Assembly: GCF_019063845.1 (NCBI RefSeq)
Contig: NZ_CP077683.1
Coordinates: 3,030,501-3,094,500, forward strand
Source of the DNA: Geomonas subterranea
GTDB taxonomy: Bacteria; Desulfobacterota; Desulfuromonadia; Geobacterales; Geobacteraceae
Direction: 5' to 3'
Length of the DNA stretch: 64,000 nt
Made by a program: the position numbers and the translations under genes
Shown here: positions 1 through 64,000 of the stretch, in pieces
Position numbering within the stretch: position 1 is the first letter of the stretch
Layout: each line of letters opens with the position of its first letter
Notes under the pieces: model-generated
What the model was told of the DNA's origin: nothing
Database searches by the model: none
Seen by the model: only the letters and a program-made list of their open reading frames with translations

Positions 1-952
1 CCGCGCCGCGGCGGCGTGTAGAGGGAGCCGTCCGGGGCGATGAGCTCTATCCCGCTTCCCGCTTTGACCTCCCCGATGACGGATACCGCAAGGTCTACCT
101 GCGCGCAGAGCGCCGCCACCTCGGCCTCCTTGCCGGCAGGTATGCAGAAAAGGAGTTCGTAGTCCTCACCGCCGGAGAGCGCCAGCGCAAAGGGGTCCCC
201 GCCGCACTCGGCGCGGTAGGCGTCCGACAGCGGCAGCCGGGCCAGTTCCAGGCGCGCCCCCACTCCCGACATCTCGCAGATGTGCCCGAGATCCTGCAGC
301 ACACCGTCGCTCACGTCGATCATGGCCGTAACCACACCCGCCTCGGCCAGGCCCACCCCCGCCTCCACCCTCGGGGTCGGGTCCAACTGCCGCTCCACCA
401 GGAAACCTTCCCGCGCCCCGGCAAAGAGCTGCTTCAGCCCTGCCGCCGCATCCCCGACCGTCCCGGTCACGCAGATGAGATCCCCGGGGTTCGCGCCGCT
501 TCTCTTCAGCACCAGCTCCGGGCGCTGCTCCCCCAGCGCGGTCACCGAGATGGCGATTCCGGCCCTGGAGGCGCAGGTATCCCCCCCGACGAGGGTCGCG
601 CCGAAACGCTGCGCCTGCTCCAGCATCCCGGCCATGAAGCCGTCCATGAACTCGAGCGGGACATCCTTGGGGAGCGCCACGCCGAGCAGGAAGTGGCGTG
701 GCCGCGCACCCATGGCGGCGACATCGGAGAGGTTGACGGAAAGGGATTTTCTGCCCAGGGTGTGCGGGTCGCAGAAGGAGAGGTCGAAGTGGACCCCCTC
801 CAGCAGCATGTCGGAGGTGATCAGGGTGACCTCTCCGGGGGTGGGAGACAGCGCCGCCGCGTCATCCCCGATGCCGAGAAGCACCGAGGGGGACGCGGCG
901 ACGTTTGCCTTGATCCTGTCTATCAGGCCGAATTCGCCCAGTTCGGCTAGTC

Positions 953-956
<4 letters not shown>
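1..956 (-). CDS. thiL: Thiamine-monophosphate kinase ThiL (3' end cut by window edge)
   Basis: ThiL phosphorylates thiamine monophosphate to thiamine diphosphate with ATP in the cytoplasm. The minus-strand reading contains the family signatures in order: GIGDDAAAL near residues 28-36, SDMLLEGVHFD, KSLSVNLSDVAAMGARP and GGDT, followed by GGEDYELLF in the C-terminal half. About 318 codons are visible, close to the usual family length, so only a short C-terminal piece is missing. I place the start at a TTG (956-954) whose bases overlap the TGA of lon (TTGA), which fits translational coupling. There is no in-frame ATG near this end. ThiL is very likely; the rare start codon is inference. Confidence 0.9.
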
Positions 957-3391
<2,435 letters not shown>

Positions 3392-3401
3392 GTACCTCTC
3401 C

Positions 3402-3842
3402 TTACTGAATCGGGATCTCGCGGATGTGCGGCGTCTCCCCCTTGCACCAGGGGAACTCCACCGTGAGCAGGCCGCGCCGGTAGCGCGCCTGCACCCCCTC
3501 CAAATCGACGCCGGGGGGGACCTCGATGGCCCTGCAAAAGCGGCCGGTGCCGCGCTCGAGGCAGGTGTAGGTCGCACCCGGGTCCGCTTCGTCCCGCGCC
3601 GTCCCCTCCACCACCAGGGTGGAGCAGCACAGGCTCAGGGTGATGTCGCCGCGTTCGCAGCCGGGAAGTTCCACCTCGACTACGAAGGAGCGGTCGGTTT
3701 CATAGATGTCGACCAGCGGGGACTGTTCCTTGTCGGTGAAGCCTTCCCGCCCCTCCAGCGTGGAGAGAAATCGGAAGATCTCGTCCATCTGCTGGCGGAA
3801 CAGGTTCAGCCATTCCAAAGGTTCCTTGGGAATTACCGCCAT
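3402..3842 (-). CDS. Hsp20 family small heat shock protein
   Basis: This 146-residue protein is a small ATP-independent chaperone that would hold unfolded proteins in the cytoplasm. The alpha-crystallin domain spans about residues 43-140: VDIYETDRSFVVEVELPG begins it and YRRGLLTVEFP carries the conserved G-x-L motif near its end. The N-terminus (WLNLFRQQMDEIFRF) is a short amphipathic arm. Two adjacent cysteines (LCC) and several others make it more Cys-rich than usual. It is the first gene of the hsp20-lon-thiL run. A promoter-like sequence and, unexpectedly, a terminator-like hairpin lie upstream (separate entries). Confidence 0.92.
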   Translation of the reverse strand: MAVIPKEPLEWLNLFRQQMDEIFRFLSTLEGREGFTDKEQSPLVDIYETDRSFVVEVELPGCERGDITLSLCCSTLVVEGTARDEADPGATYTCLERGTGRFCRAIEVPPGVDLEGVQARYRRGLLTVEFPWCKGETPHIREIPIQ

Positions 3843-3870
3843 CGCGCCCCTCTGTTACCCGCCTTTTAAT

Positions 3871-3893
3871 GAAAAACCGGCCCCGTGGCCGGT
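3871..3893 (-). terminator. Terminator-like hairpin in the hsp20 leader
   Basis: On the minus strand ACCGGCC-N4-GGCCGGT is followed directly by a T tract (TTTTTC). It lies between the best promoter candidate (3901-3928) and the hsp20 start codon, so it would act in the 5' leader as an attenuator unless transcription starts after it. Confidence 0.5.
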
Positions 3894-3900
3894 GCAGATG

Positions 3901-3928
3901 ATTTAACCATCTTTATCATGAAAGTCAA
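3901..3928 (-). promoter_or_regulatory. Sigma-70-like promoter for hsp20-lon-thiL
   Basis: On the minus strand TTGACT and TTAAAT are separated by 16 bp. The -35 box is preceded by C (CTTGACT), as in heat-shock promoters, but no CCCCAT-type -10 is present, so sigma-70 is more likely. Confidence 0.4.
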
Positions 3929-4018
3929 GGTAATCCGCCCTAACCTTCCAGAGCCCCCCGCCCGGCGCGGCTTTACGGGCTCAAAGGCCCGGGATCGTTA
4001 ATGATTATGGTTTTGGAA

Positions 4019-4047
4019 TTGAATTTATTAGCGCCGGTGTGTATAAT
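4019..4047 (+). promoter_or_regulatory. Sigma-70 promoter for the TPR gene
   Basis: TTGAAT and a consensus TATAAT are separated by exactly 17 bp, about 97 bp before the TPR protein start. With the divergent hsp20 promoter it accounts for most of the 302-bp gap between the two genes; nothing else is seen there. Confidence 0.7.
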
Positions 4048-4144
4048 CCGCCAACCTCACCGGGCCGGTTGGTCCGGTGGAGCCCACGGCACGCCGCTGC
4101 GCGCCCCCCCACCACACGTTCTCGCGTAATTAAAAGGGCCCTAC

Positions 4145-6073
4145 ATGAAAAGATACGCAGCACTGTCCTCGCTTCTGGCGGTGACCCTGTTCAGCACCGG
4201 CTTCAGTTGGCCGTTTCCCGCGACCAACAGCTGCCTCGAAGCGAAGAAGACCATCCTGGAACTGACACCGCAGACGAGCGAGCAAAAGAGAAAGGATGCC
4301 GAAAAGCGCGTGGCGGAACTCTGCCCCACCGGCGCCCCGGGCCGTTACCTGAAGGCGCTCGCCTTCGAGCGCAGCGGCAACATCGACGCCGCCATCCAGG
4401 AGTACCGGGAAACCCTGGCGCTCGATCCCGATTTCTACCCGGCCAGCGGCAACCTGGGCCTTTTGCACCTGCAGAAAGGGGCCAGCGAGGAGGCCGCGGT
4501 CGAGCTCTCCCAGGGGCTCAAGACCGGCGACCCACGCTACCACGGCGGCCTCGCCCGGATCCTGGCCCAGAAGGAACTGCACCAGCTCGCCATCTTCCAC
4601 TTCACCGAGGCGCTCGCCGCCCTTCCCGAGGATGCCTCCCTGCACACCGACCTGGCCGCCTCCTACGACGCGGTGGGGCAGAAGCAGAAGGCCGAGGACG
4701 AATATAGAAAGGCGCTCGCCATTCAGCCGGGGAACGCCCGGGCACGCCTGGGGCTTGGCGCCCTGCTCCTCGCCCGCGGCGAGACCGACAAGGCGGTCAC
4801 CGAGCTTAAGCAGGCGGCGATCGCCGAACCCGCCAACAAGGAGGTGCACCGCCTGCTCGCGGAGGGGTACGTCCGCAAGGGGGACCAGAAGAGCGCCGAG
4901 TACGAGCGGGTGCTGGCCGGGATCGGCGCCAAGGCGAAGGATACGCCCAAGGTCGACCACATGGCCCTCGCCGACCAGTACAACAAGGCCAAGGATTTGG
5001 AGATGGCCATCAGCGAGTACCGGCTGAGGATCGCGGAGGAGCCGACTGACGCGGTGGCGCAGCAGCGCCTGGGAGACTGCCTGCTGGCGTTGGGACGCGA
5101 AGACGAGGCGATGTCCTACTACCGCGACGCCATCAGGAACAAGGGTGAGAACCCGCAGCTGCACCTGAACCTGGCCGGCATCTACGAGCGCAAGGCGCTT
5201 CTCGACGAGGCGGTGGTGGAATACCGTCAGGTGCTCGCCAGCACGCCGGACAACCTGCAGGCGCGCCAGCGCCTGGCCGAGATCTACACGCTCAGGGGAA
5301 GCTTCCCGCAGGCACTGGAGCAGTACCAGGCGCTGATCAAGGCAACCCCCGCCGACGCTCCGACCCAGTTGAAGCTGGCGCGCGCCTTCGTCAACACCAA
5401 GGACCTCGACTCCGCCATCAGCGCCTACCAGGCCGCCATCAAGCTGGACGGCGATTCGCTGGAGGCCCACCGCGAGCTCGCCAACCTGCTGCGCAAGCGC
5501 AACGAGATGGATCAGGCCGCCAACGAGTACCAGGAAGTGCTGCGCCTTAAGAAGGACGACCAGGAGGCCCGCACCGCCCTCACCGCCATCTACGTCAAGA
5601 ACAAGAACTACGACTCCCTGGCGAAGCTCCTCAAGGAGGGGGTGGAACTCTCCCCCAACGATGCCAACGCGCACTACAAGCTGGGGCTGGTCTACGAGTT
5701 CCAGAAGAACTACACCGCCGCCACCGACGAGTACAAGGAAGCGGTGAAACTGAAGCCCGACCATGCCAAGGCCCTGAACGCCATGGGGCGCGTGCAGATG
5801 AAGGACGGCCACATCGCCGAGGCCAAGGAGTCTCTCGAGGCTGCGAGGAAGGCGGACCCGGAACTGGAAGAGGCGCAGGTCCTTTTAAGCAACATCAAGG
5901 ACGAGTTCAACCCCGAGCCGAGAAGCTTCCGCAAGCACAAGGGGTCGGGCGGGAGCAAGTCCAAGAAGGGTAAGAAAGGGAAGAAGTCCAAGGAGAAGGA
6001 GGAGAAGTCGTCCAAGAAATCCTCCTCGAAAAAGAAGAAGTCCTCCTCGAAGAAGAAGCACAAGGAAGATTAG
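4145..6073 (+). CDS. Exported tetratricopeptide-repeat protein with Lys/Ser tail
   Basis: This 642-residue protein has an N-terminal signal sequence (MKRYAALSSLLAVTLFSTGFSW) and then an almost continuous superhelix of TPR motifs from about residue 55 to 585. Examples are AIQEYRETLALDPDF, AEDEYRKALAIQPGNA and ATDEYKEAVKLKPDHA. TPR arrays mediate protein-protein contacts, so an envelope assembly or scaffold role is likely, but no partner is indicated. The last 50 or so residues are low-complexity Lys/Ser/Glu (KKGKKSKEKEEKSSKK and similar), an unusual basic tail for an exported protein. The ATG at 4145 is followed by a good signal peptide, though its ribosome site (AAAAGGG) is modest. It is monocistronic between a strong promoter and a terminator. 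Confidence 0.85.
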   Translation: MKRYAALSSLLAVTLFSTGFSWPFPATNSCLEAKKTILELTPQTSEQKRKDAEKRVAELCPTGAPGRYLKALAFERSGNIDAAIQEYRETLALDPDFYPASGNLGLLHLQKGASEEAAVELSQGLKTGDPRYHGGLARILAQKELHQLAIFHFTEALAALPEDASLHTDLAASYDAVGQKQKAEDEYRKALAIQPGNARARLGLGALLLARGETDKAVTELKQAAIAEPANKEVHRLLAEGYVRKGDQKSAEYERVLAGIGAKAKDTPKVDHMALADQYNKAKDLEMAISEYRLRIAEEPTDAVAQQRLGDCLLALGREDEAMSYYRDAIRNKGENPQLHLNLAGIYERKALLDEAVVEYRQVLASTPDNLQARQRLAEIYTLRGSFPQALEQYQALIKATPADAPTQLKLARAFVNTKDLDSAISAYQAAIKLDGDSLEAHRELANLLRKRNEMDQAANEYQEVLRLKKDDQEARTALTAIYVKNKNYDSLAKLLKEGVELSPNDANAHYKLGLVYEFQKNYTAATDEYKEAVKLKPDHAKALNAMGRVQMKDGHIAEAKESLEAARKADPELEEAQVLLSNIKDEFNPEPRSFRKHKGSGGSKSKKGKKGKKSKEKEEKSSKKSSSKKKKSSSKKKHKED

Positions 6074-6103
6074 CCGCTGCCGAAGAGACAGCGAAGCGAT
6101 TGG

Positions 6104-6135
6104 AAAAAGGCAGCCCCGGCGGGGCTGCCTTTTTG
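6104..6135 (+). terminator. Intrinsic terminator after the TPR gene
   Basis: AAAAAGGCAGCCCC-GGC-GGGGCTGCC followed by TTTTT, 30 bp after the TPR stop codon. Confidence 0.9.
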
Positions 6136-6148
6136 CGTTCAGGGACCT

Positions 6149-6250
6149 TTGCCCCCTCCCTTGACGGGAGGGGGACGGGGGGTGGGTGAAGCCGCCACCT
6201 CCGGCAATGCGGCCCCCCTCTTCCCCCCCCCTCCCGCAAGGGGAAGGTTC
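6149..6250. repeat. GC-rich intergenic palindromic repeat
   Basis: The segment contains CCCTCCCttgacGGGAGGG followed by G-rich and then C-rich runs with further pairing potential. Similar G/C-run palindromes occur near 32.84, 36.43-36.55 and 48.35 kb, which suggests a dispersed intergenic element. No reading frame is supported here. Confidence 0.4.
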
Positions 6251-6300
6251 CCCCCGCACCTTTTCCCGGTATTCATCACTGTGCGCAGGGAAAAACGAAA

Positions 6301-6329
6301 AAAGGCCGGGGAATATCCCCGGCCTTTTT
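6301..6329. terminator. Bidirectional intrinsic terminator
   Basis: AAAGGCCGGGGA-ATA-TCCCCGGCC followed by TTTTT, with an A-run on the other side. It lies between the convergent TPR and RlpA-like genes and can serve both. Confidence 0.85.
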
Positions 6330-6360
6330 CTCTGTTCGCCCAGATTGTATTTTGATGTTT

Positions 6361-6825
6361 CTAGGATTCGTCCTCGGTCAGCGGAATGATGGCCACTTTG
6401 GCCTTTCCTTCCCCGAGGAAACCCAGTTTCCTTGCCGCGGCCCGTGACAGGTCGATGAAGGGGAACCCCTTCTTGCGGCAACGGTCGTTGACGACAACCG
6501 TGACTTCCTTATCGTTGGCGAGATTCCGGACCAGAACCTTGGTCCCCAGCGGAAGACTCTGGTGGGCGGCGGTCATCTTTTCCGGATGGTACCGCTCTCC
6601 CGAGGTGGTCGCTCTTCCGTGGAACTTCTTGGCATAGTAGGAGGCTATGCCGACCAGTTTTTTCACCACCGATTTGTCTTGCGTTTCTGCCTTTTCTACT
6701 GCCTTTTCTACTACCGGTTTTGCTACTTGTTCTGCAGCCAGCAGGGGAAGCGTGTGGATCGGGAGGAGCATCAGGGCCAGGGCGACTATGCGCACCAGCC
6801 TGCGGCTCCGCTCGGATGATGCCAT
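6361..6825 (-). CDS. RlpA-like septal/cell-wall double-psi beta-barrel protein
   Basis: This 154-residue protein has an N-terminal signal or anchor segment (residues 10-31), an Ala/Lys/Glu linker, and a C-terminal double-psi beta-barrel (GIASYYAKKFHGRATTSGE to IDLSRAAARKLG). The barrel includes the VNDR motif that carries the catalytic Asp in RlpA lytic transglycosylases. RlpA proteins act on denuded peptidoglycan at the septum; here there is no SPOR domain, so septal targeting is not assured. The usual NDRGPF is replaced by NDRCRKKGFPF. The ATG at 6825 follows AAAGGAGG at good spacing, better than the in-frame start 27 bp upstream. Family assignment is confident; enzymatic activity is inference. 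Confidence 0.82.
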   Translation of the reverse strand: MASSERSRRLVRIVALALMLLPIHTLPLLAAEQVAKPVVEKAVEKAETQDKSVVKKLVGIASYYAKKFHGRATTSGERYHPEKMTAAHQSLPLGTKVLVRNLANDKEVTVVVNDRCRKKGFPFIDLSRAAARKLGFLGEGKAKVAIIPLTEDES

Positions 6826-6904
6826 GCGCACCTCCTTTGTTGGGCGAGGCACTCTTATAGCATGCCCTAACCCTCAAGTCAACTTCCAATGAGCCAGCGC
6901 GGGG

Positions 6905-9130
6905 CTAAACCTTTAATGTTACGACGCTTTGCGAGCCGGACGGCTGACCCTGCGCCGGCACGTCCTTGAGGGGCTGCGCCCCCCGCTCGCGGCGCCCGAT
7001 CGTGGTCGTGTCGTTAATGATGACCACCTCGCGCGCAGAGCCGTCGATCTCCGCCGGGAAGGCATGCCGCTTGGCGACGAACCATTTGCCGGTCGGTTTG
7101 TGCAGCAGTTCGGTCCCCGGGGACTCCAGGTGCTCCTTGAGGCCGTGTTCCTCCAGGAAGGCGAGACAATCCCTGCCGACGATGTCCCGGTGCGCCATGC
7201 CGGTGAAGGTTTCCACGGCGCGGTTGAAGCGGCGGATCTTGCCGAACTGGTCCGCCAGGATGAACAGGTCCGAGATGCAGTCCATGATCTCTTCCCATTC
7301 GCGCCGGATCCCCTCCATCTGGTGGAAGACGTTCTTCAGCTCCTCGTGCTTCATGTAGAGGCGGGCGTCGCTCTCCAGGAGCTCCCGCTCCATCTGGCGC
7401 TGGTCGGTGACGTCGCGGGAGATGGCGATCAGGCAGGCCTCCCCCTGGTACTCGATCACGTCCGCGGACCACAACAGCTCGCGGATCTCGCCCGACTTCA
7501 CCCTGAAGCGCACGTCCAGGTTGCGCACGTGCCCGTGCTCGTTCAACAGCTTGAGCATCACCATGCGCGCATCGGAGTCGGCCCAGAGCATGAGCTCGGT
7601 GGAGGTCCTGCCGATCACCTCCTCCCGGCTGTACCCGGTGATCTCCTGGAAGGCCTCGTTGACGTCGATGTAGGTGCCGTCCTCGGCACGGGTGATCACG
7701 ATGGAGTCCGGGGAGGCGTGGAAGGCCTTGGAGAACTTCTCCTCGGAGTTGCGCAGGGCCTGCTCGGCCTCGATGCGCCAGGTGATGTCCTGGGCGGTCC
7801 CCACCATGTGCAGCGGCCTCCCCAGCGCATCGTAGGTGACCTCGGCACGGGCGGAGAGGGTGCGCGTCGAGCCGTTCGCCAGCACGATCCGGTAGTCCTT
7901 GTGGTACGCCCTGCGGTTGTAGATGGCGTCGTTCACGGCGCGGATCACCTGCGCCCGGTCCTCGGGGTGCACCGCCTGCAGCACCAGCTCGTGGGTGGGC
8001 ACGAAGGTGGCGGGGTCGACATCGTAGATGCGGTACATCTCGTCGGACCAGGTGAGCGTGTCGCTGCCGAGGTCCCAGTCCCAGTTCCCCAGGCGGGCGA
8101 TGCGCTGCGCCACGGCCAGGGTGGCCCGGCTTTCCCTGAGCGCTTCCTCGACCTCCTTGTGGGCGCTGATGTCCACCAGGGAGAGCACCGACTGCTCCGT
8201 CCCCTCGATGACCGACCAGTTGCCGGCCATGGTCCGGACGCCGTCCTTGCCGCAGAACCGGACCTCGAAGCTGCGACGCGGGACGCCGGGAAGAACGCCC
8301 TCTTCCTGGGCGGATATGCCGTCGCTGTCGCAACGGCCGACGAACTCGGTCCAAACCCGTTTCCCCTCGAGCTCGGCCCGGGAAAGCCCCGTGACCGCCT
8401 CGAAGCCGCGGTTCACCATCTGCAGGGTGCCGTCGGGAAGGATGATGGCCATGGCGGTCCCGGTGTCCTCGAAGATGGCACGGTACCTCGCCTCGGATTC
8501 TTCCAGCCGCTCCTGCGCGGTGCGGCGCACGGTGATGTCCCGCGCCACGAAGAGCACCCTCCGCCCCCCCTGTTCCAGCTCCCCGATGGGGTGGACCGAG
8601 ATGTCCTCGTAACGGTTCCTCCCATCCTCCGCCCGATAGCAGATCTCGCAGTTAAGCGGGGTCCCGTTGCAGGCGCACTCCGAGATGAGGCTCATGATCT
8701 GGTCGGCGAGCCCCTGCCGGGCCACCAGGTCGGCCAGACTGGCCCCCAGCGCTTCCTCTTCGGTCAGCGCGAAGTTGGCGAGAAAGACGCCGTTGCAGTT
8801 GGCGATGGTGTAGTCGTCGGTCCGGACCACGCAGATGGCGTCACGGGAGGAATCGAGGAAGATCTGGGAGAGGTCGTCGGAATGGCGCAGCGCCGTCTCC
8901 ACCTTGCGGCCGCGCTCGCAGACGATGGAAAGGGAGGCGAAGAAGATGCCGAGCAGGGCGGCGTAGAAGGTCCGCATCCCGATCTCGTAGAGATTGGGAT
9001 CGTGGATCTGCTCCCAGAGCGGCTCCCGCCTCATGAGGGTGGCGTCGAGCAGCGCGTCCCCCAGCCAGAAAATGGCTACGAACGCGAGGGCCACCCCTAT
9101 ATGCCGCTTCCAGTTCAACGGCTTGGTCAT
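6905..9130 (-). CDS. Membrane-anchored multi-PAS protein without a recognisable output domain
   Basis: The 741-residue protein has two N-terminal membrane segments (about 10-28 and 50-70) joined by a short periplasmic loop. Five cytoplasmic PAS-like modules follow, each opening with a sensor-type helix: DLSQIFLDSSRDAICVV, YRAIFEDTGTAMAIIL, RIARLGNWDWDLGSDTL, FSKAFHASPDSIVITR and REWEEIMDCISDLFILAD. The protein then ends after about 30 low-complexity residues. I see no histidine-kinase, GGDEF, EAL, HD-GYP, methyl-accepting or HTH segment. PAS proteins usually relay redox, ligand or light signals to an attached effector, so this one should act through a partner. The ATG at 9130 has GGAGG seven bases upstream. 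No neighbouring kinase or regulator gene is present. Confidence 0.85.
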   Translation of the reverse strand: MTKPLNWKRHIGVALAFVAIFWLGDALLDATLMRREPLWEQIHDPNLYEIGMRTFYAALLGIFFASLSIVCERGRKVETALRHSDDLSQIFLDSSRDAICVVRTDDYTIANCNGVFLANFALTEEEALGASLADLVARQGLADQIMSLISECACNGTPLNCEICYRAEDGRNRYEDISVHPIGELEQGGRRVLFVARDITVRRTAQERLEESEARYRAIFEDTGTAMAIILPDGTLQMVNRGFEAVTGLSRAELEGKRVWTEFVGRCDSDGISAQEEGVLPGVPRRSFEVRFCGKDGVRTMAGNWSVIEGTEQSVLSLVDISAHKEVEEALRESRATLAVAQRIARLGNWDWDLGSDTLTWSDEMYRIYDVDPATFVPTHELVLQAVHPEDRAQVIRAVNDAIYNRRAYHKDYRIVLANGSTRTLSARAEVTYDALGRPLHMVGTAQDITWRIEAEQALRNSEEKFSKAFHASPDSIVITRAEDGTYIDVNEAFQEITGYSREEVIGRTSTELMLWADSDARMVMLKLLNEHGHVRNLDVRFRVKSGEIRELLWSADVIEYQGEACLIAISRDVTDQRQMERELLESDARLYMKHEELKNVFHQMEGIRREWEEIMDCISDLFILADQFGKIRRFNRAVETFTGMAHRDIVGRDCLAFLEEHGLKEHLESPGTELLHKPTGKWFVAKRHAFPAEIDGSAREVVIINDTTTIGRRERGAQPLKDVPAQGQPSGSQSVVTLKV

Positions 9131-9204
9131 CAAGGATCCTCCACGGTGCGAAAAACAGCTTCTGCACCTTTCGGCGCGAAAGAAGATAACTTGAGTTTTC
9201 CTGT

Positions 9205-10074
9205 TCAGGAAATGAGCAGCGGTTCCTGCCAGGGGGGGATGATCCCCGCCGCCGCCGCGCGCCCGAGCAACAGGCGCACCGCGGCCTCCCCGCCGCTACC
9301 CAGTTCGCGGGAGAAATCGTTCACGTAGAGGCCGATGTGGGCGTCGCACACCTCGTCGCTCATCTCCTGGGAATGGGCGCGGATGTAGGGGCGGGCCTCG
9401 CCCGGGTGCCCGAAGGCGTAGTCGACGCTCTCCCCGATGCCGCGTTCAAGCCTGAGCAGCGCGTCCCTCCCCAGGGAGCGCTTGGCCGCTATCCCCCCCA
9501 GCGGGATGGGATGGCCCGTCTCCCGCTCCCACCACTCCCCGAGGTCGAGCACCTTGTGCAGGCCGTACCCCTGGTAGGTGAAGCGGGATTCGTGGATGAT
9601 GACCCCCGCCGCCACCGAACCGTCGGCCACCGCGGCCATGATCTCGTGGAAGGGAAGATAGACGAAATCGGTCAGGGCCGGGTTGAAGAGCCTAAGCAGC
9701 AGCGCCGCGGTGGTGTACCGGCCGGGAAGCGCGACACGCTTGCCGGCCAGGGCGCCGGGATCGACATTGCCTCGCGCGACGACCAGCGGTCCGCAGCCGC
9801 GGCCGAGTGCACCTCCGCTTCTCAGGAGAAGGTAGTCCTTGAGGATGTGTCCCAGCAGGTGATAAGAGACCTTGGAGACGTCGAGCACCGATTCGAGCGC
9901 CATACGGTTCAGGGTCTCAACGTCCTCCAGCCGCTCACGGAACCGGAAGCCGCAGTCGACCCGTCCATGAATCAAGGCGTCAAAGATGAAGGTGTCGTTG
10001 GGACAGGGCGAGAACCCGAGGGATAGTATCGGGGACGGTTCCTGGTCCTGTTTGTCTGTCATTACTGCATTCAT
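9205..10074 (-). CDS. mqnD: 1,4-dihydroxy-6-naphthoate synthase MqnD
   Basis: MqnD converts cyclic dehypoxanthine futalosine to 1,4-dihydroxy-6-naphthoate in the futalosine route to menaquinone. The 289-residue sequence has the periplasmic-binding-protein-like fold of the MqnA/MqnD family, with the MqnD-type opening GFSPCPNDTFIFDAL, then VSKVSYHLLG, LPGRYTTAALLL, GVIIHESRFTYQGYGL and GGIAAKRSLG. The HESRF/IHE region marks MqnD rather than MqnA. The start at 10074 has a GGGAG site about 12 bases upstream; an alternative ATG lies at 10062. It is downstream of mqnB on the same strand, separated by 205 bp containing its own promoter candidate. Confidence 0.93.
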   Translation of the reverse strand: MNAVMTDKQDQEPSPILSLGFSPCPNDTFIFDALIHGRVDCGFRFRERLEDVETLNRMALESVLDVSKVSYHLLGHILKDYLLLRSGGALGRGCGPLVVARGNVDPGALAGKRVALPGRYTTAALLLRLFNPALTDFVYLPFHEIMAAVADGSVAAGVIIHESRFTYQGYGLHKVLDLGEWWERETGHPIPLGGIAAKRSLGRDALLRLERGIGESVDYAFGHPGEARPYIRAHSQEMSDEVCDAHIGLYVNDFSRELGSGGEAAVRLLLGRAAAAGIIPPWQEPLLIS

Positions 10075-10159
10075 GTATTGCTCTTGCTCCCGGTTTACTT
10101 AAGTTGCAGCGAAGCGGCCGCCGGCAATAAGCGGCATGACGCAAGTTTTAAGACTCACC

Positions 10160-10188
10160 AATATACTATCAGCCCGCTTATCGCGCAA
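10160..10188 (-). promoter_or_regulatory. Sigma-70-like promoter for mqnD
   Basis: On the minus strand TTGCGC and TATATT are separated by 17 bp, about 85 bp before the mqnD start in the mqnB-mqnD gap. Confidence 0.5.
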
Positions 10189-10279
10189 GAAAAGGTTAAC
10201 GAATCATTCGTAGTACAATTAGAAGCTCTGCAGGGCAGATTCCTTAGACGAACCAGAAAGGGGAAGGGGACGCAGAGAC

Positions 10280-11029
10280 TTATTTACAGCATGGACCGGG
10301 GTGGGGCGCGGCCGCCTGCTCGAGGTAAAGCGCCAGGAAGCGCTGCACCTCGCCCACCGCGCGCTTCAGGTTCCAGCGCGACAGGTCGCGGTCCTCCACC
10401 ATGTTGCTGATGCCGCGCACCTCCAGGGAGGGGATGCCGTACATCAGCGCCACCTGGGCCACGGCGCCCCCCTCCATGTTTTCACAGATCCCGGGGAAGC
10501 GCCGCAGCAGCTCCTCCCCCTGCACCGCAGTCCCGGAGCAGGTGGAAACGGTGAGGAAGGGGCCCATGATGGCGCTGAAGCCGCTGACGGTCGCGCAGTC
10601 GAGGGCGCGACGCGCGACCTCACGGTCCAGGGGGATGCGGTTGAAAAGCCTCTCCCCCCTCCCCTCGTAGACGGGGATGCCGATCAGGTCGAGCCCGCGC
10701 CACCCGGAGGGAGTCTGCACCCCTTCATCGGCGAGACACTCGCTGTCGGCGATGGCGAGGTCCCCCACGGCGAGGCCGGCTCCGGTAAAGGCGCCGCCAC
10801 AGCCGGTGTTGATCATGAGATCCGGGGTGTAGCGCTCGCAAAGGAGGGTGGCGGCGCTCGCCGCGTTCACCTTGCCGATCCCGGTAAGGGCGAGGAGGAT
10901 TTCCGTTCCCCCGATCTCGGCCCGATGCAGCGGCACATGCCCGGCGCCCGGCAGCGCGGAGGCCGAGGTTGCGACCAGCAGTTCGGAGAGTTCCATCCGG
11001 GTCGATGCGGTGACGATGATGCGGCTCAT
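10280..11029 (-). CDS. mqnB: Futalosine hydrolase MqnB
   Basis: MqnB cleaves futalosine to dehypoxanthine futalosine and hypoxanthine, the step that feeds MqnC and MqnD. The 249-residue protein has the nucleoside-phosphorylase/hydrolase (MTAN-like) fold: MSRIIVTASTRMEL at the start, LTGIGKVNAASAATLL, INTGCGGAFTGAGLAVGDLAIA, and the late ENMEGGAVAQVALMYGIP/EVRGISN segment that contacts the ribose. I chose the ATG at 11029 because GGGAG precedes it and the family begins there; an upstream in-frame start would add about 20 unrelated residues. A promoter candidate lies 30-60 bp upstream. The other mqn genes are not in this window. Confidence 0.92.
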   Translation of the reverse strand: MSRIIVTASTRMELSELLVATSASALPGAGHVPLHRAEIGGTEILLALTGIGKVNAASAATLLCERYTPDLMINTGCGGAFTGAGLAVGDLAIADSECLADEGVQTPSGWRGLDLIGIPVYEGRGERLFNRIPLDREVARRALDCATVSGFSAIMGPFLTVSTCSGTAVQGEELLRRFPGICENMEGGAVAQVALMYGIPSLEVRGISNMVEDRDLSRWNLKRAVGEVQRFLALYLEQAAAPHPGPCCK

Positions 11030-11059
11030 ACGCTGCTCCCTGCACGTTTTTGGTGCGCG

Positions 11060-11089
11060 AGTGTAGCACAGCAGAGAAGCCGACTTCAA
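11060..11089 (-). promoter_or_regulatory. Sigma-70-like promoter for mqnB
   Basis: On the minus strand TTGAAG and TACACT are separated by 18 bp, about 30 bp before the mqnB start. Confidence 0.45.
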
Positions 11090-11414
11090 CGACTGTCACG
11101 GCGGTCGCGGCGTCAAATAACCGTCATCTGTCAAAAAACCACCCGTCCGGGGTGCCGCGCACGTGGCGTGACACCCGCCGCCGCCTCGCCGGCGCCGAAC
11201 TCCTCATTGGAAAAAAGTACCGCAAATCATGCCTCATCTGCTACAATCCTTTCCGTATTGTCGCTCCAGAAGCGGCGGCACAGCTTTTGCTGATAATGGT
11301 GGCCTTGGGTTACGGCACGGGTAGCGTAGGCTCTCATTATATCGTCTCCCTTTCGTGAGCAGTCGTGACGGTGGTCCCCGAGCCGGATGGTGCCAAGGCC
11401 ATGGCGAGAGGGGG
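11090..11414. other. Intergenic region between mqnB and the gsp operon
   Basis: This 325-bp stretch holds no supported coding sequence. Several short G/C palindromes are present but none matches a regulatory RNA family I can recognise. Its 3' end (from about 11354) reads into the structured, terminator-like segment listed next. Confidence 0.5.
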
Positions 11415-11466
11415 AAAAGGGTGGCCGCGGGGATGCCCGAAACCGGGAGCCCGGACCCCCTTTTTT
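11415..11466 (+). terminator. Terminator-like structured segment upstream of gspC
   Basis: AAAAGGG at 11415 can pair with CCCTTTT at 11458-11464, enclosing a CCCG/CGGG hairpin, and a run of six T follows. No gene reads into it from the plus strand, so it may end an unannotated transcript or a small RNA. Confidence 0.4.
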
Positions 11467-11493
11467 GTTGCATAAGTCAAAGGCATCTAATAT
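11465..11493 (+). promoter_or_regulatory. Sigma-70 promoter for the gsp operon
   Basis: TTGTTG and TAATAT are separated by 17 bp, about 40 bp before the gspC start. The -35 box overlaps the T-run of the preceding hairpin. Confidence 0.6.
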
Positions 11494-11532
11494 ATTCGCT
11501 CAGCTCCAACTACTCGCAAAGAAGGGTCTTTC

Positions 11533-12429
11533 ATGCCGCGCTGGATTCTCCCCCTGAACCTAACCCTTGGCCTCGCCATCACCGCAGTCGCAGCCCTCAT
11601 CGCAGCGGATCTGTTGAGCGTCAAGATCGCCGCCCTGTATCCCAGGAACGCGCAGAAGCAGGTCGCGGCGCAGGTCGCGGCAGCGCCGGCCGGGAGCCAG
11701 GACCTGCTCAGCTTCGCCCCGATCCTGGAGCGGGGCCTGTTCGGCAGGGCCACCCAGGGTAAACTCACCGCGCTGCAGCAGCAGGGAGGCGCGCCAGCCA
11801 CGGCGGCCGCGCCCCCCCCCGCCTCGGTCGGTGACCTGGTCCTTTTGGGGACGGCCGTCGGCTCCTTCCGGGAAACCTTCGCGCTGGTGCTTAAGAATTC
11901 GACCCACGAAGAGCGGGTTTTCAGGCTGGGCGACACGGTGTTCTCGGCCGGGCCGCTGGTTGCCGTGAAGAAGGACGTGGCCGAGATCCTCATCGGCGGC
12001 AAGCGGGTGAAGATCCTTACCCCGATGGCCGCCGCGGCCGAGGCGGCGGCTCCCGCGGTCGCGCCTGCCGGAGTTGCCGGTGGCGCCGGCCTGGCCGCAC
12101 CCGCCGGGGGAGGCAACTACGTCATCGACCAGCGCGCCCTGAACGCCGCCCTGGACAACATCGGGCAGGCCATGACCGACGCGCGCCTTTTGCCCAGCAT
12201 GAAGGAGGGCAAGGTCGAGGGCTTCCGCGCCTCCGAGGTGAAGCCGCAGGGGATCTTCGGCACCGTCGGCATCAAAAACGGCGACGTCCTTTTGAGGATG
12301 AACGACTTCCCCATCGACTCCCCGGAGAAGGCGATCCAGTCTTTCGCCTCGCTCAAAGGGCAAAGCAGGATCAAGCTCGACCTGATCCGCGACGGCCGCC
12401 CCACAACGTTCACGTATGACATAAGGTGA
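11533..12429 (+). CDS. gspC: Type II secretion system protein GspC
   Basis: GspC is the inner-membrane clamp that links the cytoplasmic platform to the outer-membrane secretin. The 298-residue protein has one N-terminal membrane helix (about residues 6-30), a periplasmic homology region near residues 55-160 (LGTAVGSFRETFALVLKN, VFRLGDTV), an Ala/Pro/Gly-rich linker, and a C-terminal PDZ domain (VIDQRALNAALDN to IKLDLIRDGRPTTFTYDIR) of the type involved in substrate or secretin contacts. It is the first gene of the operon and ends four bases into the most upstream possible start of gspD. The start at 11533 has an AGAAGGG site. Confidence 0.92.
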   Translation: MPRWILPLNLTLGLAITAVAALIAADLLSVKIAALYPRNAQKQVAAQVAAAPAGSQDLLSFAPILERGLFGRATQGKLTALQQQGGAPATAAAPPPASVGDLVLLGTAVGSFRETFALVLKNSTHEERVFRLGDTVFSAGPLVAVKKDVAEILIGGKRVKILTPMAAAAEAAAPAVAPAGVAGGAGLAAPAGGGNYVIDQRALNAALDNIGQAMTDARLLPSMKEGKVEGFRASEVKPQGIFGTVGIKNGDVLLRMNDFPIDSPEKAIQSFASLKGQSRIKLDLIRDGRPTTFTYDIR

Positions 12430-12467
12430 CGCAGTTCGATCTCAAACTGCCTCTTGGAGGGTTTTCC

Positions 12468-14396
12468 TTGAAAATTAGAATCGCCCGCATCGCCCTTTTG
12501 CTCATGTTCCTGGTCACCGCCCCGACGCTGGTATTCGCCAAGGGTGTGGTGCTCAACTTCACCGACGTGGACATCGCCACCATGGTGAAATTCATCAGCG
12601 ACCTCACCGGCAAGAACTTCATCATGGATGACCGGGTCAAGGGGAAGATCTCCGTGTTCTCCCCGGCCAAGCTCACCAACGAGGAGGCCTACAACGTCTT
12701 CACCTCGGTGCTGGAGCTCAAAGGCTTCACCGTGGTGCCTGCCGGCAAGGTGATGAAGATCGTCCCGACCGCGGCGGCCAAGCAAGCCGGGATGAAGGTC
12801 TTAAGCGACGGCGAAAAGGGGGTCGTGAACGACAGCTACCAGGCCCGCGTCATCCAGTTGGAGCACGTGGCGCCCCAGGACGCGGTCAGCTTCCTGCAGC
12901 CCCTGATCTCCAAGGACGGACAGATCTCCCCCTTCGGCGCGGCCAACCTGATCCTCGTGGTCGACTCCGCCTATAACATCCAGAAGATCCTGGGGATTCT
13001 GAAATACATCGACACGGACCAGGTCCGCGAGGGCGCCGAGGTGGTGTTCCTGAAGAACGCCGCGGCCGACAACGTCGCCACCATGCTCAAGGACTGGCTC
13101 TCCGGCAAGCAAAGCGGCAAGGCCGGCACCGCACCGGGCGCCTCCACCGGCGCCGTCCCGGTCATCGCCGACGCCAGGCTGAACGCCCTCATCATCTTCG
13201 GCTCCGACAAGGACAAGGCCGACATCAAGAAATTCATCTCGCTGATCGACGTGGTCCCCCCCACCACCAGCAGCAAGGTGAACGTCTACTACCTCGAAAA
13301 CGCGGAGGCGACCGAGGTGTCCAAGGTGCTGGAAGGTCTGGTCAAGGGAACCTCCGCCACGCCCGCCGCCGCTCCCGGCGCCGCGGCGGCGCCCCAGCAG
13401 ACCGTGTTCGAGGGGGGGAAGATCACCATAACCCCGGACAAGGCGACCAACTCCCTGGTCATCATGGCCTCGCCCACCGACTACCAGAACCTCCTGCAGG
13501 TGATCCAGAAGCTGGACCGCAGAAGCCGGCAGGTCTTCGTGCAGGCGATGATCGCCGAGGTCTCCGTTAACCGGGCCAGGGACCTCGGGGTGCAGATCGG
13601 CGTCATCGGCGCCGCCTCCAACGGCACCGTCGCCACCGTCGGCACCTTCGACCCCTTCGGCACCGTGGCGGGGCTCACCACCACTGCCGCGGCCGCGAAG
13701 GCCCTGGGCATGGACGTGACCCTTGGCAAGATCAACGTCCCGGTCGTGCTGCAGGCGCTGCAGACCAACGGCGCCCTGAACGTCCTCTCCACCCCGAACA
13801 TCATGACCAGCGACAACAAGGAAGCCGAGATCTTCGTGGGCGAGAACGTCCCGTTTCTCTCGGGGACCAACCTCACCTCCACCGGGCTTTCACAGCAGTC
13901 CATCGAGAGAAAGGACACCGGTATCATCCTGAAGATCAAGCCCCAGATCAGCGAGGGTGAATACGTGAAGCTGGACATCTACCAGGAAATTTCGGCGGTC
14001 AAGGATTTCGGCAGCGCGACCAGCCCGAACCTCGGCAGCACCAAGCGTTCCGCCAAGACCTCCGTGGTGGTGAAGAACACCGACACCGTGCTGATCGGCG
14101 GCCTGATCCAGGACACCGACCAGGTGACCGAGAGCAAGATCCCGCTTCTGGGGGACATCCCGGGGCTCGGCTGGCTCTTCAAGACCAAGACCACCAAAAG
14201 GGACAAGACCAACCTCCTGATCATGCTCACCCCGCGCATCATCAAGGACGCGCGCGACCTGGCCGAGGTCTCGGTGACCCAGAGGAACAACTTCTCCGAC
14301 GCGGTGAAGAATGACGCCCCCTTCAACCTGGAGCGCGCGCTCGAGGAAAAGCCGAAGTCCGTCACCGCGGACAAGCCCGAAATACGCAACCAGTAA
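12468..14396 (+). CDS. gspD: Type II secretion secretin GspD
   Basis: GspD forms the outer-membrane channel through which folded proteins leave the cell. The product (about 642 residues) has a signal peptide (KIRIARIALLLMFLVTAPTLVFA), an N0 domain (VVLNFTDVDIATMVKFI), N1-N3 modules (ending YYLENAEATEVSKVLEGLV), and the secretin domain with VPFLSG, GIILKIKPQI and LIGGLIQDT followed by PLLGDIPGLGWLF. An Ala/Pro-rich insertion sits in N3. I prefer the TTG at 12468, with GGAGG six bases upstream and a proper signal peptide. A GTG at 12426 overlapping the gspC stop (GTGA) is the alternative and would add 14 residues. Confidence 0.95.
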   Translation: MKIRIARIALLLMFLVTAPTLVFAKGVVLNFTDVDIATMVKFISDLTGKNFIMDDRVKGKISVFSPAKLTNEEAYNVFTSVLELKGFTVVPAGKVMKIVPTAAAKQAGMKVLSDGEKGVVNDSYQARVIQLEHVAPQDAVSFLQPLISKDGQISPFGAANLILVVDSAYNIQKILGILKYIDTDQVREGAEVVFLKNAAADNVATMLKDWLSGKQSGKAGTAPGASTGAVPVIADARLNALIIFGSDKDKADIKKFISLIDVVPPTTSSKVNVYYLENAEATEVSKVLEGLVKGTSATPAAAPGAAAAPQQTVFEGGKITITPDKATNSLVIMASPTDYQNLLQVIQKLDRRSRQVFVQAMIAEVSVNRARDLGVQIGVIGAASNGTVATVGTFDPFGTVAGLTTTAAAAKALGMDVTLGKINVPVVLQALQTNGALNVLSTPNIMTSDNKEAEIFVGENVPFLSGTNLTSTGLSQQSIERKDTGIILKIKPQISEGEYVKLDIYQEISAVKDFGSATSPNLGSTKRSAKTSVVVKNTDTVLIGGLIQDTDQVTESKIPLLGDIPGLGWLFKTKTTKRDKTNLLIMLTPRIIKDARDLAEVSVTQRNNFSDAVKNDAPFNLERALEEKPKSVTADKPEIRNQ

Positions 14397-14412
14397 CGGC
14401 GGACAGACTCTC

Positions 14413-15975
14413 ATGGCAGAAACGCTTGACATAGAAAGCATAGCGACGCGCCTCGGCCTCCCCTTCCAGGCCGAGATCGACGACTCCAAGGTGGACGGCT
14501 CCCTGGTGAACCGGGTGCCGCTCAACTTCGCACGCAACAACCTGCTTTTGCCGCTGCGCGAGGAGGAAGGGACCGTTATCGCGGCCAGCGCCGACCCGGC
14601 GAACCTTCTGGCCGTGGACGAGATGGCGGGGCTGTTCCAGCTCCCGGTCTCCACCGTCGTGGTGCCGCAGCCGGTGCTGATCGACGCGGTGAACCGCCTC
14701 TACTCCCGGCTCTCGGGTTCCGCTCAGGAGGTGGTCGAGGAGCTCGAAGGGGAGGAACTCTCCACCCTCGCCACCTCGTTCAACGAGCCGCGCGACCTGA
14801 TGGAGCTGACCGACGAGGCACCGGTGATCCGGCTTTTGAACTCCATCCTGTTCCAGGCGGTCAAGGAGCGCGCCAGCGACATCCATATCGAGCCCTTCGA
14901 GCGCGAGCTCGAGGTCCGCTTCAGGATCGACGGCCTGCTCTACAAGATGCTCTCCCCCCCGAAGGTGATCCAGGAGGCGCTCACCTCCCGCGTCAAGATC
15001 ATGTCCGGCCTGAACATCGCCGAGAAGAGGCTGCCGCAGGACGGCCGCATCCGGGTGAAGGTCGCCGGCCGCGACGTGGATATCCGCGTTTCGCTCATCC
15101 CGACCTTCTTCGGCGAGCGCGTGGTCCTGAGGCTTTTGGACAAGCAGCGCGGCGTCCTTTCCCTGAAGGAGATCGGGCTCTCCGACAAGAACGACCTCCT
15201 CATGGAGCGGCTTTTGTCCCGCACCAGCGGCATCATCCTGGTCACAGGCCCCACCGGCAGCGGCAAGACCACCACGCTCTACGCCGCGCTGTCCCAGATC
15301 AACTCGCCGGAGAAGAACATCATCACCGTCGAGGACCCGATCGAGTACCAGTTGAAAGGGGTCGGGCAGATCCAGGTCAACCCGAAGATCGACCTCACCT
15401 TCGCCAACGGCCTCCGTTCCATCCTCAGGCAGGACCCGGACATCGTCATGATCGGCGAGATACGCGACGCCGAGACCGCCGAGATCGCCATGCAGGCCTC
15501 GCTCACCGGCCACCTGGTGCTCTCCACCCTGCACACCAACGACGCCGCCACGGCCGTCACCCGTCTCATCGACATGGGGATCGAGCCGTTCATGGTCGCC
15601 TCGTCGCTCTCCGCGGTGCTGGCGCAGCGCCTGGTGCGCGTCATCTGCCCGCATTGCAAGGAGTCGTACACGCCGGACAGAAGCTACCCCGGCGTCGAGC
15701 TTCCCCCGCTTCTCTACCGCGGCCGCGGCTGCGACAAGTGCTTCAACCTCGGGACCATCGGCCGGATGGGGATCTACGAGCTCCTCCCCATCGACGCCGA
15801 GCTCTGCTCCATGATCATCCGCCAGGCATCCTCCGGCGCCATCAAGGAGTACGCGGTATCCAAGGGGATGCGTACCCTGCGCGAGGACGGCCTCTTGAAG
15901 GCGGCACAGGGGATCACCACCATCGAGGAGGTCCTGAGGGTGACCCAGGACGATTATGCCGACCTTTCGCTATAG
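14413..15975 (+). CDS. gspE: Type II secretion ATPase GspE
   Basis: GspE is the hexameric cytoplasmic ATPase that powers pseudopilus assembly. The 520-residue protein has an N1/N2 domain that binds GspL, then the ATPase core: IHIEPFERELEVRFRIDG, Walker A GPTGSGKTTT, Asp box (ITVEDPIEYQ), Walker B LRQDPDIVMIGEIRD and His box (TGHLVLSTLHTNDA). Near the C-terminus a tetracysteine zinc site is visible as CPHC and CDKC about 35 residues apart. The ATG at 14413 lies 17 bp after gspD with no strong ribosome site, so translational coupling is likely. The gene overlaps gspF by 20 bp. Confidence 0.96.
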   Translation: MAETLDIESIATRLGLPFQAEIDDSKVDGSLVNRVPLNFARNNLLLPLREEEGTVIAASADPANLLAVDEMAGLFQLPVSTVVVPQPVLIDAVNRLYSRLSGSAQEVVEELEGEELSTLATSFNEPRDLMELTDEAPVIRLLNSILFQAVKERASDIHIEPFERELEVRFRIDGLLYKMLSPPKVIQEALTSRVKIMSGLNIAEKRLPQDGRIRVKVAGRDVDIRVSLIPTFFGERVVLRLLDKQRGVLSLKEIGLSDKNDLLMERLLSRTSGIILVTGPTGSGKTTTLYAALSQINSPEKNIITVEDPIEYQLKGVGQIQVNPKIDLTFANGLRSILRQDPDIVMIGEIRDAETAEIAMQASLTGHLVLSTLHTNDAATAVTRLIDMGIEPFMVASSLSAVLAQRLVRVICPHCKESYTPDRSYPGVELPPLLYRGRGCDKCFNLGTIGRMGIYELLPIDAELCSMIIRQASSGAIKEYAVSKGMRTLREDGLLKAAQGITTIEEVLRVTQDDYADLSL

Positions 15976-17158
15976 CGCGTTCAACCAGAAGGGGGCCGAG
16001 GTCACCGGGACGGTCGACGCCGCCACCGAGAACGAGGCGCGGCTCCAGCTTAAGCAGAAGGGGCTTTTCGCCAAGGAGATAGCGCCCGCCGCCGAAGCCG
16101 GTTCGCGCTGGGCGCTCGGCTCCGGCGTCAGCGTCCCCGACCTTTCCCTGGCCACCAGGAGGCTCGCGACACTTCTGGGGAGCGCCGTGCCGGTCTACGA
16201 GGCCGTGGCGACCCTGTGGGAGCAGGAGGCGCCCGGCGAACTGAAACGGGTGCTCGGGCGCGTGCGTGACCGCCTGGCCGAGGGGCAGGGGCTCGCACAG
16301 GCACTCGCCGCCGAGCCGCAGGTCTTCTCCGAGAGCTACATCGGGATGGTCGCCGCCGGCGAGGCGAGCGGCGCGCTGGAGGTGGTACTGGAGCGCCTGG
16401 CCGAGTTCCAGGAGGACCAGGCCGAGGTGAGAAGCCGCGTCATCACCGCCCTCATCTACCCCGCCATCATGGTGGTGGTGGGGATCGGCGTCATGATGGT
16501 GCTTTTAGGGTTCGTGGTCCCCAAGATCTCCGCCGTCTTCGAGAGCAACAAGGCGACTCTGCCGCTGGTCACCGTGCTTCTCATCAAGGCGAGCACCGCC
16601 GTGAGGAAGGGATGGTGGATCATGGGCGCGCTGGCCTTAGGCGCCGTCGCGGCCTGGAAGCGGGCCAAGGCGAACGAGGAGTTCCTGCACAAGCGCGACC
16701 GTTTCCTCCTCAAGCTCCCCATGGCCGGCCAGCTCTGGCGGCGCCTGGTGCTGTCGCGTTTCGCCAAGGTGCTCGGCCTCTTGCTGCAAAGCGGCGTCCC
16801 CATCATCAAGGCCATGGAGATCACCGGCGAGGCCGTGGTGAACCGGGAGTACAAGGTTTTTCTGGCCGGTGCGCGCGAGACGCTGATCCAGGGTGGAAGC
16901 CTCTCCGCAGCGCTCAAGACCAGCCCGCTCTTCCCGCCGCTATTGACCCACATGACCGCGGTCGGGGAGAAGAGCGGCGAACTGGACGCCATGCTCATCA
17001 AGGCGGGCGATGCCTTCCAGAAGGAGTTCAACGCGCAGGTCACCCGCTCCATGGCCCTTCTCGAGCCGATGCTGATTCTCGGCATGGGTCTCACCATCGG
17101 CTTCATGGTCATCGCCGTCCTGCTCCCCATCATGCAACTGAACCAGCTGGTCAAGTAA
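15956..17158 (+). CDS. gspF: Type II secretion inner-membrane platform protein GspF
   Basis: GspF is the polytopic inner-membrane core of the assembly platform and works with GspE and GspL. The 400-residue protein has the two repeated GspF/PilC domains (about residues 70-195 and 270-395) and three membrane helices (near 170-190, 215-235 and 370-395). Typical motifs are [16 protein letters not shown] in the first repeat and [19 protein letters not shown] in the second, the latter ending with [13 protein letters not shown]. The start lies inside the 3' end of gspE. Confidence 0.95.
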
Positions 17159-17196
17159 CTGTAATGACACCATTCCATTCTTTGCGAGGACTCCCC

Positions 17197-17640
17197 ATGC
17201 TGAAGACAATGAAAGACAGCCGCGGCTTCACCCTGATTGAACTGATGGTGGTCATCGTCATCCTTAGCCTTCTGGCCGTCCTGGTCGGGCCGAAGATCAT
17301 CGGCCGCAGCGACGACGCCAAGGTGGCCGACGCGAAAGTCCAGATCCGCAACATCGAGACGGCGCTCAAGCTCTACAAACTGGATACCGGCAGCTTCCCG
17401 AGCACCGAGCAGGGGCTGCAGGCTCTGGTCACCAAGCCCACCACCGGCAAGATCCCCAACAACTACAAGGCCGAAGGGTACCTGGAGAACAAGAACGTCC
17501 CCAAGGATCCCTGGGGCGCTGACTACGTCTACCTCTCCCCCGGCGAGCACGGCGACTACGACCTCTCCTCCTACGGCGCCGACGGCGCGCGCGGCGGCGA
17601 AGGGAAGAACGCCGACATCGAAAGCTGGAGCATGAAGTAG
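17197..17640 (+). CDS. gspG: Major pseudopilin GspG
   Basis: GspG is the major pseudopilin and forms the piston-like pseudopilus in the periplasm. The 147-residue precursor has a short positively charged leader ending in the prepilin-peptidase site [11 protein letters not shown], with the conserved Glu at position +5 of the mature protein, then a hydrophobic helix. The C-terminal half carries the GspG-type Ca-binding loop region ([21 protein letters not shown]). I place the start at 17197 because GAGGA lies six bases upstream; an in-frame ATG at 17164 would give an 11-residue extension. No prepilin peptidase gene is in this window. Confidence 0.95.
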
Positions 17641-17685
17641 GGACACGGCCGCCCATCGCCCGGGAATGGACAACCAGGCCCCGCA

Positions 17686-17707
17686 CTGTAGGGGCGAATA
17701 ATCATTC
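17686..17707 (+). repeat. Dispersed 22-bp intergenic repeat, copy 1
   Basis: A 22-bp sequence starting CTGTAGGGGC and ending AATCATTC lies in the gspG-gspH gap. An identical copy lies at 46872-46893, and both are followed by CCCGCC one base later. It separates the two halves of the gsp operon. Confidence 0.65.
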
Positions 17708-17717
17708 TCCCGCCTTC

Positions 17718-18275
17718 ATGGTGCGCAAGAGGAAAGAACCGCACTTGGTACCGATGAAAAAAGGCAAAAACCGAGGCCGCAACCAAGCCGGCTTCACCCT
17801 CCTGGAGCTGATGGTGGTGATCTTCATCATCGCCCTGGCGGCGGGGATCGTGCTGCCCCGGCTTCCGGAGCCGGAGGGGACCCGCCTGAAGAGCTCGGCG
17901 CGCAACCTCGCCAGCGGCCTCAGGTTCCTCAGCGACCAGGCCATCATCACCAAGAAGGTCTACCGCCTGCACCTGCATCTCGGCGAGAACACCACCCGCA
18001 TCACCGAGCTCTCCCCTTCCGGCGAGGAGCTGCAGCCGGGAGACCAGTTCATGGGGAGGCGCCTGATCGAGGACGGTATCGACATCGAGGACGTCAGTGT
18101 GGGAAGCCGTGGCGCGGTGACAGAAGGAGAAGTCATCATCCCCTTCGGCCCCGGCGGAGTGGCGGACGGCGTCACCATCCACCTGAAGGCGGGGGAGAAG
18201 CATTACACGGTGACCGCGAACCCGTCCGGCGGCAAGGTGGCGGTGCAGGACGGCTACCAGGAGGTGAGCTCGTGA
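17718..18275 (+). CDS. gspH: Minor pseudopilin GspH
   Basis: GspH is a minor pseudopilin that helps form the tip complex. The precursor has a long basic leader (KKGKNRGRNQAG) cut before FTLLELMVV, the +5 Glu, a hydrophobic helix, and a GspH-like beta-rich periplasmic domain ending GGKVAVQDGYQEV. The start codon is uncertain. The ATG at 17718, a TTG at 17745 (AGGAAAG about eight bases upstream) and an ATG at 17754 are all possible, giving leaders of 25, 16 or 13 residues. The C-terminus overlaps gspI by four bases. Copy 1 of a dispersed repeat lies just upstream. Confidence 0.85.
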   Translation: MVRKRKEPHLVPMKKGKNRGRNQAGFTLLELMVVIFIIALAAGIVLPRLPEPEGTRLKSSARNLASGLRFLSDQAIITKKVYRLHLHLGENTTRITELSPSGEELQPGDQFMGRRLIEDGIDIEDVSVGSRGAVTEGEVIIPFGPGGVADGVTIHLKAGEKHYTVTANPSGGKVAVQDGYQEVSS

Positions 18276-18616
18276 GAGGCTTCACGCTGCTCGAGGTGAT
18301 GATAGCGCTCGCCATCACGGCGGGGGTGCTTCTGACCGTGATCTCCTCGGTGAACCATCACCTGGCCCGGATCTCCGCCGACACGGAGGAGACCACCGCG
18401 GTGCTTCTTGGACGGGCCAAGCTCGAGGACCCGGAATTCGCCAAGAAGACCGACAACAAGGGGGACTTCGCCCCCGACCATCCCGATCACAAATGGGAGC
18501 GCGAGATCACCCAGAGCGAGATACCGACGCTGAACCGGATCCGCCTGACCGTGACCTGGAACAACGACAGCAAGAGGCTCTCGCTTGTGCAATACGCACC
18601 GCAAAATGCGCAGTAA
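18272..18616 (+). CDS. gspI: Minor pseudopilin GspI
   Basis: GspI is a minor pseudopilin thought to nucleate the tip complex with GspJ and GspK. The 114-residue precursor has an extremely short leader, MRG/FTLLEVMIALAI, with the +5 Glu, and a small periplasmic domain. The start is GTG at 18272, preceded by AGGAGGT at good spacing and overlapping the end of gspH. The 3' end overlaps the start of gspJ. Confidence 0.9.
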   Translation: MRGFTLLEVMIALAITAGVLLTVISSVNHHLARISADTEETTAVLLGRAKLEDPEFAKKTDNKGDFAPDHPDHKWEREITQSEIPTLNRIRLTVTWNNDSKRLSLVQYAPQNAQ

Positions 18617-19247
18617 CAAGGGCTTCACCCTGATTGAGCTCCTGATCGCCCTGGTGCTCCTGGTGATCCTGGCGGGCGCCCTGTACGGCACCTATTTCTC
18701 CGTGGTGGCGGCGCGCGAAAAGGGGGGCATCCGGATGGAGGAGCGCCGCGAACTCTCGACGACGCTGGGGAAGCTGCACGACGAGCTGGCGTCGGCCTTT
18801 TACAAGACGCCGGTTTCGGGCACCGATGCGGCGACCACGACGGCGAAGACGCAACGGTATCATTTCGTGGTCGAGGACCGGGACAGTTTCGGCAAACCCG
18901 CCTCTTTGCTCCAGTTCACCGCGCTCACCCCGCCCCGCATCGACCCGTCGCCAGCGTCCGACCTCATGGTGGTGCGTTACTCGGTCCGGGAAAAAGAGGA
19001 GGACCAGATCCTCACGCTGGTGCGTGAGGCCCGCGACCTCTACCTCGACACCGGCGTGGCGTCGGTCCCCTACCCCGTCATGGAGCGGCTGGAGGGTTTC
19101 CTGGTCGAGTGCTGGGACGGCGGCAAGTGGGTGAAGACCTGGGATACGGCGCTCAACAACAGGCTCCCCAACAAGGTGAGAATAACGGTGACCGCGAAGG
19201 GGGGAGAACTCTTCAGCACCATCGCCACCCTGAGGAAGACGCCGTGA
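18606..19247 (+). CDS. gspJ: Minor pseudopilin GspJ
   Basis: The 213-residue precursor has the leader MRSNKG cut before FTLIELLIALVLLV, with the +5 Glu and a hydrophobic helix, followed by a periplasmic domain of GspJ size (RRELSTTLGKLHDELASAF, then PNKVRITVTAKG near the end). GspJ joins GspI and GspK at the pseudopilus tip. The ATG at 18606 lies inside the last codons of gspI, and the stop overlaps the GTG start of gspK, consistent with coupled translation. Confidence 0.9.
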   Translation: MRSNKGFTLIELLIALVLLVILAGALYGTYFSVVAAREKGGIRMEERRELSTTLGKLHDELASAFYKTPVSGTDAATTTAKTQRYHFVVEDRDSFGKPASLLQFTALTPPRIDPSPASDLMVVRYSVREKEEDQILTLVREARDLYLDTGVASVPYPVMERLEGFLVECWDGGKWVKTWDTALNNRLPNKVRITVTAKGGELFSTIATLRKTP

Positions 19248-20185
19248 GGGGGGAGCGGGGATTCGCCCTTGTCATAGCACTCATCGTGACCACGCTCCTC
19301 GTGGCGCTTTTGGCCGAATTCGTCAACGAGGTCTACGTCGACACCTCGCACAGCCACAACTTCGTTGCGTCGCAGCAGGCAGGCGTGCTCGCGGAGTCAG
19401 GTGTCACCGGCGGCATCAAGCTGCTGCAGCTCTCCAGCACGCTTAGGACCGGCGGCGAGCAGTGCAGCTCACTCCTGGAGCCCTGGGCCCAGCCGCGGAC
19501 CATCGATGTGGAAAACGGGACAGTGAGCATCGCGATCGAAGAGGAGAGCGGCAAGTTAGACCTGAACGCCGCGACCTCTCAGACCGGGACGCCGGACCCG
19601 TTCCAGAAGGACGCGCTGCTGAGGCTTTTCGACAACCTGAAGCTGTCGCGCGACCTTTACGACCCGTTGGCGGACTGGGTCGACACCGACGACACGCCGC
19701 GCCCCAACGGTGCGGAGAAGAACTACTACGGCGCCCTCAAGACCCCGCTCCTGGTGCACAACGACAAGCTGGACACCCTCGAGGAGCTCGCGCTGGTCAA
19801 GGGGTACACCCCCGAGGTGCTGGCCAAGCTGCGCGGCTTGGTTACGGTGTACGGGGTGGCGAACGGCACCTCTGCCTCTGCCGCACTGATCAACATCAAC
19901 ACCGCCCCGAAAGAGGTTCTCATGTCGCTTGACGACAGCCTCATGACCGGGGACCAGGTGGCCCAGATCCTGGAGTACCGCAAGACCAAGGTGATAAAGA
20001 CCCTCGCCGACGTCTTTGGGAGCTCCACGCTCACCCAGGCCCTATCCCTGAAGGTAGGATTCAAGGGGTCCATCTACCGGATCCGTTCCGAGGGGAAGGT
20101 AGGAGAAAGTGTACGTATTGTCGAGGCCGTGGTGAGCGACGTGGAAGCCACCCAGCCCAGGATCCTTTACTGGAGAGAATATTGA
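19244..20185 (+). CDS. gspK: Minor pseudopilin GspK
   Basis: GspK caps the pseudopilus and is the largest minor pseudopilin. The 313-residue product begins at a GTG overlapping the gspJ stop (GTGA). The leader VRGERG precedes FALVIALIVTTLLVALLA; as is usual for GspK there is no Glu at +5. The periplasmic part contains EEESGKLDLNAAT, the ADWVDTDDTPRPNGAE stretch and a helix-hairpin-helix-like INTAPKEVLMSL segment typical of GspK. It ends one base into gspL. Confidence 0.92.
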   Translation: MRGERGFALVIALIVTTLLVALLAEFVNEVYVDTSHSHNFVASQQAGVLAESGVTGGIKLLQLSSTLRTGGEQCSSLLEPWAQPRTIDVENGTVSIAIEEESGKLDLNAATSQTGTPDPFQKDALLRLFDNLKLSRDLYDPLADWVDTDDTPRPNGAEKNYYGALKTPLLVHNDKLDTLEELALVKGYTPEVLAKLRGLVTVYGVANGTSASAALININTAPKEVLMSLDDSLMTGDQVAQILEYRKTKVIKTLADVFGSSTLTQALSLKVGFKGSIYRIRSEGKVGESVRIVEAVVSDVEATQPRILYWREY

Positions 20186-21474
20186 TGGACATGCTGATCG
20201 TACAACTGAAAAGGGCCGAGCTGGTCCTGGCCAGTTTCCGGGCCAAGAAAGGTGGCGCCACCTTCCTCTCCGCTGAACGCCACCCGCTTCTGGGCGAGGA
20301 GGGGGAACTCTCCCGCATCCTTTGCGGAAGCGCCCTCGCGGCGGGGGAGCACCGGGTGATTCTCGCCCTCCCCCCCTCCACGCTGTTCATGAGGGAGCTG
20401 GAGCTCCCCATCAGCGACCGGGCCAAGGTGCGGGAGCTCCTCCCCCTGGAGTTGAGAGGGGAGACCGCACTCGACACCGACCAGCTCGCCTTCGACGCGC
20501 TGCCGCTTTCCGGCGGCAAGGTGCTGGCGGTCTGGGGGAGCATCCAGGAACTCTCCGGGAAGATCGAGCTCCTCAAGGAAGCCGGCCTGGAGCCGGAAAT
20601 CGTCACGGCATCGGTATTCCACTGGGACAAGCTGGCGCCCGCAGCCGGGACCGTCGCGGTGAGCGACGGCGAGGCGGTGGCCGCCTACAGCGACGGGGCC
20701 CCCATCTACTTCCGGGCCCTCCCCCCCAACGCGACCGAAGCCGACCTGCAGCGTACCGTCGCCGCGCTGGAACTCTCCCGCGACCTGCACGTGGAACGGG
20801 TCATCTCGCATACCCCAGGCCGGCAGGAGGAAGCGACCGTCTCCCCCTCCACCAGGGGGCTCTTCGAGGCCTTCGGCGATGACCCGCGCGCCGCGCACGA
20901 CCTGGCCGGCGCCTACGCGCTGGCGGCCGCGGTTGTCGATAACTCCGCCGTCAACCTGCGCCGCGGCCCGCTCGCCTACACCGCCGCGACCGAAAAGCTG
21001 TACCAGCGTCTCAAGGTGAGCATGATGCTGGCGGCGGCCCTGGTGCTCCTCATCTTCGCCGAGAGCGGCGTGCGCTACTACCTCGTGAAACGCGATCTCG
21101 CCTCGCTGGACCGCACCATCACCGGCATCTACAAAGAGGTGTTCCCGACGCGGAAGAAGGCCGTCGACGAGGTCGCGGAACTCCGCTCGGAGATCAAACG
21201 CCTGGAAGGCACCAAAACCTCCAGCAACGTCCTAAAACTGCTGAGCGACGTTGCCCAGGCCAAGGGGGAGGACGTCTTCGGCATCTACGAAACCGAGGTC
21301 ACCGGCAGCGACGTGCGCCTCAAGGGAGACGCGAAAAGCGCGCAGGCCGCCAACGACATGAAGGGGCGCACAGCCTCCATCCTCGAGGGTGCCGAGGTGA
21401 GCGAGACCAAGTCCCGTCCCGACGGGAGCGTGACCTTCACCCTGAGCGGGAAGATGAAGGGGGTGTCCCGATGA
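20185..21474 (+). CDS. gspL: Type II secretion protein GspL
   Basis: GspL recruits GspE to the membrane and binds GspM. The 429-residue protein has a cytoplasmic actin-like N-terminal region (residues 1-270), one membrane helix at about 278-298 (MLAAALVLLIFAESGVRYYLV) and a periplasmic ferredoxin-like C-terminal domain preceded by a coiled coil (EVAELRSEIKRLEGTK). GGAGAG lies upstream of the ATG at 20185. The 3' end overlaps gspM (ATGA). Confidence 0.9.
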   Translation: MDMLIVQLKRAELVLASFRAKKGGATFLSAERHPLLGEEGELSRILCGSALAAGEHRVILALPPSTLFMRELELPISDRAKVRELLPLELRGETALDTDQLAFDALPLSGGKVLAVWGSIQELSGKIELLKEAGLEPEIVTASVFHWDKLAPAAGTVAVSDGEAVAAYSDGAPIYFRALPPNATEADLQRTVAALELSRDLHVERVISHTPGRQEEATVSPSTRGLFEAFGDDPRAAHDLAGAYALAAAVVDNSAVNLRRGPLAYTAATEKLYQRLKVSMMLAAALVLLIFAESGVRYYLVKRDLASLDRTITGIYKEVFPTRKKAVDEVAELRSEIKRLEGTKTSSNVLKLLSDVAQAKGEDVFGIYETEVTGSDVRLKGDAKSAQAANDMKGRTASILEGAEVSETKSRPDGSVTFTLSGKMKGVSR

Positions 21475-22013
21475 GCCGCGAAGAGATGATCTCACTCCTG
21501 CAGGGGCTGGACAGCCGCACCCGCCAGCGCATCGGCGTCGCCATCGCCGTGGTGCTGGCCATCGTGGTGCTCCTTTCCGCCGTGAACAGCAGGATCTCCG
21601 CGCTCGAGCACAAGCGGACCGCCCGCGAGGCGGACATCGCCGAGATGATGCGCTTAAAGCTCCGCTACCAGGAGGCGAACCAGGGAGCCCAGCGCCTGGC
21701 CAACCGCCTCATGGCCACCAAGCCGGATGACTCCCCCGCCAAGATCGTGGAGGAAATCGGCATCAAGGGGCGCGCCAGCCAGATCAAGTCGGTCAAGGGA
21801 GACGATATCCCCGGCTATGTCGAGGACGCGGCCGAACTCCGCATGGAGGGGCTCTCCGCTAACGAGACGGTCAACCTGATCTACCGTCTGGAAAAGGGGG
21901 CGCGACCGGTGACGGTCAAGAAAGCCCTGATCAAGCAGCGCTTTGACGACCCCTCGAAGCTCGACCTCAGTCTCACCATCGCCCTCATAAAGCCGGCACC
22001 GGCGGGGAAATAG
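21471..22013 (+). CDS. gspM: Type II secretion protein GspM
   Basis: This 180-residue protein has one membrane helix at about residues 17-38 (IGVAIAVVLAIVVLLSAV), then a coiled coil and a small ferredoxin-like periplasmic domain (AELRMEGLSANETVNLIYRLE). That is the bitopic topology of GspM, the partner of GspL. Sequence conservation in this family is low; the assignment rests on topology and on the position between gspL and gspN. Confidence 0.87.
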   Translation: MSREEMISLLQGLDSRTRQRIGVAIAVVLAIVVLLSAVNSRISALEHKRTAREADIAEMMRLKLRYQEANQGAQRLANRLMATKPDDSPAKIVEEIGIKGRASQIKSVKGDDIPGYVEDAAELRMEGLSANETVNLIYRLEKGARPVTVKKALIKQRFDDPSKLDLSLTIALIKPAPAGK

Positions 22014-22850
22014 ATGAACAGACGCACGCTCTACATCGCCTGCGGGGCTCCCGTTGCGTTACTTTTCTTTCTGCTCCTGACGCTCCTGTTCACCCCGAAC
22101 CACGCCATCAAGGGGGTACTGGTCCGCGCTGCCGAAAACGCGGGCTACACGCTTGAGTGCACCGGATTCGGCAAGAGTTTCCCGCTGGGGCTCAAGGCGG
22201 ACAAGGTCGAAATCGGCTCGGAGAAAGGAGCCATCCTCAAGCTGAGCCAGGTGAAGGTGCGGCTGGAGCTTCTTCCCCTTCTTGCCGGCAAGGCGCGCCT
22301 TGCCTACCGCGGCACAATCGGCGCGGGGGAGGCGGCCGGGGATCTGGATCTCGGCAAGGGGAGGGGGTGGAGCATGCAGTGCCGCGGCGTGCGACTCGAG
22401 GACATTCCCTTCTTCAGCAACGTCGCCGAGGCCAAGGTGAGGGGGGAACTGAGGCTGAACGGCAAAATGGAGGCGAACAAGGGGGGAGGCACCGGCGACC
22501 TGCAGTTGGAGGTCCGCGCCGCCGAGATCGCCGGCGTGAAGATCGGCTCCATGCCGCTTCCCGACGCCGCCTACCGTGAGGTGCGCGGCGCCCTCAAGAT
22601 CGACAAGGGGCGCGCCGTTTTAAAAAGCTTTACCTTGAACGGCGACGGCATCTACGTCCGCCTCTCCGGGGACACCGTGCTCGGCACACCCGTCGGAGCG
22701 TCTCCGCTCAACCTCACCATGGAGATGATGCCCAAGCCCTCCTTCCTGGAGCGCCAGAAATTCGTGTTTTTACTGCTAACCAAGTACCAGACTTCCCCCG
22801 GGGCCTTCAAGGTCCCCATAACGGGCACCCTGGCCCACCCCTCTTTGTAA
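22014..22850 (+). CDS. gspN: Type II secretion protein GspN
   Basis: The 278-residue protein has an N-terminal membrane anchor (residues 5-25, ACGAPVALLFFLLLTLLF) and a long beta-rich AsmA-like periplasmic part (LKADKVEIGSEKGAIL, GELRLNGKMEANKGG, GALKIDKGRAVLKSFTLNGDG). This matches GspN, an accessory subunit present in only some T2SS. It starts directly after the gspM stop and closes the operon. Its function in secretion is not well defined. Confidence 0.85.
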   Translation: MNRRTLYIACGAPVALLFFLLLTLLFTPNHAIKGVLVRAAENAGYTLECTGFGKSFPLGLKADKVEIGSEKGAILKLSQVKVRLELLPLLAGKARLAYRGTIGAGEAAGDLDLGKGRGWSMQCRGVRLEDIPFFSNVAEAKVRGELRLNGKMEANKGGGTGDLQLEVRAAEIAGVKIGSMPLPDAAYREVRGALKIDKGRAVLKSFTLNGDGIYVRLSGDTVLGTPVGASPLNLTMEMMPKPSFLERQKFVFLLLTKYQTSPGAFKVPITGTLAHPSL

Positions 22851-22888
22851 ATTTCTCAAAACACCGGTTTGAATATTCGAAAATTGGG

Positions 22889-22917
22889 TTGCATTCGCCG
22901 GGTCCGTTACTTAAGAT
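22889..22917 (+). promoter_or_regulatory. Sigma-70 promoter for the ABC ATPase gene
   Basis: TTGCAT and TAAGAT are separated by 17 bp, about 50 bp before the ATPase start codon, in the 118-bp gap after gspN. Confidence 0.55.
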
Positions 22918-22968
22918 GGAGGTAATGAGAACGCGGCAGCTCATCTGTTAACCGGACGGGAGCAACCC

Positions 22969-23703
<735 letters not shown>

Positions 23704-23720
23704 ACTAACGGCAGCTCTAC

Positions 23721-23862
23721 GTTCTAAGTTCTACGTTCTATGTTCGATGTTCTACTTTGATATCCTCTTTGCCTTTTTTTTGCGGCCCAGGATGCGGACC
23801 AAGTGAGCTCTGCTATAATCCGATAGGTTTTTAACGTAGAACCTAGAACATAGAACGAGAAC
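23721..23862. repeat. Inverted pair of heptanucleotide tandem repeats
   Basis: Five 7-mers at 23721-23755 follow the form GTTCTAN (GTTCTAA, GTTCTAC, GTTCTAT, GTTCGAT, GTTCTAC). At 23836-23862 the same unit appears in reverse complement (GTAGAAC, CTAGAAC, ATAGAAC, GAGAAC). The two arrays can pair with each other and enclose about 80 bp, just upstream of the binding-protein gene. Confidence 0.75.
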
Positions 23863-23889
23863 TGATTTTATTCCCAAGGAGGAACACCG

Positions 23890-24708
23890 ATGAAGAAACT
23901 GTTGACGCTGTTTGCTGCTTTCGCCCTGGCCGGTATCATGGCTCACGCCGCCTTCGCGGCGGGCGACACGCTCGCCGAGGTGAAGAAGAAAGGGGTCCTC
24001 GTAGCGGGGGTGAAGGATTCGCTCCCCCCGTTTGGCTACGTGGATGAGAAGAGCCGTGAGATCGTGGGCTACGACATCGACTTCTGCAAGTACATCGCCA
24101 AGAAGCTCGGCGTAAAGCTGGAAGTGAAACCGGTCACCTCGGCGTCCCGCATGCCGCAGCTCATGGAAGGGAACATCGACATCATCGCCGCCACCATGAC
24201 CAAGAACCCGGAGCGCGCCAAACAGATCGACTTCAGCTACACCTACTTCCTGACCGGCCAGAAATTCATCACCAAGAAGGGCGCGGTCAAGAGCCTCAAG
24301 GACCTGGAAGGGAAGAAGATCGGGACCGCCAAGGGGTCGACCTCGGAGCAGAACGTGGCCAAGGCGATTCCGACCGCCACCATCCTCTCCTTCGACGACT
24401 ACCCGCAGGCGTTCCTCGCGCTGCAGCAGGGGAAGGTCGCTGCCGTCACCACCGACGAGTCCATCCTGGCCGGCATCCTGGGCAAGGCTCCCAACAAGAG
24501 CAAGTTCGAGATCCCCAACCTGCAGATCTCCGAGGAACCATACGGCCTTGGGATGAGGAAGGATGACAAGAACTTCGTCGCCTTCGTCAACAAGACCCTC
24601 GTCGAGATGGAGAAAAACGGCGAAGCCAAAAAGATCTTCGAGAAGTGGTTCGGCCCCAAAACCGCAACTCCGCTCAAACGCACCTTCAAGATCACCGCTG
24701 ACAAGTAG
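23890..24708 (+). CDS. Periplasmic amino-acid-binding protein of an ABC transporter
   Basis: The 272-residue precursor has a signal peptide (MKKLLTLFAAFALAGIMAHAAFA) and a family-3 solute-binding domain: GVLVAGVKDSLPPFGYVDE, VGYDIDFCKYIAKKLGV, LMEGNIDIIAATMTKNPERA and KKIGTAKGSTSEQNV. The RMPQL/ERAKQIDFS pattern is typical of glutamate/aspartate- or PEB1-type proteins, but the ligand cannot be fixed from sequence. A very strong ribosome site, AAGGAGGA, precedes the ATG. It is paired with the upstream ATPase gene; a permease is missing. Product class is confident, substrate is inference. Confidence 0.92.
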   Translation: MKKLLTLFAAFALAGIMAHAAFAAGDTLAEVKKKGVLVAGVKDSLPPFGYVDEKSREIVGYDIDFCKYIAKKLGVKLEVKPVTSASRMPQLMEGNIDIIAATMTKNPERAKQIDFSYTYFLTGQKFITKKGAVKSLKDLEGKKIGTAKGSTSEQNVAKAIPTATILSFDDYPQAFLALQQGKVAAVTTDESILAGILGKAPNKSKFEIPNLQISEEPYGLGMRKDDKNFVAFVNKTLVEMEKNGEAKKIFEKWFGPKTATPLKRTFKITADK

Positions 24709-24721
24709 CCTCCCCGTTTTC

Positions 24722-24745
24722 GGCCTCCCCCCCGCCGGGGAGGCC
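24722..24745 (+). terminator. GC hairpin after the binding-protein gene
   Basis: GGCCTCCCC-N6-GGGGAGGCC lies 14 bp after the stop codon. No proper T-run follows, so termination may be weak. The stem sequence is the complement of the one in the terminator after the cytochrome gene (25929-25961). Confidence 0.5.
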
Positions 24746-24945
24746 GACTTCGCTGACACCGCAGCAGAATCACCTACTTCCGCTCAAGAAACTCTATAAA
24801 AAGCGTGCTACGCTGCTTCTTTATCGACTCCTCTCTCTTTGTCACCGCTATGCCGGACCTTACCTGCACCGTTCTTGATCAGGATCGACTGTAGTTAGTG
24901 TCGCGCCAATGCTGGATCAAGGGGTCCGTTTTAGTGCCTAAACCC

Positions 24946-24975
24946 TTGACAATTCACCTCAAGACGTTATATAAA
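24946..24975 (+). promoter_or_regulatory. Sigma-70 promoter for the multiheme cytochrome gene
   Basis: Consensus TTGACA at 24946 is followed by TATATA after 16 bp or TATAAA after 18 bp. A small dyad TTTAG-N3-CTAAA lies just upstream (about 24930-24943) and could be an operator. The rest of the 311-bp gap shows nothing recognisable. Confidence 0.6.
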
Positions 24976-25019
24976 TCCATGCTTATAATTAACTCTGTTT
25001 TAATACCAAGGAGGGGGCA

Positions 25020-25910
25020 ATGAGAGTAGCAAAACTTTTCAACCTTGTATCGGCCCTGGCGCTGTTCGCATTCGTGGGAACCGCAGCCGCTGCCGATCCT
25101 GCACAACCTACGGCGGTGCTGAGCAACACGGACTGCGTGAAGTGCCATGAGCAGCCGCCCAAGGATATCGCAGCTGCCGGCGGCAAACACAAAACCGAGG
25201 TGACCTGCCAGGACTGTCACGTCGGCCACCCGCCCAAGGTTAAGAAGCCGATCCCGCAGTGCAGCCAGTGCCACGAAGGGAAGCCGCACTACAAGCTCCA
25301 GGGCTGCCTCGGCTGCCACTCCAACCCCCATACTCCGAAGAACATAAAGTTCGGCAACAACGTCACCGATCCGTGCCTGACCTGCCACACCGGCCAGATC
25401 GAGCAGCTGCGCTCCTTCAAGAGCAAGCACACCGCCCTCAACTGCTCCTTCTGCCACAACGTACACGGCAGGATCCCGGCGTGCACCCAGTGCCACAAGC
25501 CCCACGCCAACGACATGACTGCCAAGGACTGCAGCGTCTGCCACCAGGCCCACAAGCCGGCTGACGTGACCTACAAGTCCGACACACCGTCGAAGATGTG
25601 CGCCGCCTGCCACAGCAAGGCGTTCAAGCTCTTGACCTCCAGCACCGCCAAGCACAGCAAGCTCGCCTGCGTGTACTGCCACCAGGCCAAGCACAAGATG
25701 GTGCCGCAGTGCACCCAGTGCCACGTCAAGCCGCACCCGGCCGCCATCATGGCCAAGTTCCCGAAATGCGGCGAGTGCCACAGCATCGCGCACGACCTGA
25801 ACCGTTGGGGTGACGCGGCAGCCCCCGCAGCAGCTCCGGCCAAACCGGCGGCAGCTCCGGCCAAGCCGGCGGCAGCCCCGGCCAAACCGGCCAAGCCGGC
25901 GAAGAAGTAA
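25020..25910 (+). CDS. Dodecaheme c-type cytochrome with Pro/Ala/Lys tail
   Basis: The 296-residue precursor has a signal peptide ending near AFVGTAAAA and exactly 12 CXXCH heme-binding motifs (CVKCH, CQDCH, CSQCH, CLGCH, CLTCH, CSFCH, CTQCH, CSVCH, CAACH, CVYCH, CTQCH, CGECH) in about 230 residues. It is therefore a periplasmic or surface electron-transfer protein. There is no lipobox. Many histidines outside the motifs can supply distal ligands. The last 28 residues are a PAAAPAK tandem repeat. AAGGAGGGGG precedes the ATG. Dodecaheme size recalls the ExtA-type cytochromes of Geobacter conduits, but no porin or lipocytochrome partner gene is adjacent, so orthology is only a hypothesis. Confidence 0.93.
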   Translation: MRVAKLFNLVSALALFAFVGTAAAADPAQPTAVLSNTDCVKCHEQPPKDIAAAGGKHKTEVTCQDCHVGHPPKVKKPIPQCSQCHEGKPHYKLQGCLGCHSNPHTPKNIKFGNNVTDPCLTCHTGQIEQLRSFKSKHTALNCSFCHNVHGRIPACTQCHKPHANDMTAKDCSVCHQAHKPADVTYKSDTPSKMCAACHSKAFKLLTSSTAKHSKLACVYCHQAKHKMVPQCTQCHVKPHPAAIMAKFPKCGECHSIAHDLNRWGDAAAPAAAPAKPAAAPAKPAAAPAKPAKPAKK

Positions 25911-25928
25911 CACTTCCTGCAGCGAATC

Positions 25929-25961
25929 GGGGAGGCCCTGCGCGGCCTCCCCGACCTTTTT
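25929..25961 (+). terminator. Intrinsic terminator after the cytochrome gene
   Basis: GGGGAGGCC-N6-GGCCTCCCC followed by gacCTTTTT, about 20 bp after the stop codon. Confidence 0.8.
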
Positions 25962-26019
25962 ACCCCTCCCCTGTTTTGAACCCTTTGACAACCAGTTCGC
26001 GTAGCACCAGGAGGATCAC

Positions 26020-26415
26020 ATGCTTTTTCTACAGATAACCTCGGCAGTGACGGCGCTGACCCTCGTGATACTGGCGCTGTGCCTCATTCCGGTCCTCATA
26101 GAACTAAAAAAGGCGGCACTGGCACTCCAGGGCGCCGCGGACCTTTTGCAAAAGGAAGTAACACCCCTGGTAAAGGAACTGCGTGACACCGTCTCCGACG
26201 TGCAGGTGATTACGGGCGCCGCGGCCGCCAATGCCGAGGGCGTGAACATGCTTTTGAGCGAACTCGGCCACGCCGGACACAACATACGCATGATCAACAA
26301 GGTATTAGGCATCGCGACTGACATAGTGGCCAACGCTCCGGCCTGGTTGACCGGCGCCAAGGTTGCGGGCAGGTATATTGCTGATAGAATAATCAAATCC
26401 AAAATTAGGGGGTGA
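26020..26415 (+). CDS. DUF948-type membrane-anchored coiled-coil protein
   Basis: The 131-residue protein has one N-terminal membrane helix (about residues 4-25, LQITSAVTALTLVILALCLIPVL) and a long helical region (ELKKAALALQGAADLLQKEVTPLVKELRD) that should form a coiled coil. This is the architecture of DUF948 proteins, whose role is unknown; many are associated with stress or cell-envelope functions. AGGAGG precedes the start. It is followed four bases later by a YtxH-type gene, so the pair is one unit. Confidence 0.75.
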   Translation: MLFLQITSAVTALTLVILALCLIPVLIELKKAALALQGAADLLQKEVTPLVKELRDTVSDVQVITGAAAANAEGVNMLLSELGHAGHNIRMINKVLGIATDIVANAPAWLTGAKVAGRYIADRIIKSKIRG

Positions 26416-26419
26416 TGTT

Positions 26420-26731
26420 ATGTCAAAAGATAAAGATATCGGAACCGGTACCATGCTGCTTTCCTTCCTTGCCGGTGCTGCCGTGGGGATCGGGGCGGCC
26501 TTGCTGCTCGCGCCGAACACCGGCGAGGAACTGCGCGGCAAGATCAAGGATCTGGCCGACGACGCGGTGGACAAGATCAAGGAATACGCAAGCGAAGCGC
26601 AGGACAAGATCAGGTCCAGCTACGAGGATGGAAAAGACCTGGTGCTTGAGAAGAAGAACATCATCTCCTCCGCCATAGAGGCCGGCAAGGAGGCGATGGA
26701 GCGGGAACGGGAGAAGAAAACCCAGGTCTGA
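26420..26731 (+). CDS. YtxH domain protein
   Basis: The 103-residue protein starts with a glycine-rich membrane segment (MLLSFLAGAAVGIGAALLLAP) followed by NTGEELRGKIKDLADD, the hallmark of YtxH/GvpP-like small stress proteins. A charged amphipathic helix (DKIKEYASEAQDKIRSSYEDGKD) makes up the rest. Its cellular role is unknown. It follows the DUF948 gene by four bases and precedes a strong terminator. Confidence 0.82.
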   Translation: MSKDKDIGTGTMLLSFLAGAAVGIGAALLLAPNTGEELRGKIKDLADDAVDKIKEYASEAQDKIRSSYEDGKDLVLEKKNIISSAIEAGKEAMEREREKKTQV

Positions 26732-26750
26732 GCTCCATGTCCCCAATCCG

Positions 26751-26777
26751 AAAGCCCACCTAGGTGGGCTTTTTTTC
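26751..26777 (+). terminator. Intrinsic terminator after the YtxH gene
   Basis: AAAGCCCACC-TA-GGTGGGCTTT followed by TTTTC, 20 bp after the stop codon. Confidence 0.9.
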
Positions 26778-26833
26778 TTTGCGGCCACGTCCCGGCGGGA
26801 CGCGTGCCGCGATCAGCAGTGGTGCCACAGCAT

Positions 26834-26964
26834 ATGAACGACAGCAACGGTAAAAGAAGTTCTCCCCCGGCCTCATCTGGCAGTACGATCCGGCGGCCGT
26901 CGGCGGCTGGAAGGGGAAGGGGCTCAGACTCCTGCAGTTCACCGGTTTTGCCTTCTCCAACTTC
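26834..26964 (+). other. Apparent frameshifted 5' end of the YihY/BrkB gene
   Basis: An ATG at 26834 opens MNDSNGK, but the frame then runs into shadow sequence. One base back, from 26855, the downstream frame reads KKFSPGLIWQYDPAAVGG and continues through LRLLQFTGFAFSNF directly into the YihY protein, although that frame has a TAA at 26851-26853 and no ATG, GTG or TTG before 26965. Adding one A to the AAAA run at 26852-26855 would fuse the two parts into a continuous N-terminus of normal family length. Either the run has lost a base, the sequence contains an error, or slippage occurs. Confidence 0.6.
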
Positions 26965-28152
26965 ATGGCCAACAACTCCCTCCTGCGCGCCACGGCCCTC
27001 TCCTTCACGACGCTCCTCTCCCTGGTGCCGCTTCTCGCCCTCGCCTTTTCGGTACTGAAGGGGCTGGGCGCCCAGAACCGCCTGGTCCCCCTGATCCTGA
27101 AGCAGGTGACGGCCGGCAACGAGGAGGTGGTGAACCGGGTCATCTCCTACATCGGCAACACCAACATGGGTTCGGTCGGGGCCATCGGCCTTGCGGCGCT
27201 CCTCTTCACCGCCATCAGCATGCTGGGGAGCATCGAGGAGGCGTTCAACGTGATCTGGGGGGTGCCGGAGACCCGCACCTTCTACCGGAAGTTCAGCGAC
27301 TACCTGAGCGTCCTCGTGAGCGCGCCGCTTCTGCTTCTGGCCGCCACCAGCATCACCACCACCCTGTCGAGCAAGTGGCTCACCGGCTGGATCATGGAGT
27401 GGACCTACCTGGGCGACCTGTTCCTGTTCACCCTGGGGCTCACCCCCTACCTCGTGGTCTGGATCGCCATCTTCCTGCTCTACGTCTTCATGCCCAATAC
27501 CCGGGTCCGCTTCGACTCGGCGCTCATCGGCGCCGTACTCGCCGGCACGCTCTGGCAGTTCGCCCAGTGGGCCTACATCCACTTCCAGGTGGGCGCCGGC
27601 AACTACAACGCCATCTACGGCACCCTGGCGGCCCTTCCCATCCTGATGGTCTGGATCTACGTGAGCTGGATCATCGTCCTCTTCGGCATGGAGGTAGTGG
27701 CGGCGCACCAGAACCGCGGCACCTTCCGCCGCGACATCCGGGGGCGCGAGATCAGCCACGAGCTGCGGGAACTGGTGGCGCTGGCGGCCCTGCGGCACGT
27801 CGCCGAGGCGTTCTATCGCGGCGAGCCCCCCTGGGGCGAGCATCACCTGGCGGCGAAGCTCGGCGTTCCCCTGCGCATCGTGCGCAGCACGCTCGAGCAC
27901 CTGCGCGACCAGGGCTTCATCGTCATGGCAGGCGAGGGGCGCGGCAGCTACTATCCCGCCCGCGACCTGGACCAGGTCTCCATCGCCGACGTCCTCCTCT
28001 CCCTCAGAAGGCGCGGGGCGTCGGCCGCCATCGCCGGCGAGGAGCTCGCCGAAGGGCTGCTGAACGAGTCGGAAGAGGCCGTCACCGCCGCCCTGGGAGG
28101 GGTTTCCCTCAAGGATCTCGCCTTCCCCGAAATGCGCCCCCCCCGGCGTTGA
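26965..28152 (+). CDS. YihY/virulence factor BrkB family membrane protein with C-terminal winged-helix region
   Basis: Reading from the first in-frame ATG gives 395 residues with about six membrane helices and the family landmarks LSFTTLLSLVPLLALAFSVL, LLFTAISMLGSIEEAFNVIWGVPETR, WIAIFLLYVFMPNTRVRF and YGTLAALPILMVWIYVSWIIVLFGME. A C-terminal extension (GEHHLAAKLGVPLRIVRSTL to DQGFIVM) resembles a winged helix. Despite old names, YihY proteins are uncharacterised inner-membrane proteins. No ribosome site precedes 26965, and conserved sequence lies in frame upstream, so the annotated start is probably not the original one (see the 26834 entry). It may be a truncated but functional product, or a frameshifted gene. 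Confidence 0.82.
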   Translation: MANNSLLRATALSFTTLLSLVPLLALAFSVLKGLGAQNRLVPLILKQVTAGNEEVVNRVISYIGNTNMGSVGAIGLAALLFTAISMLGSIEEAFNVIWGVPETRTFYRKFSDYLSVLVSAPLLLLAATSITTTLSSKWLTGWIMEWTYLGDLFLFTLGLTPYLVVWIAIFLLYVFMPNTRVRFDSALIGAVLAGTLWQFAQWAYIHFQVGAGNYNAIYGTLAALPILMVWIYVSWIIVLFGMEVVAAHQNRGTFRRDIRGREISHELRELVALAALRHVAEAFYRGEPPWGEHHLAAKLGVPLRIVRSTLEHLRDQGFIVMAGEGRGSYYPARDLDQVSIADVLLSLRRRGASAAIAGEELAEGLLNESEEAVTAALGGVSLKDLAFPEMRPPRR

Positions 28153-28178
28153 CAAAGGGGACGCAGTTGACATATAGT
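28149..28178 (+). promoter_or_regulatory. Sigma-70 promoter for the penicillin-binding protein gene
   Basis: Consensus TTGACA, overlapping the YihY stop codon, is followed after 18 bp by TATAGT, about 33 bp before the PBP start. Confidence 0.65.
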
Positions 28179-28210
28179 GGCCCGATTAAACGGACGGCCA
28201 GAAGCGGGAT

Positions 28211-29542
28211 ATGCAAGATTTAAAAGACATCGACAAAGAAAAACGCAGCAGACGATTCCGCAGGGCAAAGGCAGAGGAAGGGCGCAACGTGTTCCGTCAG
28301 ATCGAGGAAACGAAGCCCCAGAAGAAGCGGCTCAAGATCATCCTTCCGGCCATCGCGCTTTTGCTCGCCTCCTACCCCCTGATCTCCCTCTTCGGAACTC
28401 CCCGCGCCAAGAGCGCACCCGCGGCGGAGGCCCCGGCCCCACTGTCGCGTGGCAAACTGGACCAGGGAAGCGCCTTCAAGCTCGCCGCCGACGCCTACTC
28501 CAGCGCGCAGGTGCAGGGCGGGAAGTTCACCGCGCCCCTGCCGCAGGGCGGGCAGGTGATCTACGGCATCGATGAAGAGGTGCAGAGAAAGATCGAAAAA
28601 CTCTTCACCGACTACAAGGTCCCCTACGGACTCTTCGTCGCCCTCGAGCCCAAGACCGGGCGCATCCTCGCCGCCGTCTCGCATTCCGCGTCCCAGCCGG
28701 GATGGGAAAAGGGGGCCAATTACCATCTCTACCCCATGGCGTCGCTCTTCAAGATCGTCACCGCGACGGCGGCCCTGGAGGAGAAGAAGGTGGGGCCGGA
28801 CACCATGTTCGCCTTCAACGGCAAGCTGACCTCGGAGAGCCCGAAGTACTGGCGCGTAAGGCCCGGCCGCGGCAACCAGCAGATGCCCCTGTCCCTCGCC
28901 ATGGGAAAATCGGTGAACCCGGTGTACGGCAGGCTCGCCGGCGAGGTAGTCGGGCGCGACCCGCTGCTCCTTTACGCCGGCAGGTACGGCTTCAACCAGG
29001 CCATCGTCCCCGGCTCGCCCATCGCCGCCAGCACCGCTCCGGTTCCGGGAACGGTCGATGAGCTGATGCGCATGGGCGCAGGTCTCAACCGCGAGGTCAA
29101 GATCTCCCCCTTCCACGCCGCCGCCATAATGGCCACGGTGGCCAACGGGGGGGTCATGATGGCGCCCTCTCTGGCCAGCGAGATCCGCGACGCCAAGGGG
29201 AACGTGGTGTTCACCCAGAAGCCGCAGGTGCTGCGCACCGTGATGACGCCGCAGACCGCCAGCGACCTGGCCCACATGCTCGCCACCACCGTGGAAAGCG
29301 GCACCTCGCGCCGCGCCTTCCACGACCGCAGGGGGAGAAGGATGCTCGCCTCGGTGCGCATCGCCGCCAAGACCGGTTCCATCGACGGTACCGATCCCGC
29401 AGGGCACTACAGCTGGTTCGCCGCCTACGCCCCGATGGAGGACCCGCAGATCGCCCTGGCCGCCCTGGTCATCAACGAGAACAAGTGGCGCATCAAGGCG
29501 ACCTCGGTGGGCGAGCAGGCCCTGGAGGCGTTTTTCAGGTAG
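28211..29542 (+). CDS. Penicillin-binding protein transpeptidase
   Basis: The 443-residue protein has a basic cytoplasmic N-terminus, one membrane anchor (about residues 42-62, LKIILPAIALLLASYPLISLF) and a periplasmic transpeptidase domain. All three active-site motifs are present: SxxK as SLFK (catalytic Ser, in PMASLFKIVTA), SxN as SVN (MGKSVNPVYG) and KTG as KTGSIDG. It should cross-link peptidoglycan stem peptides. There is no N-terminal class B dimerisation module of usual size, and it is short compared with PBP2/PBP3, so it is a stand-alone transpeptidase whose precise role is unknown. Confidence 0.9.
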   Translation: MQDLKDIDKEKRSRRFRRAKAEEGRNVFRQIEETKPQKKRLKIILPAIALLLASYPLISLFGTPRAKSAPAAEAPAPLSRGKLDQGSAFKLAADAYSSAQVQGGKFTAPLPQGGQVIYGIDEEVQRKIEKLFTDYKVPYGLFVALEPKTGRILAAVSHSASQPGWEKGANYHLYPMASLFKIVTATAALEEKKVGPDTMFAFNGKLTSESPKYWRVRPGRGNQQMPLSLAMGKSVNPVYGRLAGEVVGRDPLLLYAGRYGFNQAIVPGSPIAASTAPVPGTVDELMRMGAGLNREVKISPFHAAAIMATVANGGVMMAPSLASEIRDAKGNVVFTQKPQVLRTVMTPQTASDLAHMLATTVESGTSRRAFHDRRGRRMLASVRIAAKTGSIDGTDPAGHYSWFAAYAPMEDPQIALAALVINENKWRIKATSVGEQALEAFFR

Positions 29543-29548
29543 GTGGAG

Positions 29549-29785
29549 ATGGAATGCTCGGGATGCGGGACCTGCTGCGTCGCGCCGGACATCAGCTCAT
29601 TGGACAAGAAGGTGGGGGAGAGGTGCCGCCACCTCTCCGGTGAGCAGCGCTGCCAGATCTACGAGGAACGTCCCGCCGTCTGCCGGGGGTACCGCCCGGA
29701 CACGATCTGCGGGTTGATCGCCGCGCCGACCCTGCAGGAGCGGGTGGATAAGTACCTGGGGCTCTTCGGGCTGGAGCCTGACTAG
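29549..29785 (+). CDS. YkgJ-family cysteine cluster protein
   Basis: The 78-residue product carries the pattern of YkgJ-type metal-binding proteins: CSGCGTCC near the N-terminus, then C-x-H (RCRHL), CQIYEERPAVCRGYRP and a final C. Zinc or an iron-sulfur cluster is the likely ligand; the function is unknown. I start at the ATG at 29549, where GGTGGAG lies upstream, rather than the GTG two codons earlier. The stop codon overlaps the convergent lpxH stop (CTAG). Confidence 0.8.
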   Translation: MECSGCGTCCVAPDISSLDKKVGERCRHLSGEQRCQIYEERPAVCRGYRPDTICGLIAAPTLQERVDKYLGLFGLEPD

Positions 29786-30495
29786 TCGAAGCGCTCCAGG
29801 GTGAGGCCGGCTTCGGTCCACTGGGCGTATGAATAGTGGGTGATCCAGTCCCCCAGGGAGATGAACGCGCGGCCGCCTTCCCTGATTTCCATCGGGAGAT
29901 GGAAGTGTCCGGTGACGACCAGGTCGCAGCCGGCCGCGAAGCGCTCGCGGGCGAAGTTTTCCAGGATGGCGGGGTAGTCCCAGCGGCTCTTGCGTGAGGC
30001 ATGCTGCCCGCTTGAACGCCGGGACAAGTTGACCGCGATCCGGTCGGCCAGCCGGCGCGGGAAAACCGGAACCAGCGCCCGCACCAGCGGGTTGTGCAGC
30101 GCGAAGCGCAAGGCCCGGTAGCCGTAATCGGCGCGGTTGAGCTGGTCCCCATGGCACAGGCAGACCTTCTTCCCATCGACCTCGCATTCGGCGCCGCCGG
30201 CATGAACCTCGGCCTGCAGCTGCTCCTTGAAGAAGTCCCCCAGATGGAAGTCGTGGTTCCCCTCGAAGTAGACGATGCGCACCCCGCGCCCCCTCACCCG
30301 CTTCAGACACTCCACGATTTCGCGGTAATGGTCGTACACCGGCCGCGGGTTTCCGATCCAGAACTCGAAGATGTCCCCCAGGAGGAAAAGGGTATCCGTG
30401 TCGGCGGGTAGCGTGTCCAGGAAACGGACCAGGGTCCGGTAGTTCCGGTCCCGCGGGCTCCTAAGGTGGGCGTCGGCGATGAAAATCTTGCGCAT
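29782..30495 (-). CDS. lpxH: UDP-2,3-diacylglucosamine diphosphatase LpxH
   Basis: LpxH hydrolyses UDP-2,3-diacylglucosamine to lipid X, an early membrane-associated step of lipid A synthesis. The 237-residue protein has the calcineurin-like metallophosphatase motifs in order: DAH (IADAHL), GDIFEFW, GNHDFHLG, CHGDQ and GHFH. The Arg/Leu-rich middle (RALRFALHNPLVRALV) matches the LpxH lid helices. The start at 30495 is chosen because MRKIFIADAH is the family N-terminus; in-frame sequence further upstream is unrelated. It is convergent with the YkgJ gene and divergent from the UPF0158 gene. Confidence 0.9.
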   Translation of the reverse strand: MRKIFIADAHLRSPRDRNYRTLVRFLDTLPADTDTLFLLGDIFEFWIGNPRPVYDHYREIVECLKRVRGRGVRIVYFEGNHDFHLGDFFKEQLQAEVHAGGAECEVDGKKVCLCHGDQLNRADYGYRALRFALHNPLVRALVPVFPRRLADRIAVNLSRRSSGQHASRKSRWDYPAILENFARERFAAGCDLVVTGHFHLPMEIREGGRAFISLGDWITHYSYAQWTEAGLTLERFD

Positions 30496-30530
30496 TTGCG
30501 CAATATATACAAAAATACGGGGTTGGTAAA

Positions 30531-30588
30531 GGGAACAGGAACGGGTGCACCAAAACCCCGCCCTGAACCTTGACCTCAACCTGTTCCC
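30531..30588. promoter_or_regulatory. Inverted repeat in the divergent lpxH / UPF0158 gap
   Basis: GGGAACAGG at 30531-30539 is the exact reverse complement of CCTGTTCCC at 30580-30588. Both lie between divergent genes, so a shared regulatory role is possible. No convincing promoter was identified on either strand. Confidence 0.35.
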
Positions 30589-30599
30589 AAGGGGTACCG

Positions 30600-31034
30600 A
30601 TGCACGCATTACGCAACCTGGAGATCGTCTGGGAAGACCTGATGGAGGCCTTCGAGAACGGCGACCAGGATCTGATCTACTTCCTGGACCGGGAAACCGG
30701 CGAGGTATTCTCGGTTCCCTCCGAGTACGACGACGAAAGTTTCTGGGAAGAGGTGGCGTCCCAGGAGGAGCGTTTTCTCGAGATACCGCCGTTCGACTAC
30801 GGCCAGGAACGCCAACTGGTGCACGCCTTCATCCAGCGGGTGACCAACGAGGGACTAAAGCATATGCTGACGCGCGCCTTCAGCGGCAAGCAGTCACACG
30901 GCAGGCTGCACGAGATCCTCTCCTTCTACCCGGAGGAACAGGAACGCTTCCACGCCATCCGCGAAGCGTTCCTCACCGACCGCGCCGCCCAGTGGCTGGA
31001 AGAACACGACATCTACCCCCCCGAGCGGCTCTGA
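30600..31034 (+). CDS. UPF0158 family protein
   Basis: The 144-residue cytoplasmic protein is acidic and contains the UPF0158 features: an N-terminal WEDLMEAFEN helix, LDRETGEVF, the central SVPSEYDDESFWEEV, the YGQERQLVHAFIQRV segment, and a C-terminal helix ending WLEEHDIYP. No function is established for the family. The ATG at 30600 has AAGGGG five bases upstream. It is followed by a 120-bp gap with a promoter for the rhodanese gene. Confidence 0.82.
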   Translation: MHALRNLEIVWEDLMEAFENGDQDLIYFLDRETGEVFSVPSEYDDESFWEEVASQEERFLEIPPFDYGQERQLVHAFIQRVTNEGLKHMLTRAFSGKQSHGRLHEILSFYPEEQERFHAIREAFLTDRAAQWLEEHDIYPPERL

Positions 31035-31057
31035 TATCCTCCCGCGCGGCGCTACCG

Positions 31058-31086
31058 TTGACCCGGGGGGCACTTTTGCGTAACAT
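31058..31086 (+). promoter_or_regulatory. Sigma-70-like promoter for the rhodanese/DoxX pair
   Basis: TTGACC and TAACAT are separated by 17 bp, about 70 bp before the rhodanese start. Confidence 0.5.
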
Positions 31087-31155
31087 CTCTCAGGTGGCTA
31101 CTTACACGGGGAGTGCCGCCGGCTCGCGCCCCCCCTCTCGCATCCGGGTATCCCT

Positions 31156-31653
31156 ATGGCAGATAAAAGTTGGCTCAAGACCACCCTGGAGATCGCCGTC
31201 ATCGTGTCCGCCTCGGCGGTTTTCGGCATCCTCTGGAACAGATCGCTCCTGGCCGACGCCTGGCACGGCGCTCCTGCCGCGCAGGCGGCGCCCGCGGCGC
31301 AGCAGGGGGAGGCTCTCCCCATGCCGATCGGGCTTGCGCAGCTGAAGGAACTGCACGACTCGGGACAGGCGGTGCTCGTTGATGCCAGAAGCGGCGCCAG
31401 CTTCGCCAAGGAGCACATCGCCGGCGCGCTTTCCCTCCCACTGGAGGAGGCGACCCGGCAAAAGACGCCGCAGCTCAAGGGGGTGGCGAAGGACGCCGTC
31501 ATCGTCGCCTACTGCAACGGCTTCTCCTGTCACGACAGCATGGAGCTCGGCAAACTCCTGATCAAGTCCGGCTACGGCTCGGTCTACGTCTTCGAGGGAG
31601 GGCTTCCCGAGTGGCGGGACGCCGGATACCCGACCACGGGAGGGGGGCGATGA
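31156..31653 (+). CDS. Membrane-anchored rhodanese-like protein
   Basis: The 165-residue protein has an N-terminal membrane helix (about residues 8-27, TLEIAVIVSASAVFGILW), an Ala/Gln linker, and one rhodanese domain at about 55-160 (VLVDARSGASFAKEHIAGAL). The active-site loop is YCNGFSCHDSMELG, with the expected cysteine following YCN. Such domains transfer sulfur or bind persulfides at the periplasmic face. The stop overlaps the start of a DoxX/MauE-like gene (ATGA), so both proteins probably work together in envelope sulfur or redox chemistry. Confidence 0.87.
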   Translation: MADKSWLKTTLEIAVIVSASAVFGILWNRSLLADAWHGAPAAQAAPAAQQGEALPMPIGLAQLKELHDSGQAVLVDARSGASFAKEHIAGALSLPLEEATRQKTPQLKGVAKDAVIVAYCNGFSCHDSMELGKLLIKSGYGSVYVFEGGLPEWRDAGYPTTGGGR

Positions 31654-32120
31654 AAGGGATGCGTTCCCCCATATTACCGCTGGCGCTTCGCGTCGCCCTC
31701 GGCGCCGTCTTCATCTACGCCGCCATCCCCAAAATCGCCGACCCGGTGGCATTCGCAGGGAGCGTGGCCGCCTACCGGATCCTCCCCTATTTCTGGAGCT
31801 ATCTCACGGCAGCGGTGCTTCCATTTCTGGAGCTGGTCTGCGGGGTGTTACTGATCTGCGGCATACGGGTGAGAAGCGGGGCTCTCATCATCGGCATGCT
31901 GAACCTCGTCTTCATGGTCGCCCTTGCCTCCGCCATGATTCGCGGCCTCGACATCGACTGCGGCTGCTTCCGCCAGGATGGGTCAAAGACCGCCCCCTGG
32001 GTGGCGCTGGTTCGCGACGCCCTTTTCCTCCTCATGACCGCCGTCGTGCTCAGACACGAGCGGCTGCAGGCGAGATGCCCGCTCCCCCAGTCGGCACCAC
32101 CTCCCCCGGTCGGGGAATAA
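31650..32120 (+). CDS. DoxX/MauE-like integral membrane protein
   Basis: The 156-residue protein has four predicted membrane helices: LALRVALGAVFIYAAIPKI, LTAAVLPFLELVCGVLLIC, SGALIIGMLNLVFMVALASA and a last helix near VALVRDALFLLM. A conserved IDCGCFRQDG motif lies between helices 3 and 4. This topology and the CGC motif are typical of MauE/DoxX-type proteins, often linked to disulfide or sulfur chemistry. The ATG at 31650 follows GGGAGGGGGG and overlaps the rhodanese stop. The C-terminus is Pro-rich. Its exact function is not known. Confidence 0.8.
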   Translation: MKGMRSPILPLALRVALGAVFIYAAIPKIADPVAFAGSVAAYRILPYFWSYLTAAVLPFLELVCGVLLICGIRVRSGALIIGMLNLVFMVALASAMIRGLDIDCGCFRQDGSKTAPWVALVRDALFLLMTAVVLRHERLQARCPLPQSAPPPPVGE

Positions 32121-32154
32121 AGCCCCATTCCACCACCCGCCCGCACCCCGTGAC

Positions 32155-32183
32155 TTGCAGTTTTACGGGAAATACTGTAGGAT
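32155..32183 (+). promoter_or_regulatory. Sigma-70-like promoter for plsY
   Basis: TTGCAG and TAGGAT are separated by 17 bp. Transcription would begin near 32190, upstream of the TTG start at 32218 and downstream of the in-frame ATG at 32182, which supports the later start. Confidence 0.5.
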
Positions 32184-32217
32184 GCGCGGTTGTTTCATTA
32201 GACACTTGGAGAACGCT

Positions 32218-32799
32218 TTGAACCAGATTCTACTGCTGATCGGCGCGTACCTGCTCGGCTCGGTACCGACCGGCCTCCTCTTGGCCCGGGGGATGGGCAT
32301 CAACATCAGGGAATGTGGCAGCGGCAACATCGGCGCCACCAACGTCTACCGCACCGCCGGCAAAAAGCTCGGCATCATGACCCTCATCGGGGACTGCCTC
32401 AAGGGGCTGATACCGGTCCTCATCGCGCAAGCGCTGGGACTCGCACCGATCTGGGTCGCCGCCATCGGCCTCGCTGCCTTCCTCGGCCACGTCTATACGA
32501 TCTTTCTCGGCTTCAAAGGAGGGAAGGGGGTCGCCACCGCGCTGGGCGTGCTGCTTGGGACCGCACCGCTCGCGGTCCTCTTCGGGATCGTCGTCTTCGC
32601 CCTCGTCCTGTACAAGTGGCGCTATGTCTCCCTGGCCTCCATCTCCGCCGCCGCCTGCATCCCCGTGTTTGCCCTTGCCACCTGCGTCCCCCGCGAAACG
32701 GCAATCATGGCCCTCCTCATCGCGGTGATCGTGATCCTCAAGCACCACGAGAACATCGCCAGGCTGCGGGCCGGCACCGAGAGCAAGTTCAAGGCCTGA
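32218..32799 (+). CDS. plsY: Glycerol-3-phosphate acyltransferase PlsY
   Basis: PlsY transfers an acyl group from acyl-phosphate to glycerol-3-phosphate, the first committed step of phospholipid synthesis in the inner membrane. The 193-residue protein has five membrane helices and the three conserved motifs: GSVPTGLLLARGMGINIRECGSGN, FKGGKGVATALG and HHENIARLRAGTE-S. I chose TTG at 32218 because GGAGA precedes it, the family begins LNQILLLIGAYLLGS, and the promoter lies just upstream. An ATG at 32182 would add 12 residues. Confidence 0.92.
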   Translation: MNQILLLIGAYLLGSVPTGLLLARGMGINIRECGSGNIGATNVYRTAGKKLGIMTLIGDCLKGLIPVLIAQALGLAPIWVAAIGLAAFLGHVYTIFLGFKGGKGVATALGVLLGTAPLAVLFGIVVFALVLYKWRYVSLASISAAACIPVFALATCVPRETAIMALLIAVIVILKHHENIARLRAGTESKFKA

Positions 32800-32832
32800 A
32801 CCGTGATAGATGGGTCATTTGCACCTGCAAGT

Positions 32833-32885
32833 GGCCCCTACCCTCACCCACCCTCCCCCCCTCCGGCGGCCAGCTCCCACCCAAA
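32833..32885. repeat. C-rich intergenic repeat
   Basis: The gap after plsY contains CCCTACCCTCACCCACCC followed by a run of C and CTCCGGCGG. It resembles one arm of the palindromic G/C-run elements near 6.15, 36.43 and 48.35 kb. No coding sequence is supported. Confidence 0.3.
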
Positions 32886-32993
32886 ACTCCGTAAGCCCTT
32901 GTATTCCCTACCCTCCCAATCCACCGGCGCGGCGGGTATGCCTCTTGCTGTCCAGTAAGGCGTAACCGACGTAGATACCGCCCGGAGGAATGC

Positions 32994-34010
32994 ATGTCCC
33001 GTTGGAGAAGAGTGGTCGCTGCGGCGCTCGCGACAACGCTCCTACTGTTGGCCCTGGCCGCCCGTAACACGACTGAACCGATACAGCACCGGCAGGCTCC
33101 GCTCCGGCAAGGCTCCCCGAATGCCCCCGTCCTGAGGGTGAATGGCAGGGTGATCAACCGGGGGGAACTGGATCGCGCGGTGCGCGACCTCGTCGAGAAA
33201 AGGGGGTTGCGCCAACCGTTACCCGAAGAGCTTCTGAGCACGCTGAAGAAGGAGGCCCTGGAAGGGCTCGTGTCGGAGGAATTGTTGTACCAGGTCGCGC
33301 AGAAGTCCCAAGCCGTGGACCTGGAGCGACAGGTCGCGCAGGCGATTGCGCTCGACCGCACCAGGCGCCAGGGCGGCGAGAGCTACGCCAGCGGCATGGA
33401 AAAAGCGGGACTGCCCCAACCGTTACGGGAACAGATGATCCGCAAGGAACTGGTGATCGGCCATTTCCTGGAAACCAGGTTCGGGTCGCGGATCAGCATC
33501 GGCGCAGACGAGGCAAAAGAGTTTTACGAGGCGAACCGGGAGAGATTCAAGACCGGGAGCAGCGTACGGGCGAGCCACATCCTGGTAACGGTAGCGGAGC
33601 GGGCCCAGGAGCAGGATCGCGAGAGGGCACGCGAGAGGGCGGAAGTGCTGCTGCACCGGGTCAGGCAGGGAGAGAATTTCGGCATCCTGGCCCAATCGCA
33701 CTCGGACTGCGCCAGCAAGGCCCGGGGAGGCGACCTCGGCTTCTTCAAAAAAGGGGAGCTTTCCCCGCCGCTGGAACAGGCGGTGTTCGCTCTGAAACCG
33801 GGAGAGGTAAGCGACGTGGTGCAGACCGGGTCCGGGTTCCACATCGTGAAGGTGACCGAGCGACGCGGCCCGCGCCTGGAAAGCTACGACGAGGCGAAAG
33901 CGGAGATTCTCGCCTATCTCAAAAGAGAGAAGATGCGGCGACTGGTGGCGGAGTATGTGGCCCGATTGCGCGACACGGCGAAGCTGGAACCTGGCGGCGC
34001 CGTTTATTGA
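32994..34010 (+). CDS. Periplasmic parvulin-type peptidyl-prolyl isomerase (SurA/PrsA-like)
   Basis: The 338-residue protein has an N-terminal membrane or signal segment (about residues 5-23), a SurA-N-like chaperone region (VLRVNGRVINRGELDRAV to SEELLYQVAQ), and one parvulin domain at about residues 195-290. Visible parvulin motifs are VRASHILVTV, QSHSDCASKARGGDLGFF and EVSDVVQTGSGFHIVKV. It should assist folding of exported proteins. GGAGG lies upstream of the ATG. It is convergent with rpoH across a shared terminator. Confidence 0.9.
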   Translation: MSRWRRVVAAALATTLLLLALAARNTTEPIQHRQAPLRQGSPNAPVLRVNGRVINRGELDRAVRDLVEKRGLRQPLPEELLSTLKKEALEGLVSEELLYQVAQKSQAVDLERQVAQAIALDRTRRQGGESYASGMEKAGLPQPLREQMIRKELVIGHFLETRFGSRISIGADEAKEFYEANRERFKTGSSVRASHILVTVAERAQEQDRERARERAEVLLHRVRQGENFGILAQSHSDCASKARGGDLGFFKKGELSPPLEQAVFALKPGEVSDVVQTGSGFHIVKVTERRGPRLESYDEAKAEILAYLKREKMRRLVAEYVARLRDTAKLEPGGAVY

Positions 34011-34100
34011 AATCGTGGGATCCGGGGAGAACCACCCTCTACCGCGCCCTCACGCGAGGAGATGGGGCACCGTGAAAAAGTTGCCGCTAAAAAGGTAAAA

Positions 34101-34132
34101 AAATGGCGTCTTCGGGTGGAAGACGCCATTTC
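34101..34132. terminator. Bidirectional intrinsic terminator
   Basis: AAATGGCGTCTT-N7-AAGACGCCATTT forms a 12-bp stem with A- and T-runs on both sides, between the convergent isomerase and rpoH genes. Confidence 0.85.
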
Positions 34133-34158
34133 TGTTTCTCGGGATGCCCCTTTTACGT

Positions 34159-35010
34159 TTAAGCCGCCTGATCCACGACCAGCGGGGTCAGGAAGCGCTT
34201 CATCTTCTTGAGCGCCCCTTCCTCGATCTGGCGCACCCGCTCCCGGGAGATGGAGAAGTGGTCGGCTATCTCCTGCAGGGTGAGCGGCTGGTCGGCCGCA
34301 ACCCGGCGCTCGATGACGAAGCGCTCCTTCTCGTTCAGGTTCTCGAGCGCGCTCGCCACGGTCTGCTCCAGGATGGTGGTCTCCTGGCGCTCGGCCAGCA
34401 TTTCCTCCTGGTTCTGGCGCAGGTCGGGGAGGCTCTCGAGGAAGGTCGCCCCCTCCCCTTCGAACATCTCCACGTCCAGCGAGAGTTCGCCCCTCAGGCG
34501 CTGTTCCATCTCCTGCGCCTCGGCATCCTTCACGTCCAGCGAGATGGCCGCGGCATGCAGGTCCCCTTCGCCGGTCATGTTGATAATCGCCTGCTTGGCC
34601 TGGTTCAGCTTGAAGAAGAGCTTCCTCTGCGCCTGGGTGGTGCCGATCTTCAAAAGGCTCCAGGCGGAGATGATGTGATTCTGGATGTACGCCCTGATCC
34701 ACCACACGGCATACGAGATGAGACGTACCCCCTTGGCGGGATCGAACTTCCTGACGGCCATCATCAGGCCGACGTTCCCCTCCTGGATCAGGTCCAGCAT
34801 CTTCATGCCGTAGGAGCGGTACTCCCCGGCGATCTTCACGACGAACCTGAGGTTGGAGGTGATCAGCTTGTGAGCCGCCTCCAGGTCCCCCTCGTCCCGA
34901 AACCTGCAGGCCAGATCCATCTCCTCATCCGCCGACAGAAGCGGAAAACGGTTGATTTCCGTGAGGTACAGGGTAAGGCTGTCTATAGGTACCGGCATTG
35001 CGTGCGTCAT
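34159..35010 (-). CDS. rpoH: Heat-shock sigma factor RpoH (sigma-32)
   Basis: RpoH directs RNA polymerase to heat-shock promoters. The 283-residue protein has region 2 (LITSNLRFVVKIAGEYRSYG, the core-binding DLIQEGNVGLMMAVRKFDP, and the -10-recognition ISYAVWWIRAYIQNHI) and region 4 with its HTH (LTLQEIADHFSISRERVRQIEE). The segment TTQAQRKLFFKLNQAK, the so-called RpoH box, separates it from RpoD and RpoS. GGGAGAG precedes the ATG at 35010. A CIRCE operator overlaps the predicted transcription start, so HrcA probably represses this gene. Confidence 0.95.
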   Translation of the reverse strand: MTHAMPVPIDSLTLYLTEINRFPLLSADEEMDLACRFRDEGDLEAAHKLITSNLRFVVKIAGEYRSYGMKMLDLIQEGNVGLMMAVRKFDPAKGVRLISYAVWWIRAYIQNHIISAWSLLKIGTTQAQRKLFFKLNQAKQAIINMTGEGDLHAAAISLDVKDAEAQEMEQRLRGELSLDVEMFEGEGATFLESLPDLRQNQEEMLAERQETTILEQTVASALENLNEKERFVIERRVAADQPLTLQEIADHFSISRERVRQIEEGALKKMKRFLTPLVVDQAA

Positions 35011-35052
35011 GTTGGTCTCTCCCTTGTGAGTGCTGGTTTTGCCTCCTGCTTG

Positions 35053-35079
35053 TTAGCACTCTCCACTCTTGAGCGCTAA
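35053..35079 (-). promoter_or_regulatory. CIRCE operator (HrcA binding site)
   Basis: TTAGCACTC-N9-GAGCGCTAA matches the CIRCE consensus TTAGCACTC-N9-GAGTGCTAA at 17 of 18 positions, with exact 9-bp spacing. It lies directly downstream of the rpoH -10 box and so covers the start site. A further half-site-like GAGTGCTGG occurs at 35028-35036. Confidence 0.92.
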
Positions 35080-35081
35080 TA

Positions 35082-35110
35082 AATATAGCAAGTGCCATGT
35101 AAAAAATCAA
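35082..35110 (-). promoter_or_regulatory. Sigma-70 promoter for rpoH
   Basis: On the minus strand TTGATT and TATATT are separated by 17 bp. Transcription would start near 35075, within the CIRCE element. Confidence 0.75.
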
Positions 35111-35227
35111 GGGGATGTCCCGATAATATGCGGGGTTAAATTACTTGCACGCCCCGCAGTTAATGTGGTAAACGAAAAGTTCGAAATAAAGCGACGCCTG
35201 GCGCCGAAAAACCGGAGGTTCTGCCAC

Positions 35228-36301
35228 ATGGAGATCAGGGTAATACCGATTAGCGAGGGGGAGAAGAAGGCCAAGTATACAGACGAGTCGCAGCTCGGCT
35301 TCGGCAGGATTTTTACCGATTACATGCTGCTGGTCGAGTGGAAAGCGGGTCAGGGGTGGGTCGATGCGCGCATCAAGAAGTACGAGCCGTTCCAGATCGA
35401 CCCCGCGGCGCTCGTTTTGCACTACGCGCAGGAAATCTTCGAAGGGCTCAAAGCCTACAAGTGGGCGGACGGCACCATCGCCCTGTTCCGCCCTGAGATG
35501 AATGCGCGCCGCTTCAACCACTCCGCCGACCGGCTCTGCATGCCCGAGGTCCCGGAAGAGCTTTTCGTGAAGGGGATCGAGCAGTTGGTGGCCCAGGAGA
35601 AGGCATGGGTCCCGGGGAGCGAGGGGACTTCGCTCTACATCCGTCCCGCCATGATCGCGGTGGAGCCGCACGTCGGCATCAAGCCCTCCGACCACTACTA
35701 CTTCTACGTCATCCTCTCCCCGGTGGGCGCCTACTACGCCGCCGGCTTCAACCCCGTGAAGATCATGGTCGAGGACACGTACGTCCGCGCCACCCCCGGC
35801 GGCACCGGTGAAGCCAAGACCGGCGGGAACTACGCCAGCTCGTTGAAGGCGGGTCTCGAGGCCAAGAAGAAAGGGTACGACCAGGTGCTCTGGCTGGATG
35901 GCGTGCACAAGCGCTACATCGAGGAAGTGGGCTCCATGAACATGTTCTTCGCCTACGGCGACACCATCGTCACCGCCCCGCTGGAGGGGAGCATCCTGCA
36001 CGGCATCACCCGCGACTCCGTGCTCACCCTGGCGAAGTCCCTGGGGCTCAAGATAGAGGAGCGCAGGATCGACGTGAACGACCTGATGCGGGACCTGAAG
36101 GCCGGCAAGATCACCGAAGCCTTCGGCAGCGGCACCGCCGCGGTGGTCACCCCCGTCGGCACCCTCTGCTATGCCGGTGAGACCGTCCAGGTCGGCGACG
36201 GCGGCGTCGGCAAGCACACCCAGACCCTGTACGACACCCTGACCGGCATTCAGACCGGCAAGATCGAAGACAAGTTCGGCTGGATCAGAAAAGTAAAATA
36301 A
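35228..36301 (+). CDS. ilvE: Branched-chain amino acid aminotransferase
   Basis: IlvE transfers the amino group between glutamate and the branched-chain 2-oxoacids in the last step of leucine, isoleucine and valine synthesis. The 357-residue protein is a class IV PLP enzyme of the larger BCAT2/mammalian-like type. Signatures are LHYAQEIFEGLKAYK, FRPEMNARRFNHSADRLCMP, SLYIRPAMIA, the PLP-lysine region AKTGGNYASSLKA, EEVGSMNMFF and GSGTAAVVTPVG. GGAGG lies upstream of the ATG at 35228. It is transcribed divergently from rpoH. Confidence 0.95.
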   Translation: MEIRVIPISEGEKKAKYTDESQLGFGRIFTDYMLLVEWKAGQGWVDARIKKYEPFQIDPAALVLHYAQEIFEGLKAYKWADGTIALFRPEMNARRFNHSADRLCMPEVPEELFVKGIEQLVAQEKAWVPGSEGTSLYIRPAMIAVEPHVGIKPSDHYYFYVILSPVGAYYAAGFNPVKIMVEDTYVRATPGGTGEAKTGGNYASSLKAGLEAKKKGYDQVLWLDGVHKRYIEEVGSMNMFFAYGDTIVTAPLEGSILHGITRDSVLTLAKSLGLKIEERRIDVNDLMRDLKAGKITEAFGSGTAAVVTPVGTLCYAGETVQVGDGGVGKHTQTLYDTLTGIQTGKIEDKFGWIRKVK

Positions 36302-36320
36302 CCGACGTCTACGCAGAAGA

Positions 36321-36355
36321 AAAGGGGACAGGCTACTTTTAAGCCTGTCCCCTTT
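36321..36355 (+). terminator. Intrinsic terminator after ilvE
   Basis: AAAGGGGACAGGCT-N7-AGCCTGTCCCCTTT forms a 14-bp stem, about 20 bp after the stop codon. The A/T ends serve as the tail. Confidence 0.85.
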
Positions 36356-36426
36356 CACGTTTTCCCACCACGTTGTCCCTTCCCCGCGCGCATCCTATCG
36401 ACATCCGCATCGCATGATCTTTCGCC

Positions 36427-36545
36427 ACATCCACTCTCCCCTGGGAGAGGACAGGGTGAGGGTGTCGGCAGCTGCATTTTTTTCGCTTCGTGGCGACGCC
36501 CTCACCCGCCCGTTGGGCACCCTCTCCCCGAGGGAGAGGGGACTC
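36427..36545. repeat. Composite palindromic intergenic element
   Basis: Two arms, each palindromic on its own (CTCTCCC-ctg-GGGAGAG near 36430 and CCCTCTCCCC-GAGGGAGAGG near 36520), flank AGGGTGAGGG and GCCCTCACCC, which pair with each other. The whole can form a large cruciform or hairpin and resembles a REP/BIME-type element. It contains no supported gene. Confidence 0.6.
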
Positions 36546-36546
36546 G

Positions 36547-36581
36547 CCGAAGAGGACTAGCCGAAGAGGACTAGCCGAAGA
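36547..36581 (+). repeat. Tandem 14-bp repeat
   Basis: CCGAAGAGGACTAG occurs twice in tandem (36547-36560 and 36561-36574) followed by a half copy CCGAAGA, at the end of the palindromic element. Confidence 0.8.
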
Positions 36582-36599
36582 TCGACACGCCGCCACGTT

Positions 36600-37157
36600 T
36601 CAAAAGAGCTCCATCTGGCCGCTCAGCAGTTCGCCCGGAGCCGGCGCGACTTTGCCTGGCCCCTCGACTCCCTTCCAGGTCTGGCCCGCCCTGATCATTT
36701 CCTGGAGCCACTTCTTCGGGACCGACCGGTAGCGGCAACGCTTCAAGGCGCCCACGGTGATGGTGGCGGAGACCACGCCACGACGGATGCGCGGCACTAT
36801 CTCCGTTATCTTGGCGATGAACAGGAAGCAGCGCGTGGCGTCTTTATGCTCGAGGAGGACCTCGTCACCGATCACGGCGAGGCAGATGGCGTGATGGCGC
36901 TTGTTATCCAGGAAGAAACTGACCGCGCATCCCGGCGTGGCCGCGACCGGCTTCGACAACTCGTCGGCGTCCCATACCAACTCCTCGCCGTCGTCCTGGT
37001 CATCATCGAGAACTTCGTCTGGATCTTCGCCATAGAACAGATGCTCGTCGGCCGCCAGATCGAGGTCGTCATCCAGCTCGTCATCAGCCGCCAGGTCGAG
37101 TTCGGCCTCGGCATCCAGATACTCTTTCTCGCCAACTCCGTTATCCTTGCGATTCAC
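36600..37157 (-). CDS. Hypothetical protein with acidic repeat N-terminus
   Basis: I do not recognise this family. From the GTG at 37157 it would have 185 residues: an acidic, internally repetitive first half (ELDLAADDELDDDLDLAADE, then DDDQDDGEELVWDADEL) and a globular-looking second half (CAVSFFLDNKRHHAICLAVI, VPKKWLQEMIRAGQTWKG). The second half has normal codon use, which argues that it is real. The start is uncertain; an ATG at 37268 would add 37 residues, but that part looks non-coding. It is transcribed divergently from clpB, and its 5' end lies close to the clpB promoter. Confidence 0.55.
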   Translation of the reverse strand: MNRKDNGVGEKEYLDAEAELDLAADDELDDDLDLAADEHLFYGEDPDEVLDDDQDDGEELVWDADELSKPVAATPGCAVSFFLDNKRHHAICLAVIGDEVLLEHKDATRCFLFIAKITEIVPRIRRGVVSATITVGALKRCRYRSVPKKWLQEMIRAGQTWKGVEGPGKVAPAPGELLSGQMELF

Positions 37158-37351
37158 CTTTGCCAACTCCGCTCCCCTGCAAAGCCTCTCAACGCCGTTA
37201 CCAGCACCTGCCGGATCTTGTCCGCCCGTTCTGAACTGCGGCTTTCTTACGCTGCCGGATAATGCCATATCTTGTCGCGCACTACAAGCCTTGCCACGAT
37301 GGTCGTTTCTCCGTCGGGCCGGGTTACGCCAGGCTAAAAACCGTCGACTAC

Positions 37352-37380
37352 CTTGACACACCTCCCTCCCCTCCCTATCT
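37352..37380 (+). promoter_or_regulatory. Sigma-32 (RpoH)-type promoter for clpB
   Basis: CTTGACA at 37352-37358 and CCCTATCT at 37373-37380 are separated by 14 bp. The heat-shock consensus is CTTGAAA-N13-15-CCCCATNT, so there is one mismatch in each box. The start would lie about 20 bp before the clpB ribosome site. Confidence 0.7.
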
Positions 37381-37405
37381 TCTTTTAAGACTTAGGAGGA
37401 AACCC

Positions 37406-40000
37406 ATGATCAGACCTGAGAAAATGACCGTGAAGACCCAGGAAGCGATTGCGACGGCGCACGAAAACGCCCTCGCCATGTCGGCTCCCAGCATTGAAGC
37501 CGAGCACCTTTTGCTCGCCCTCATCAACCAGGAAGGTGGCTTCGTGCCCGACCTCATCAAGAAGATCGGCGCTCCCCTGCCGCGCCTGCGCGAGAGCGTG
37601 GACGAGGTGCTCAAACGCCTGCCGAAGGTGACCGGCGGTGCGCAGGTCGGGCTCTCGGCTGCCCTCAACCGCGTCCTGGACCAGGCCCAGAAGGAAGCGG
37701 ATGCGATGCACGATTCGTTCGTGTCCACGGAACACCTGCTGCTGGCGCTGGTCGCTTCCAAGGACACCCCGAGTGGCAGGCTCCTGAGCCAGAACGGCGT
37801 GACCCGCGACGGCATTTTGTCCGCCCTCAAGGAATTGCGCGGAGGCGAGGCGGTCAACGAGCAGGACCCGGAACAGAAATACCAGGCGCTGGCGAAATAC
37901 TGCCGAGACCTGACCGACTTGGCCCGCCAAGGCAAACTCGACCCGGTGATCGGGCGCGACGACGAGATCCGCCGCGTGCTCCAGGTGCTGTCCCGCCGCA
38001 CCAAGAATAACCCGGTCCTGATCGGCGAGCCTGGGGTCGGCAAGACCGCCATCGCCGAAGGGCTTGCCCAGCGCATCGTCTCCGGCGACGTACCCGAGAC
38101 GCTCAAGGACAAGGTGGTCATGGCGCTCGACATGGGGGCCCTCATCGCCGGCGCCAAGTACCGCGGCGAATTCGAGGAGCGGCTCAAGGCCGTGATCAAG
38201 GAGGTTGCGCGCTCGGAGGGCAAGATCATCCTCTTCATCGACGAGATGCACACCCTGGTCGGCGCAGGTGCCGCGGAAGGCGCCATGGACGCGTCGAACA
38301 TGCTGAAGCCCGCCCTCGCCCGCGGCGAATTGCACTGCATCGGTGCCACCACACTGAACGAATACCGAAAGCACATCGAAAAGGACGCCGCCCTCGAGCG
38401 GCGCTTCCAGCAGGTCTACGCCGGGGAGCCGAGCGTGGAGGAGACCATCTCCATCCTGCGCGGCCTGAAGGAGAAGTACGAAAACTACCACAAGATCCAG
38501 ATCAAGGACTCCGCCATCATCGCAGCCGCGACCCTTTCCGACCGCTACATCACGGACCGGTTCCTCCCGGACAAGGCGATCGACCTGATCGACGAGGCAG
38601 CCTCCCGGCTGAGGATCGAGCTCGATTCGAAACCGACGGAGATCGACGAGATCGACCGGCGTGTCATCCAGCTCCAGATAGAGCGCGAGGCGATGCTCCG
38701 CGAGCATGATCCGAAGTCGCTTGAAAGGCTCAAGAAGCTTGAAGAGGAACTTGCCGCGCTAAAGGCGCAGTCCGACGAACTGAACAGCCACTGGAAAAGG
38801 GAAACGAACATCCTGGCCGAGTTGGGCGAGCTGAAGCAGCGCAAGGAGAACAAGGCTGAAGAGGCGAAGCGCGCCGAACGCGACGGCCTTCTGGCCCGGA
38901 CCGCCGAGATCCGCTACGGCGAAATCCCCGCCATCGAAAAGGAGATCGAGGACAAGCGCCTCACCCTGGAACAGATCCAGAAGGAAGGGAAGATGCTTCC
39001 CGAAGAGGTGGATGCCGAGATGGTGGCCGAAGTGGTCGCCAAGTGGACCGGCATCCCGGTGAACCGGATGCTGGAAACCGAGAGCGAGAAGCTCGTGCGC
39101 ATGGAAGAGCGACTGAAAAGCCGGGTGGTGGGCCAGAACGAGGCGCTCACCCTGGTCGCCAACGCCGTGCGCCGCGCCAGAAGCGGCCTCTCCGACCCCA
39201 ACCGTCCCATCGGCTCCTTCATCTTCCTCGGGCCGACCGGGGTCGGCAAGACCGAGACGGCACGCGCCCTCGCGTCATTCCTTTTCGACGACGACCAGGC
39301 CATCGTGCGCATCGACATGAGCGAATACCAGGAGAAGCACACGGTGGCCCGCCTGATCGGAGCCCCTCCGGGATACGTGGGGTACGAGGAGGGGGGGCAA
39401 CTCACCGAGGCGGTGCGACGCCGTCCCTACTGCATCGTGCTCTTCGACGAGATCGAAAAGGCGCATCCCGAGGTGTTCAACGTCTTCCTGCAGATCCTAG
39501 ACGATGGCAGGCTCACCGACGGGCAGGGAAGGACGGTCGACTTCAAGAACTCGGTGATCATCATGACCAGCAACCTGGGATCCCAGTGGATTCAGCAGTA
39601 CGGCGCCACCGATTACGCGAAGATGCAGTCCGAGGTCATGGAGACGCTCCGCGAAGCCTTCAAGCCCGAGTTCCTGAACCGCGTCGATGAGATCGTCATC
39701 TACCACGCGCTTCCTCTGGAGCGCATCAAGGAGATCGTTTCCATTCAGCTGCAGTCGCTGACCAAACGGCTTGAGGAAAAGAGCATCGGCCTCGAGGTCA
39801 CCGAGCAGGCCCGCGAATTCCTGGCCCGGGAGGGATACGACCCGGCTTACGGCGCGCGCCCCCTGAAACGCGCCCTGCAGCGCAAAATCCAGGACCCGCT
39901 GGCGCTCATGCTGCTGGAAGGGAAATTCGGCCCCGGCGACACGGTCGGCGTCGATGTGGCGGGAGACGGGACAACACTGGTCATCGCCAGGAAGCAGTGA
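37406..40000 (+). CDS. clpB: Chaperone protein ClpB
   Basis: ClpB is a hexameric AAA+ disaggregase that, with DnaK, rescues proteins from aggregates. The 864-residue protein has the Clp N-domain (repeats around residues 6-145), the first ATPase domain (Walker [15 protein letters not shown]; Walker [12 protein letters not shown]), a middle coiled-coil region (about 410-520), and the second ATPase domain ([30 protein letters not shown]). The C-terminal D2-small domain ends [18 protein letters not shown] precedes the ATG at 37406. The sigma-32-like promoter fits a heat-shock gene, and rpoH lies 2.4 kb away. Confidence 0.97.
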
Positions 40001-40024
40001 ATACAATAAGCAAAAATTAACAAA

Positions 40025-40053
40025 TTGATATTTTGTCCTTAAGCTGCTATTGT
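40025..40053 (+). promoter_or_regulatory. Sigma-70 promoter for the NrfJ-like gene
   Basis: TTGATA and TATTGT are separated by 17 bp. A strong DNA palindrome (GCGGCGCAAA-N8-TTTGCGCCGC, 40056-40083) begins three bases after the -10 box and so covers the transcription start, like an operator. Confidence 0.6.
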
Positions 40054-40116
40054 ACGCGGCGCAAAGCTTCAGTTTTGCGCCGCTCAAGCGGCATTTCGAT
40101 GCGGGGGAGAGTTTGC

Positions 40117-41010
40117 ATGAAGCGTTATTCCACCATTATGTCCGTCCTCGTCACGCTGGCACTGCCGGTGGCCGGGACCTGTGCTGACGCACCGAAGGCA
40201 CCCGAGAAGGCTGATGCCAAGGTCGAAGCGGTCGCGGCGCCGAAAGCTGCCGAGAAGGCCGAGGTCAAAGCCGACACCGCTGCCAAGGCACCCGAAAAAG
40301 CCGAGTCGAAAGTCGAAGCCATCCAGAAGAGCATGTCCAAGAGCGGCCATTCCATGATGATGGGCGGCGCGGCTCCCGCCGAAGCAGGGGCGGCCGAGGT
40401 GAACGCCAACCCGACCGGCAAGGTCATCGAGACCATGGCAGGCGGCGGCTACACCTACGCAAATCTCGAAGTCGCCGACGGCACCAAGACCTGGGTTGCC
40501 TACCCGGTCCTCGAAACCCGCGTTGGCGATACGCTTACCTTCCAGGGCTGCATGCCGATGAACAAGTTCCAGAGCAAGACCCTGAACCGCACGTTCGAAC
40601 TCATCCTGTTCTGCAACGCGCCGGAAGTGAAGGGTGCAGCTGCCAAGCCGGCCAAAGAAGCCAAAAAGGCCGCCCCCGGCGAGAAGATCAAGGTAGAGAA
40701 AGCAGCCGGCGCCAACGCCTACACCGTGGAGGAGATCTTCACCAAGCGCGGCTCCCTGAACGGAAAGCAGGTCGTAGTGCGCGGCCAGGTGGTGAAGGTC
40801 GCCAACGGTATCATGAACAAGAACTGGCTGCACCTGCAGGACGGCACCGGTAACGACAAGAAGAAGACCAACGACCTCGTCGTGACCACTACCGACAACG
40901 CGGAAGAGGGCGATGTAATCACCGTTTCCGGCACCCTCGCCAAGGACAAGGACTTCGGCGGCGGCTACAAGTACACCGCCATCATCGAGAAGGGGAGCGT
41001 GAAGAAGTAA
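40117..41010 (+). CDS. Exported NrfJ-like protein with two OB-fold-type domains
   Basis: The 297-residue precursor has a signal peptide (MKRYSTIMSVLVTLALPVAGTCA), then an Ala/Lys/Glu repeat region, a His/Met motif (SGHSMMMGG), and two domains. The first (GKVIETMAGGGYTYANLEVADG to SKTLNRTFELILFC) is the NrfJ-type domain often found with nitrite or cytochrome genes. The second (LNGKQVVVRGQVVKVANGIM to LHLQDGTGN, VVTTTDNAEEGDVITVSGTL) resembles an OB fold. The product should be periplasmic; a metal- or heme-associated role is inference. GGGGGAGAG precedes the ATG. It is monocistronic. Confidence 0.8.
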   Translation: MKRYSTIMSVLVTLALPVAGTCADAPKAPEKADAKVEAVAAPKAAEKAEVKADTAAKAPEKAESKVEAIQKSMSKSGHSMMMGGAAPAEAGAAEVNANPTGKVIETMAGGGYTYANLEVADGTKTWVAYPVLETRVGDTLTFQGCMPMNKFQSKTLNRTFELILFCNAPEVKGAAAKPAKEAKKAAPGEKIKVEKAAGANAYTVEEIFTKRGSLNGKQVVVRGQVVKVANGIMNKNWLHLQDGTGNDKKKTNDLVVTTTDNAEEGDVITVSGTLAKDKDFGGGYKYTAIIEKGSVKK

Positions 41011-41032
41011 CACGCGCCGCGCTCAAGTAAGG

Positions 41033-41065
41033 AAAGGCCCTCCGTCCACACGGAGGGCCTTTTTT
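41033..41065 (+). terminator. Intrinsic terminator after the NrfJ-like gene
   Basis: AAAGGCCCTCCG-N6-CGGAGGGCC followed by TTTTTT, 22 bp after the stop codon. Confidence 0.92.
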
Positions 41066-41124
41066 AATAGTTCGGCGCAGAAGCGCCAACGGCTGCCCTT
41101 TCGAACTCTCCAGGGGAAATAACC

Positions 41125-42384
41125 ATGTCCACCACCACTCTGCTGATCGCCCTCTACCTCACACGATTCGCGGCGGTCTGCCTGCTGCGCTACCTGAACC
41201 TGCGCCACCTTCGGCGCCACGGCGGCACAGTGCCGGAAGGGTTCGCGGACGCCGTCGACGCCGAGGCGCTCGCCAAATCCGCGAGCTACACGCTGGCGCA
41301 GAGCAGGCTGGCCCTGGTTGACTCCATCTACGACAGCGCCCTCCTGCTCATCTTCATGTTTACCCCGCTGCTACCGCTCTACGACAGCTGGATCGCATCG
41401 CTCACGGGCTCCTTCGTACTCCGGGGCGTGCTGTTCATGCTGGTCCTCACCATGATCCAGGAGGTTCTCGACATCCCCTTCTCGCTCTACAGCACCTTCC
41501 GCCTGGAGCGGCGCTACGGCTTCAACACCACCACCCCGGGACTGTGGCTTTCGGATCTTCTCAAGTCGACCCTGATCTCGGCCGCCCTCACCGCCATCGT
41601 GATCAGCGCTGCACTTCTGCTGGTCCGGCACTCGCCGGAGCTTTGGTGGCTCTGGGTCTGGGGTTTCTTCGCCATCTTCTCCATCGTCATGATCTACGCC
41701 TCACCGTACATCATCGAGCCGCTCTTCTCCAAGTTCGAGCCGCTCGGGGACCCGGAGTTGGAGGAGGAGATCCGCGAGATGCTGCAAAAGGCCGGCCTCA
41801 GGGTGAAGGACGTGCAGCAGATGGATGCTTCCCGCCGCAGCCTGCACTCCAACGCCTACTTCACCGGCATCGGCCGGGTGAAGCGGATCGTCCTCTACGA
41901 CACGCTCCTCAAGCAGATGGAGCGCCCCGAGGTGCTCGCCATCCTTGCGCACGAGGCAGGGCACTGGAAGAAGGGACACATCTGGAAACGCCTGCTGCTC
42001 ATGGAGGCTGCCGCGCTGGCACTCCTCTTCCTGGTGCACCAGGTTATCGCCTGGGGCGGGCTGCCGCAGCTCTTCGGTCTCCCGGAGGCGTCGTTTCTGG
42101 CCCAGATCCTCATGGTCAGTTTCATATTCTCCATCGTCTCCTTCCCGCTCACTCCCATCGGCTCGTGGCTTTCACGCCGCAACGAGTGGGAAGCCGACCG
42201 CTTCGCCGCCGACCTGTCCGGCGCCCCCGATGCACTCGCCTCTGCACTGGTGAAGCTTTCCACGGAGAACCTTTCAAACCTGCACCCGCACCCGCTCTAC
42301 GCGGCCTTCTACTACAGCCATCCGCCGGTCGTGGACCGGGTGGCTACGCTGCGCGGCATGAAGACGGAGCGAGCGTCGGAATAA
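41125..42384 (+). CDS. M48 family zinc metallopeptidase (Ste24/CAAX-protease-like)
   Basis: The 419-residue inner-membrane protein has several membrane helices in the N-terminal half (near residues 65-90, 95-115 and 150-195) and the M48 catalytic signature ILAHEAGHWKKGH (HExxH) at about residues 272-284. The third zinc ligand is expected in NEWEADRFAADLSG. The long N-terminal part, with the YGFNTTTPGLW motif, identifies the Ste24-like subfamily rather than HtpX. It would cleave peptides in or near the membrane. AGGGGAAA precedes the ATG. Confidence 0.9.
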   Translation: MSTTTLLIALYLTRFAAVCLLRYLNLRHLRRHGGTVPEGFADAVDAEALAKSASYTLAQSRLALVDSIYDSALLLIFMFTPLLPLYDSWIASLTGSFVLRGVLFMLVLTMIQEVLDIPFSLYSTFRLERRYGFNTTTPGLWLSDLLKSTLISAALTAIVISAALLLVRHSPELWWLWVWGFFAIFSIVMIYASPYIIEPLFSKFEPLGDPELEEEIREMLQKAGLRVKDVQQMDASRRSLHSNAYFTGIGRVKRIVLYDTLLKQMERPEVLAILAHEAGHWKKGHIWKRLLLMEAAALALLFLVHQVIAWGGLPQLFGLPEASFLAQILMVSFIFSIVSFPLTPIGSWLSRRNEWEADRFAADLSGAPDALASALVKLSTENLSNLHPHPLYAAFYYSHPPVVDRVATLRGMKTERASE

Positions 42385-42398
42385 TTAACACAACCTCA

Positions 42399-42427
42399 TT
42401 GCGTGTTACATCTTGTTCTGGTATTTT
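42399..42427 (+). promoter_or_regulatory. Sigma-70-like promoter for glgA
   Basis: TTGCGT and TATTTT are separated by 17 bp, about 45 bp before the glgA start. Confidence 0.45.
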
Positions 42428-42471
42428 TGTGAGGCCTAACGGCACAAGACCAGCAACAGGAGCCGATCGTA

Positions 42472-44034
42472 ATGCGTCTGAACATCCTGATCACCGCCTC
42501 AGAAGCGGTCCCCTTCGCGAAGGAAGGGGGCTTGGCCGACGTGGTCGGCGCCCTCCCCAAGTACCTCGAAGCGCGCGGTCACGACGTCCGCGTGGTGATG
42601 CCCCGCTACTACAAGGTGGACCGCGAGCGCTACCAGCTGCGCCAACTCCCCGGCGTCCTGGTCGTTCCCATGGGGATCATCGGCAACATGTACTGTGGCG
42701 TGTACCAGGGGATCATGCCCGGCTCGAACGTCCCGATCTACTTCCTTGAGCATGAAGATTTCTACGGGCGCGATTCTCTCTACGAGAGAGACAACCAGGG
42801 GTACCTCGACAACGACAACCGCTTCATCTTCCTTTCCAAGGCGAGCCTCGAGCTCTGCAAGATGCTCCAGTTCCCCCCCGACCTGGTGCACGCGCACGAC
42901 TGGCACACTGCTGCCGTGCCGGTGCTGATGAATACCTGGTACCGCCACGACCACCACCTCGCGCAGGCCGCCTCGCTGCTCACCATTCACAACATGCAGC
43001 ACCAGGGGAGCTTCTACGAGGGGGCCATGGATGTTCTCGGCATCGGCTGGCACCACTTCACCTTCCTGGAACTGGAGATGGACAACCAGGTGAACCTGCT
43101 CAAGGGGGGGATCTACCACGCCACCATGCTGAACACGGTCAGCGAAGGTTACGCGAGAGAGATCCAGACCGCCGAGTACGGCTGGGGACTGGAAGGAGTG
43201 GTGCGCCAGCGCTCCGAGACACTCTCCGGCATCCTGAACGGCGTCGACTACCACGAATGGAATCCGGAAGAGGACCGCTTCCTCCCCGCGAACTTCAGCG
43301 CCCGGGACATGGGCGGCAAGGGCGTTTGCAAGAGGGAGTTGCAGCGCTCGCTCGGGCTTCCCGAGCGCGAGGACGTGCCGCTGATCGGCATGGTGTCACG
43401 CCTGGTGAAACAGAAGGGGATCGACGTGTTGGCGCAGGCACTGCCGCGACTTCTCGAACTCGACATCCAACTGGTTCTTCTCGGTGCGGGCGAGCCTTGG
43501 GCCCACTTCTATTTCGGCGGTGTTGCGGCGGACCGGCCCGATCGCTTCGCCTGCCGCATCGGCTACGACAACAGCCTGGCCCACCGCATCGAGGCCGGTT
43601 GCGATTTCTTCCTGATGCCTTCGGCTTTCGAACCCTGCGGCTTGAACCAGATGTACAGCATGCGCTACGGCACCCTTCCCATCGTGCGCGCGACCGGCGG
43701 ACTGGACGACTCCGTGCAGAACTTCAACGCCGCAGAGCGCACCGGGGACGGCTTCAAGTTTTGGAACCCGGACGCCGGCGCGCTTTTCGACACGGTCGGC
43801 TGGGCAGTCCACACCTGGTATCACGATCCGGAAGGGATAGCGGCGTTGCGCCAAAACGCGATGGCAAAACGTTTCACCTGGGAGAATGCCGCCGAGAAGT
43901 ACGAGCGGCTCTATCTGGAGGGAATAAAGAGGAAACTTGGCGAAGAGAAGTTGAGGCAGGCTATGGCAGAGAGAACTCCCGCAAGGGAAAAAGCATCGAG
44001 GGAGAAAAACGAAGGATACCAGCCCCAGGCGTAG
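42472..44034 (+). CDS. glgA: Glycogen synthase GlgA
   Basis: GlgA adds glucose from ADP-glucose to growing glycogen chains. The 520-residue protein is a GT5 glycosyltransferase with the ADP-glucose-binding motif KEGGLADVVGALP near the N-terminus, VHAHDWHTAAVP, LTIHNMQHQGSF, and the C-terminal GMVSRLVKQKGIDVL, MPSAFEPCGLNQMYSMRYG and VRATGGLDDSV. The C-terminal 40 residues are a charged Lys/Glu extension (MAERTPAREKASREK). No other glg gene lies nearby. AGGAG precedes the ATG. Confidence 0.95.
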   Translation: MRLNILITASEAVPFAKEGGLADVVGALPKYLEARGHDVRVVMPRYYKVDRERYQLRQLPGVLVVPMGIIGNMYCGVYQGIMPGSNVPIYFLEHEDFYGRDSLYERDNQGYLDNDNRFIFLSKASLELCKMLQFPPDLVHAHDWHTAAVPVLMNTWYRHDHHLAQAASLLTIHNMQHQGSFYEGAMDVLGIGWHHFTFLELEMDNQVNLLKGGIYHATMLNTVSEGYAREIQTAEYGWGLEGVVRQRSETLSGILNGVDYHEWNPEEDRFLPANFSARDMGGKGVCKRELQRSLGLPEREDVPLIGMVSRLVKQKGIDVLAQALPRLLELDIQLVLLGAGEPWAHFYFGGVAADRPDRFACRIGYDNSLAHRIEAGCDFFLMPSAFEPCGLNQMYSMRYGTLPIVRATGGLDDSVQNFNAAERTGDGFKFWNPDAGALFDTVGWAVHTWYHDPEGIAALRQNAMAKRFTWENAAEKYERLYLEGIKRKLGEEKLRQAMAERTPAREKASREKNEGYQPQA

Positions 44035-44236
44035 CGACCGGACCAAACGGTTTAGACGCGGCTCCCGTCGGAATCTGCGCCCCCCCCCGCGCAACAAGCC
44101 ATGCAGGAAATCATTAGCGATCACCTTCCCTACATCTACGCCAGTCGTGAAGCCCGCCGCGGCTCTGTCCGTGCGTAACAGCTCCCGTGCGCGCGGAATT
44201 TCACACTTCCGCCAAACAATTCACCATCGTCATGCG
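44035..44236. other. Non-coding stretch after glgA
   Basis: About 200 bp without a supported gene or recognisable terminator. It leads directly into the tandem dyad array. Confidence 0.5.
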
Positions 44237-44490
44237 AAATAGTGCAATCCCAACTGGTTTTGCACTATTCCAAAGAAAATAGTGCAAACTAGTCCCGAGA
44301 TCTCACTATTTCCAGCGGAATAGTGTTATTCCGGCTCAGGTTTGCACTATTCCACACGAAACAGTGCTATTCCGGACCAAGTTTGCACTATTCCAAACCA
44401 AATAGTGCTATTTCATCCAGGATTGTACTATTTCCGTCAGAATAGTGGAATTTCGTCCAGGATTGCACTATTCCGAACGAAACAGTACAA
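44237..44490. repeat. Tandem array of 41-bp dyad repeats
   Basis: Seven half-sites of type A (AATAGTG or AACAGTG/A) start at 44238, 44278, 44319, 44360, 44401, 44441 and 44481. Six half-sites of type B (CACTATT, once TACTATT) start at 44263, 44304, 44345, 44386, 44426 and 44466. A and B are reverse complements, so each 40-41-bp unit is a dyad and neighbouring units form a second dyad; TTGCACTATT-N8-AATAGTGCAA at 44261-44288 is perfect. Spacer bases vary. There is no gene inside, no CRISPR architecture and no cas gene. Confidence 0.9.
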
Positions 44491-44530
44491 ATTCCGGATC
44501 GTTTCTAGCGCAATCAATTTATTAATTAAC

Positions 44531-44566
44531 AAAAAAGGCGCCCCGGGAAATCCGGGACGCCTTTTT
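44531..44566. terminator. Intrinsic terminator between the array and hppA
   Basis: AAAAAAGGCG-CCCGG-N5-CCGGG-CGCCTTTTT is symmetrical with A/T runs at both ends. It is at the 3' end of hppA (minus) and can also stop plus-strand transcription from the array. Confidence 0.88.
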
Positions 44567-44587
44567 CGCTTCAGCTAAAAGCCGGTG

Positions 44588-46630
44588 CTACATCTTGTTC
44601 AACAGCGGAACGATGAGCAGCGACACGATGTTGATGATCTTGATCATCGGGTTGACCGCCGGGCCGGCGGTGTCCTTGTACGGATCGCCTACGGTGTCGC
44701 CGGTAACGGCAGCCTTGTGGGCTTCGCTACCCTTGCCGCCGTGGTAGCCGTCCTCGATGTACTTCTTCGCGTTGTCCCAAGCGCCGCCGCCGGTGGTCAT
44801 GGAGATGGCCACGAAGATACCGGTGACGATGGAGCCGACGATGACGCCACCCAGAGCCTTGGGGCCGAGGGTGAAGCCGACGACGATAGGGGCGAGGATC
44901 GGGATGAGGCCCGGGATAACCATCTCTTTGAGAGCGGTCTTGGTCACGATGTCGACGCAGGCGGCGTAGTCCGGCTTGCCGGTACCTTCCATGATGCCTG
45001 CGATAGTGCGGAACTGGCGACGGACTTCGTCGACGACCGCGCCGCCTGCTTTACCGACGGCTTCCATGCACATAGCGGCGAAGTAGTAGGGGAGCATGCC
45101 GCCTATGAAGAGACCGACGATGATCTTCGGATCGGAGAGGGAGAAGGTCTTGTCGGCGATGGTCAGCTCCTGGACATAGGAGGTGAACAGGATGATGGCC
45201 GCGAGACCTGCGGAGCCGATGGCGTAGCCCTTGGTGACCGCCTTGGTGGTGTTGCCGACCGCGTCGAGCGGGTCGGTGACGGCGCGAACGGAATCGTCCA
45301 GCTCGGCCATCTCGGCGATGCCGCCGGCGTTGTCGGTGATCGGGCCGTAGGCGTCCATGGCGACGACGATGCCGGTCAGGGAGAGCATGGAGACAGCGGC
45401 GATGGCGATGCCGTACACACCGGCGCAGTTGGATGCGACGATGATGCCCGCGGAGATGACGATGACCGGAAGAGCGGTGGACTTCATGGAGATGCCCAGG
45501 CCGGCGATGATGTTGGTGGCGTGGCCGGTCTTGGAAGCCTCGGCGATGTGCTTGACCGGGGCGAACTCGGTGGAGGTGTAGTACTCGGTGATCCAGAAGA
45601 TGGCACCGGTAACGACCAGACCGACGATGGCGGAGATGAAGATGTTGGTCGAGGAGATGACCGCACCGTTGGCCTCGGCGAGGCCCTGCGGGAACATCTG
45701 CACGGTGACGAAGTAGAAGGCGATGCAGGCGATCACGCCGGAGGCGATGAGACCCTTGTAGAGAGCGCCCATGATCTTGCCGGAGGCGCCCAGCTTGACG
45801 AAGTAGGTGCCGATGATGGAGGCGATGATGGAGATGCCGCCCAGGATCAGCGGGTAGCTGACGGCGCCCGGGTTGCCGAAGCTGATTGCGCCCAGCAGCA
45901 TGGCGGCGATCAGGGTAACGGCGTAGGTCTCGAAGAGGTCGGCAGCCATGCCGGCGCAGTCGCCGACGTTGTCGCCGACGTTGTCAGCGATAACTGCCGG
46001 GTTGCGGGGGTCGTCTTCAGGGATACCCGCTTCGACCTTGCCCACCAGGTCGGCGCCGACGTCAGCGCCCTTGGTGAAGATGCCGCCACCCAGACGGGCG
46101 AAGATGGAAATCAGCGAACCGCCGAAGCCGAGGCCGACCAGCTGGCTGACAACGTCCTTCACCGGAGCGCCCGGCATGACGGCCTGCAGGAACATGTAGT
46201 AGCCAGCCACGCCCAGAAGGCCCAGACCGACGACCAGCATGCCGGTGATGGCGCCGCCCTTGAAAGCGACGTTGAGAGCCTTGTGGATGCCGGACTTGGC
46301 AGCCTCGGTGGTCCTCACGTTGGCGCGTACCGAGACGAACATCCCGATGAAGCCGGTGAGGCCGGAGAAGACTGCACCGACCAGGAAGCCGACTGCGGTC
46401 ATCCAGCCAAGGGAGGCGAAGAGAGCCACGAACATGGCAACGCCCACCACCGCGATGATGGTGTACTGACGCTTCATGTAGGCGCCGGCGCCTTCCTGGA
46501 TCGCGGCTGCGATCTGCTTCATCCGCTCGTTACCCTGGGGCAGCCCCAGGATCCACTGGGCCGAGATGAGGCCGTAGGCGACTGCTGCCGCGGCACAGAC
46601 CAGGGCGAAGACTACTGCATACTGTTCCAT
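44588..46630 (-). CDS. hppA: Membrane-bound proton-translocating pyrophosphatase
   Basis: HppA hydrolyses pyrophosphate and pumps protons (or sodium in some members) across the inner membrane. The 680-residue protein has about 16 membrane helices and the conserved catalytic motifs: [23 protein letters not shown] style loop with [11 protein letters not shown], then [19 protein letters not shown], and the late [19 protein letters not shown]. The [10 protein letters not shown] segment has Lys at the position that in potassium-dependent members is Ala, so this enzyme is probably of the potassium-independent proton-pumping type. AGGAGG precedes the ATG at 46630. Confidence 0.95.
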
Positions 46631-46702
46631 TGAAAAAATTCCTCCTATTTGGATATGCCTCAAAAAAGGCGTGCCTTCCAACACAGTCATAAAAACGGGT
46701 GA

Positions 46703-46731
46703 TTGTTATCGAAAACGCCCCGTTTTGTCAA
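46703..46731 (-). promoter_or_regulatory. Sigma-70 promoter for hppA
   Basis: On the minus strand consensus TTGACA and TAACAA are separated by 17 bp, about 73 bp before the hppA start. Confidence 0.7.
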
Positions 46732-46871
46732 TCTAATTCATATCCACGCTGGACTATTCTTAAAATATTTTTATCAATTCCGCGTATACTTCCCCACTAC
46801 CACACATACGTCTGCTCCGGCAGAACCTGACCTGCCCGACCGGAGTGAGGGTGTGACAACCCCCGGGTGCC

Positions 46872-46893
46872 CTGTAGGGGCGAATAATCATTC
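46872..46893 (+). repeat. Dispersed 22-bp intergenic repeat, copy 2
   Basis: Identical over 22 bp to 17686-17707 (starts CTGTAGGGGC, ends AATCATTC), here in the hppA-larA gap. Confidence 0.65.
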
Positions 46894-46957
46894 GCCCGCC
46901 CCTCGCCCTGCGAGAGAGTCAGCTTGTCCACATCTAAGCCAGTCACTTCAATTCCTT

Positions 46958-46973
46958 ATCCAACCAGTTGGAT
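46958..46973. promoter_or_regulatory. Candidate operator of the lactate operon
   Basis: ATCCAA-CCAG-TTGGAT is a 16-bp palindrome 32 bp before larA, and ACCAG-N6-CTGGT overlaps it at 46964-46979. GntR-type lactate regulators bind sites of this kind, but no such regulator gene is present in the window. Confidence 0.4.
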
Positions 46974-47004
46974 CTGGTAAACAGTTGCGTATCGGAGGTC
47001 GAAT

Positions 47005-48285
47005 ATGTATCATAACCCGATGCTCGAGCTTAAATGCGGCGACAACAGCTATCCTCTGCAGCTTGCCCCGGAACATCTCCTTTCCGTGCTGAGCCCCCGC
47101 CCTATCCAGCGGCAGGGGACGCCGGTCGAGTTGATCGAGCGCGCTCTCGACAGCTGCGCCGGTTCCCTGGCGAGTTTTGCCTCCGGCGACCGTGTGGTCA
47201 TCGTCACCTCCGACGTGACCCGTCCCACCGGGAGCGAGATCTACCTTCCCCTGTTGGTCTCCCGGCTGAACTCCGTCGGCATAAAGGATCGCGATATAGA
47301 GATCCTCATCGCGCTGGGGATCCACCGCAAGCAGACCCCGGCGGAGCACAAGAGGATCGTGGGAGAGTTGTACGGCAGGATTAAGGTGACCGATCACGAC
47401 TGCGACGACCCCGGCGAACTGGTCTATCTCGGCGACACCATGAGGGGCGTGCCGGTGGAAGTGAACCGCCGGGTTACCGAGGCGGACCGGGTCATCCTGA
47501 CCGGAGCCGTCACCTTCCACTACTTCGCGGGTTTCGGCGGCGGCCGCAAGAGCATCCTCCCCGGCGTCTCCAGCCGCAAGAGCTGCATGGCGAGCCACTT
47601 CTCCCTGTTGAACCCGGAAGAGGGTGGCGGCAGACACCCGAAGGCGGTTACCGGGAGCCTCGATGGGAACCCGGTGCACGAAGCCATGCTGGAGGCCTGC
47701 GGGATGGTGGCACCCGACTTCGTCCTGAACACCGCCCTCGGCCCGGACAAACATATCATCGCCGCCTTCGCCGGTGAGTGGCGCGACGCGCACCTCTGCG
47801 GGTGCCGTTTCTACAAAGACACGTTTTCCGCGCCGATCGACGAGAAGGGAGACCTGGTCGTCGTGTCCTGCGGGGGGTTCCCCAAGGACATCAACCTGAT
47901 CCAGGCGCACAAGTCGATGGAATACGCCAGCCGCGCCCTCAAGCCCGGCGGTGTCATGATCCTGTTGGCCGAATGCCGCGACGGCTACGGAAACGCCACT
48001 TTCTTCAACTGGTTCGGCCATGAAACCTGCGCCGAACTGGAGTCCGCTCTCAGGAAGCGCTACGAGATAAACGGCCAGACCGCGTGGTCGGTCAAGGAGA
48101 AGGCGGAACGCTTCAGGATCGTGCTGGTATCCAAGCTTCCGGCGGAAGAGGTGCGCACCATGGGGATGATTCCCGCCACGACGCTCGACGAGGCGCTGCA
48201 ACTCGCGCTCCCCATGCTGCCGGACCGCTACCAGGCCTACCTGATCCCGGAGGGGGGGACGGTACTGCCGGTTATGCAGACCTGA
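47005..48285 (+). CDS. larA: Nickel-dependent lactate racemase LarA
   Basis: LarA interconverts D- and L-lactate using a nickel-pincer cofactor. The 426-residue protein shows the family motifs TSDVTRPTGSE, ALGIHRKQTPAEHKR (active-site His), VTFHYFAGFGGGRKSILPG (active-site His and the Lys that anchors the cofactor) and FPKDINLIQAHKSMEYA. It is followed by glcD and glcF-type dehydrogenase genes, so it presumably lets the cell use both lactate isomers. The cofactor-synthesis genes larB, larC and larE are not in this window. GGAGG precedes the ATG. Confidence 0.9.
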   Translation: MYHNPMLELKCGDNSYPLQLAPEHLLSVLSPRPIQRQGTPVELIERALDSCAGSLASFASGDRVVIVTSDVTRPTGSEIYLPLLVSRLNSVGIKDRDIEILIALGIHRKQTPAEHKRIVGELYGRIKVTDHDCDDPGELVYLGDTMRGVPVEVNRRVTEADRVILTGAVTFHYFAGFGGGRKSILPGVSSRKSCMASHFSLLNPEEGGGRHPKAVTGSLDGNPVHEAMLEACGMVAPDFVLNTALGPDKHIIAAFAGEWRDAHLCGCRFYKDTFSAPIDEKGDLVVVSCGGFPKDINLIQAHKSMEYASRALKPGGVMILLAECRDGYGNATFFNWFGHETCAELESALRKRYEINGQTAWSVKEKAERFRIVLVSKLPAEEVRTMGMIPATTLDEALQLALPMLPDRYQAYLIPEGGTVLPVMQT

Positions 48286-48353
48286 TCAAGAAAACCGCGC
48301 CCAACGTCCCCGCCCCCGCCTGCGGACCGAAGCCCTGCGATGGGCAAAGGCCC

Positions 48354-48414
48354 GGAGGGGGAGGTACAGGGAGGGGGCTGCCGTTTGATGCCCCCACCCG
48401 ACCTCCCCCCCTCC
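48354..48414. repeat. GC-rich palindromic intergenic element
   Basis: GGAGGGGGAGGT at 48354-48365 pairs with ACCTCCCCCCCTCC at 48401-48414, and an inner GGGGGC pairs with GCCCCC. No T-run follows, so it is a repeat-like hairpin rather than a terminator. It lies in the leader between larA and glcD. Confidence 0.5.
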
Positions 48415-48449
48415 TGGGGGAGGAGCAATTGACGAAAGGAAATTATTAG

Positions 48450-49826
48450 ATGCTAGACGCACGCACCCTTCAGCAACTCACCGACATCGTCGGAGCCGAC
48501 AACATCGCCACCGGCGCGCAGGACCTGATCTGCTACGGCTACGATGCCACGCAGATGGAATTCCTCCCGGACGCCGTGGTGCACCCGGAGAGCGCCGAGC
48601 AGGTCTCCCGGATCCTGCAGCTCGCCAACAAGGAGAACGTCCCGGTCTTCCCGAGAGGGGCCGGTAGCGGCTTCACCGGCGGAGCCCTCCCCAAAGGGGG
48701 GGGCGTGGTGCTGGTCACCACCAGGATGAACCGCATCCTCAGGATCGATACCGACAACCTCGTGGCCGAGGTGGAACCAGGCGTGGTCACCGAGACGTTC
48801 CAGATGGCGGTCGAGAAGCTGGGCCTTTTCTACCCCCCCGACCCGGCGTCGCTCAAGTTCTCCACCCTGGGTGGCAACGTCGCAGAATGCGCTGGCGGTC
48901 CGCGTGCCGTGAAGTACGGGGTCACCAAGGACTTCGTCATGGGACTCGAGGTGGTGCTCCCGACCGGCGCCATCATCCGCACCGGCGGTGAGACCGTGAA
49001 GGGGGTGGTCGGCTACGACCTGACCAAGCTCCTCTGCGGCTCCGAGGGAACACTCGGGATCATCACCAAGATCATCTTCAAGCTCCTCCCCTACCCGGAC
49101 TCGAAGAAGACGATGCTGACCGTGTTCGATTCCATCGACGGCGCGGCACGCGCGGTCTCCACCATCATCAAGAACAAGATCATCCCGACCACGCTGGAGT
49201 TCATGGACCACGCGACACTTACTTGCGTCGAGCGCCGCTTCAACCTGGGGATGCCGGAAAGCGCCCGCGCGGTGCTCCTGATCGAGGTGGACGGCGACCG
49301 GGACCTGATAGAGAAGCAGGCCGGGCAGATCCACAAGCTGATCGAGCCGCTGGGGCTGGTGCAGTTCCGGGTGGCCAAGGACGCAGCCGAAAGCGAGGAA
49401 CTGTGGCGGGTGCGCCGCCTGGTGTCGCCGTCGTTGCGAGACGTGAACCCGGACAAGTTCAACGAGGACATCGTGGTCCCCAGGAGCAAGGTGCCGGACG
49501 TGATCCGTCGCATCGAGGTGATCCAGAAGCGTTACGACATCCCCATCGTCAACTTCGGGCATGCCGGCGACGGCAACATCCACGTCAACATCATGATCGA
49601 CAAGAGCGTGCCGGGTCAGCTCGAGAAGGCGCATGAGGCGATCAAGGAAGTGTTCCAGGCGGCGCTGGACCTGGGGGGCACCATGTCCGGCGAGCACGGC
49701 GTCGGGCTCGCGAAGCAGCCCTATATCCCCCTGGAGCTGAACGCGGACCAGATAACCGCGATGAAGGCCATCAAGGCCGCCCTGGATCCGAACAACATCC
49801 TGAACCCCGGCAAGATGCTGCCGTAA
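48450..49826 (+). CDS. glcD: FAD-linked lactate/glycolate dehydrogenase subunit (GlcD type)
   Basis: The 458-residue flavoprotein has an N-terminal FAD-binding PCMH domain (VVHPESAEQVSRILQLANKE, PRGAGSGFTGGALP, STLGGNVAECAGGPRAVKYG) and a C-terminal FAD-linked oxidase domain with NFGHAGDGNIHVNIM and GTMSGEHGVGLAKQ. It should oxidise D-lactate or glycolate to the 2-oxo acid and pass electrons via the iron-sulfur subunit GlcF to the quinone pool. The larA neighbour favours lactate over glycolate. AAAGGAAA lies upstream of the ATG at 48450. Confidence 0.92.
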   Translation: MLDARTLQQLTDIVGADNIATGAQDLICYGYDATQMEFLPDAVVHPESAEQVSRILQLANKENVPVFPRGAGSGFTGGALPKGGGVVLVTTRMNRILRIDTDNLVAEVEPGVVTETFQMAVEKLGLFYPPDPASLKFSTLGGNVAECAGGPRAVKYGVTKDFVMGLEVVLPTGAIIRTGGETVKGVVGYDLTKLLCGSEGTLGIITKIIFKLLPYPDSKKTMLTVFDSIDGAARAVSTIIKNKIIPTTLEFMDHATLTCVERRFNLGMPESARAVLLIEVDGDRDLIEKQAGQIHKLIEPLGLVQFRVAKDAAESEELWRVRRLVSPSLRDVNPDKFNEDIVVPRSKVPDVIRRIEVIQKRYDIPIVNFGHAGDGNIHVNIMIDKSVPGQLEKAHEAIKEVFQAALDLGGTMSGEHGVGLAKQPYIPLELNADQITAMKAIKAALDPNNILNPGKMLP

Positions 49827-49838
49827 GGAGCATTCGCA

Positions 49839-49895
49839 ATGGACGCCCCCCCGGTTCACGAGGTCCATCGGCTCCACCGGGTTCGCAACCGGTAG
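49839..49895 (+). CDS. Possible 18-residue leader peptide between glcD and glcF
   Basis: A small frame (MDAPPVHEVHRLHRVRNR) begins at ATG 49839, seven bases after a clear AAGGAG, and ends 28 bp before glcF. It is His/Arg-rich. Whether it is translated is unknown; it could couple glcD and glcF translation or be accidental. Confidence 0.3.
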   Translation: MDAPPVHEVHRLHRVRNR

Positions 49896-49923
49896 CGGCA
49901 TTCAAGGAAGAGAGAAACCAAGC

Positions 49924-51204
49924 ATGACCAAGAAGCAAACCGACCCGCTCGAGCGGGTAGCTCAAGAGATGAAGAAATGCGTCAAGTGCGGCGCCTGCCG
50001 CGCCAACTGCCCCGCCTTCGGCACCTTCCAGCGCGAGCCGGCCACGGCGCGCGGCAAGGTGGCCCTGGCCCAGCACCTGGTGAAGGGGGACATCACCCTC
50101 GACGATGGCACCTATTCAGCCATGTCCAAGTGCCTTCTGTGCGGCAGCTGCGTCGACAAGTGCCCGAACCAGGTCCCCACCGACGAGATCGTCATCGCCG
50201 CCCGCGAGGCCCTGGCGCAGCGGCGCGGCCTCACCACCTTCCACAAGGCGGTGGGGCAGGTGATCAAGAACCGCAAGTTGATGAACTTCGGGGCGCTGGC
50301 CGCCGCCGTACTGGGACCGGTCTTCTTCCGCAAGATCCCCAGCACTTCGGGCCTCAGGCTCCGGTTCCCGATGCCGTTTTTGGGAGGCAGCCGTCACGTG
50401 CCCCAGATCGCCAAGAAGCCGTTTATGAAACGGCATCCCGAAATCATCAAGGGAGAGCCGGGCAAACCGACCATCGTATTCTTCGTGGGGTGCATGACCA
50501 ACTTCGTCTATACCGAGATCGGTGAGGCGACGCTGGCGCTGTTCCGTCACCTGGGATGCACCGTGATCATCCCGCAGGGACAACAGTGCTGCGGCCTGCC
50601 GGGAATGTCCGGCGGCGACCTGGAGACGGTGCGCGAGCTGGCCGAGCAGAACCTGGCAGCCATCGAGAAACATGAGGCGGATTACGTGATGACCGCCTGC
50701 GCCACCTGCGGCGGCGCGCTGCACAAGCTCTACCCGCTGGTGATCGGAAAGAGAAACCCCGAACTGAAGGCGCGGCTCCAGGCGGTGGCGGATAAAACGG
50801 TGGATGCAGCGGTGCTGCTGCAAAAGCTTGGACTTCATCCGGAGGAGACCGGCACCGGCCAGAGGATGCGCGTCACCTACCACGACCCCTGCCACCACAG
50901 GACCGCCGGCATCGCGAAACAACCGCGCACCCTGCTCACGCAGACCCCTGGACTGGAGCTGATCGAGATGGACGGGGCCGACCGCTGCTGCGGGTTGGGG
51001 GGGACCTTCAACGTCTACCACTACGAGAGTTCCCTGGACATAAATGCCGGCAAGAGCAAGGCCATCATCGACACCGGTGCCGACGCCGTGGTCACCGGGT
51101 GCCCCGGCTGCATCATGCAACTCTCCGACGGCTTGAAACAAGCAGGAGATAAAACGAGGGTATTGCATACCGTCGAGCTTCTGGCCCGCAAAATCAGGCG
51201 CTGA
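49924..51204 (+). CDS. glcF: Iron-sulfur subunit of lactate/glycolate dehydrogenase (GlcF type)
   Basis: The 426-residue protein has two 4Fe-4S ferredoxin motifs near the N-terminus (CVKCGACRANCP and CLLCGSCVDKCP) and two CCG domains: FFVGCMTNF with CCGLPG, and DPCHHRT with CCGLGGTF. This is the subunit that relays electrons from GlcD to the membrane quinone pool. GGAAGAGAGAAA precedes the ATG. It ends the larA-glcD-glcF operon before a terminator. Confidence 0.93.
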   Translation: MTKKQTDPLERVAQEMKKCVKCGACRANCPAFGTFQREPATARGKVALAQHLVKGDITLDDGTYSAMSKCLLCGSCVDKCPNQVPTDEIVIAAREALAQRRGLTTFHKAVGQVIKNRKLMNFGALAAAVLGPVFFRKIPSTSGLRLRFPMPFLGGSRHVPQIAKKPFMKRHPEIIKGEPGKPTIVFFVGCMTNFVYTEIGEATLALFRHLGCTVIIPQGQQCCGLPGMSGGDLETVRELAEQNLAAIEKHEADYVMTACATCGGALHKLYPLVIGKRNPELKARLQAVADKTVDAAVLLQKLGLHPEETGTGQRMRVTYHDPCHHRTAGIAKQPRTLLTQTPGLELIEMDGADRCCGLGGTFNVYHYESSLDINAGKSKAIIDTGADAVVTGCPGCIMQLSDGLKQAGDKTRVLHTVELLARKIRR

Positions 51205-51278
51205 CAGGCAACCCCTGTCAGCCCCCTCCCCCCTTCTTTTTAGCCTCACTTTACAACCTTCCCTATTTCCAGCACTTT

Positions 51279-51299
51279 GCGTGTATACACGCTTTTTCT
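51279..51299 (+). terminator. Intrinsic terminator after glcF
   Basis: GCGTG-TATA-CACGC followed by TTTTTCTT, 75 bp after the glcF stop. Confidence 0.7.
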
Positions 51300-51347
51300 T
51301 ATTGACAAAAGCCAAGCAAAACCTTATGAAGAGTACGCGCCTAAAAA

Positions 51348-51369
51348 GTAAAACAACAGTTCGTTTTAC
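51348..51369. promoter_or_regulatory. GTAAAAC palindrome upstream of the carboxylase genes
   Basis: GTAAAAC-N8-GTTTTAC is a perfect 7-bp-arm inverted repeat about 380 bp before the carboxylase leader ORF. Related TAAAACAAC motifs lie upstream of the methylmalonyl-CoA mutase gene (56946-57150), so a common regulator is possible. Confidence 0.5.
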
Positions 51370-51745
51370 TACGCCTCATTAGCAGTCACGGCGCACCCAG
51401 GCCAGGTTAAATCAGCCCGAAATCGTATTTAGCCAAAATGAAATTTCAGGAACTGTCCGATACCCAAAGGACGATCCTTCTGCCCGGCCAAAAGAACCTT
51501 TCTTACCGATACAACCCCTTCAGATTCGCCAAATACCCGCAATAGAGCAGCATCCGTCCTCCGGCACACCAGGGTCCCGCACCCCCACGGCAACCGGCGG
51601 CCACCGTCTCCTTGCCCTCCAGATTCAGGGAGACTAAAAAAATCCTCCGCCAGGAGCACCCCTTTTTTCCGCCCGGAGGTTGACGTTTTCGATAACTGAC
51701 GAACATTTGCAACACTTTTTTAATATCAACGCCAGGAGGAAGTAG
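51370..51745. other. Long leader or non-coding region before the carboxylase genes
   Basis: About 375 bp with no supported gene. A 35-codon frame at 51438 lacks a ribosome site. TTGACG near 51682 could be a -35 box but has no good -10 partner. The segment ends with a strong AGGAGGA ribosome site for the small ORF at 51746. Confidence 0.45.
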
Positions 51746-51817
51746 ATGAGCTTCGCGGTACCCCTTACAGAGATGCAAAATCCCAACGCCCGGAAGGATG
51801 CCAACAATGTCGAATAA
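51746..51817 (+). CDS. 23-codon upstream ORF overlapping the carboxylase start
   Basis: ATG at 51746 follows AGGAGGAAGTAG, the best ribosome site in the region, and encodes [23 protein letters not shown] before a TAA at 51815. The downstream gene starts inside it (ATG at 51798 or 51807), so ribosomes finishing this peptide could reinitiate there. A leader-peptide or coupling role is inference. Confidence 0.5.
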
Positions 51818-53531
51818 AATGATCAAGCCCTCTTTGAAGAATCCGTTTGACGTAGCGGAGAAGGTCGAGTTCAACATCCCCGGCGAGATTTCCCGCGCCA
51901 CGGGCGGCTACGAGGAGGCGATGAAGGAAGGTTACGACCTCATCCAGCGCCCCATCAAGTCGGTGAGCATCGACCAGATCGAGAAACAGCACTTTAAAAA
52001 GCGCATGACCGTCTGGGAAAGGATCCGTGTCCTGACCGAGTGCGAGCCCAACATCCTGTTCCAGAACTGGGGCAAGAACCTGGACGGCGCCTCGCTGGTC
52101 ACCGGCATCCTGAACATCCACGGCCGCGACGTCGCAGTCTACGGCCACGACTTCACCGTGCGCGCCGGTTCCATGGACGCCACCAACGGCAACAAGCTGG
52201 CCCGCCTCTTCTACATGGCGGGTGAGAAAGGGATCCCGGTCATCGGCATGAACGACTCCGCCGGCGCCTTCGTTCCGGCCGGCGTCGGTGGTCTGGACGG
52301 CTACGCCGAGGCCTTCACCGCGCTCAGGAAGATCTCCGGCGTGGTCCCCTCCATCATGTGCATGTTCGGCTTCAACGCCGGCGGCGGCTCCTACCTGCCG
52401 CGCCAGGGGAGCTTCGTGATCCAGCCCAAGGACACCTTCTTCGGCCTCACCGGCCCGGGCGTCGTCAAGAGCGTTCTCGGCGAGGACGTGACCCCCGAGG
52501 ACCTGGGCGGACCGAAGGTGCACGGGCAGTCCGGCGTCGCCGACCTGACCGTCGAGGACGAGGTCGGGGCGCTCAGGACCGCGATCATGCTCCTCAACTA
52601 CATCCCGGACAACAACTCGGTGATGGCCCCCTACCAGGAGACCAGCGATCCCCTCGACAGGAAGACCTGGGAGATCAACACCCTCCTGAAGAAGGCCTTC
52701 AACTCGCCGACCGGTTTCAACACGCCGTTCGACGTCTCCATCATCATCCAGCAGATCTGCGACCACGGTGACTACTTCGAACTGCAGCGCGACCGCGCAC
52801 GCAACGTCGTCACCGCCTTCGGCCGCCTGGGCGGCAACGTGGTCGGCTTCGTCGCCAACAACTCCGCCGTCGACTCCGGCCAGATCGACTGCGACGCGGC
52901 CTACAAGATCGCCCGCTTCAACCGCTTCTGCAACATCTACAACATCCCGATGATCTTCATGGAAGACACCACCGGCTTCCTGCCGGGTCGTGAGCAGGAG
53001 GCCCGCGGCATCGTCCAGGCCGGCCGCGCCATGCTCGACTCCATCGTCGACATCCGCACTCCGCGCATCCTGTTGATCCTCAGGAACGCCTACGGCGGCG
53101 CCTACGCATCCTACAACAACTACCCGACCGGCGCCGACCTGGTCCTCGCACTCCCCACCACCCGCCTCGCGGTCATGGGGCCGGCAGGCAAGGAGTTCGT
53201 CTACAAGGACGAGCTGAGAAAGGTGAGAAACGCCGTCATCGAGCGCGTCAAGCGTGGCACCCAGGAGCGGATCGAGGCCGGCGTCAAGCCCGAGCTCGCC
53301 AAGGCGGACGCCGAGAAGGAAGCCGCCGACTGGCTCAAGGCCGAGGAGGCGCTCCTCAACTCCCGCTACGAGAAAGAGCTGATGAACCCGAAAGAGGCGC
53401 TCTCGCTGGGCTCCATCTCCTCGCTGGTCATGCCGACCGACCTGAGGAAGGTCCTGGGCGAAAACATCAACTTCTTCCTGCGTCACTACAAACCGGGCCC
53501 GATGCAGTCCGTACAAAGGGAGTTCCACTAA
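51807..53531 (+). CDS. Acyl-CoA carboxylase carboxyltransferase (beta) subunit, probably propionyl/methylmalonyl-CoA
   Basis: The 574-residue protein has the two crotonase-like carboxyltransferase halves. Motifs are [59 protein letters not shown], then [45 protein letters not shown] and [15 protein letters not shown]. It would transfer carboxyl between biotin and an acyl-CoA. Context (biotin carboxylase fusion, mutase, epimerase) points to propionyl-CoA/methylmalonyl-CoA. It is about 50 residues longer than typical PccB/MmdA. The start is at 51807 (MSNK), with ATG 51798 as an alternative; the upstream ORF overlaps it. It overlaps the next gene by one base (TAATG). Confidence 0.9.
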
Positions 53532-56500
53532 TGGCGACTACTGATATGGGAATTGGAATCGCGCAGGGGGGGAGCAGCGCGCCCGAGACGGCTGGATTCG
53601 GGCAGGGTGCGCTGGCACGCCAGGGCGCCCGCCCCTCGTCCGCGCTTTATAACGTAACGGAGATGAAAACGATGGCACACACGTCCGAACAATACACTAA
53701 AAACCCGATGATTCACCGGGACCGCAGGCTTTCCCTGTCCCCGTCCGCGTGGGTCCGCTCCTTCGCCTGCGAAGATCTCAAACCGCTGATCGTCTGCCGC
53801 GGCCCGATCCGTAAGGAGGCCATGGACGTCTACCAGGAGATGGGGATCACCCACTACGGCATCCTGCTCTCCGAGAAGGACTCCATCGTCTACCCGAACG
53901 CGCTGGCCCCGGAGCTGCGCACCCTGACCGACTCCACCCGCGTGCATCGCGTGCCCGACTACACCGGCGCCAGCAAGGAGGAGCGCGTCGAGCGCATCCA
54001 CCAGATCATCAGCATCGCCAAAGACAACGGCTACAACGCCATCTTCGCCGGCTACGGCTTCATGGCCGAGGACGATGAGTTCGTGGGCGCCATCGAGAAG
54101 GCCGGCCTGAACTTCATCGGCCCCTGCGCCGCAACCCAGACCGGCGCCGGCAAGAAGGACGAGGCGAAGAGGACCGCCCTCTCGGTCAACGTCTCCGTCA
54201 CCCCCGGTATCGACAACGTCACCGCCCGAACCCTGGTGAAAAAGCACGGCAGCCGCGACAAGCTTCTGGCCCTGGTCGCTTCCGACAGCCTCGAGTGCGA
54301 TCCGAAGGTGCTCGCCGACGAGAAGCTCTCCCTGGAGGACCTCGCCGACCACATCCTGTACGCCTCCTACAACAAGGGGATCGACCTCTTCTCCATCGAG
54401 GAGCTCTGCGCCCAGGTCGAAACCGAGTGCGCCGCAATGCTGAAGAAGCACCCGCAGTCCCGCGTCCGCCTGAAAGCCATCGGCGGCGGTGGCGGCAAGG
54501 GGCAGCGCCTGCTGGGGGCCGATCTTTTGACCAAGAAGAACGCCTCCGACGCCGACATCGCCAAGGCGGTTTCTGAGGCCCCGGGCCTTGTGCGCGAGAT
54601 CCTGAACGAGGTGAAGGCCAACGGCGTGGGCGACAACAAGAACGTCCTGGTCGAGCTCAACATCGAGCAGACCAGGCACAACGAGATCCAGCTTTTGGGC
54701 AACGGCGACTGGTGCATCGCCCTGGGCGGCCGCGACTGCTCCCTGCAGATGCACGAGCAGAAGCTCCTCGAGGTATCGGTGACCCAGGAAGGGCTGATGA
54801 CCGCCATCGAGGAGGCCAAGATCGCAGGCAGGAAGGCCGAGGTGAAGGCCCTCGAGAGCGACCTCAAGGTCCTGAAGAGGATGGAAGAGGAATCCGAGCG
54901 CTTCGGCAAGGCCGTCGGGCTTGACTCCGCCTCCACCTTCGAGTGCATCGTGGACCGCGACCGCCACTATTTCATGGAGGTCAACACCAGGATCCAGGTG
55001 GAGCACCGCGTCACCGAGCTCTGCTACGCGCTCAAGTTCGTCAACCCGGAGGACCCGAACGACTTCTTCGTGGTTGAGAGCCTGGTGGAAGCGATGGCCA
55101 TCCTTGCCCGCCACAAGAAGCGGGTGCCCAAGCCGCAGCGTGTCGTCCGCATGAACGCCGCCGTCGAGGCGCGCCTGAATGCCACCGACGCCTCCCTCTC
55201 CCCGCATGCGGGGGGGATGATCCGCTACTGGTCCAAGCCGATCGAAGGCGAGATCCGCGACGACCAGGGGATCAGCATGCTGAACCCGGACACCGGCATC
55301 TTCATGAAATACAAGGTGGCCGGCGCCTACGACTCCAACATCGCCCTGCTGCTCACCACCGGTGAGGACAGAAAAACCAGCTACGACAAGATGTCCGAGG
55401 TGCTGCGCGCCACCACCCTGCGCGGCTCTGACCTCGCCACCAACCTCGAGTTCCACTACGGCCTGGTGAACTGGTTCCTGGGCAGGAACGTGATGGCGAA
55501 GCCCACCACCCGCTTCGTGGTCCCCTACCTGACCCTGGTCGGGACGCTCAAGGAAGAGGCCAACAAGCTCGACCCGGTGTACGCCTTCCTGCAGATGAAG
55601 AAGCACTACGCCAAGATGGTCGCCGAGGCCTACGCGCAGCCCGAGGTCCAGGCCAAGGAAGCGAAGAACATGGCGTCGCTTCTGGACCGCAAGGGGACCC
55701 TGATCATCCGTCCCATCGAGCGACTTTTGGGCGACCCGCACCTGCTCTCCGGCTGGCTTTCCATCAACACCAAGAACTTCCGCATCGACAACGGCAAGGT
55801 GGTCTGGCTCAGAAACCCGGTGGGGGTCCTGAACGAGACTTACGAGTACCTGCACATGAACCACCGTCCGCACAAGCCTGCAGCCGAGATTATCTGGAGC
55901 CACGACAACGAGCTCCTGCAGCAGGCCCTGGGTTTCTCCAGGACCCTGCGCGAGCACTTCGGTCTCGCCCGCGACGAGTACTTCACCCTGAACGAGATCG
56001 TCAACAAGGAGGAGCCGCAGGGTGGCTTCGACGCCGACACCTGGCAGCAGATCCGTTCCGCCCACTTCGGCTACGAGGCGGGGCTGGAGCTTCTGGGAAT
56101 GCTGTTCCTGGTCGGGCAGAACACCAAGTTCTGGGATCTGCGCGTCGAGGAGGACCTGGAGATCACCATCCCCGAGTATCTCAACGACCCGGAACTGCAG
56201 GCCCGCATGAAGAAGGTGCTGGTCCCGCCGCCGGCCACCAAGGCCGACGAGATCGTCGCCGCCTGCGGCGGCATGTACTACGGCCAGGAGGCCCCGGGAA
56301 TGCCCGCCTTCGTCACCGAGGGGATGCACTTCGAGAAGGGACAGCCGCTGTACATCATCGAGGTCATGAAGATGTTCAACAAGGTGTACGCGCCCTTCGC
56401 CGGGACCATCGACAAGATCCTGGTCACCTCCGGCGACGGCACCATCGTCTCCAAGGGGCAGCCGCTCTTCAAGGTCACCCCGGACGAGAAGTTCGTCGAA

Positions 56501-56569
56501 GTCGACGTGAACGCGCTGGAGAAGGAAAAGCGCACCGTGACATCCGAGTACCTGAAGGCGGTACTCTAG
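53531..56569 (+). CDS. Biotin carboxylase / biotinyl-carrier fusion protein
   Basis: This protein of up to 1012 residues begins with a biotin carboxylase domain: GITHYGILLSEKD region, AIFAGYGFMAEDDEFV, ATP-grasp Gly loop KAIGGGGGKGQRL, and MEVNTRIQVEHRVTE. After about 560 residues follows a 330-residue middle segment I cannot assign. The C-terminal biotinyl domain has the biotin site EVMKMFNK (Val replaces the usual Ala before Met) and PFAGTIDKILVTSGDGTIVSKGQPL. With the upstream carboxyltransferase it should form an acyl-CoA carboxylase. The start at 53531 overlaps the previous stop and has GGGAG upstream; an ATG at 53672 (MAHTSEQ), with GGAG nine bases before, would remove 47 low-complexity residues and is equally plausible. 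Confidence 0.88.
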   Translation: MATTDMGIGIAQGGSSAPETAGFGQGALARQGARPSSALYNVTEMKTMAHTSEQYTKNPMIHRDRRLSLSPSAWVRSFACEDLKPLIVCRGPIRKEAMDVYQEMGITHYGILLSEKDSIVYPNALAPELRTLTDSTRVHRVPDYTGASKEERVERIHQIISIAKDNGYNAIFAGYGFMAEDDEFVGAIEKAGLNFIGPCAATQTGAGKKDEAKRTALSVNVSVTPGIDNVTARTLVKKHGSRDKLLALVASDSLECDPKVLADEKLSLEDLADHILYASYNKGIDLFSIEELCAQVETECAAMLKKHPQSRVRLKAIGGGGGKGQRLLGADLLTKKNASDADIAKAVSEAPGLVREILNEVKANGVGDNKNVLVELNIEQTRHNEIQLLGNGDWCIALGGRDCSLQMHEQKLLEVSVTQEGLMTAIEEAKIAGRKAEVKALESDLKVLKRMEEESERFGKAVGLDSASTFECIVDRDRHYFMEVNTRIQVEHRVTELCYALKFVNPEDPNDFFVVESLVEAMAILARHKKRVPKPQRVVRMNAAVEARLNATDASLSPHAGGMIRYWSKPIEGEIRDDQGISMLNPDTGIFMKYKVAGAYDSNIALLLTTGEDRKTSYDKMSEVLRATTLRGSDLATNLEFHYGLVNWFLGRNVMAKPTTRFVVPYLTLVGTLKEEANKLDPVYAFLQMKKHYAKMVAEAYAQPEVQAKEAKNMASLLDRKGTLIIRPIERLLGDPHLLSGWLSINTKNFRIDNGKVVWLRNPVGVLNETYEYLHMNHRPHKPAAEIIWSHDNELLQQALGFSRTLREHFGLARDEYFTLNEIVNKEEPQGGFDADTWQQIRSAHFGYEAGLELLGMLFLVGQNTKFWDLRVEEDLEITIPEYLNDPELQARMKKVLVPPPATKADEIVAACGGMYYGQEAPGMPAFVTEGMHFEKGQPLYIIEVMKMFNKVYAPFAGTIDKILVTSGDGTIVSKGQPLFKVTPDEKFVEVDVNALEKEKRTVTSEYLKAVL

Positions 56570-56583
56570 GCCAGGACGCAGAA

Positions 56584-56613
56584 AGGGCTCCGGATGGCGG
56601 CATCCGGAGCCCT
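56584..56613 (+). terminator. Stem-loop after the carboxylase gene
   Basis: AGGGCTCCGGATG-N4-CATCCGGAGCCCT is a strong 13-bp stem 14 bp after the stop codon, but has no T-run; it probably acts with the following terminator. Confidence 0.5.
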
Positions 56614-56625
56614 CTGATCATTCGC

Positions 56626-56662
56626 TGACCCAGCCCGCGAGGCCGGGTCAGTTGTTTTTTTT
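56626..56662 (+). terminator. Intrinsic terminator after the carboxylase gene
   Basis: TGACCC-N13-GGGTCA with an inner GGCC/GC pairing, followed by gttgTTTTTTTT. It lies between the convergent carboxylase and zinc-ribbon genes. Confidence 0.75.
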
Positions 56663-56670
56663 CACGCGCC

Positions 56671-56874
56671 CTATGCTGCGGCGAAGCAGATGTTGTCGGA
56701 GGAGAGAGCCTCGAGGAAAGAATCGGCCAGCGGATCCTTGACGATGGCCATCATGCCGTGGTTGACGGACCAGGTGGTGCCGCAGGTGGGGCATTCCTTG
56801 AGGTCCTCGTTGAAGGCGCCGGAGCGAAGGTCCATGGCGTTTTGTTCGTCGTTCTTACATACCGGGCATTGCAT
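56671..56874 (-). CDS. Small zinc-ribbon protein
   Basis: The 67-residue protein contains two Cys pairs, CPVCKND near the start and CPTCGTTW at about 28-35, that should bind one zinc ion, followed by a short Ala-rich C-terminus. AGAGGAGA precedes the ATG at 56874. No function is known; the position between the carboxylase and mutase genes may be incidental. Confidence 0.78.
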   Translation of the reverse strand: MQCPVCKNDEQNAMDLRSGAFNEDLKECPTCGTTWSVNHGMMAIVKDPLADSFLEALSSDNICFAAA

Positions 56875-56945
56875 CTGAGTTCTCCTCTCGCCCTCTGGGG
56901 GCGCTCATAATTTTTTTGGTCGCCAAGAAATATATGGGCGGCGCG

Positions 56946-57150
56946 GTTGTTTTACAAGAAAAAAAACGGCAAAAGCGCTGGTAAAACATTATGTTATGCG
57001 CGTTTTGCTGTTTTGTATGACAAATCAGGATTTTATATTTTGCAGCAAAAATAAAACAACACAAACGGCTCCACCGGGACCCGTACGACGTAAGTTATTG
57101 TTTTTGGGGGATGACTGGGATTTAAATCAGCATTCTAAAAATAAAACAAC
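56946..57150. promoter_or_regulatory. AT-rich control region of the mutase gene with repeated TAAAACAAC motifs
   Basis: AAAAATAAAACAAC occurs at 57047-57060 and exactly again at 57137-57150. The reverse-complement GTTGTTTTAC lies at 56946-56955 and GTAAAAC at 56981. An imperfect inverted repeat pairs AAAACGGCAAAAGCGC (56963-56978) with GCGCGTTTTGCTGTTTT (56998-57014). No gene is supported between 56875 and 57287; AT content is unusually high for this genome. Confidence 0.5.
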
Positions 57151-57287
57151 TTCGATGCACTGTTCAGCAGCACACGACGCTACTGTTAATAAAAAATAAT
57201 TCCATTTCACGGAAATTTAGCGTAAACAAAAGACGTCTTTCGAATCTTCATTCTGTTATCACACTTTTGTACCGCCAGGAGAGCAAC

Positions 57288-58940
<1,653 letters not shown>

Positions 58941-58955
58941 TACCGGGCACGGCAA

Positions 58956-58993
58956 GTTCCTGCCGGGACGGCCTTGGTCGTTCCGGCAGGAAC
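58956..58993 (+). terminator. Stem-loop terminator after the mutase gene
   Basis: GTTCCTGCCGG-N16-CCGGCAGGAAC, 16 bp after the stop, followed by ataaccTTTT. The remaining 220 bp before the epimerase gene show nothing recognisable. Confidence 0.6.
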
Positions 58994-59216
58994 ATAACCT
59001 TTTACAAGTTCGTTCACTTCACCCGCAGTTTCGTCTCTGTCATAGCTCGTTAGCTTGCCCCGATATATCCCTCGTCACATAATCATAGATCTCTTTCTCA
59101 ACCTGAAACGCAGCTGTGACATAACTTTTTCAATGCTGTGACTTGCATTTTTGAAATACTTCGATATCATCTGCAACCGTCAGACCAAATCTGACGCAGG
59201 ATCAAGGAAACCAGAC

Positions 59217-59630
59217 ATGCTCACTAAGATAAATCATTTAGGCGTAGCCGTTACCTCAATAGAAGAAGCTCTTCCGTTCTATCGCGACACGCTCGAGATG
59301 GAATTCTCCGGGATCGAAGAAGTACCTAGCCAGCTAGTTAAGGTGGCGTTCTTATCCATCGGGGAATCGAAGATAGAACTTCTGGAACCGACCTCGCCGG
59401 AAAGTCCGGTGGCCAAGTTTCTGGAAAAGAACGGCCCGGGCGTGCATCACGTGGCTTATGGAGTGAAGGACATCGATGCCACCATCGCGCGGCTCATCGC
59501 CGGCGGCACCCGGATGATCGACACCACCGCACGAAACGGAGCGCACGGCGCGCGCATTGCCTTTTTACATCCCAAGAGCAGCAACGGCGTCCTCACCGAA
59601 CTGTGCGAGACGCACGACGATAGTCACTAG
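59217..59630 (+). CDS. mce: Methylmalonyl-CoA epimerase
   Basis: The epimerase interconverts the 2R and 2S forms of methylmalonyl-CoA and links the carboxylase with the mutase. The 137-residue protein is a vicinal-oxygen-chelate/glyoxalase-fold enzyme. The motifs are INHLGVAVTSIEEALPFYRDTL (metal-binding His), IGESKIELLEPTSPESPVAKFLEKNG, GVHHVAYGVKDIDA (His) and FLHPKSSNGVLTELCE (Glu). AAGGAAA precedes the ATG at 59217; upstream in-frame codons are not family-like. Confidence 0.93.
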   Translation: MLTKINHLGVAVTSIEEALPFYRDTLEMEFSGIEEVPSQLVKVAFLSIGESKIELLEPTSPESPVAKFLEKNGPGVHHVAYGVKDIDATIARLIAGGTRMIDTTARNGAHGARIAFLHPKSSNGVLTELCETHDDSH

Positions 59631-59672
59631 AACATATAACTTCCTATATCTAATGAGTTAAGTTTTTTTCTG

Positions 59673-59700
59673 TTGACTTTTGTTTGAATAATTATATAGT
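59673..59700 (+). promoter_or_regulatory. Sigma-70 promoter of the porin leader
   Basis: TTGACT and TATAGT are separated by 16 bp. Transcription would start about 268 bp before the porin start codon. Confidence 0.6.
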
Positions 59701-59706
59701 GGCGTC

Positions 59707-59886
59707 AGTTTTATATAACAGTGGTTTGCTCATTGGGATAGGCTGTACAGGCTGATCTGCGTGGCGTTTTACGCAAATGTCGAGGAGACAATCATTGCTG
59801 ACTCAAAACAGCCCGAGAACCATACACGAGAGCTCTTGCCTCCACCCTGTTCATTAACAGCGGTTGACTCAAGAGCTCTTTCTTTA
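59707..59886 (+). ncRNA. Structured leader RNA with intrinsic terminator upstream of the porin gene
   Basis: GGCTGT at 59741 can pair with ACAGCC at 59808. Between them lie TGCGT-N8-ACGCA and TGTC-GAGGA-GACA hairpins; the latter shows AGGA in its loop, a CsrA-type site. A 10-bp stem (AGAGCTCTTG at 59829, CAAGAGCTCT at 59870) is followed by TTTCTTTAT, as in an intrinsic terminator. The product could be a small RNA of about 175 nt or an attenuated 5' leader of the porin mRNA. It does not match a riboswitch I recognise. Confidence 0.45.
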
Positions 59887-59974
59887 TAGTGAGACTGCAC
59901 CTTCGCCGTTTGGCGAATTGACAGTAGAGCAGGAACTTCAATCACGCTGTAACAAACAAACCAGGAGGTAGACG

Positions 59975-61372
59975 ATGAGCTTTCAAAAGAAATTGCTTGC
60001 ATTCGCAGCAGTCAGCGCTCTGAGCGCAGCAACAGCCGTTCCCGCAATGGCGCTGGAGAACGAGTTCCACGGTATGTTCAAATTCATGGGCTACCAGACC
60101 AACGCCCTCGCCGGCGGCGACGCCGGGGACATCCTCCGCAAAGACGCTCACTCCGGCTTCTTCGCCGAGCAGCGTGCCCGCATCATGTACATCGCCAAAG
60201 CCAACGATAACCTGAAGCTCGTCACCCACTTCGAACTCGACACCCGCTTCGGCGGCATTGCAAGCGGCTACAAAGGGACCACACAGAATGCAACCGGTAC
60301 CGTCGGCAACGACTCCGGCAACCTCGACGCCGACCAGCTGACCCTCGAGACCAAGAACATCTACCTCGATTTCAACGAGCCGAACACAGGCGCGAACTTC
60401 AAGGTCGGTATGCAGCCATGGGCCGATGCCTACGGCAGCCTCTTCCTGCTGGCTGACATGACCGGCGCCATCGGCACCAAGAAAGTCGACAACTTCACCG
60501 GCTCGCTCGGCTGGTTCCGCTTCGACGACAACACCGCTGCCAACGCCGCCTCCGGCCCGGGCCAGCTTACCGCAGACCTGATCGTCGCTGACGGCAAGTT
60601 CGCAATCAGCAAGGACCTCACCGTTGGCGCGACCTACTACAACATCCAGAACGACACCGGTAACTCCTCGGGACCGACCGCACCTGCCCTCTCCGTTCCG
60701 AACTACGAGTTGCTGCACATGGTCGGCGTAAACGCCGACATCAACGTCGGTCCGGCCAACATCAAGCCGTTCGCCGCGTACCAGTGGGGCGAGCAGACCG
60801 GTGCTAAAGACATCAGCGCCTACATGTTTGGCGCCGTCGCCAAGGTGAAGACCGGCCCCGGCGCTGTCAACCTCTCCGGCTTCTACCTCTCCGGCGACAA
60901 GGGCGGCACCAACAACAACGCCTTCCAAACAGTTGCCGCGAGCACCACCTACTTCAACCCGGCCAACATGTGGATCTTGGTTCGTCCCAACCAAGCTATC
61001 AATACCTCCACCTCCGTCACCAACAACGACCTGACGGCCGGCGGCCGCGGCGCCATCGGCGTATTCGCCGGCTACGAGGGAACTACGGGCAAGGTGTTCT
61101 ACAATGCCAACGCTGGCTACATGAGGACAGCGGAGGCTCGTGGCACCGAGAAGAAGTCCCTCGGCACCGAGGTTAACGCACAGGTCGGCTACAAGGTCTT
61201 TGACAACCTGACTGCCAGTGTTGCCGCCGCTTACGCCTTCCTCGGCGACGGCCTCAGTGGCAAGACCGGGGACCTGATTGTAAAGGCCACGACCCCGAAG
61301 ACTGCCTACTACGGTGCAGCTGATGCCGACAACCCCTACCTGTTCAACGTACAGCTGAGCTACGCATTCTAG
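59975..61372 (+). CDS. Outer-membrane beta-barrel porin-like protein
   Basis: The 465-residue precursor has a signal peptide (MSFQKKLLAFAAVSALSAATAVPAMA) and a mature part made of alternating hydrophobic/polar beta-strands (FHGMFKFMGYQTNAL, NLKLVTHFELDTRFGG, NIYLDFNEPNTGANFKVGMQPW, FNVQLSYAF) ending in the C-terminal Phe needed for outer-membrane insertion. The family is used in Geobacteraceae for small-molecule or metal exchange; substrate unknown. AGGAGG lies seven bases before the ATG. A long structured leader precedes it. Confidence 0.85.
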   Translation: MSFQKKLLAFAAVSALSAATAVPAMALENEFHGMFKFMGYQTNALAGGDAGDILRKDAHSGFFAEQRARIMYIAKANDNLKLVTHFELDTRFGGIASGYKGTTQNATGTVGNDSGNLDADQLTLETKNIYLDFNEPNTGANFKVGMQPWADAYGSLFLLADMTGAIGTKKVDNFTGSLGWFRFDDNTAANAASGPGQLTADLIVADGKFAISKDLTVGATYYNIQNDTGNSSGPTAPALSVPNYELLHMVGVNADINVGPANIKPFAAYQWGEQTGAKDISAYMFGAVAKVKTGPGAVNLSGFYLSGDKGGTNNNAFQTVAASTTYFNPANMWILVRPNQAINTSTSVTNNDLTAGGRGAIGVFAGYEGTTGKVFYNANAGYMRTAEARGTEKKSLGTEVNAQVGYKVFDNLTASVAAAYAFLGDGLSGKTGDLIVKATTPKTAYYGAADADNPYLFNVQLSYAF

Positions 61373-61418
61373 GAAACTCCCTGCCTGTAATGACAGGGGT
61401 TGACACACCAGAACCGGC

Positions 61419-61452
61419 AAGCCGGAGGGGCGACTCTCCGGCTTGTTTTTTT
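61419..61452 (+). terminator. Intrinsic terminator after the porin gene
   Basis: AAGCCGGAG-N8-CTCCGGCTT followed by gTTTTTTT, about 45 bp after the stop codon. Confidence 0.9.
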
Positions 61453-61648
61453 ATACTCCCTTATGCCTTTTCAGCCCCAGCTCGCCCTCTACTGCTTTAC
61501 CCCGTCCACCTGTTTCCCACACTGAGTTCTCGCCCTACTGAGCCAGTAGTCCCCCTTTCAGAGATTTTGCCCCTGCGTGTTGACAAGCAGACCTTCTATG
61601 GTTCAATCATTATGTTTTTCTAACGATATCTGTTAAAGGAGCTAACGT

Positions 61649-61924
61649 ATGAGAAAGATGGCAATGATGCTGGCTGCAGGCCTTTTTATGCTGTCTTCGG
61701 TACCGGCTTACGCCCAGGCAGCGGCAGACCAGAAGGATGAATGCCTGCTGGCGTCGAGAAACTGCATGAACCAGGTCGATGACATCCAGCAGCGCATCCA
61801 CAAACTGAACAAGGAGATCCAAAAGGGAACCAGGGTCTACAGTCCGCAGGAACTGAGAAAACTGCAGGACAAGCTCAAGGAGGCGGACGACATCCTGCGC
61901 AACCTGGAGCGTCCTGACAGCTAA
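61649..61924 (+). CDS. Small secreted helical protein, paralogue 1
   Basis: The 91-residue precursor has a signal peptide (MRKMAMMLAAGLFMLSSVPAYA) and a mature part with two Cys in CLLASRNC and a charged helical stretch (QVDDIQQRIHKLNKEIQKGTRVYSP, then LRKLQDKLKEADDILRNLE). Its downstream neighbour is a clear paralogue. I do not recognise the family. AAAGGAG precedes the ATG. No convincing promoter was found in the 196 bp after the porin terminator, although TTGACA occurs near 61580. Confidence 0.75.
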   Translation: MRKMAMMLAAGLFMLSSVPAYAQAAADQKDECLLASRNCMNQVDDIQQRIHKLNKEIQKGTRVYSPQELRKLQDKLKEADDILRNLERPDS

Positions 61925-61983
61925 AGGGAAGCTCGTACCGGAGGGGGCCCCTGACAAGAGAACCGTTCGGAAAGGAGCACACC

Positions 61984-62259
61984 ATGAAAAGGGCGATAGT
62001 GATAGTGACGGGAGCTTTAGTGATGGCGGCAAGCACAGGCGCTTTCGCGGAGCAGACACAGGGGGGGAAGGACGAATGCCTGCTCTTGTCGCAAAACTGC
62101 AGGGACCAGGTCGACGACATCCACGCGCGGATGCAACGCCTGAACAAGGAAATACAGAAGGGGACCAGGGTCTACTCCCCCAAGGAATTGGAGCAACTGC
62201 GCCAGAAACTTGCGGAAGCGCAGGAGATGCTGAGATCAATGGAGAAACCCGGCCGGTGA
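61984..62259 (+). CDS. Small secreted helical protein, paralogue 2
   Basis: The 91-residue precursor has a signal peptide (MKRAIVIVTGALVMAASTGAFA). Its mature part matches paralogue 1 over almost its whole length: KDECLL-x-S-x-NC, QVDDI, LNKEIQKGTRVYSP and a closing Lys/Glu/Leu helix. Both cysteines are kept. AAAGGAG precedes the ATG, and a terminator follows. The two genes are 59 bp apart and probably co-transcribed. Function unknown; a periplasmic helical hairpin is likely. Confidence 0.75.
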   Translation: MKRAIVIVTGALVMAASTGAFAEQTQGGKDECLLLSQNCRDQVDDIHARMQRLNKEIQKGTRVYSPKELEQLRQKLAEAQEMLRSMEKPGR

Positions 62260-62306
62260 CCCATTCGCAGTCCCCTAAAGCCGACCATGTAGAGCCGGGA
62301 AAAGAG

Positions 62307-62330
62307 GCGGACCAACGGTCCGCTTTTTTT
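62307..62330 (+). terminator. Intrinsic terminator after the small-protein pair
   Basis: GCGGACC-AAC-GGTCCGC followed by TTTTTTT, 48 bp after the stop codon. Confidence 0.92.
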
Positions 62331-62453
62331 ATCGCCGCGCCCGCCCCGAAGCTGCACTGAAAGCGCCTCCACAGGGCATGAAACCGTTTGACTAATGAGG
62401 ACTGCTCTGCGATAATTCGGCGTCTTAAATCCCCCCCGAAAGCGGAGCAATCT

Positions 62454-63920
62454 ATGAAAAGATCACTCGTTTCCACCCTGATCCTCCTTGGCTCGCTGCT
62501 GGCAGCCACCGCGGCGTCAGCCTCGACCATCCGCGCCTATATCGCCGAATTCGCAGTCTCACCTGCCGACAACAACAGCCTCAAAAATACTCTGCAGCGT
62601 CTTCTGGCTACGCGTCTGGCAGGCGACGACATCGTGACCGTCGACAGCGCCGCCGAGGCGGATGTCATCGTCTCAGGCAGCTACACGACGCTCGGCAAGA
62701 TGTTCAGCCTGGACGCCATCGCCAAGAGCGCCGGCGGGAAGCAGCTCTCCACCGCCTTCGAGCAGGGGGAGAGCGTCGACCTGCTCATCCCGGCCGTGGG
62801 CAAGATCTCCGGGAAACTTAAGGGTGACATCGTCAGGCAGTTCCAGCATCCTGCGACCGCGCTCCCCGCCGAGGGAACCAAGGCTCCGCGCGCCGAGATC
62901 GTGCGGCCGTCGGTCTCCCAGGAAGTGGTGAAGGCGCCCTCGTCGGAAATCGTGCGCAGCGAAGCTACCGCAGGGTGGATCAGCCAGCGCCTTTCCGGCA
63001 TCTACAGCGGCGTCGCCACCTGGGGAACCAAGGAGTTCGTGGCCGCCGACAGCAAGGGGATCCACCTGTACCGCCCCGGCGCGAAACTCGACCTGGTCAC
63101 CGAGGTCATCCTCCCCGACCGCATGAAGGTTCTGGGGCTGGACGCCATGGGACCGGAGGCGAACGGGCGGGTACTGCTGTTCGTCACCATCATGGACCGC
63201 GAGAGCATCGCCTCCAGGATCTACGCCCTGCAAAACGACACTCTCAAGGTGGTCGCAGAAGACGTACCGTACATGTTCCGCACCATCGCCCCCTATGGCG
63301 GTCCGAAGAAACTCTACGCCCAGCAGATGGGACGCAACGACGACTTCTACGGCGACGTGTACGAGGCCAGCATCGTCGACAAAGGCGTGAAGCTCGCCAA
63401 CCCGATCAAGATGCCGCGCTTTGCCAACATCTTCAATTTCAACATGTTCCGTGACCAGTCCGGCAAGAGCTACCTGACCGCCTTCAGCGACAGCGGCTAC
63501 CTGCTGGTCTACTCCGACACCGGTGAAGAACTCTGGAGGAGCTCCGACAAATTCGGCGGATCCGAGACCTACTTCCAGCGCAGGGACTGGGAAAACGAAA
63601 GAACCAACATGACCCCCTTCCGTACCCGGTTCATCGAACAGCGCATCACGGTGACCGACAAGGGCGAGATCCTGGTGCCGCAGAACTCAGGCTTCTTCGT
63701 GCTCGGCAACCTGCGCTCCTACTCCAAGTACTCCGTGGTCAATTTCGCCTGGAACGGCTCCTCCCTCGAGGAGAAATGGCGCACCAAGCAGAGCCAGAAC
63801 TACCTGGCCGACTACTCCTACAACCCCGTATCCAAGGAGCTGGTACTCCTCGAGGTGGCCCAGAAGGATGTCTTCGGCGGCAAGGGGGGAAGCGTGGTGC
63901 GGGTGCTGGGCATCGAATAG
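62454..63920 (+). CDS. Exported protein with TolB-N-like domain and beta-propeller-like region
   Basis: The 488-residue precursor has a signal peptide (MKRSLVSTLILLGSLLAATAASA). The next 110 residues (IRAYIAEFAVSPADNN, LLATRLAGDDIVTV, AEADVIVSGSYTTLGKMFSLDAIA) resemble the TolB-N/FlgO-type envelope fold that detects or assembles multiprotein complexes. A Pro/Val/Glu linker follows, and the rest shows repeated beta-rich segments (EFVAADSKGIHLYRPGAKLDLV, TDKGEILVPQNSGFFVLGN) that fit a propeller. GGAG precedes the ATG at 62454. The exact family is unassigned; the two-part layout is inferred from pattern only. Confidence 0.65.
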   Translation: MKRSLVSTLILLGSLLAATAASASTIRAYIAEFAVSPADNNSLKNTLQRLLATRLAGDDIVTVDSAAEADVIVSGSYTTLGKMFSLDAIAKSAGGKQLSTAFEQGESVDLLIPAVGKISGKLKGDIVRQFQHPATALPAEGTKAPRAEIVRPSVSQEVVKAPSSEIVRSEATAGWISQRLSGIYSGVATWGTKEFVAADSKGIHLYRPGAKLDLVTEVILPDRMKVLGLDAMGPEANGRVLLFVTIMDRESIASRIYALQNDTLKVVAEDVPYMFRTIAPYGGPKKLYAQQMGRNDDFYGDVYEASIVDKGVKLANPIKMPRFANIFNFNMFRDQSGKSYLTAFSDSGYLLVYSDTGEELWRSSDKFGGSETYFQRRDWENERTNMTPFRTRFIEQRITVTDKGEILVPQNSGFFVLGNLRSYSKYSVVNFAWNGSSLEEKWRTKQSQNYLADYSYNPVSKELVLLEVAQKDVFGGKGGSVVRVLGIE

Positions 63921-63926
63921 GCTGAA

Positions 63927-63957
63927 GGCGGGGGGAATGTCTTGACTTCCCCCCGCC
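63927..63957. terminator. GC stem-loop after the last gene
   Basis: GGCGGGGGGAA-N9-TTCCCCCCGCC forms an 11-bp stem seven bases after the stop codon; no T-run follows directly. Confidence 0.6.
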
Positions 63958-63970
63958 ATACTGTTACGAT
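63942..63970 (+). promoter_or_regulatory. Sigma-70-like promoter for a gene beyond the window
   Basis: TTGACT, within the loop of the preceding hairpin, and TACGAT are separated by 17 bp. It would drive a gene that starts past 64000. Confidence 0.45.
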
Positions 63971-64000
63971 TCCTCGTTTTTTGCCACCTTTTGCCGGACT

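Follow-up and report, generated by a model that had tools for sequence, protein, structure and literature searches.

What purpose does a row of short, alternately oriented half-sites serve between two convergent genes of Geomonas subterranea, and does it belong to any known class of repeat? We addressed this question in the window, by which we mean the whole stretch of 64 kb (64,000 nucleotides) that was analysed, and in the genomes of its relatives.

Anatomy of the array

An earlier note, made from the sequence alone, had described seven AATAGTG-type and six CACTATT-type half-sites alternating at 40 or 41 bp between glgA and hppA. The positions of the half-sites confirmed this description. 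The 13 half-sites alternated strictly over 44238-44487, the forward ones starting at 44238, 44278, 44319, 44360 (1 mismatch), 44401, 44441, and 44481 (2 mismatches), and the reverse ones at 44263, 44304, 44345, 44386, 44426 (1 mismatch), and 44466. The names glgA, hppA, trpE, ruvA/ruvB, and htpG are presumptive throughout, being those of the earlier note or assigned from sequence. The features of the locus are listed below.

42472..44034, + strand: upstream neighbour, which we take to be the glycogen synthase gene glgA (name from the earlier note and general sequence knowledge)
44238..44487, no strand assigned: whole array, 13 cores 20-21 bp apart, orientation alternating, double unit 40-41 bp
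44238..44244, + strand: half-site AATAGTG, forward 1
44263..44284, no strand assigned: dyad 1, CACTATT-N8-AATAGTG, perfect (this and the following dyads from a dyad pattern search)
44304..44325, no strand assigned: dyad 2, perfect
44345..44366, no strand assigned: dyad 3, 1 mismatch (AACAGTG)
44386..44407, no strand assigned: dyad 4, perfect
44426..44447, no strand assigned: dyad 5, 1 mismatch (TACTATT)
44466..44487, no strand assigned: dyad 6, 2 mismatches (AACAGTA)
44532..44566, no strand assigned: terminator-like hairpin beside hppA (AAAAAGGCGCCCCGG..CCGGGACGCCTTTTT); a similar hairpin stands in the orthologous gap of relatives
44588..46690, - strand: downstream, convergent neighbour, presumably the H+-pyrophosphatase gene hppA (name from the earlier note and general sequence knowledge)

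The period had been read as 41 bp, and same-type half-sites did recur every 40-41 bp, with an inner gap of 8 bp throughout and an outer gap of 18-19 bp. The true step was about 20.25 bp: 12-bp cores (AATAGTGNNATT and its complement) started 20 or 21 bp apart, about two helical turns, so that the 41-bp unit consists of two units of opposite orientation. The further claim that all same-type sites face one side of the helix held only approximately, since a mean step of 20.25 bp as against 21 bp (2 x 10.5) lets the sites drift.

The array contained 10 of the 12 perfect half-sites of the window and 12 of its 54 half-sites with at most one mismatch. The pattern CACTATT-N8-AATAGTG (at most 3 mismatches) matched the window seven times, six of them within the array, whereas 100 shuffled sequences averaged 0.45 matches and never gave more than 3. 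The array was the sole period-40 row that TRF listed in the window, and its GC content was 42% versus 62% for the window. CGTC, which like GTAG can tag one end of a REP/BIME palindrome, occurred in it twice, on a single strand and not once per unit. A CRISPR array consists of near-identical repeats of 20-50 bp with unique spacers of similar length between them; 7-bp half-sites with alternating gaps of 8 and 18-19 bp do not have this layout. Elsewhere in the window, at 36540-36581, a 14-bp repeat (GGACTAGCCGAAGA) occurred three times in nearly perfect form.

The glgA-hppA gap in related genomes

The array is housed in a gap of 553 bp between the convergent ends of glgA (44034) and hppA (44588). 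We compared this gap across 19 Geomonas genomes. The array was present in nine of them (the own genome G000, G013, G017, G002, G001, G009, G008, G006, and, in weak form, G014), and a remnant was found in G012. For G004, G007, and G015, the stretch examined showed no hppA. The earlier note had named absence from close relatives with synteny kept, joined to a lack of bound protein or transcript, as evidence against its reading, and such absence was found at glgA-hppA in 6/19 genomes (G003, G005, G010, G011, G016, and G018), where hppA is still next to glgA; the array type persists elsewhere. The arrayless gaps of these six relatives indicate that the glgA-hppA copy is dispensable, and the presence and absence across the 19 genomes indicate that the gap is free to lose or gain the array. 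The gap of G018 (L055) carried another repeat instead, the copies of which, judged by eye, contain CTCTCCC/GGGAGAG inverted repeats. Stretches resembling this element were also seen in the gap of G013 and at L288:17-390.

Distribution and dialects

Outside the window, the own genome held one further locus of the same sequence type, the window dialect, at G000:C1:4008976-4009241 (locus B). Counting arrays per genome, as the earlier note had proposed, thus placed this dialect at few loci, two in the own genome and 1-4 per genome in relatives among the matches listed. BLASTN against 58 relatives gave nine matching genomes including the own one, all of the same genus. The exact pattern was found in five stretches of an 84,980-species collection that may omit the own genome or near ones; four lay on contigs of three Geomonas species, and the fifth, a single match in a Streptococcus MAG, we take as chance. 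No exact match was found in viral contigs. With a sequence-only model of the window dialect, at least 12 of the 19 Geomonas genomes gave matches at E<=0.1. The palindromic dialect, modelled separately, was detected in 10 of the 19 at E<=0.01, which added G015 and a weak match in G004. A dialect-free pattern was also run across the order; on visual inspection, none of the genomes from other genera exceeded its reversed-pattern control in the way that G001 and G009 did.

The core varied by genome. It was AATAGTGCAATT-like in G000, G013, G002, G017 (glg locus), G003, and G010, AATAGTGCTATT in G006, and of the form AACAGTG in G011, and cores AATAAGCTTATT and AATAGTGTTATT alternated in G001 and partly in G009. 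In both G001 and G009, three unlinked loci (the glg gap, a locus of the P0001 gene family described below, and the gap before htpG) shared a common dialect with unlike spacers, and G009 had an additional P0001 locus carrying the other dialect. The arrays before htpG in these two genomes are further orphans. Orphan arrays of period 21 and 42 in other dialects, detected by autocorrelation only, lay near ruvB in G011 (L192 near 4521) and near trpE in G001 (L190 near 1761).

We also compared glg-locus arrays with the B/C arrays of their own genomes, using the six of the nine glg-locus arrays that have a same-genome B/C array. The best cosine was 0.63 versus 0.46 in permuted genomes (p=0.005; 6 arrays). 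The glg arrays of G000, G013, and G014 were closer to their orthologs than to arrays of their own genome, so the within-genome likeness is suggestive only.

Arrays accompany a gene family

The second array of the own genome lies directly downstream of a gene for a 217-aa protein, P0001. Homologs of P0001 were found in all 19 Geomonas members and in 22 of 141 genomes of the order, with 228 matches over these 22 genomes. Each genus member had 7-14 matches (the own genome 11), and outside the genus G024 had 18, G023 two, and G020 one. In a phylum sample of 395 genomes, the own genome alone matched at E<=1e-10. Neither P0001 nor a distant homolog had a match on plasmids, and P0001 had none on phages. 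Within the 64-kb window, no degraded P0001 gene was detected among stop-to-stop segments of at least 25 aa.

To score arrays, the best 160-bp self-match at lags of 15-65 was determined in the 900 bp downstream of each P0001 homolog, and the threshold was set at 0.54, slightly higher than the best score (0.53) among 388 random pieces of the window. The 91 downstream regions scored were those of the best-scoring homologs and of further fetched ones out of the 228, and were not a random draw. The threshold was reached by 49 of the 91 regions. In 47 of these, the lag differed by at most 1.6 from 20.4, 40.8, or 61.2, and the remaining two entries stand for a single G023 locus entered twice (L264 = L307), with a lag of 63 (3x21) and a match of 0.96. 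Of 253 control genes, seven reached 0.54 and two did so at such a lag, both of them being the window array approached from its two sides. The difference was large (Fisher p~7e-30), although the loci are related by descent and p values therefore overstate their independence. The remaining 44 regions, counting the double-entered lag-63 locus, were below threshold or off step. Irrespective of score, the best lag belonged to the set of 20.4 multiples in 74/91 P0001 regions versus 46/253 controls.

The downstream arrays of P0001 paralogs had very unlike sequences and a common step of 20-21 or 40-42 bp. In the own genome, six of nine examined P0001 loci had a downstream array and a seventh had an upstream one; upstream arrays were also present at L089 and L298. 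A 21-bp array with TTGATCGGGTTTGGTTTTCTC units was seen at L276:18717-19027, just upstream of the own-genome P0001 gene of L206. In G024, which belongs to another genus, 4 of 14 P0001 loci passed the array test, so that the link between gene and array is weaker outside Geomonas. In 464 kb of the own genome (20 spaced 20-kb stretches and the window), 16 stretches reached 0.54 and four did so at an array lag. Of these four, one is the window array, another adjoins a P0001 gene, and the last two fall within ORFs of 981 and 883 codons. Of the P0001-family genes examined in Geomonas, about half or more have such an array beside them, and, less regularly, arrays also accompany genes of this family in two other genera of Geobacteraceae. 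The window array, which has no P0001-family gene adjacent, is an orphan of this gene-array family with its near-constant step of 20-21 bp.

P0001 matched no Pfam or NCBIfam family above cut-off, with fn3 sub-threshold. In the AlphaFold model, a helical domain (mean pLDDT 94 when modelled alone) is followed by a sandwich; Foldseek matched the predicted sandwich to FN3 domains, and the top 50 whole-protein matches were mostly FN3-type. The helical domain had no solved structural match at E<=0.001, and the median pI was 6.0 for this domain and 7.1 for the full proteins. A hairpin stood between the P0001 gene and the array in the loci read by eye. We considered whether P0001 regulates its own gene through an upstream site; own-array motifs were found there at 7/50 loci, a non-significant excess (p=0.11).

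Within the flanks seen, which extended to about 1.5 kb at most, no neighbouring ORF family occurred at more than 8 of the 91 P0001 loci. The commonest neighbours were an Mrr-type endonuclease and one small-protein family, at 8/91 loci each, and the endonuclease was for this reason rejected as a constant partner. Mrr-type endonucleases were observed downstream of several P0001 arrays (L033, L039, L193, L087, L099), at L039 with topoisomerase-like zinc ribbons. An Eco57I-type methylase was present at L035, and the surroundings of these loci were island-like.

Dissecting constraint on the arrays

The earlier note had suggested that selection acts on the half-sites and that the row is no plain copy array. 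This was supported by an uneven distribution of mismatches over unit columns, with p<0.05 in seven of nine arrays; G001 was strongest (p<0.0005), L301 and L205 showed no such unevenness, and the window array was borderline (p=0.049, 6 units). Moreover, inner core positions covaried as dyads (109/192 versus 84.9+-5.4 when shuffled, p=0.0003). Constrained cores with symmetry inside each core favour a multi-site binding array, which was one of the roles first suggested, as the best reading.

Another of those roles was an RNA with alternative hairpins. A transcribed RNA or an extruded single strand would form tandem hairpins with 8-nt loops, acting as a terminator, a stabiliser, or a small RNA at the 3' ends of glgA and hppA. 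As a single strand, the array had a folding energy much lower than that of shuffled sequences (z -9.63). Each unit is a dyad, the gene ends are convergent, and one unit (44385-44408) passed a terminator scan. However, a row of dyads is expected to fold strongly, and the comparison of 49 CACTATT-N8-AATAGTG dyads from eight arrays went the other way: 32 stem positions had changed, 10 of these still paired with G-U counted, and none was a two-sided compensation. Pairing was the same as after shuffling of stem partners (321 versus 321.8), and pairing between adjacent cores in palindromic dialects did not improve on that of cores in shuffled order. A perfect palindrome such as AATAAGCTTATT has no loop inside the core, and the window had no Rfam match at gathering score. 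Despite the strong fold, we set the hairpin reading aside for want of compensatory changes and consider it quite improbable.

A neutral minisatellite, built by slippage or unequal crossing-over in tolerant gaps and taking its step from the duplication mechanism, would explain the presence and absence of the array at glgA-hppA and the nearly identical copies in arrays L093, L097, L098, and L200 (match 0.97-0.98). The available text of a report on Geobacter bemidjiensis likewise describes that genome as rich in multicopy direct repeats (PMC2996986). Against this stand the single step of 20-21 bp in unrelated sequences, mostly beside one gene family, the concentration of divergence in spacers, and the dyad covariation inside cores; we judge a neutral origin unlikely.

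The constancy of the step with free sequence is also what would be expected if ~20.5-bp pieces were duplicated by a fixed-step process tied to P0001 genes, a molecular ruler of which the arrays would be the record. Arrays adjoin P0001 genes downstream and sometimes upstream (L089, L298, L276), and some arrays look fresh, others decayed. However, the short flanks showed no nuclease, polymerase, or integrase at more than 8/91 loci, and the cores appear constrained after copying; we consider array writing very unlikely.

If, instead, the arrays are binding sites, the relation between array and protein bears on their specificity. Among 62 arrays compared, those of distant paralogs had a median cosine of 0.05-0.07, and those whose proteins had a normalised score of at least 0.8 agreed (0.47). 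Arrays of distant paralogs in the same genome were unlike one another (median cosine 0.06-0.07), and the single close same-genome pair gave 0.34. Exceptions were L087 and L098, with similar proteins and unlike arrays, and L215 and L219, with the reverse. This correlation between dialect and protein could be plain shared inheritance.

Comparison with known systems

REP/BIME elements, as described in the available text of PMC3733652, are likewise extragenic palindromes of alternating orientation, often at gene 3' ends. In addition, a Y1_Tnp gene, of a kind absent from the window gap, is situated ~240 bp away from the locus-B array. This gene (L030:6511-7509), which also has a sub-threshold DnaA_C match, has 18 relatives in the genus (E<=1e-60). 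Of these 18, seven have a P0001 homolog no more than 11 kb away, and two (L105 of the own genome and L122 of G002) have an array of at least 0.54 within the ~1.5 kb seen, the one at L122 being a 21-bp array. A miniature mobile palindrome moved by a RAYT-like transposase would account for these features. Yet the window dialect is not dispersed, the step is near-fixed at 20 bp, the GTAG tag that marks REP/BIME ends is absent from both strands of the array, and the ~1.5 kb surrounding transposase relatives of 93-94% in G001 and G011 is free of arrays. No transposase was among the 14 commonest neighbour families listed for the short flanks of the 91 P0001 loci. We consider a REP/BIME-type origin very unlikely, though slightly less so in view of the transposases near P0001 genes. 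The proximity of seven of 18 transposases to P0001 genes is, in our judgement, closer than chance would give for scattered genes, and could reflect shared islands or a real partnership; given the nearby Y1 transposase family, P0001 loci may be mobile.

The earlier note had also named a partition- or origin-like locus. Iterons of plasmid origins, like the arrays, are tandem sites of ~20 bp that adjoin a gene and follow one another at about two helical turns. They differ in that P0001 has no Rep match (no Rep family appeared in Pfam/NCBIfam scans of six P0001 proteins), cores of the window dialect are alternating dyads, chromosomal copies are many, and the window array has no DnaA box. Plasmid ParR/parC centromeres of type II partition (the 20-bp repeats of pSK41, parC of C. 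perfringens) share with the arrays a row of short repeats (10-20 bp) beside a small gene. ParMRC has a ParM/ParA-type ATPase beside its centromere; none was among the 14 neighbour families listed at the 91 P0001 loci (flanks ~1.5 kb or less), and the neighbours in the window are glgA and hppA. The ParR adaptor is a ribbon-helix-helix protein, whereas P0001 is modelled as a helical bundle plus FN3, and P0001 arrays are chromosomal, mostly downstream, with 7-14 paralogs in each genus member. Membership in either class thus found no support: no Rep match was obtained, and no ATPase gene recurred within the short flanks. The arrays may nevertheless act in the manner of ParR/parC. In that system, according to PMC9426499, paralogous adaptor-array pairs are orthogonal, and a given ParR binds no arrays other than those of its own family.

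In 2010, G. bemidjiensis (G014 here) was reported to carry direct repeats of 6 to 42 nt between its genes (PMC2996986). These probably include some of the present arrays, and the repeats themselves have therefore been published in part. The available text of that report gives no common step, gene association, or function. In the open-licence PMC literature, we recognised no report of the shared step, nor of any link between such arrays and a gene family.

A model for the arrays

We infer the binding, the binder, and the effect set out here, and give about an even chance to the reading that the arrays are rows of dimeric sites, that each array type has a cognate binder, that the P0001 protein is a candidate binder or partner, and that the glgA-hppA array is an orphan trans site. 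Each 12-bp core would be a double-stranded DNA site for a dimeric protein, and neighbouring dimers, about two helical turns apart, would bind jointly as a filament or patch, as ParR coats parC. With its own cognate binder for each array type, the paralogous arrays of one genome would operate without cross-talk. The arrays at glgA-hppA and before htpG would then be trans sites of the locus-B type, and the P0001 protein, encoded beside arrays, would be the first candidate for the binder or its partner. Among anchoring, segregation or domain boundary, silencing, and titration, we favour as the likeliest effect a nucleoprotein structure that serves as an anchor or boundary where two genes end convergently. 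Counting against this explanation, the helical domain of P0001 is not basic and lacks a solved structural match, and G002 and G008 retain an array at the glg locus although neither has a close relative of the locus-B protein (their best homologs reach 32-33% and 37-38%).

A bolder version, which we put forward tentatively and hold to be distinctly less probable, is that Geomonas chromosomes contain some ten address systems, mutually orthogonal and each made up of a protein and its array. Every P0001-type protein would recognise its own array of ~20.5-bp step and assemble there into a nucleoprotein row, orphans would be trans docking points, and the whole would be a motor-less, multi-copy counterpart of ParR/parC with an FN3 adaptor.

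A near-fixed step of 20-21 bp, free in sequence and tied to one uncharacterised gene family, is not explained by any family searched. If the arrays are written by a fixed-step process, a new mutational mechanism would be at work. If they are coated by cognate proteins, they would be natural orthogonal DNA address tags within one chromosome and, if this is true, would be useful for studies of chromosome organisation and of protein-site co-evolution.
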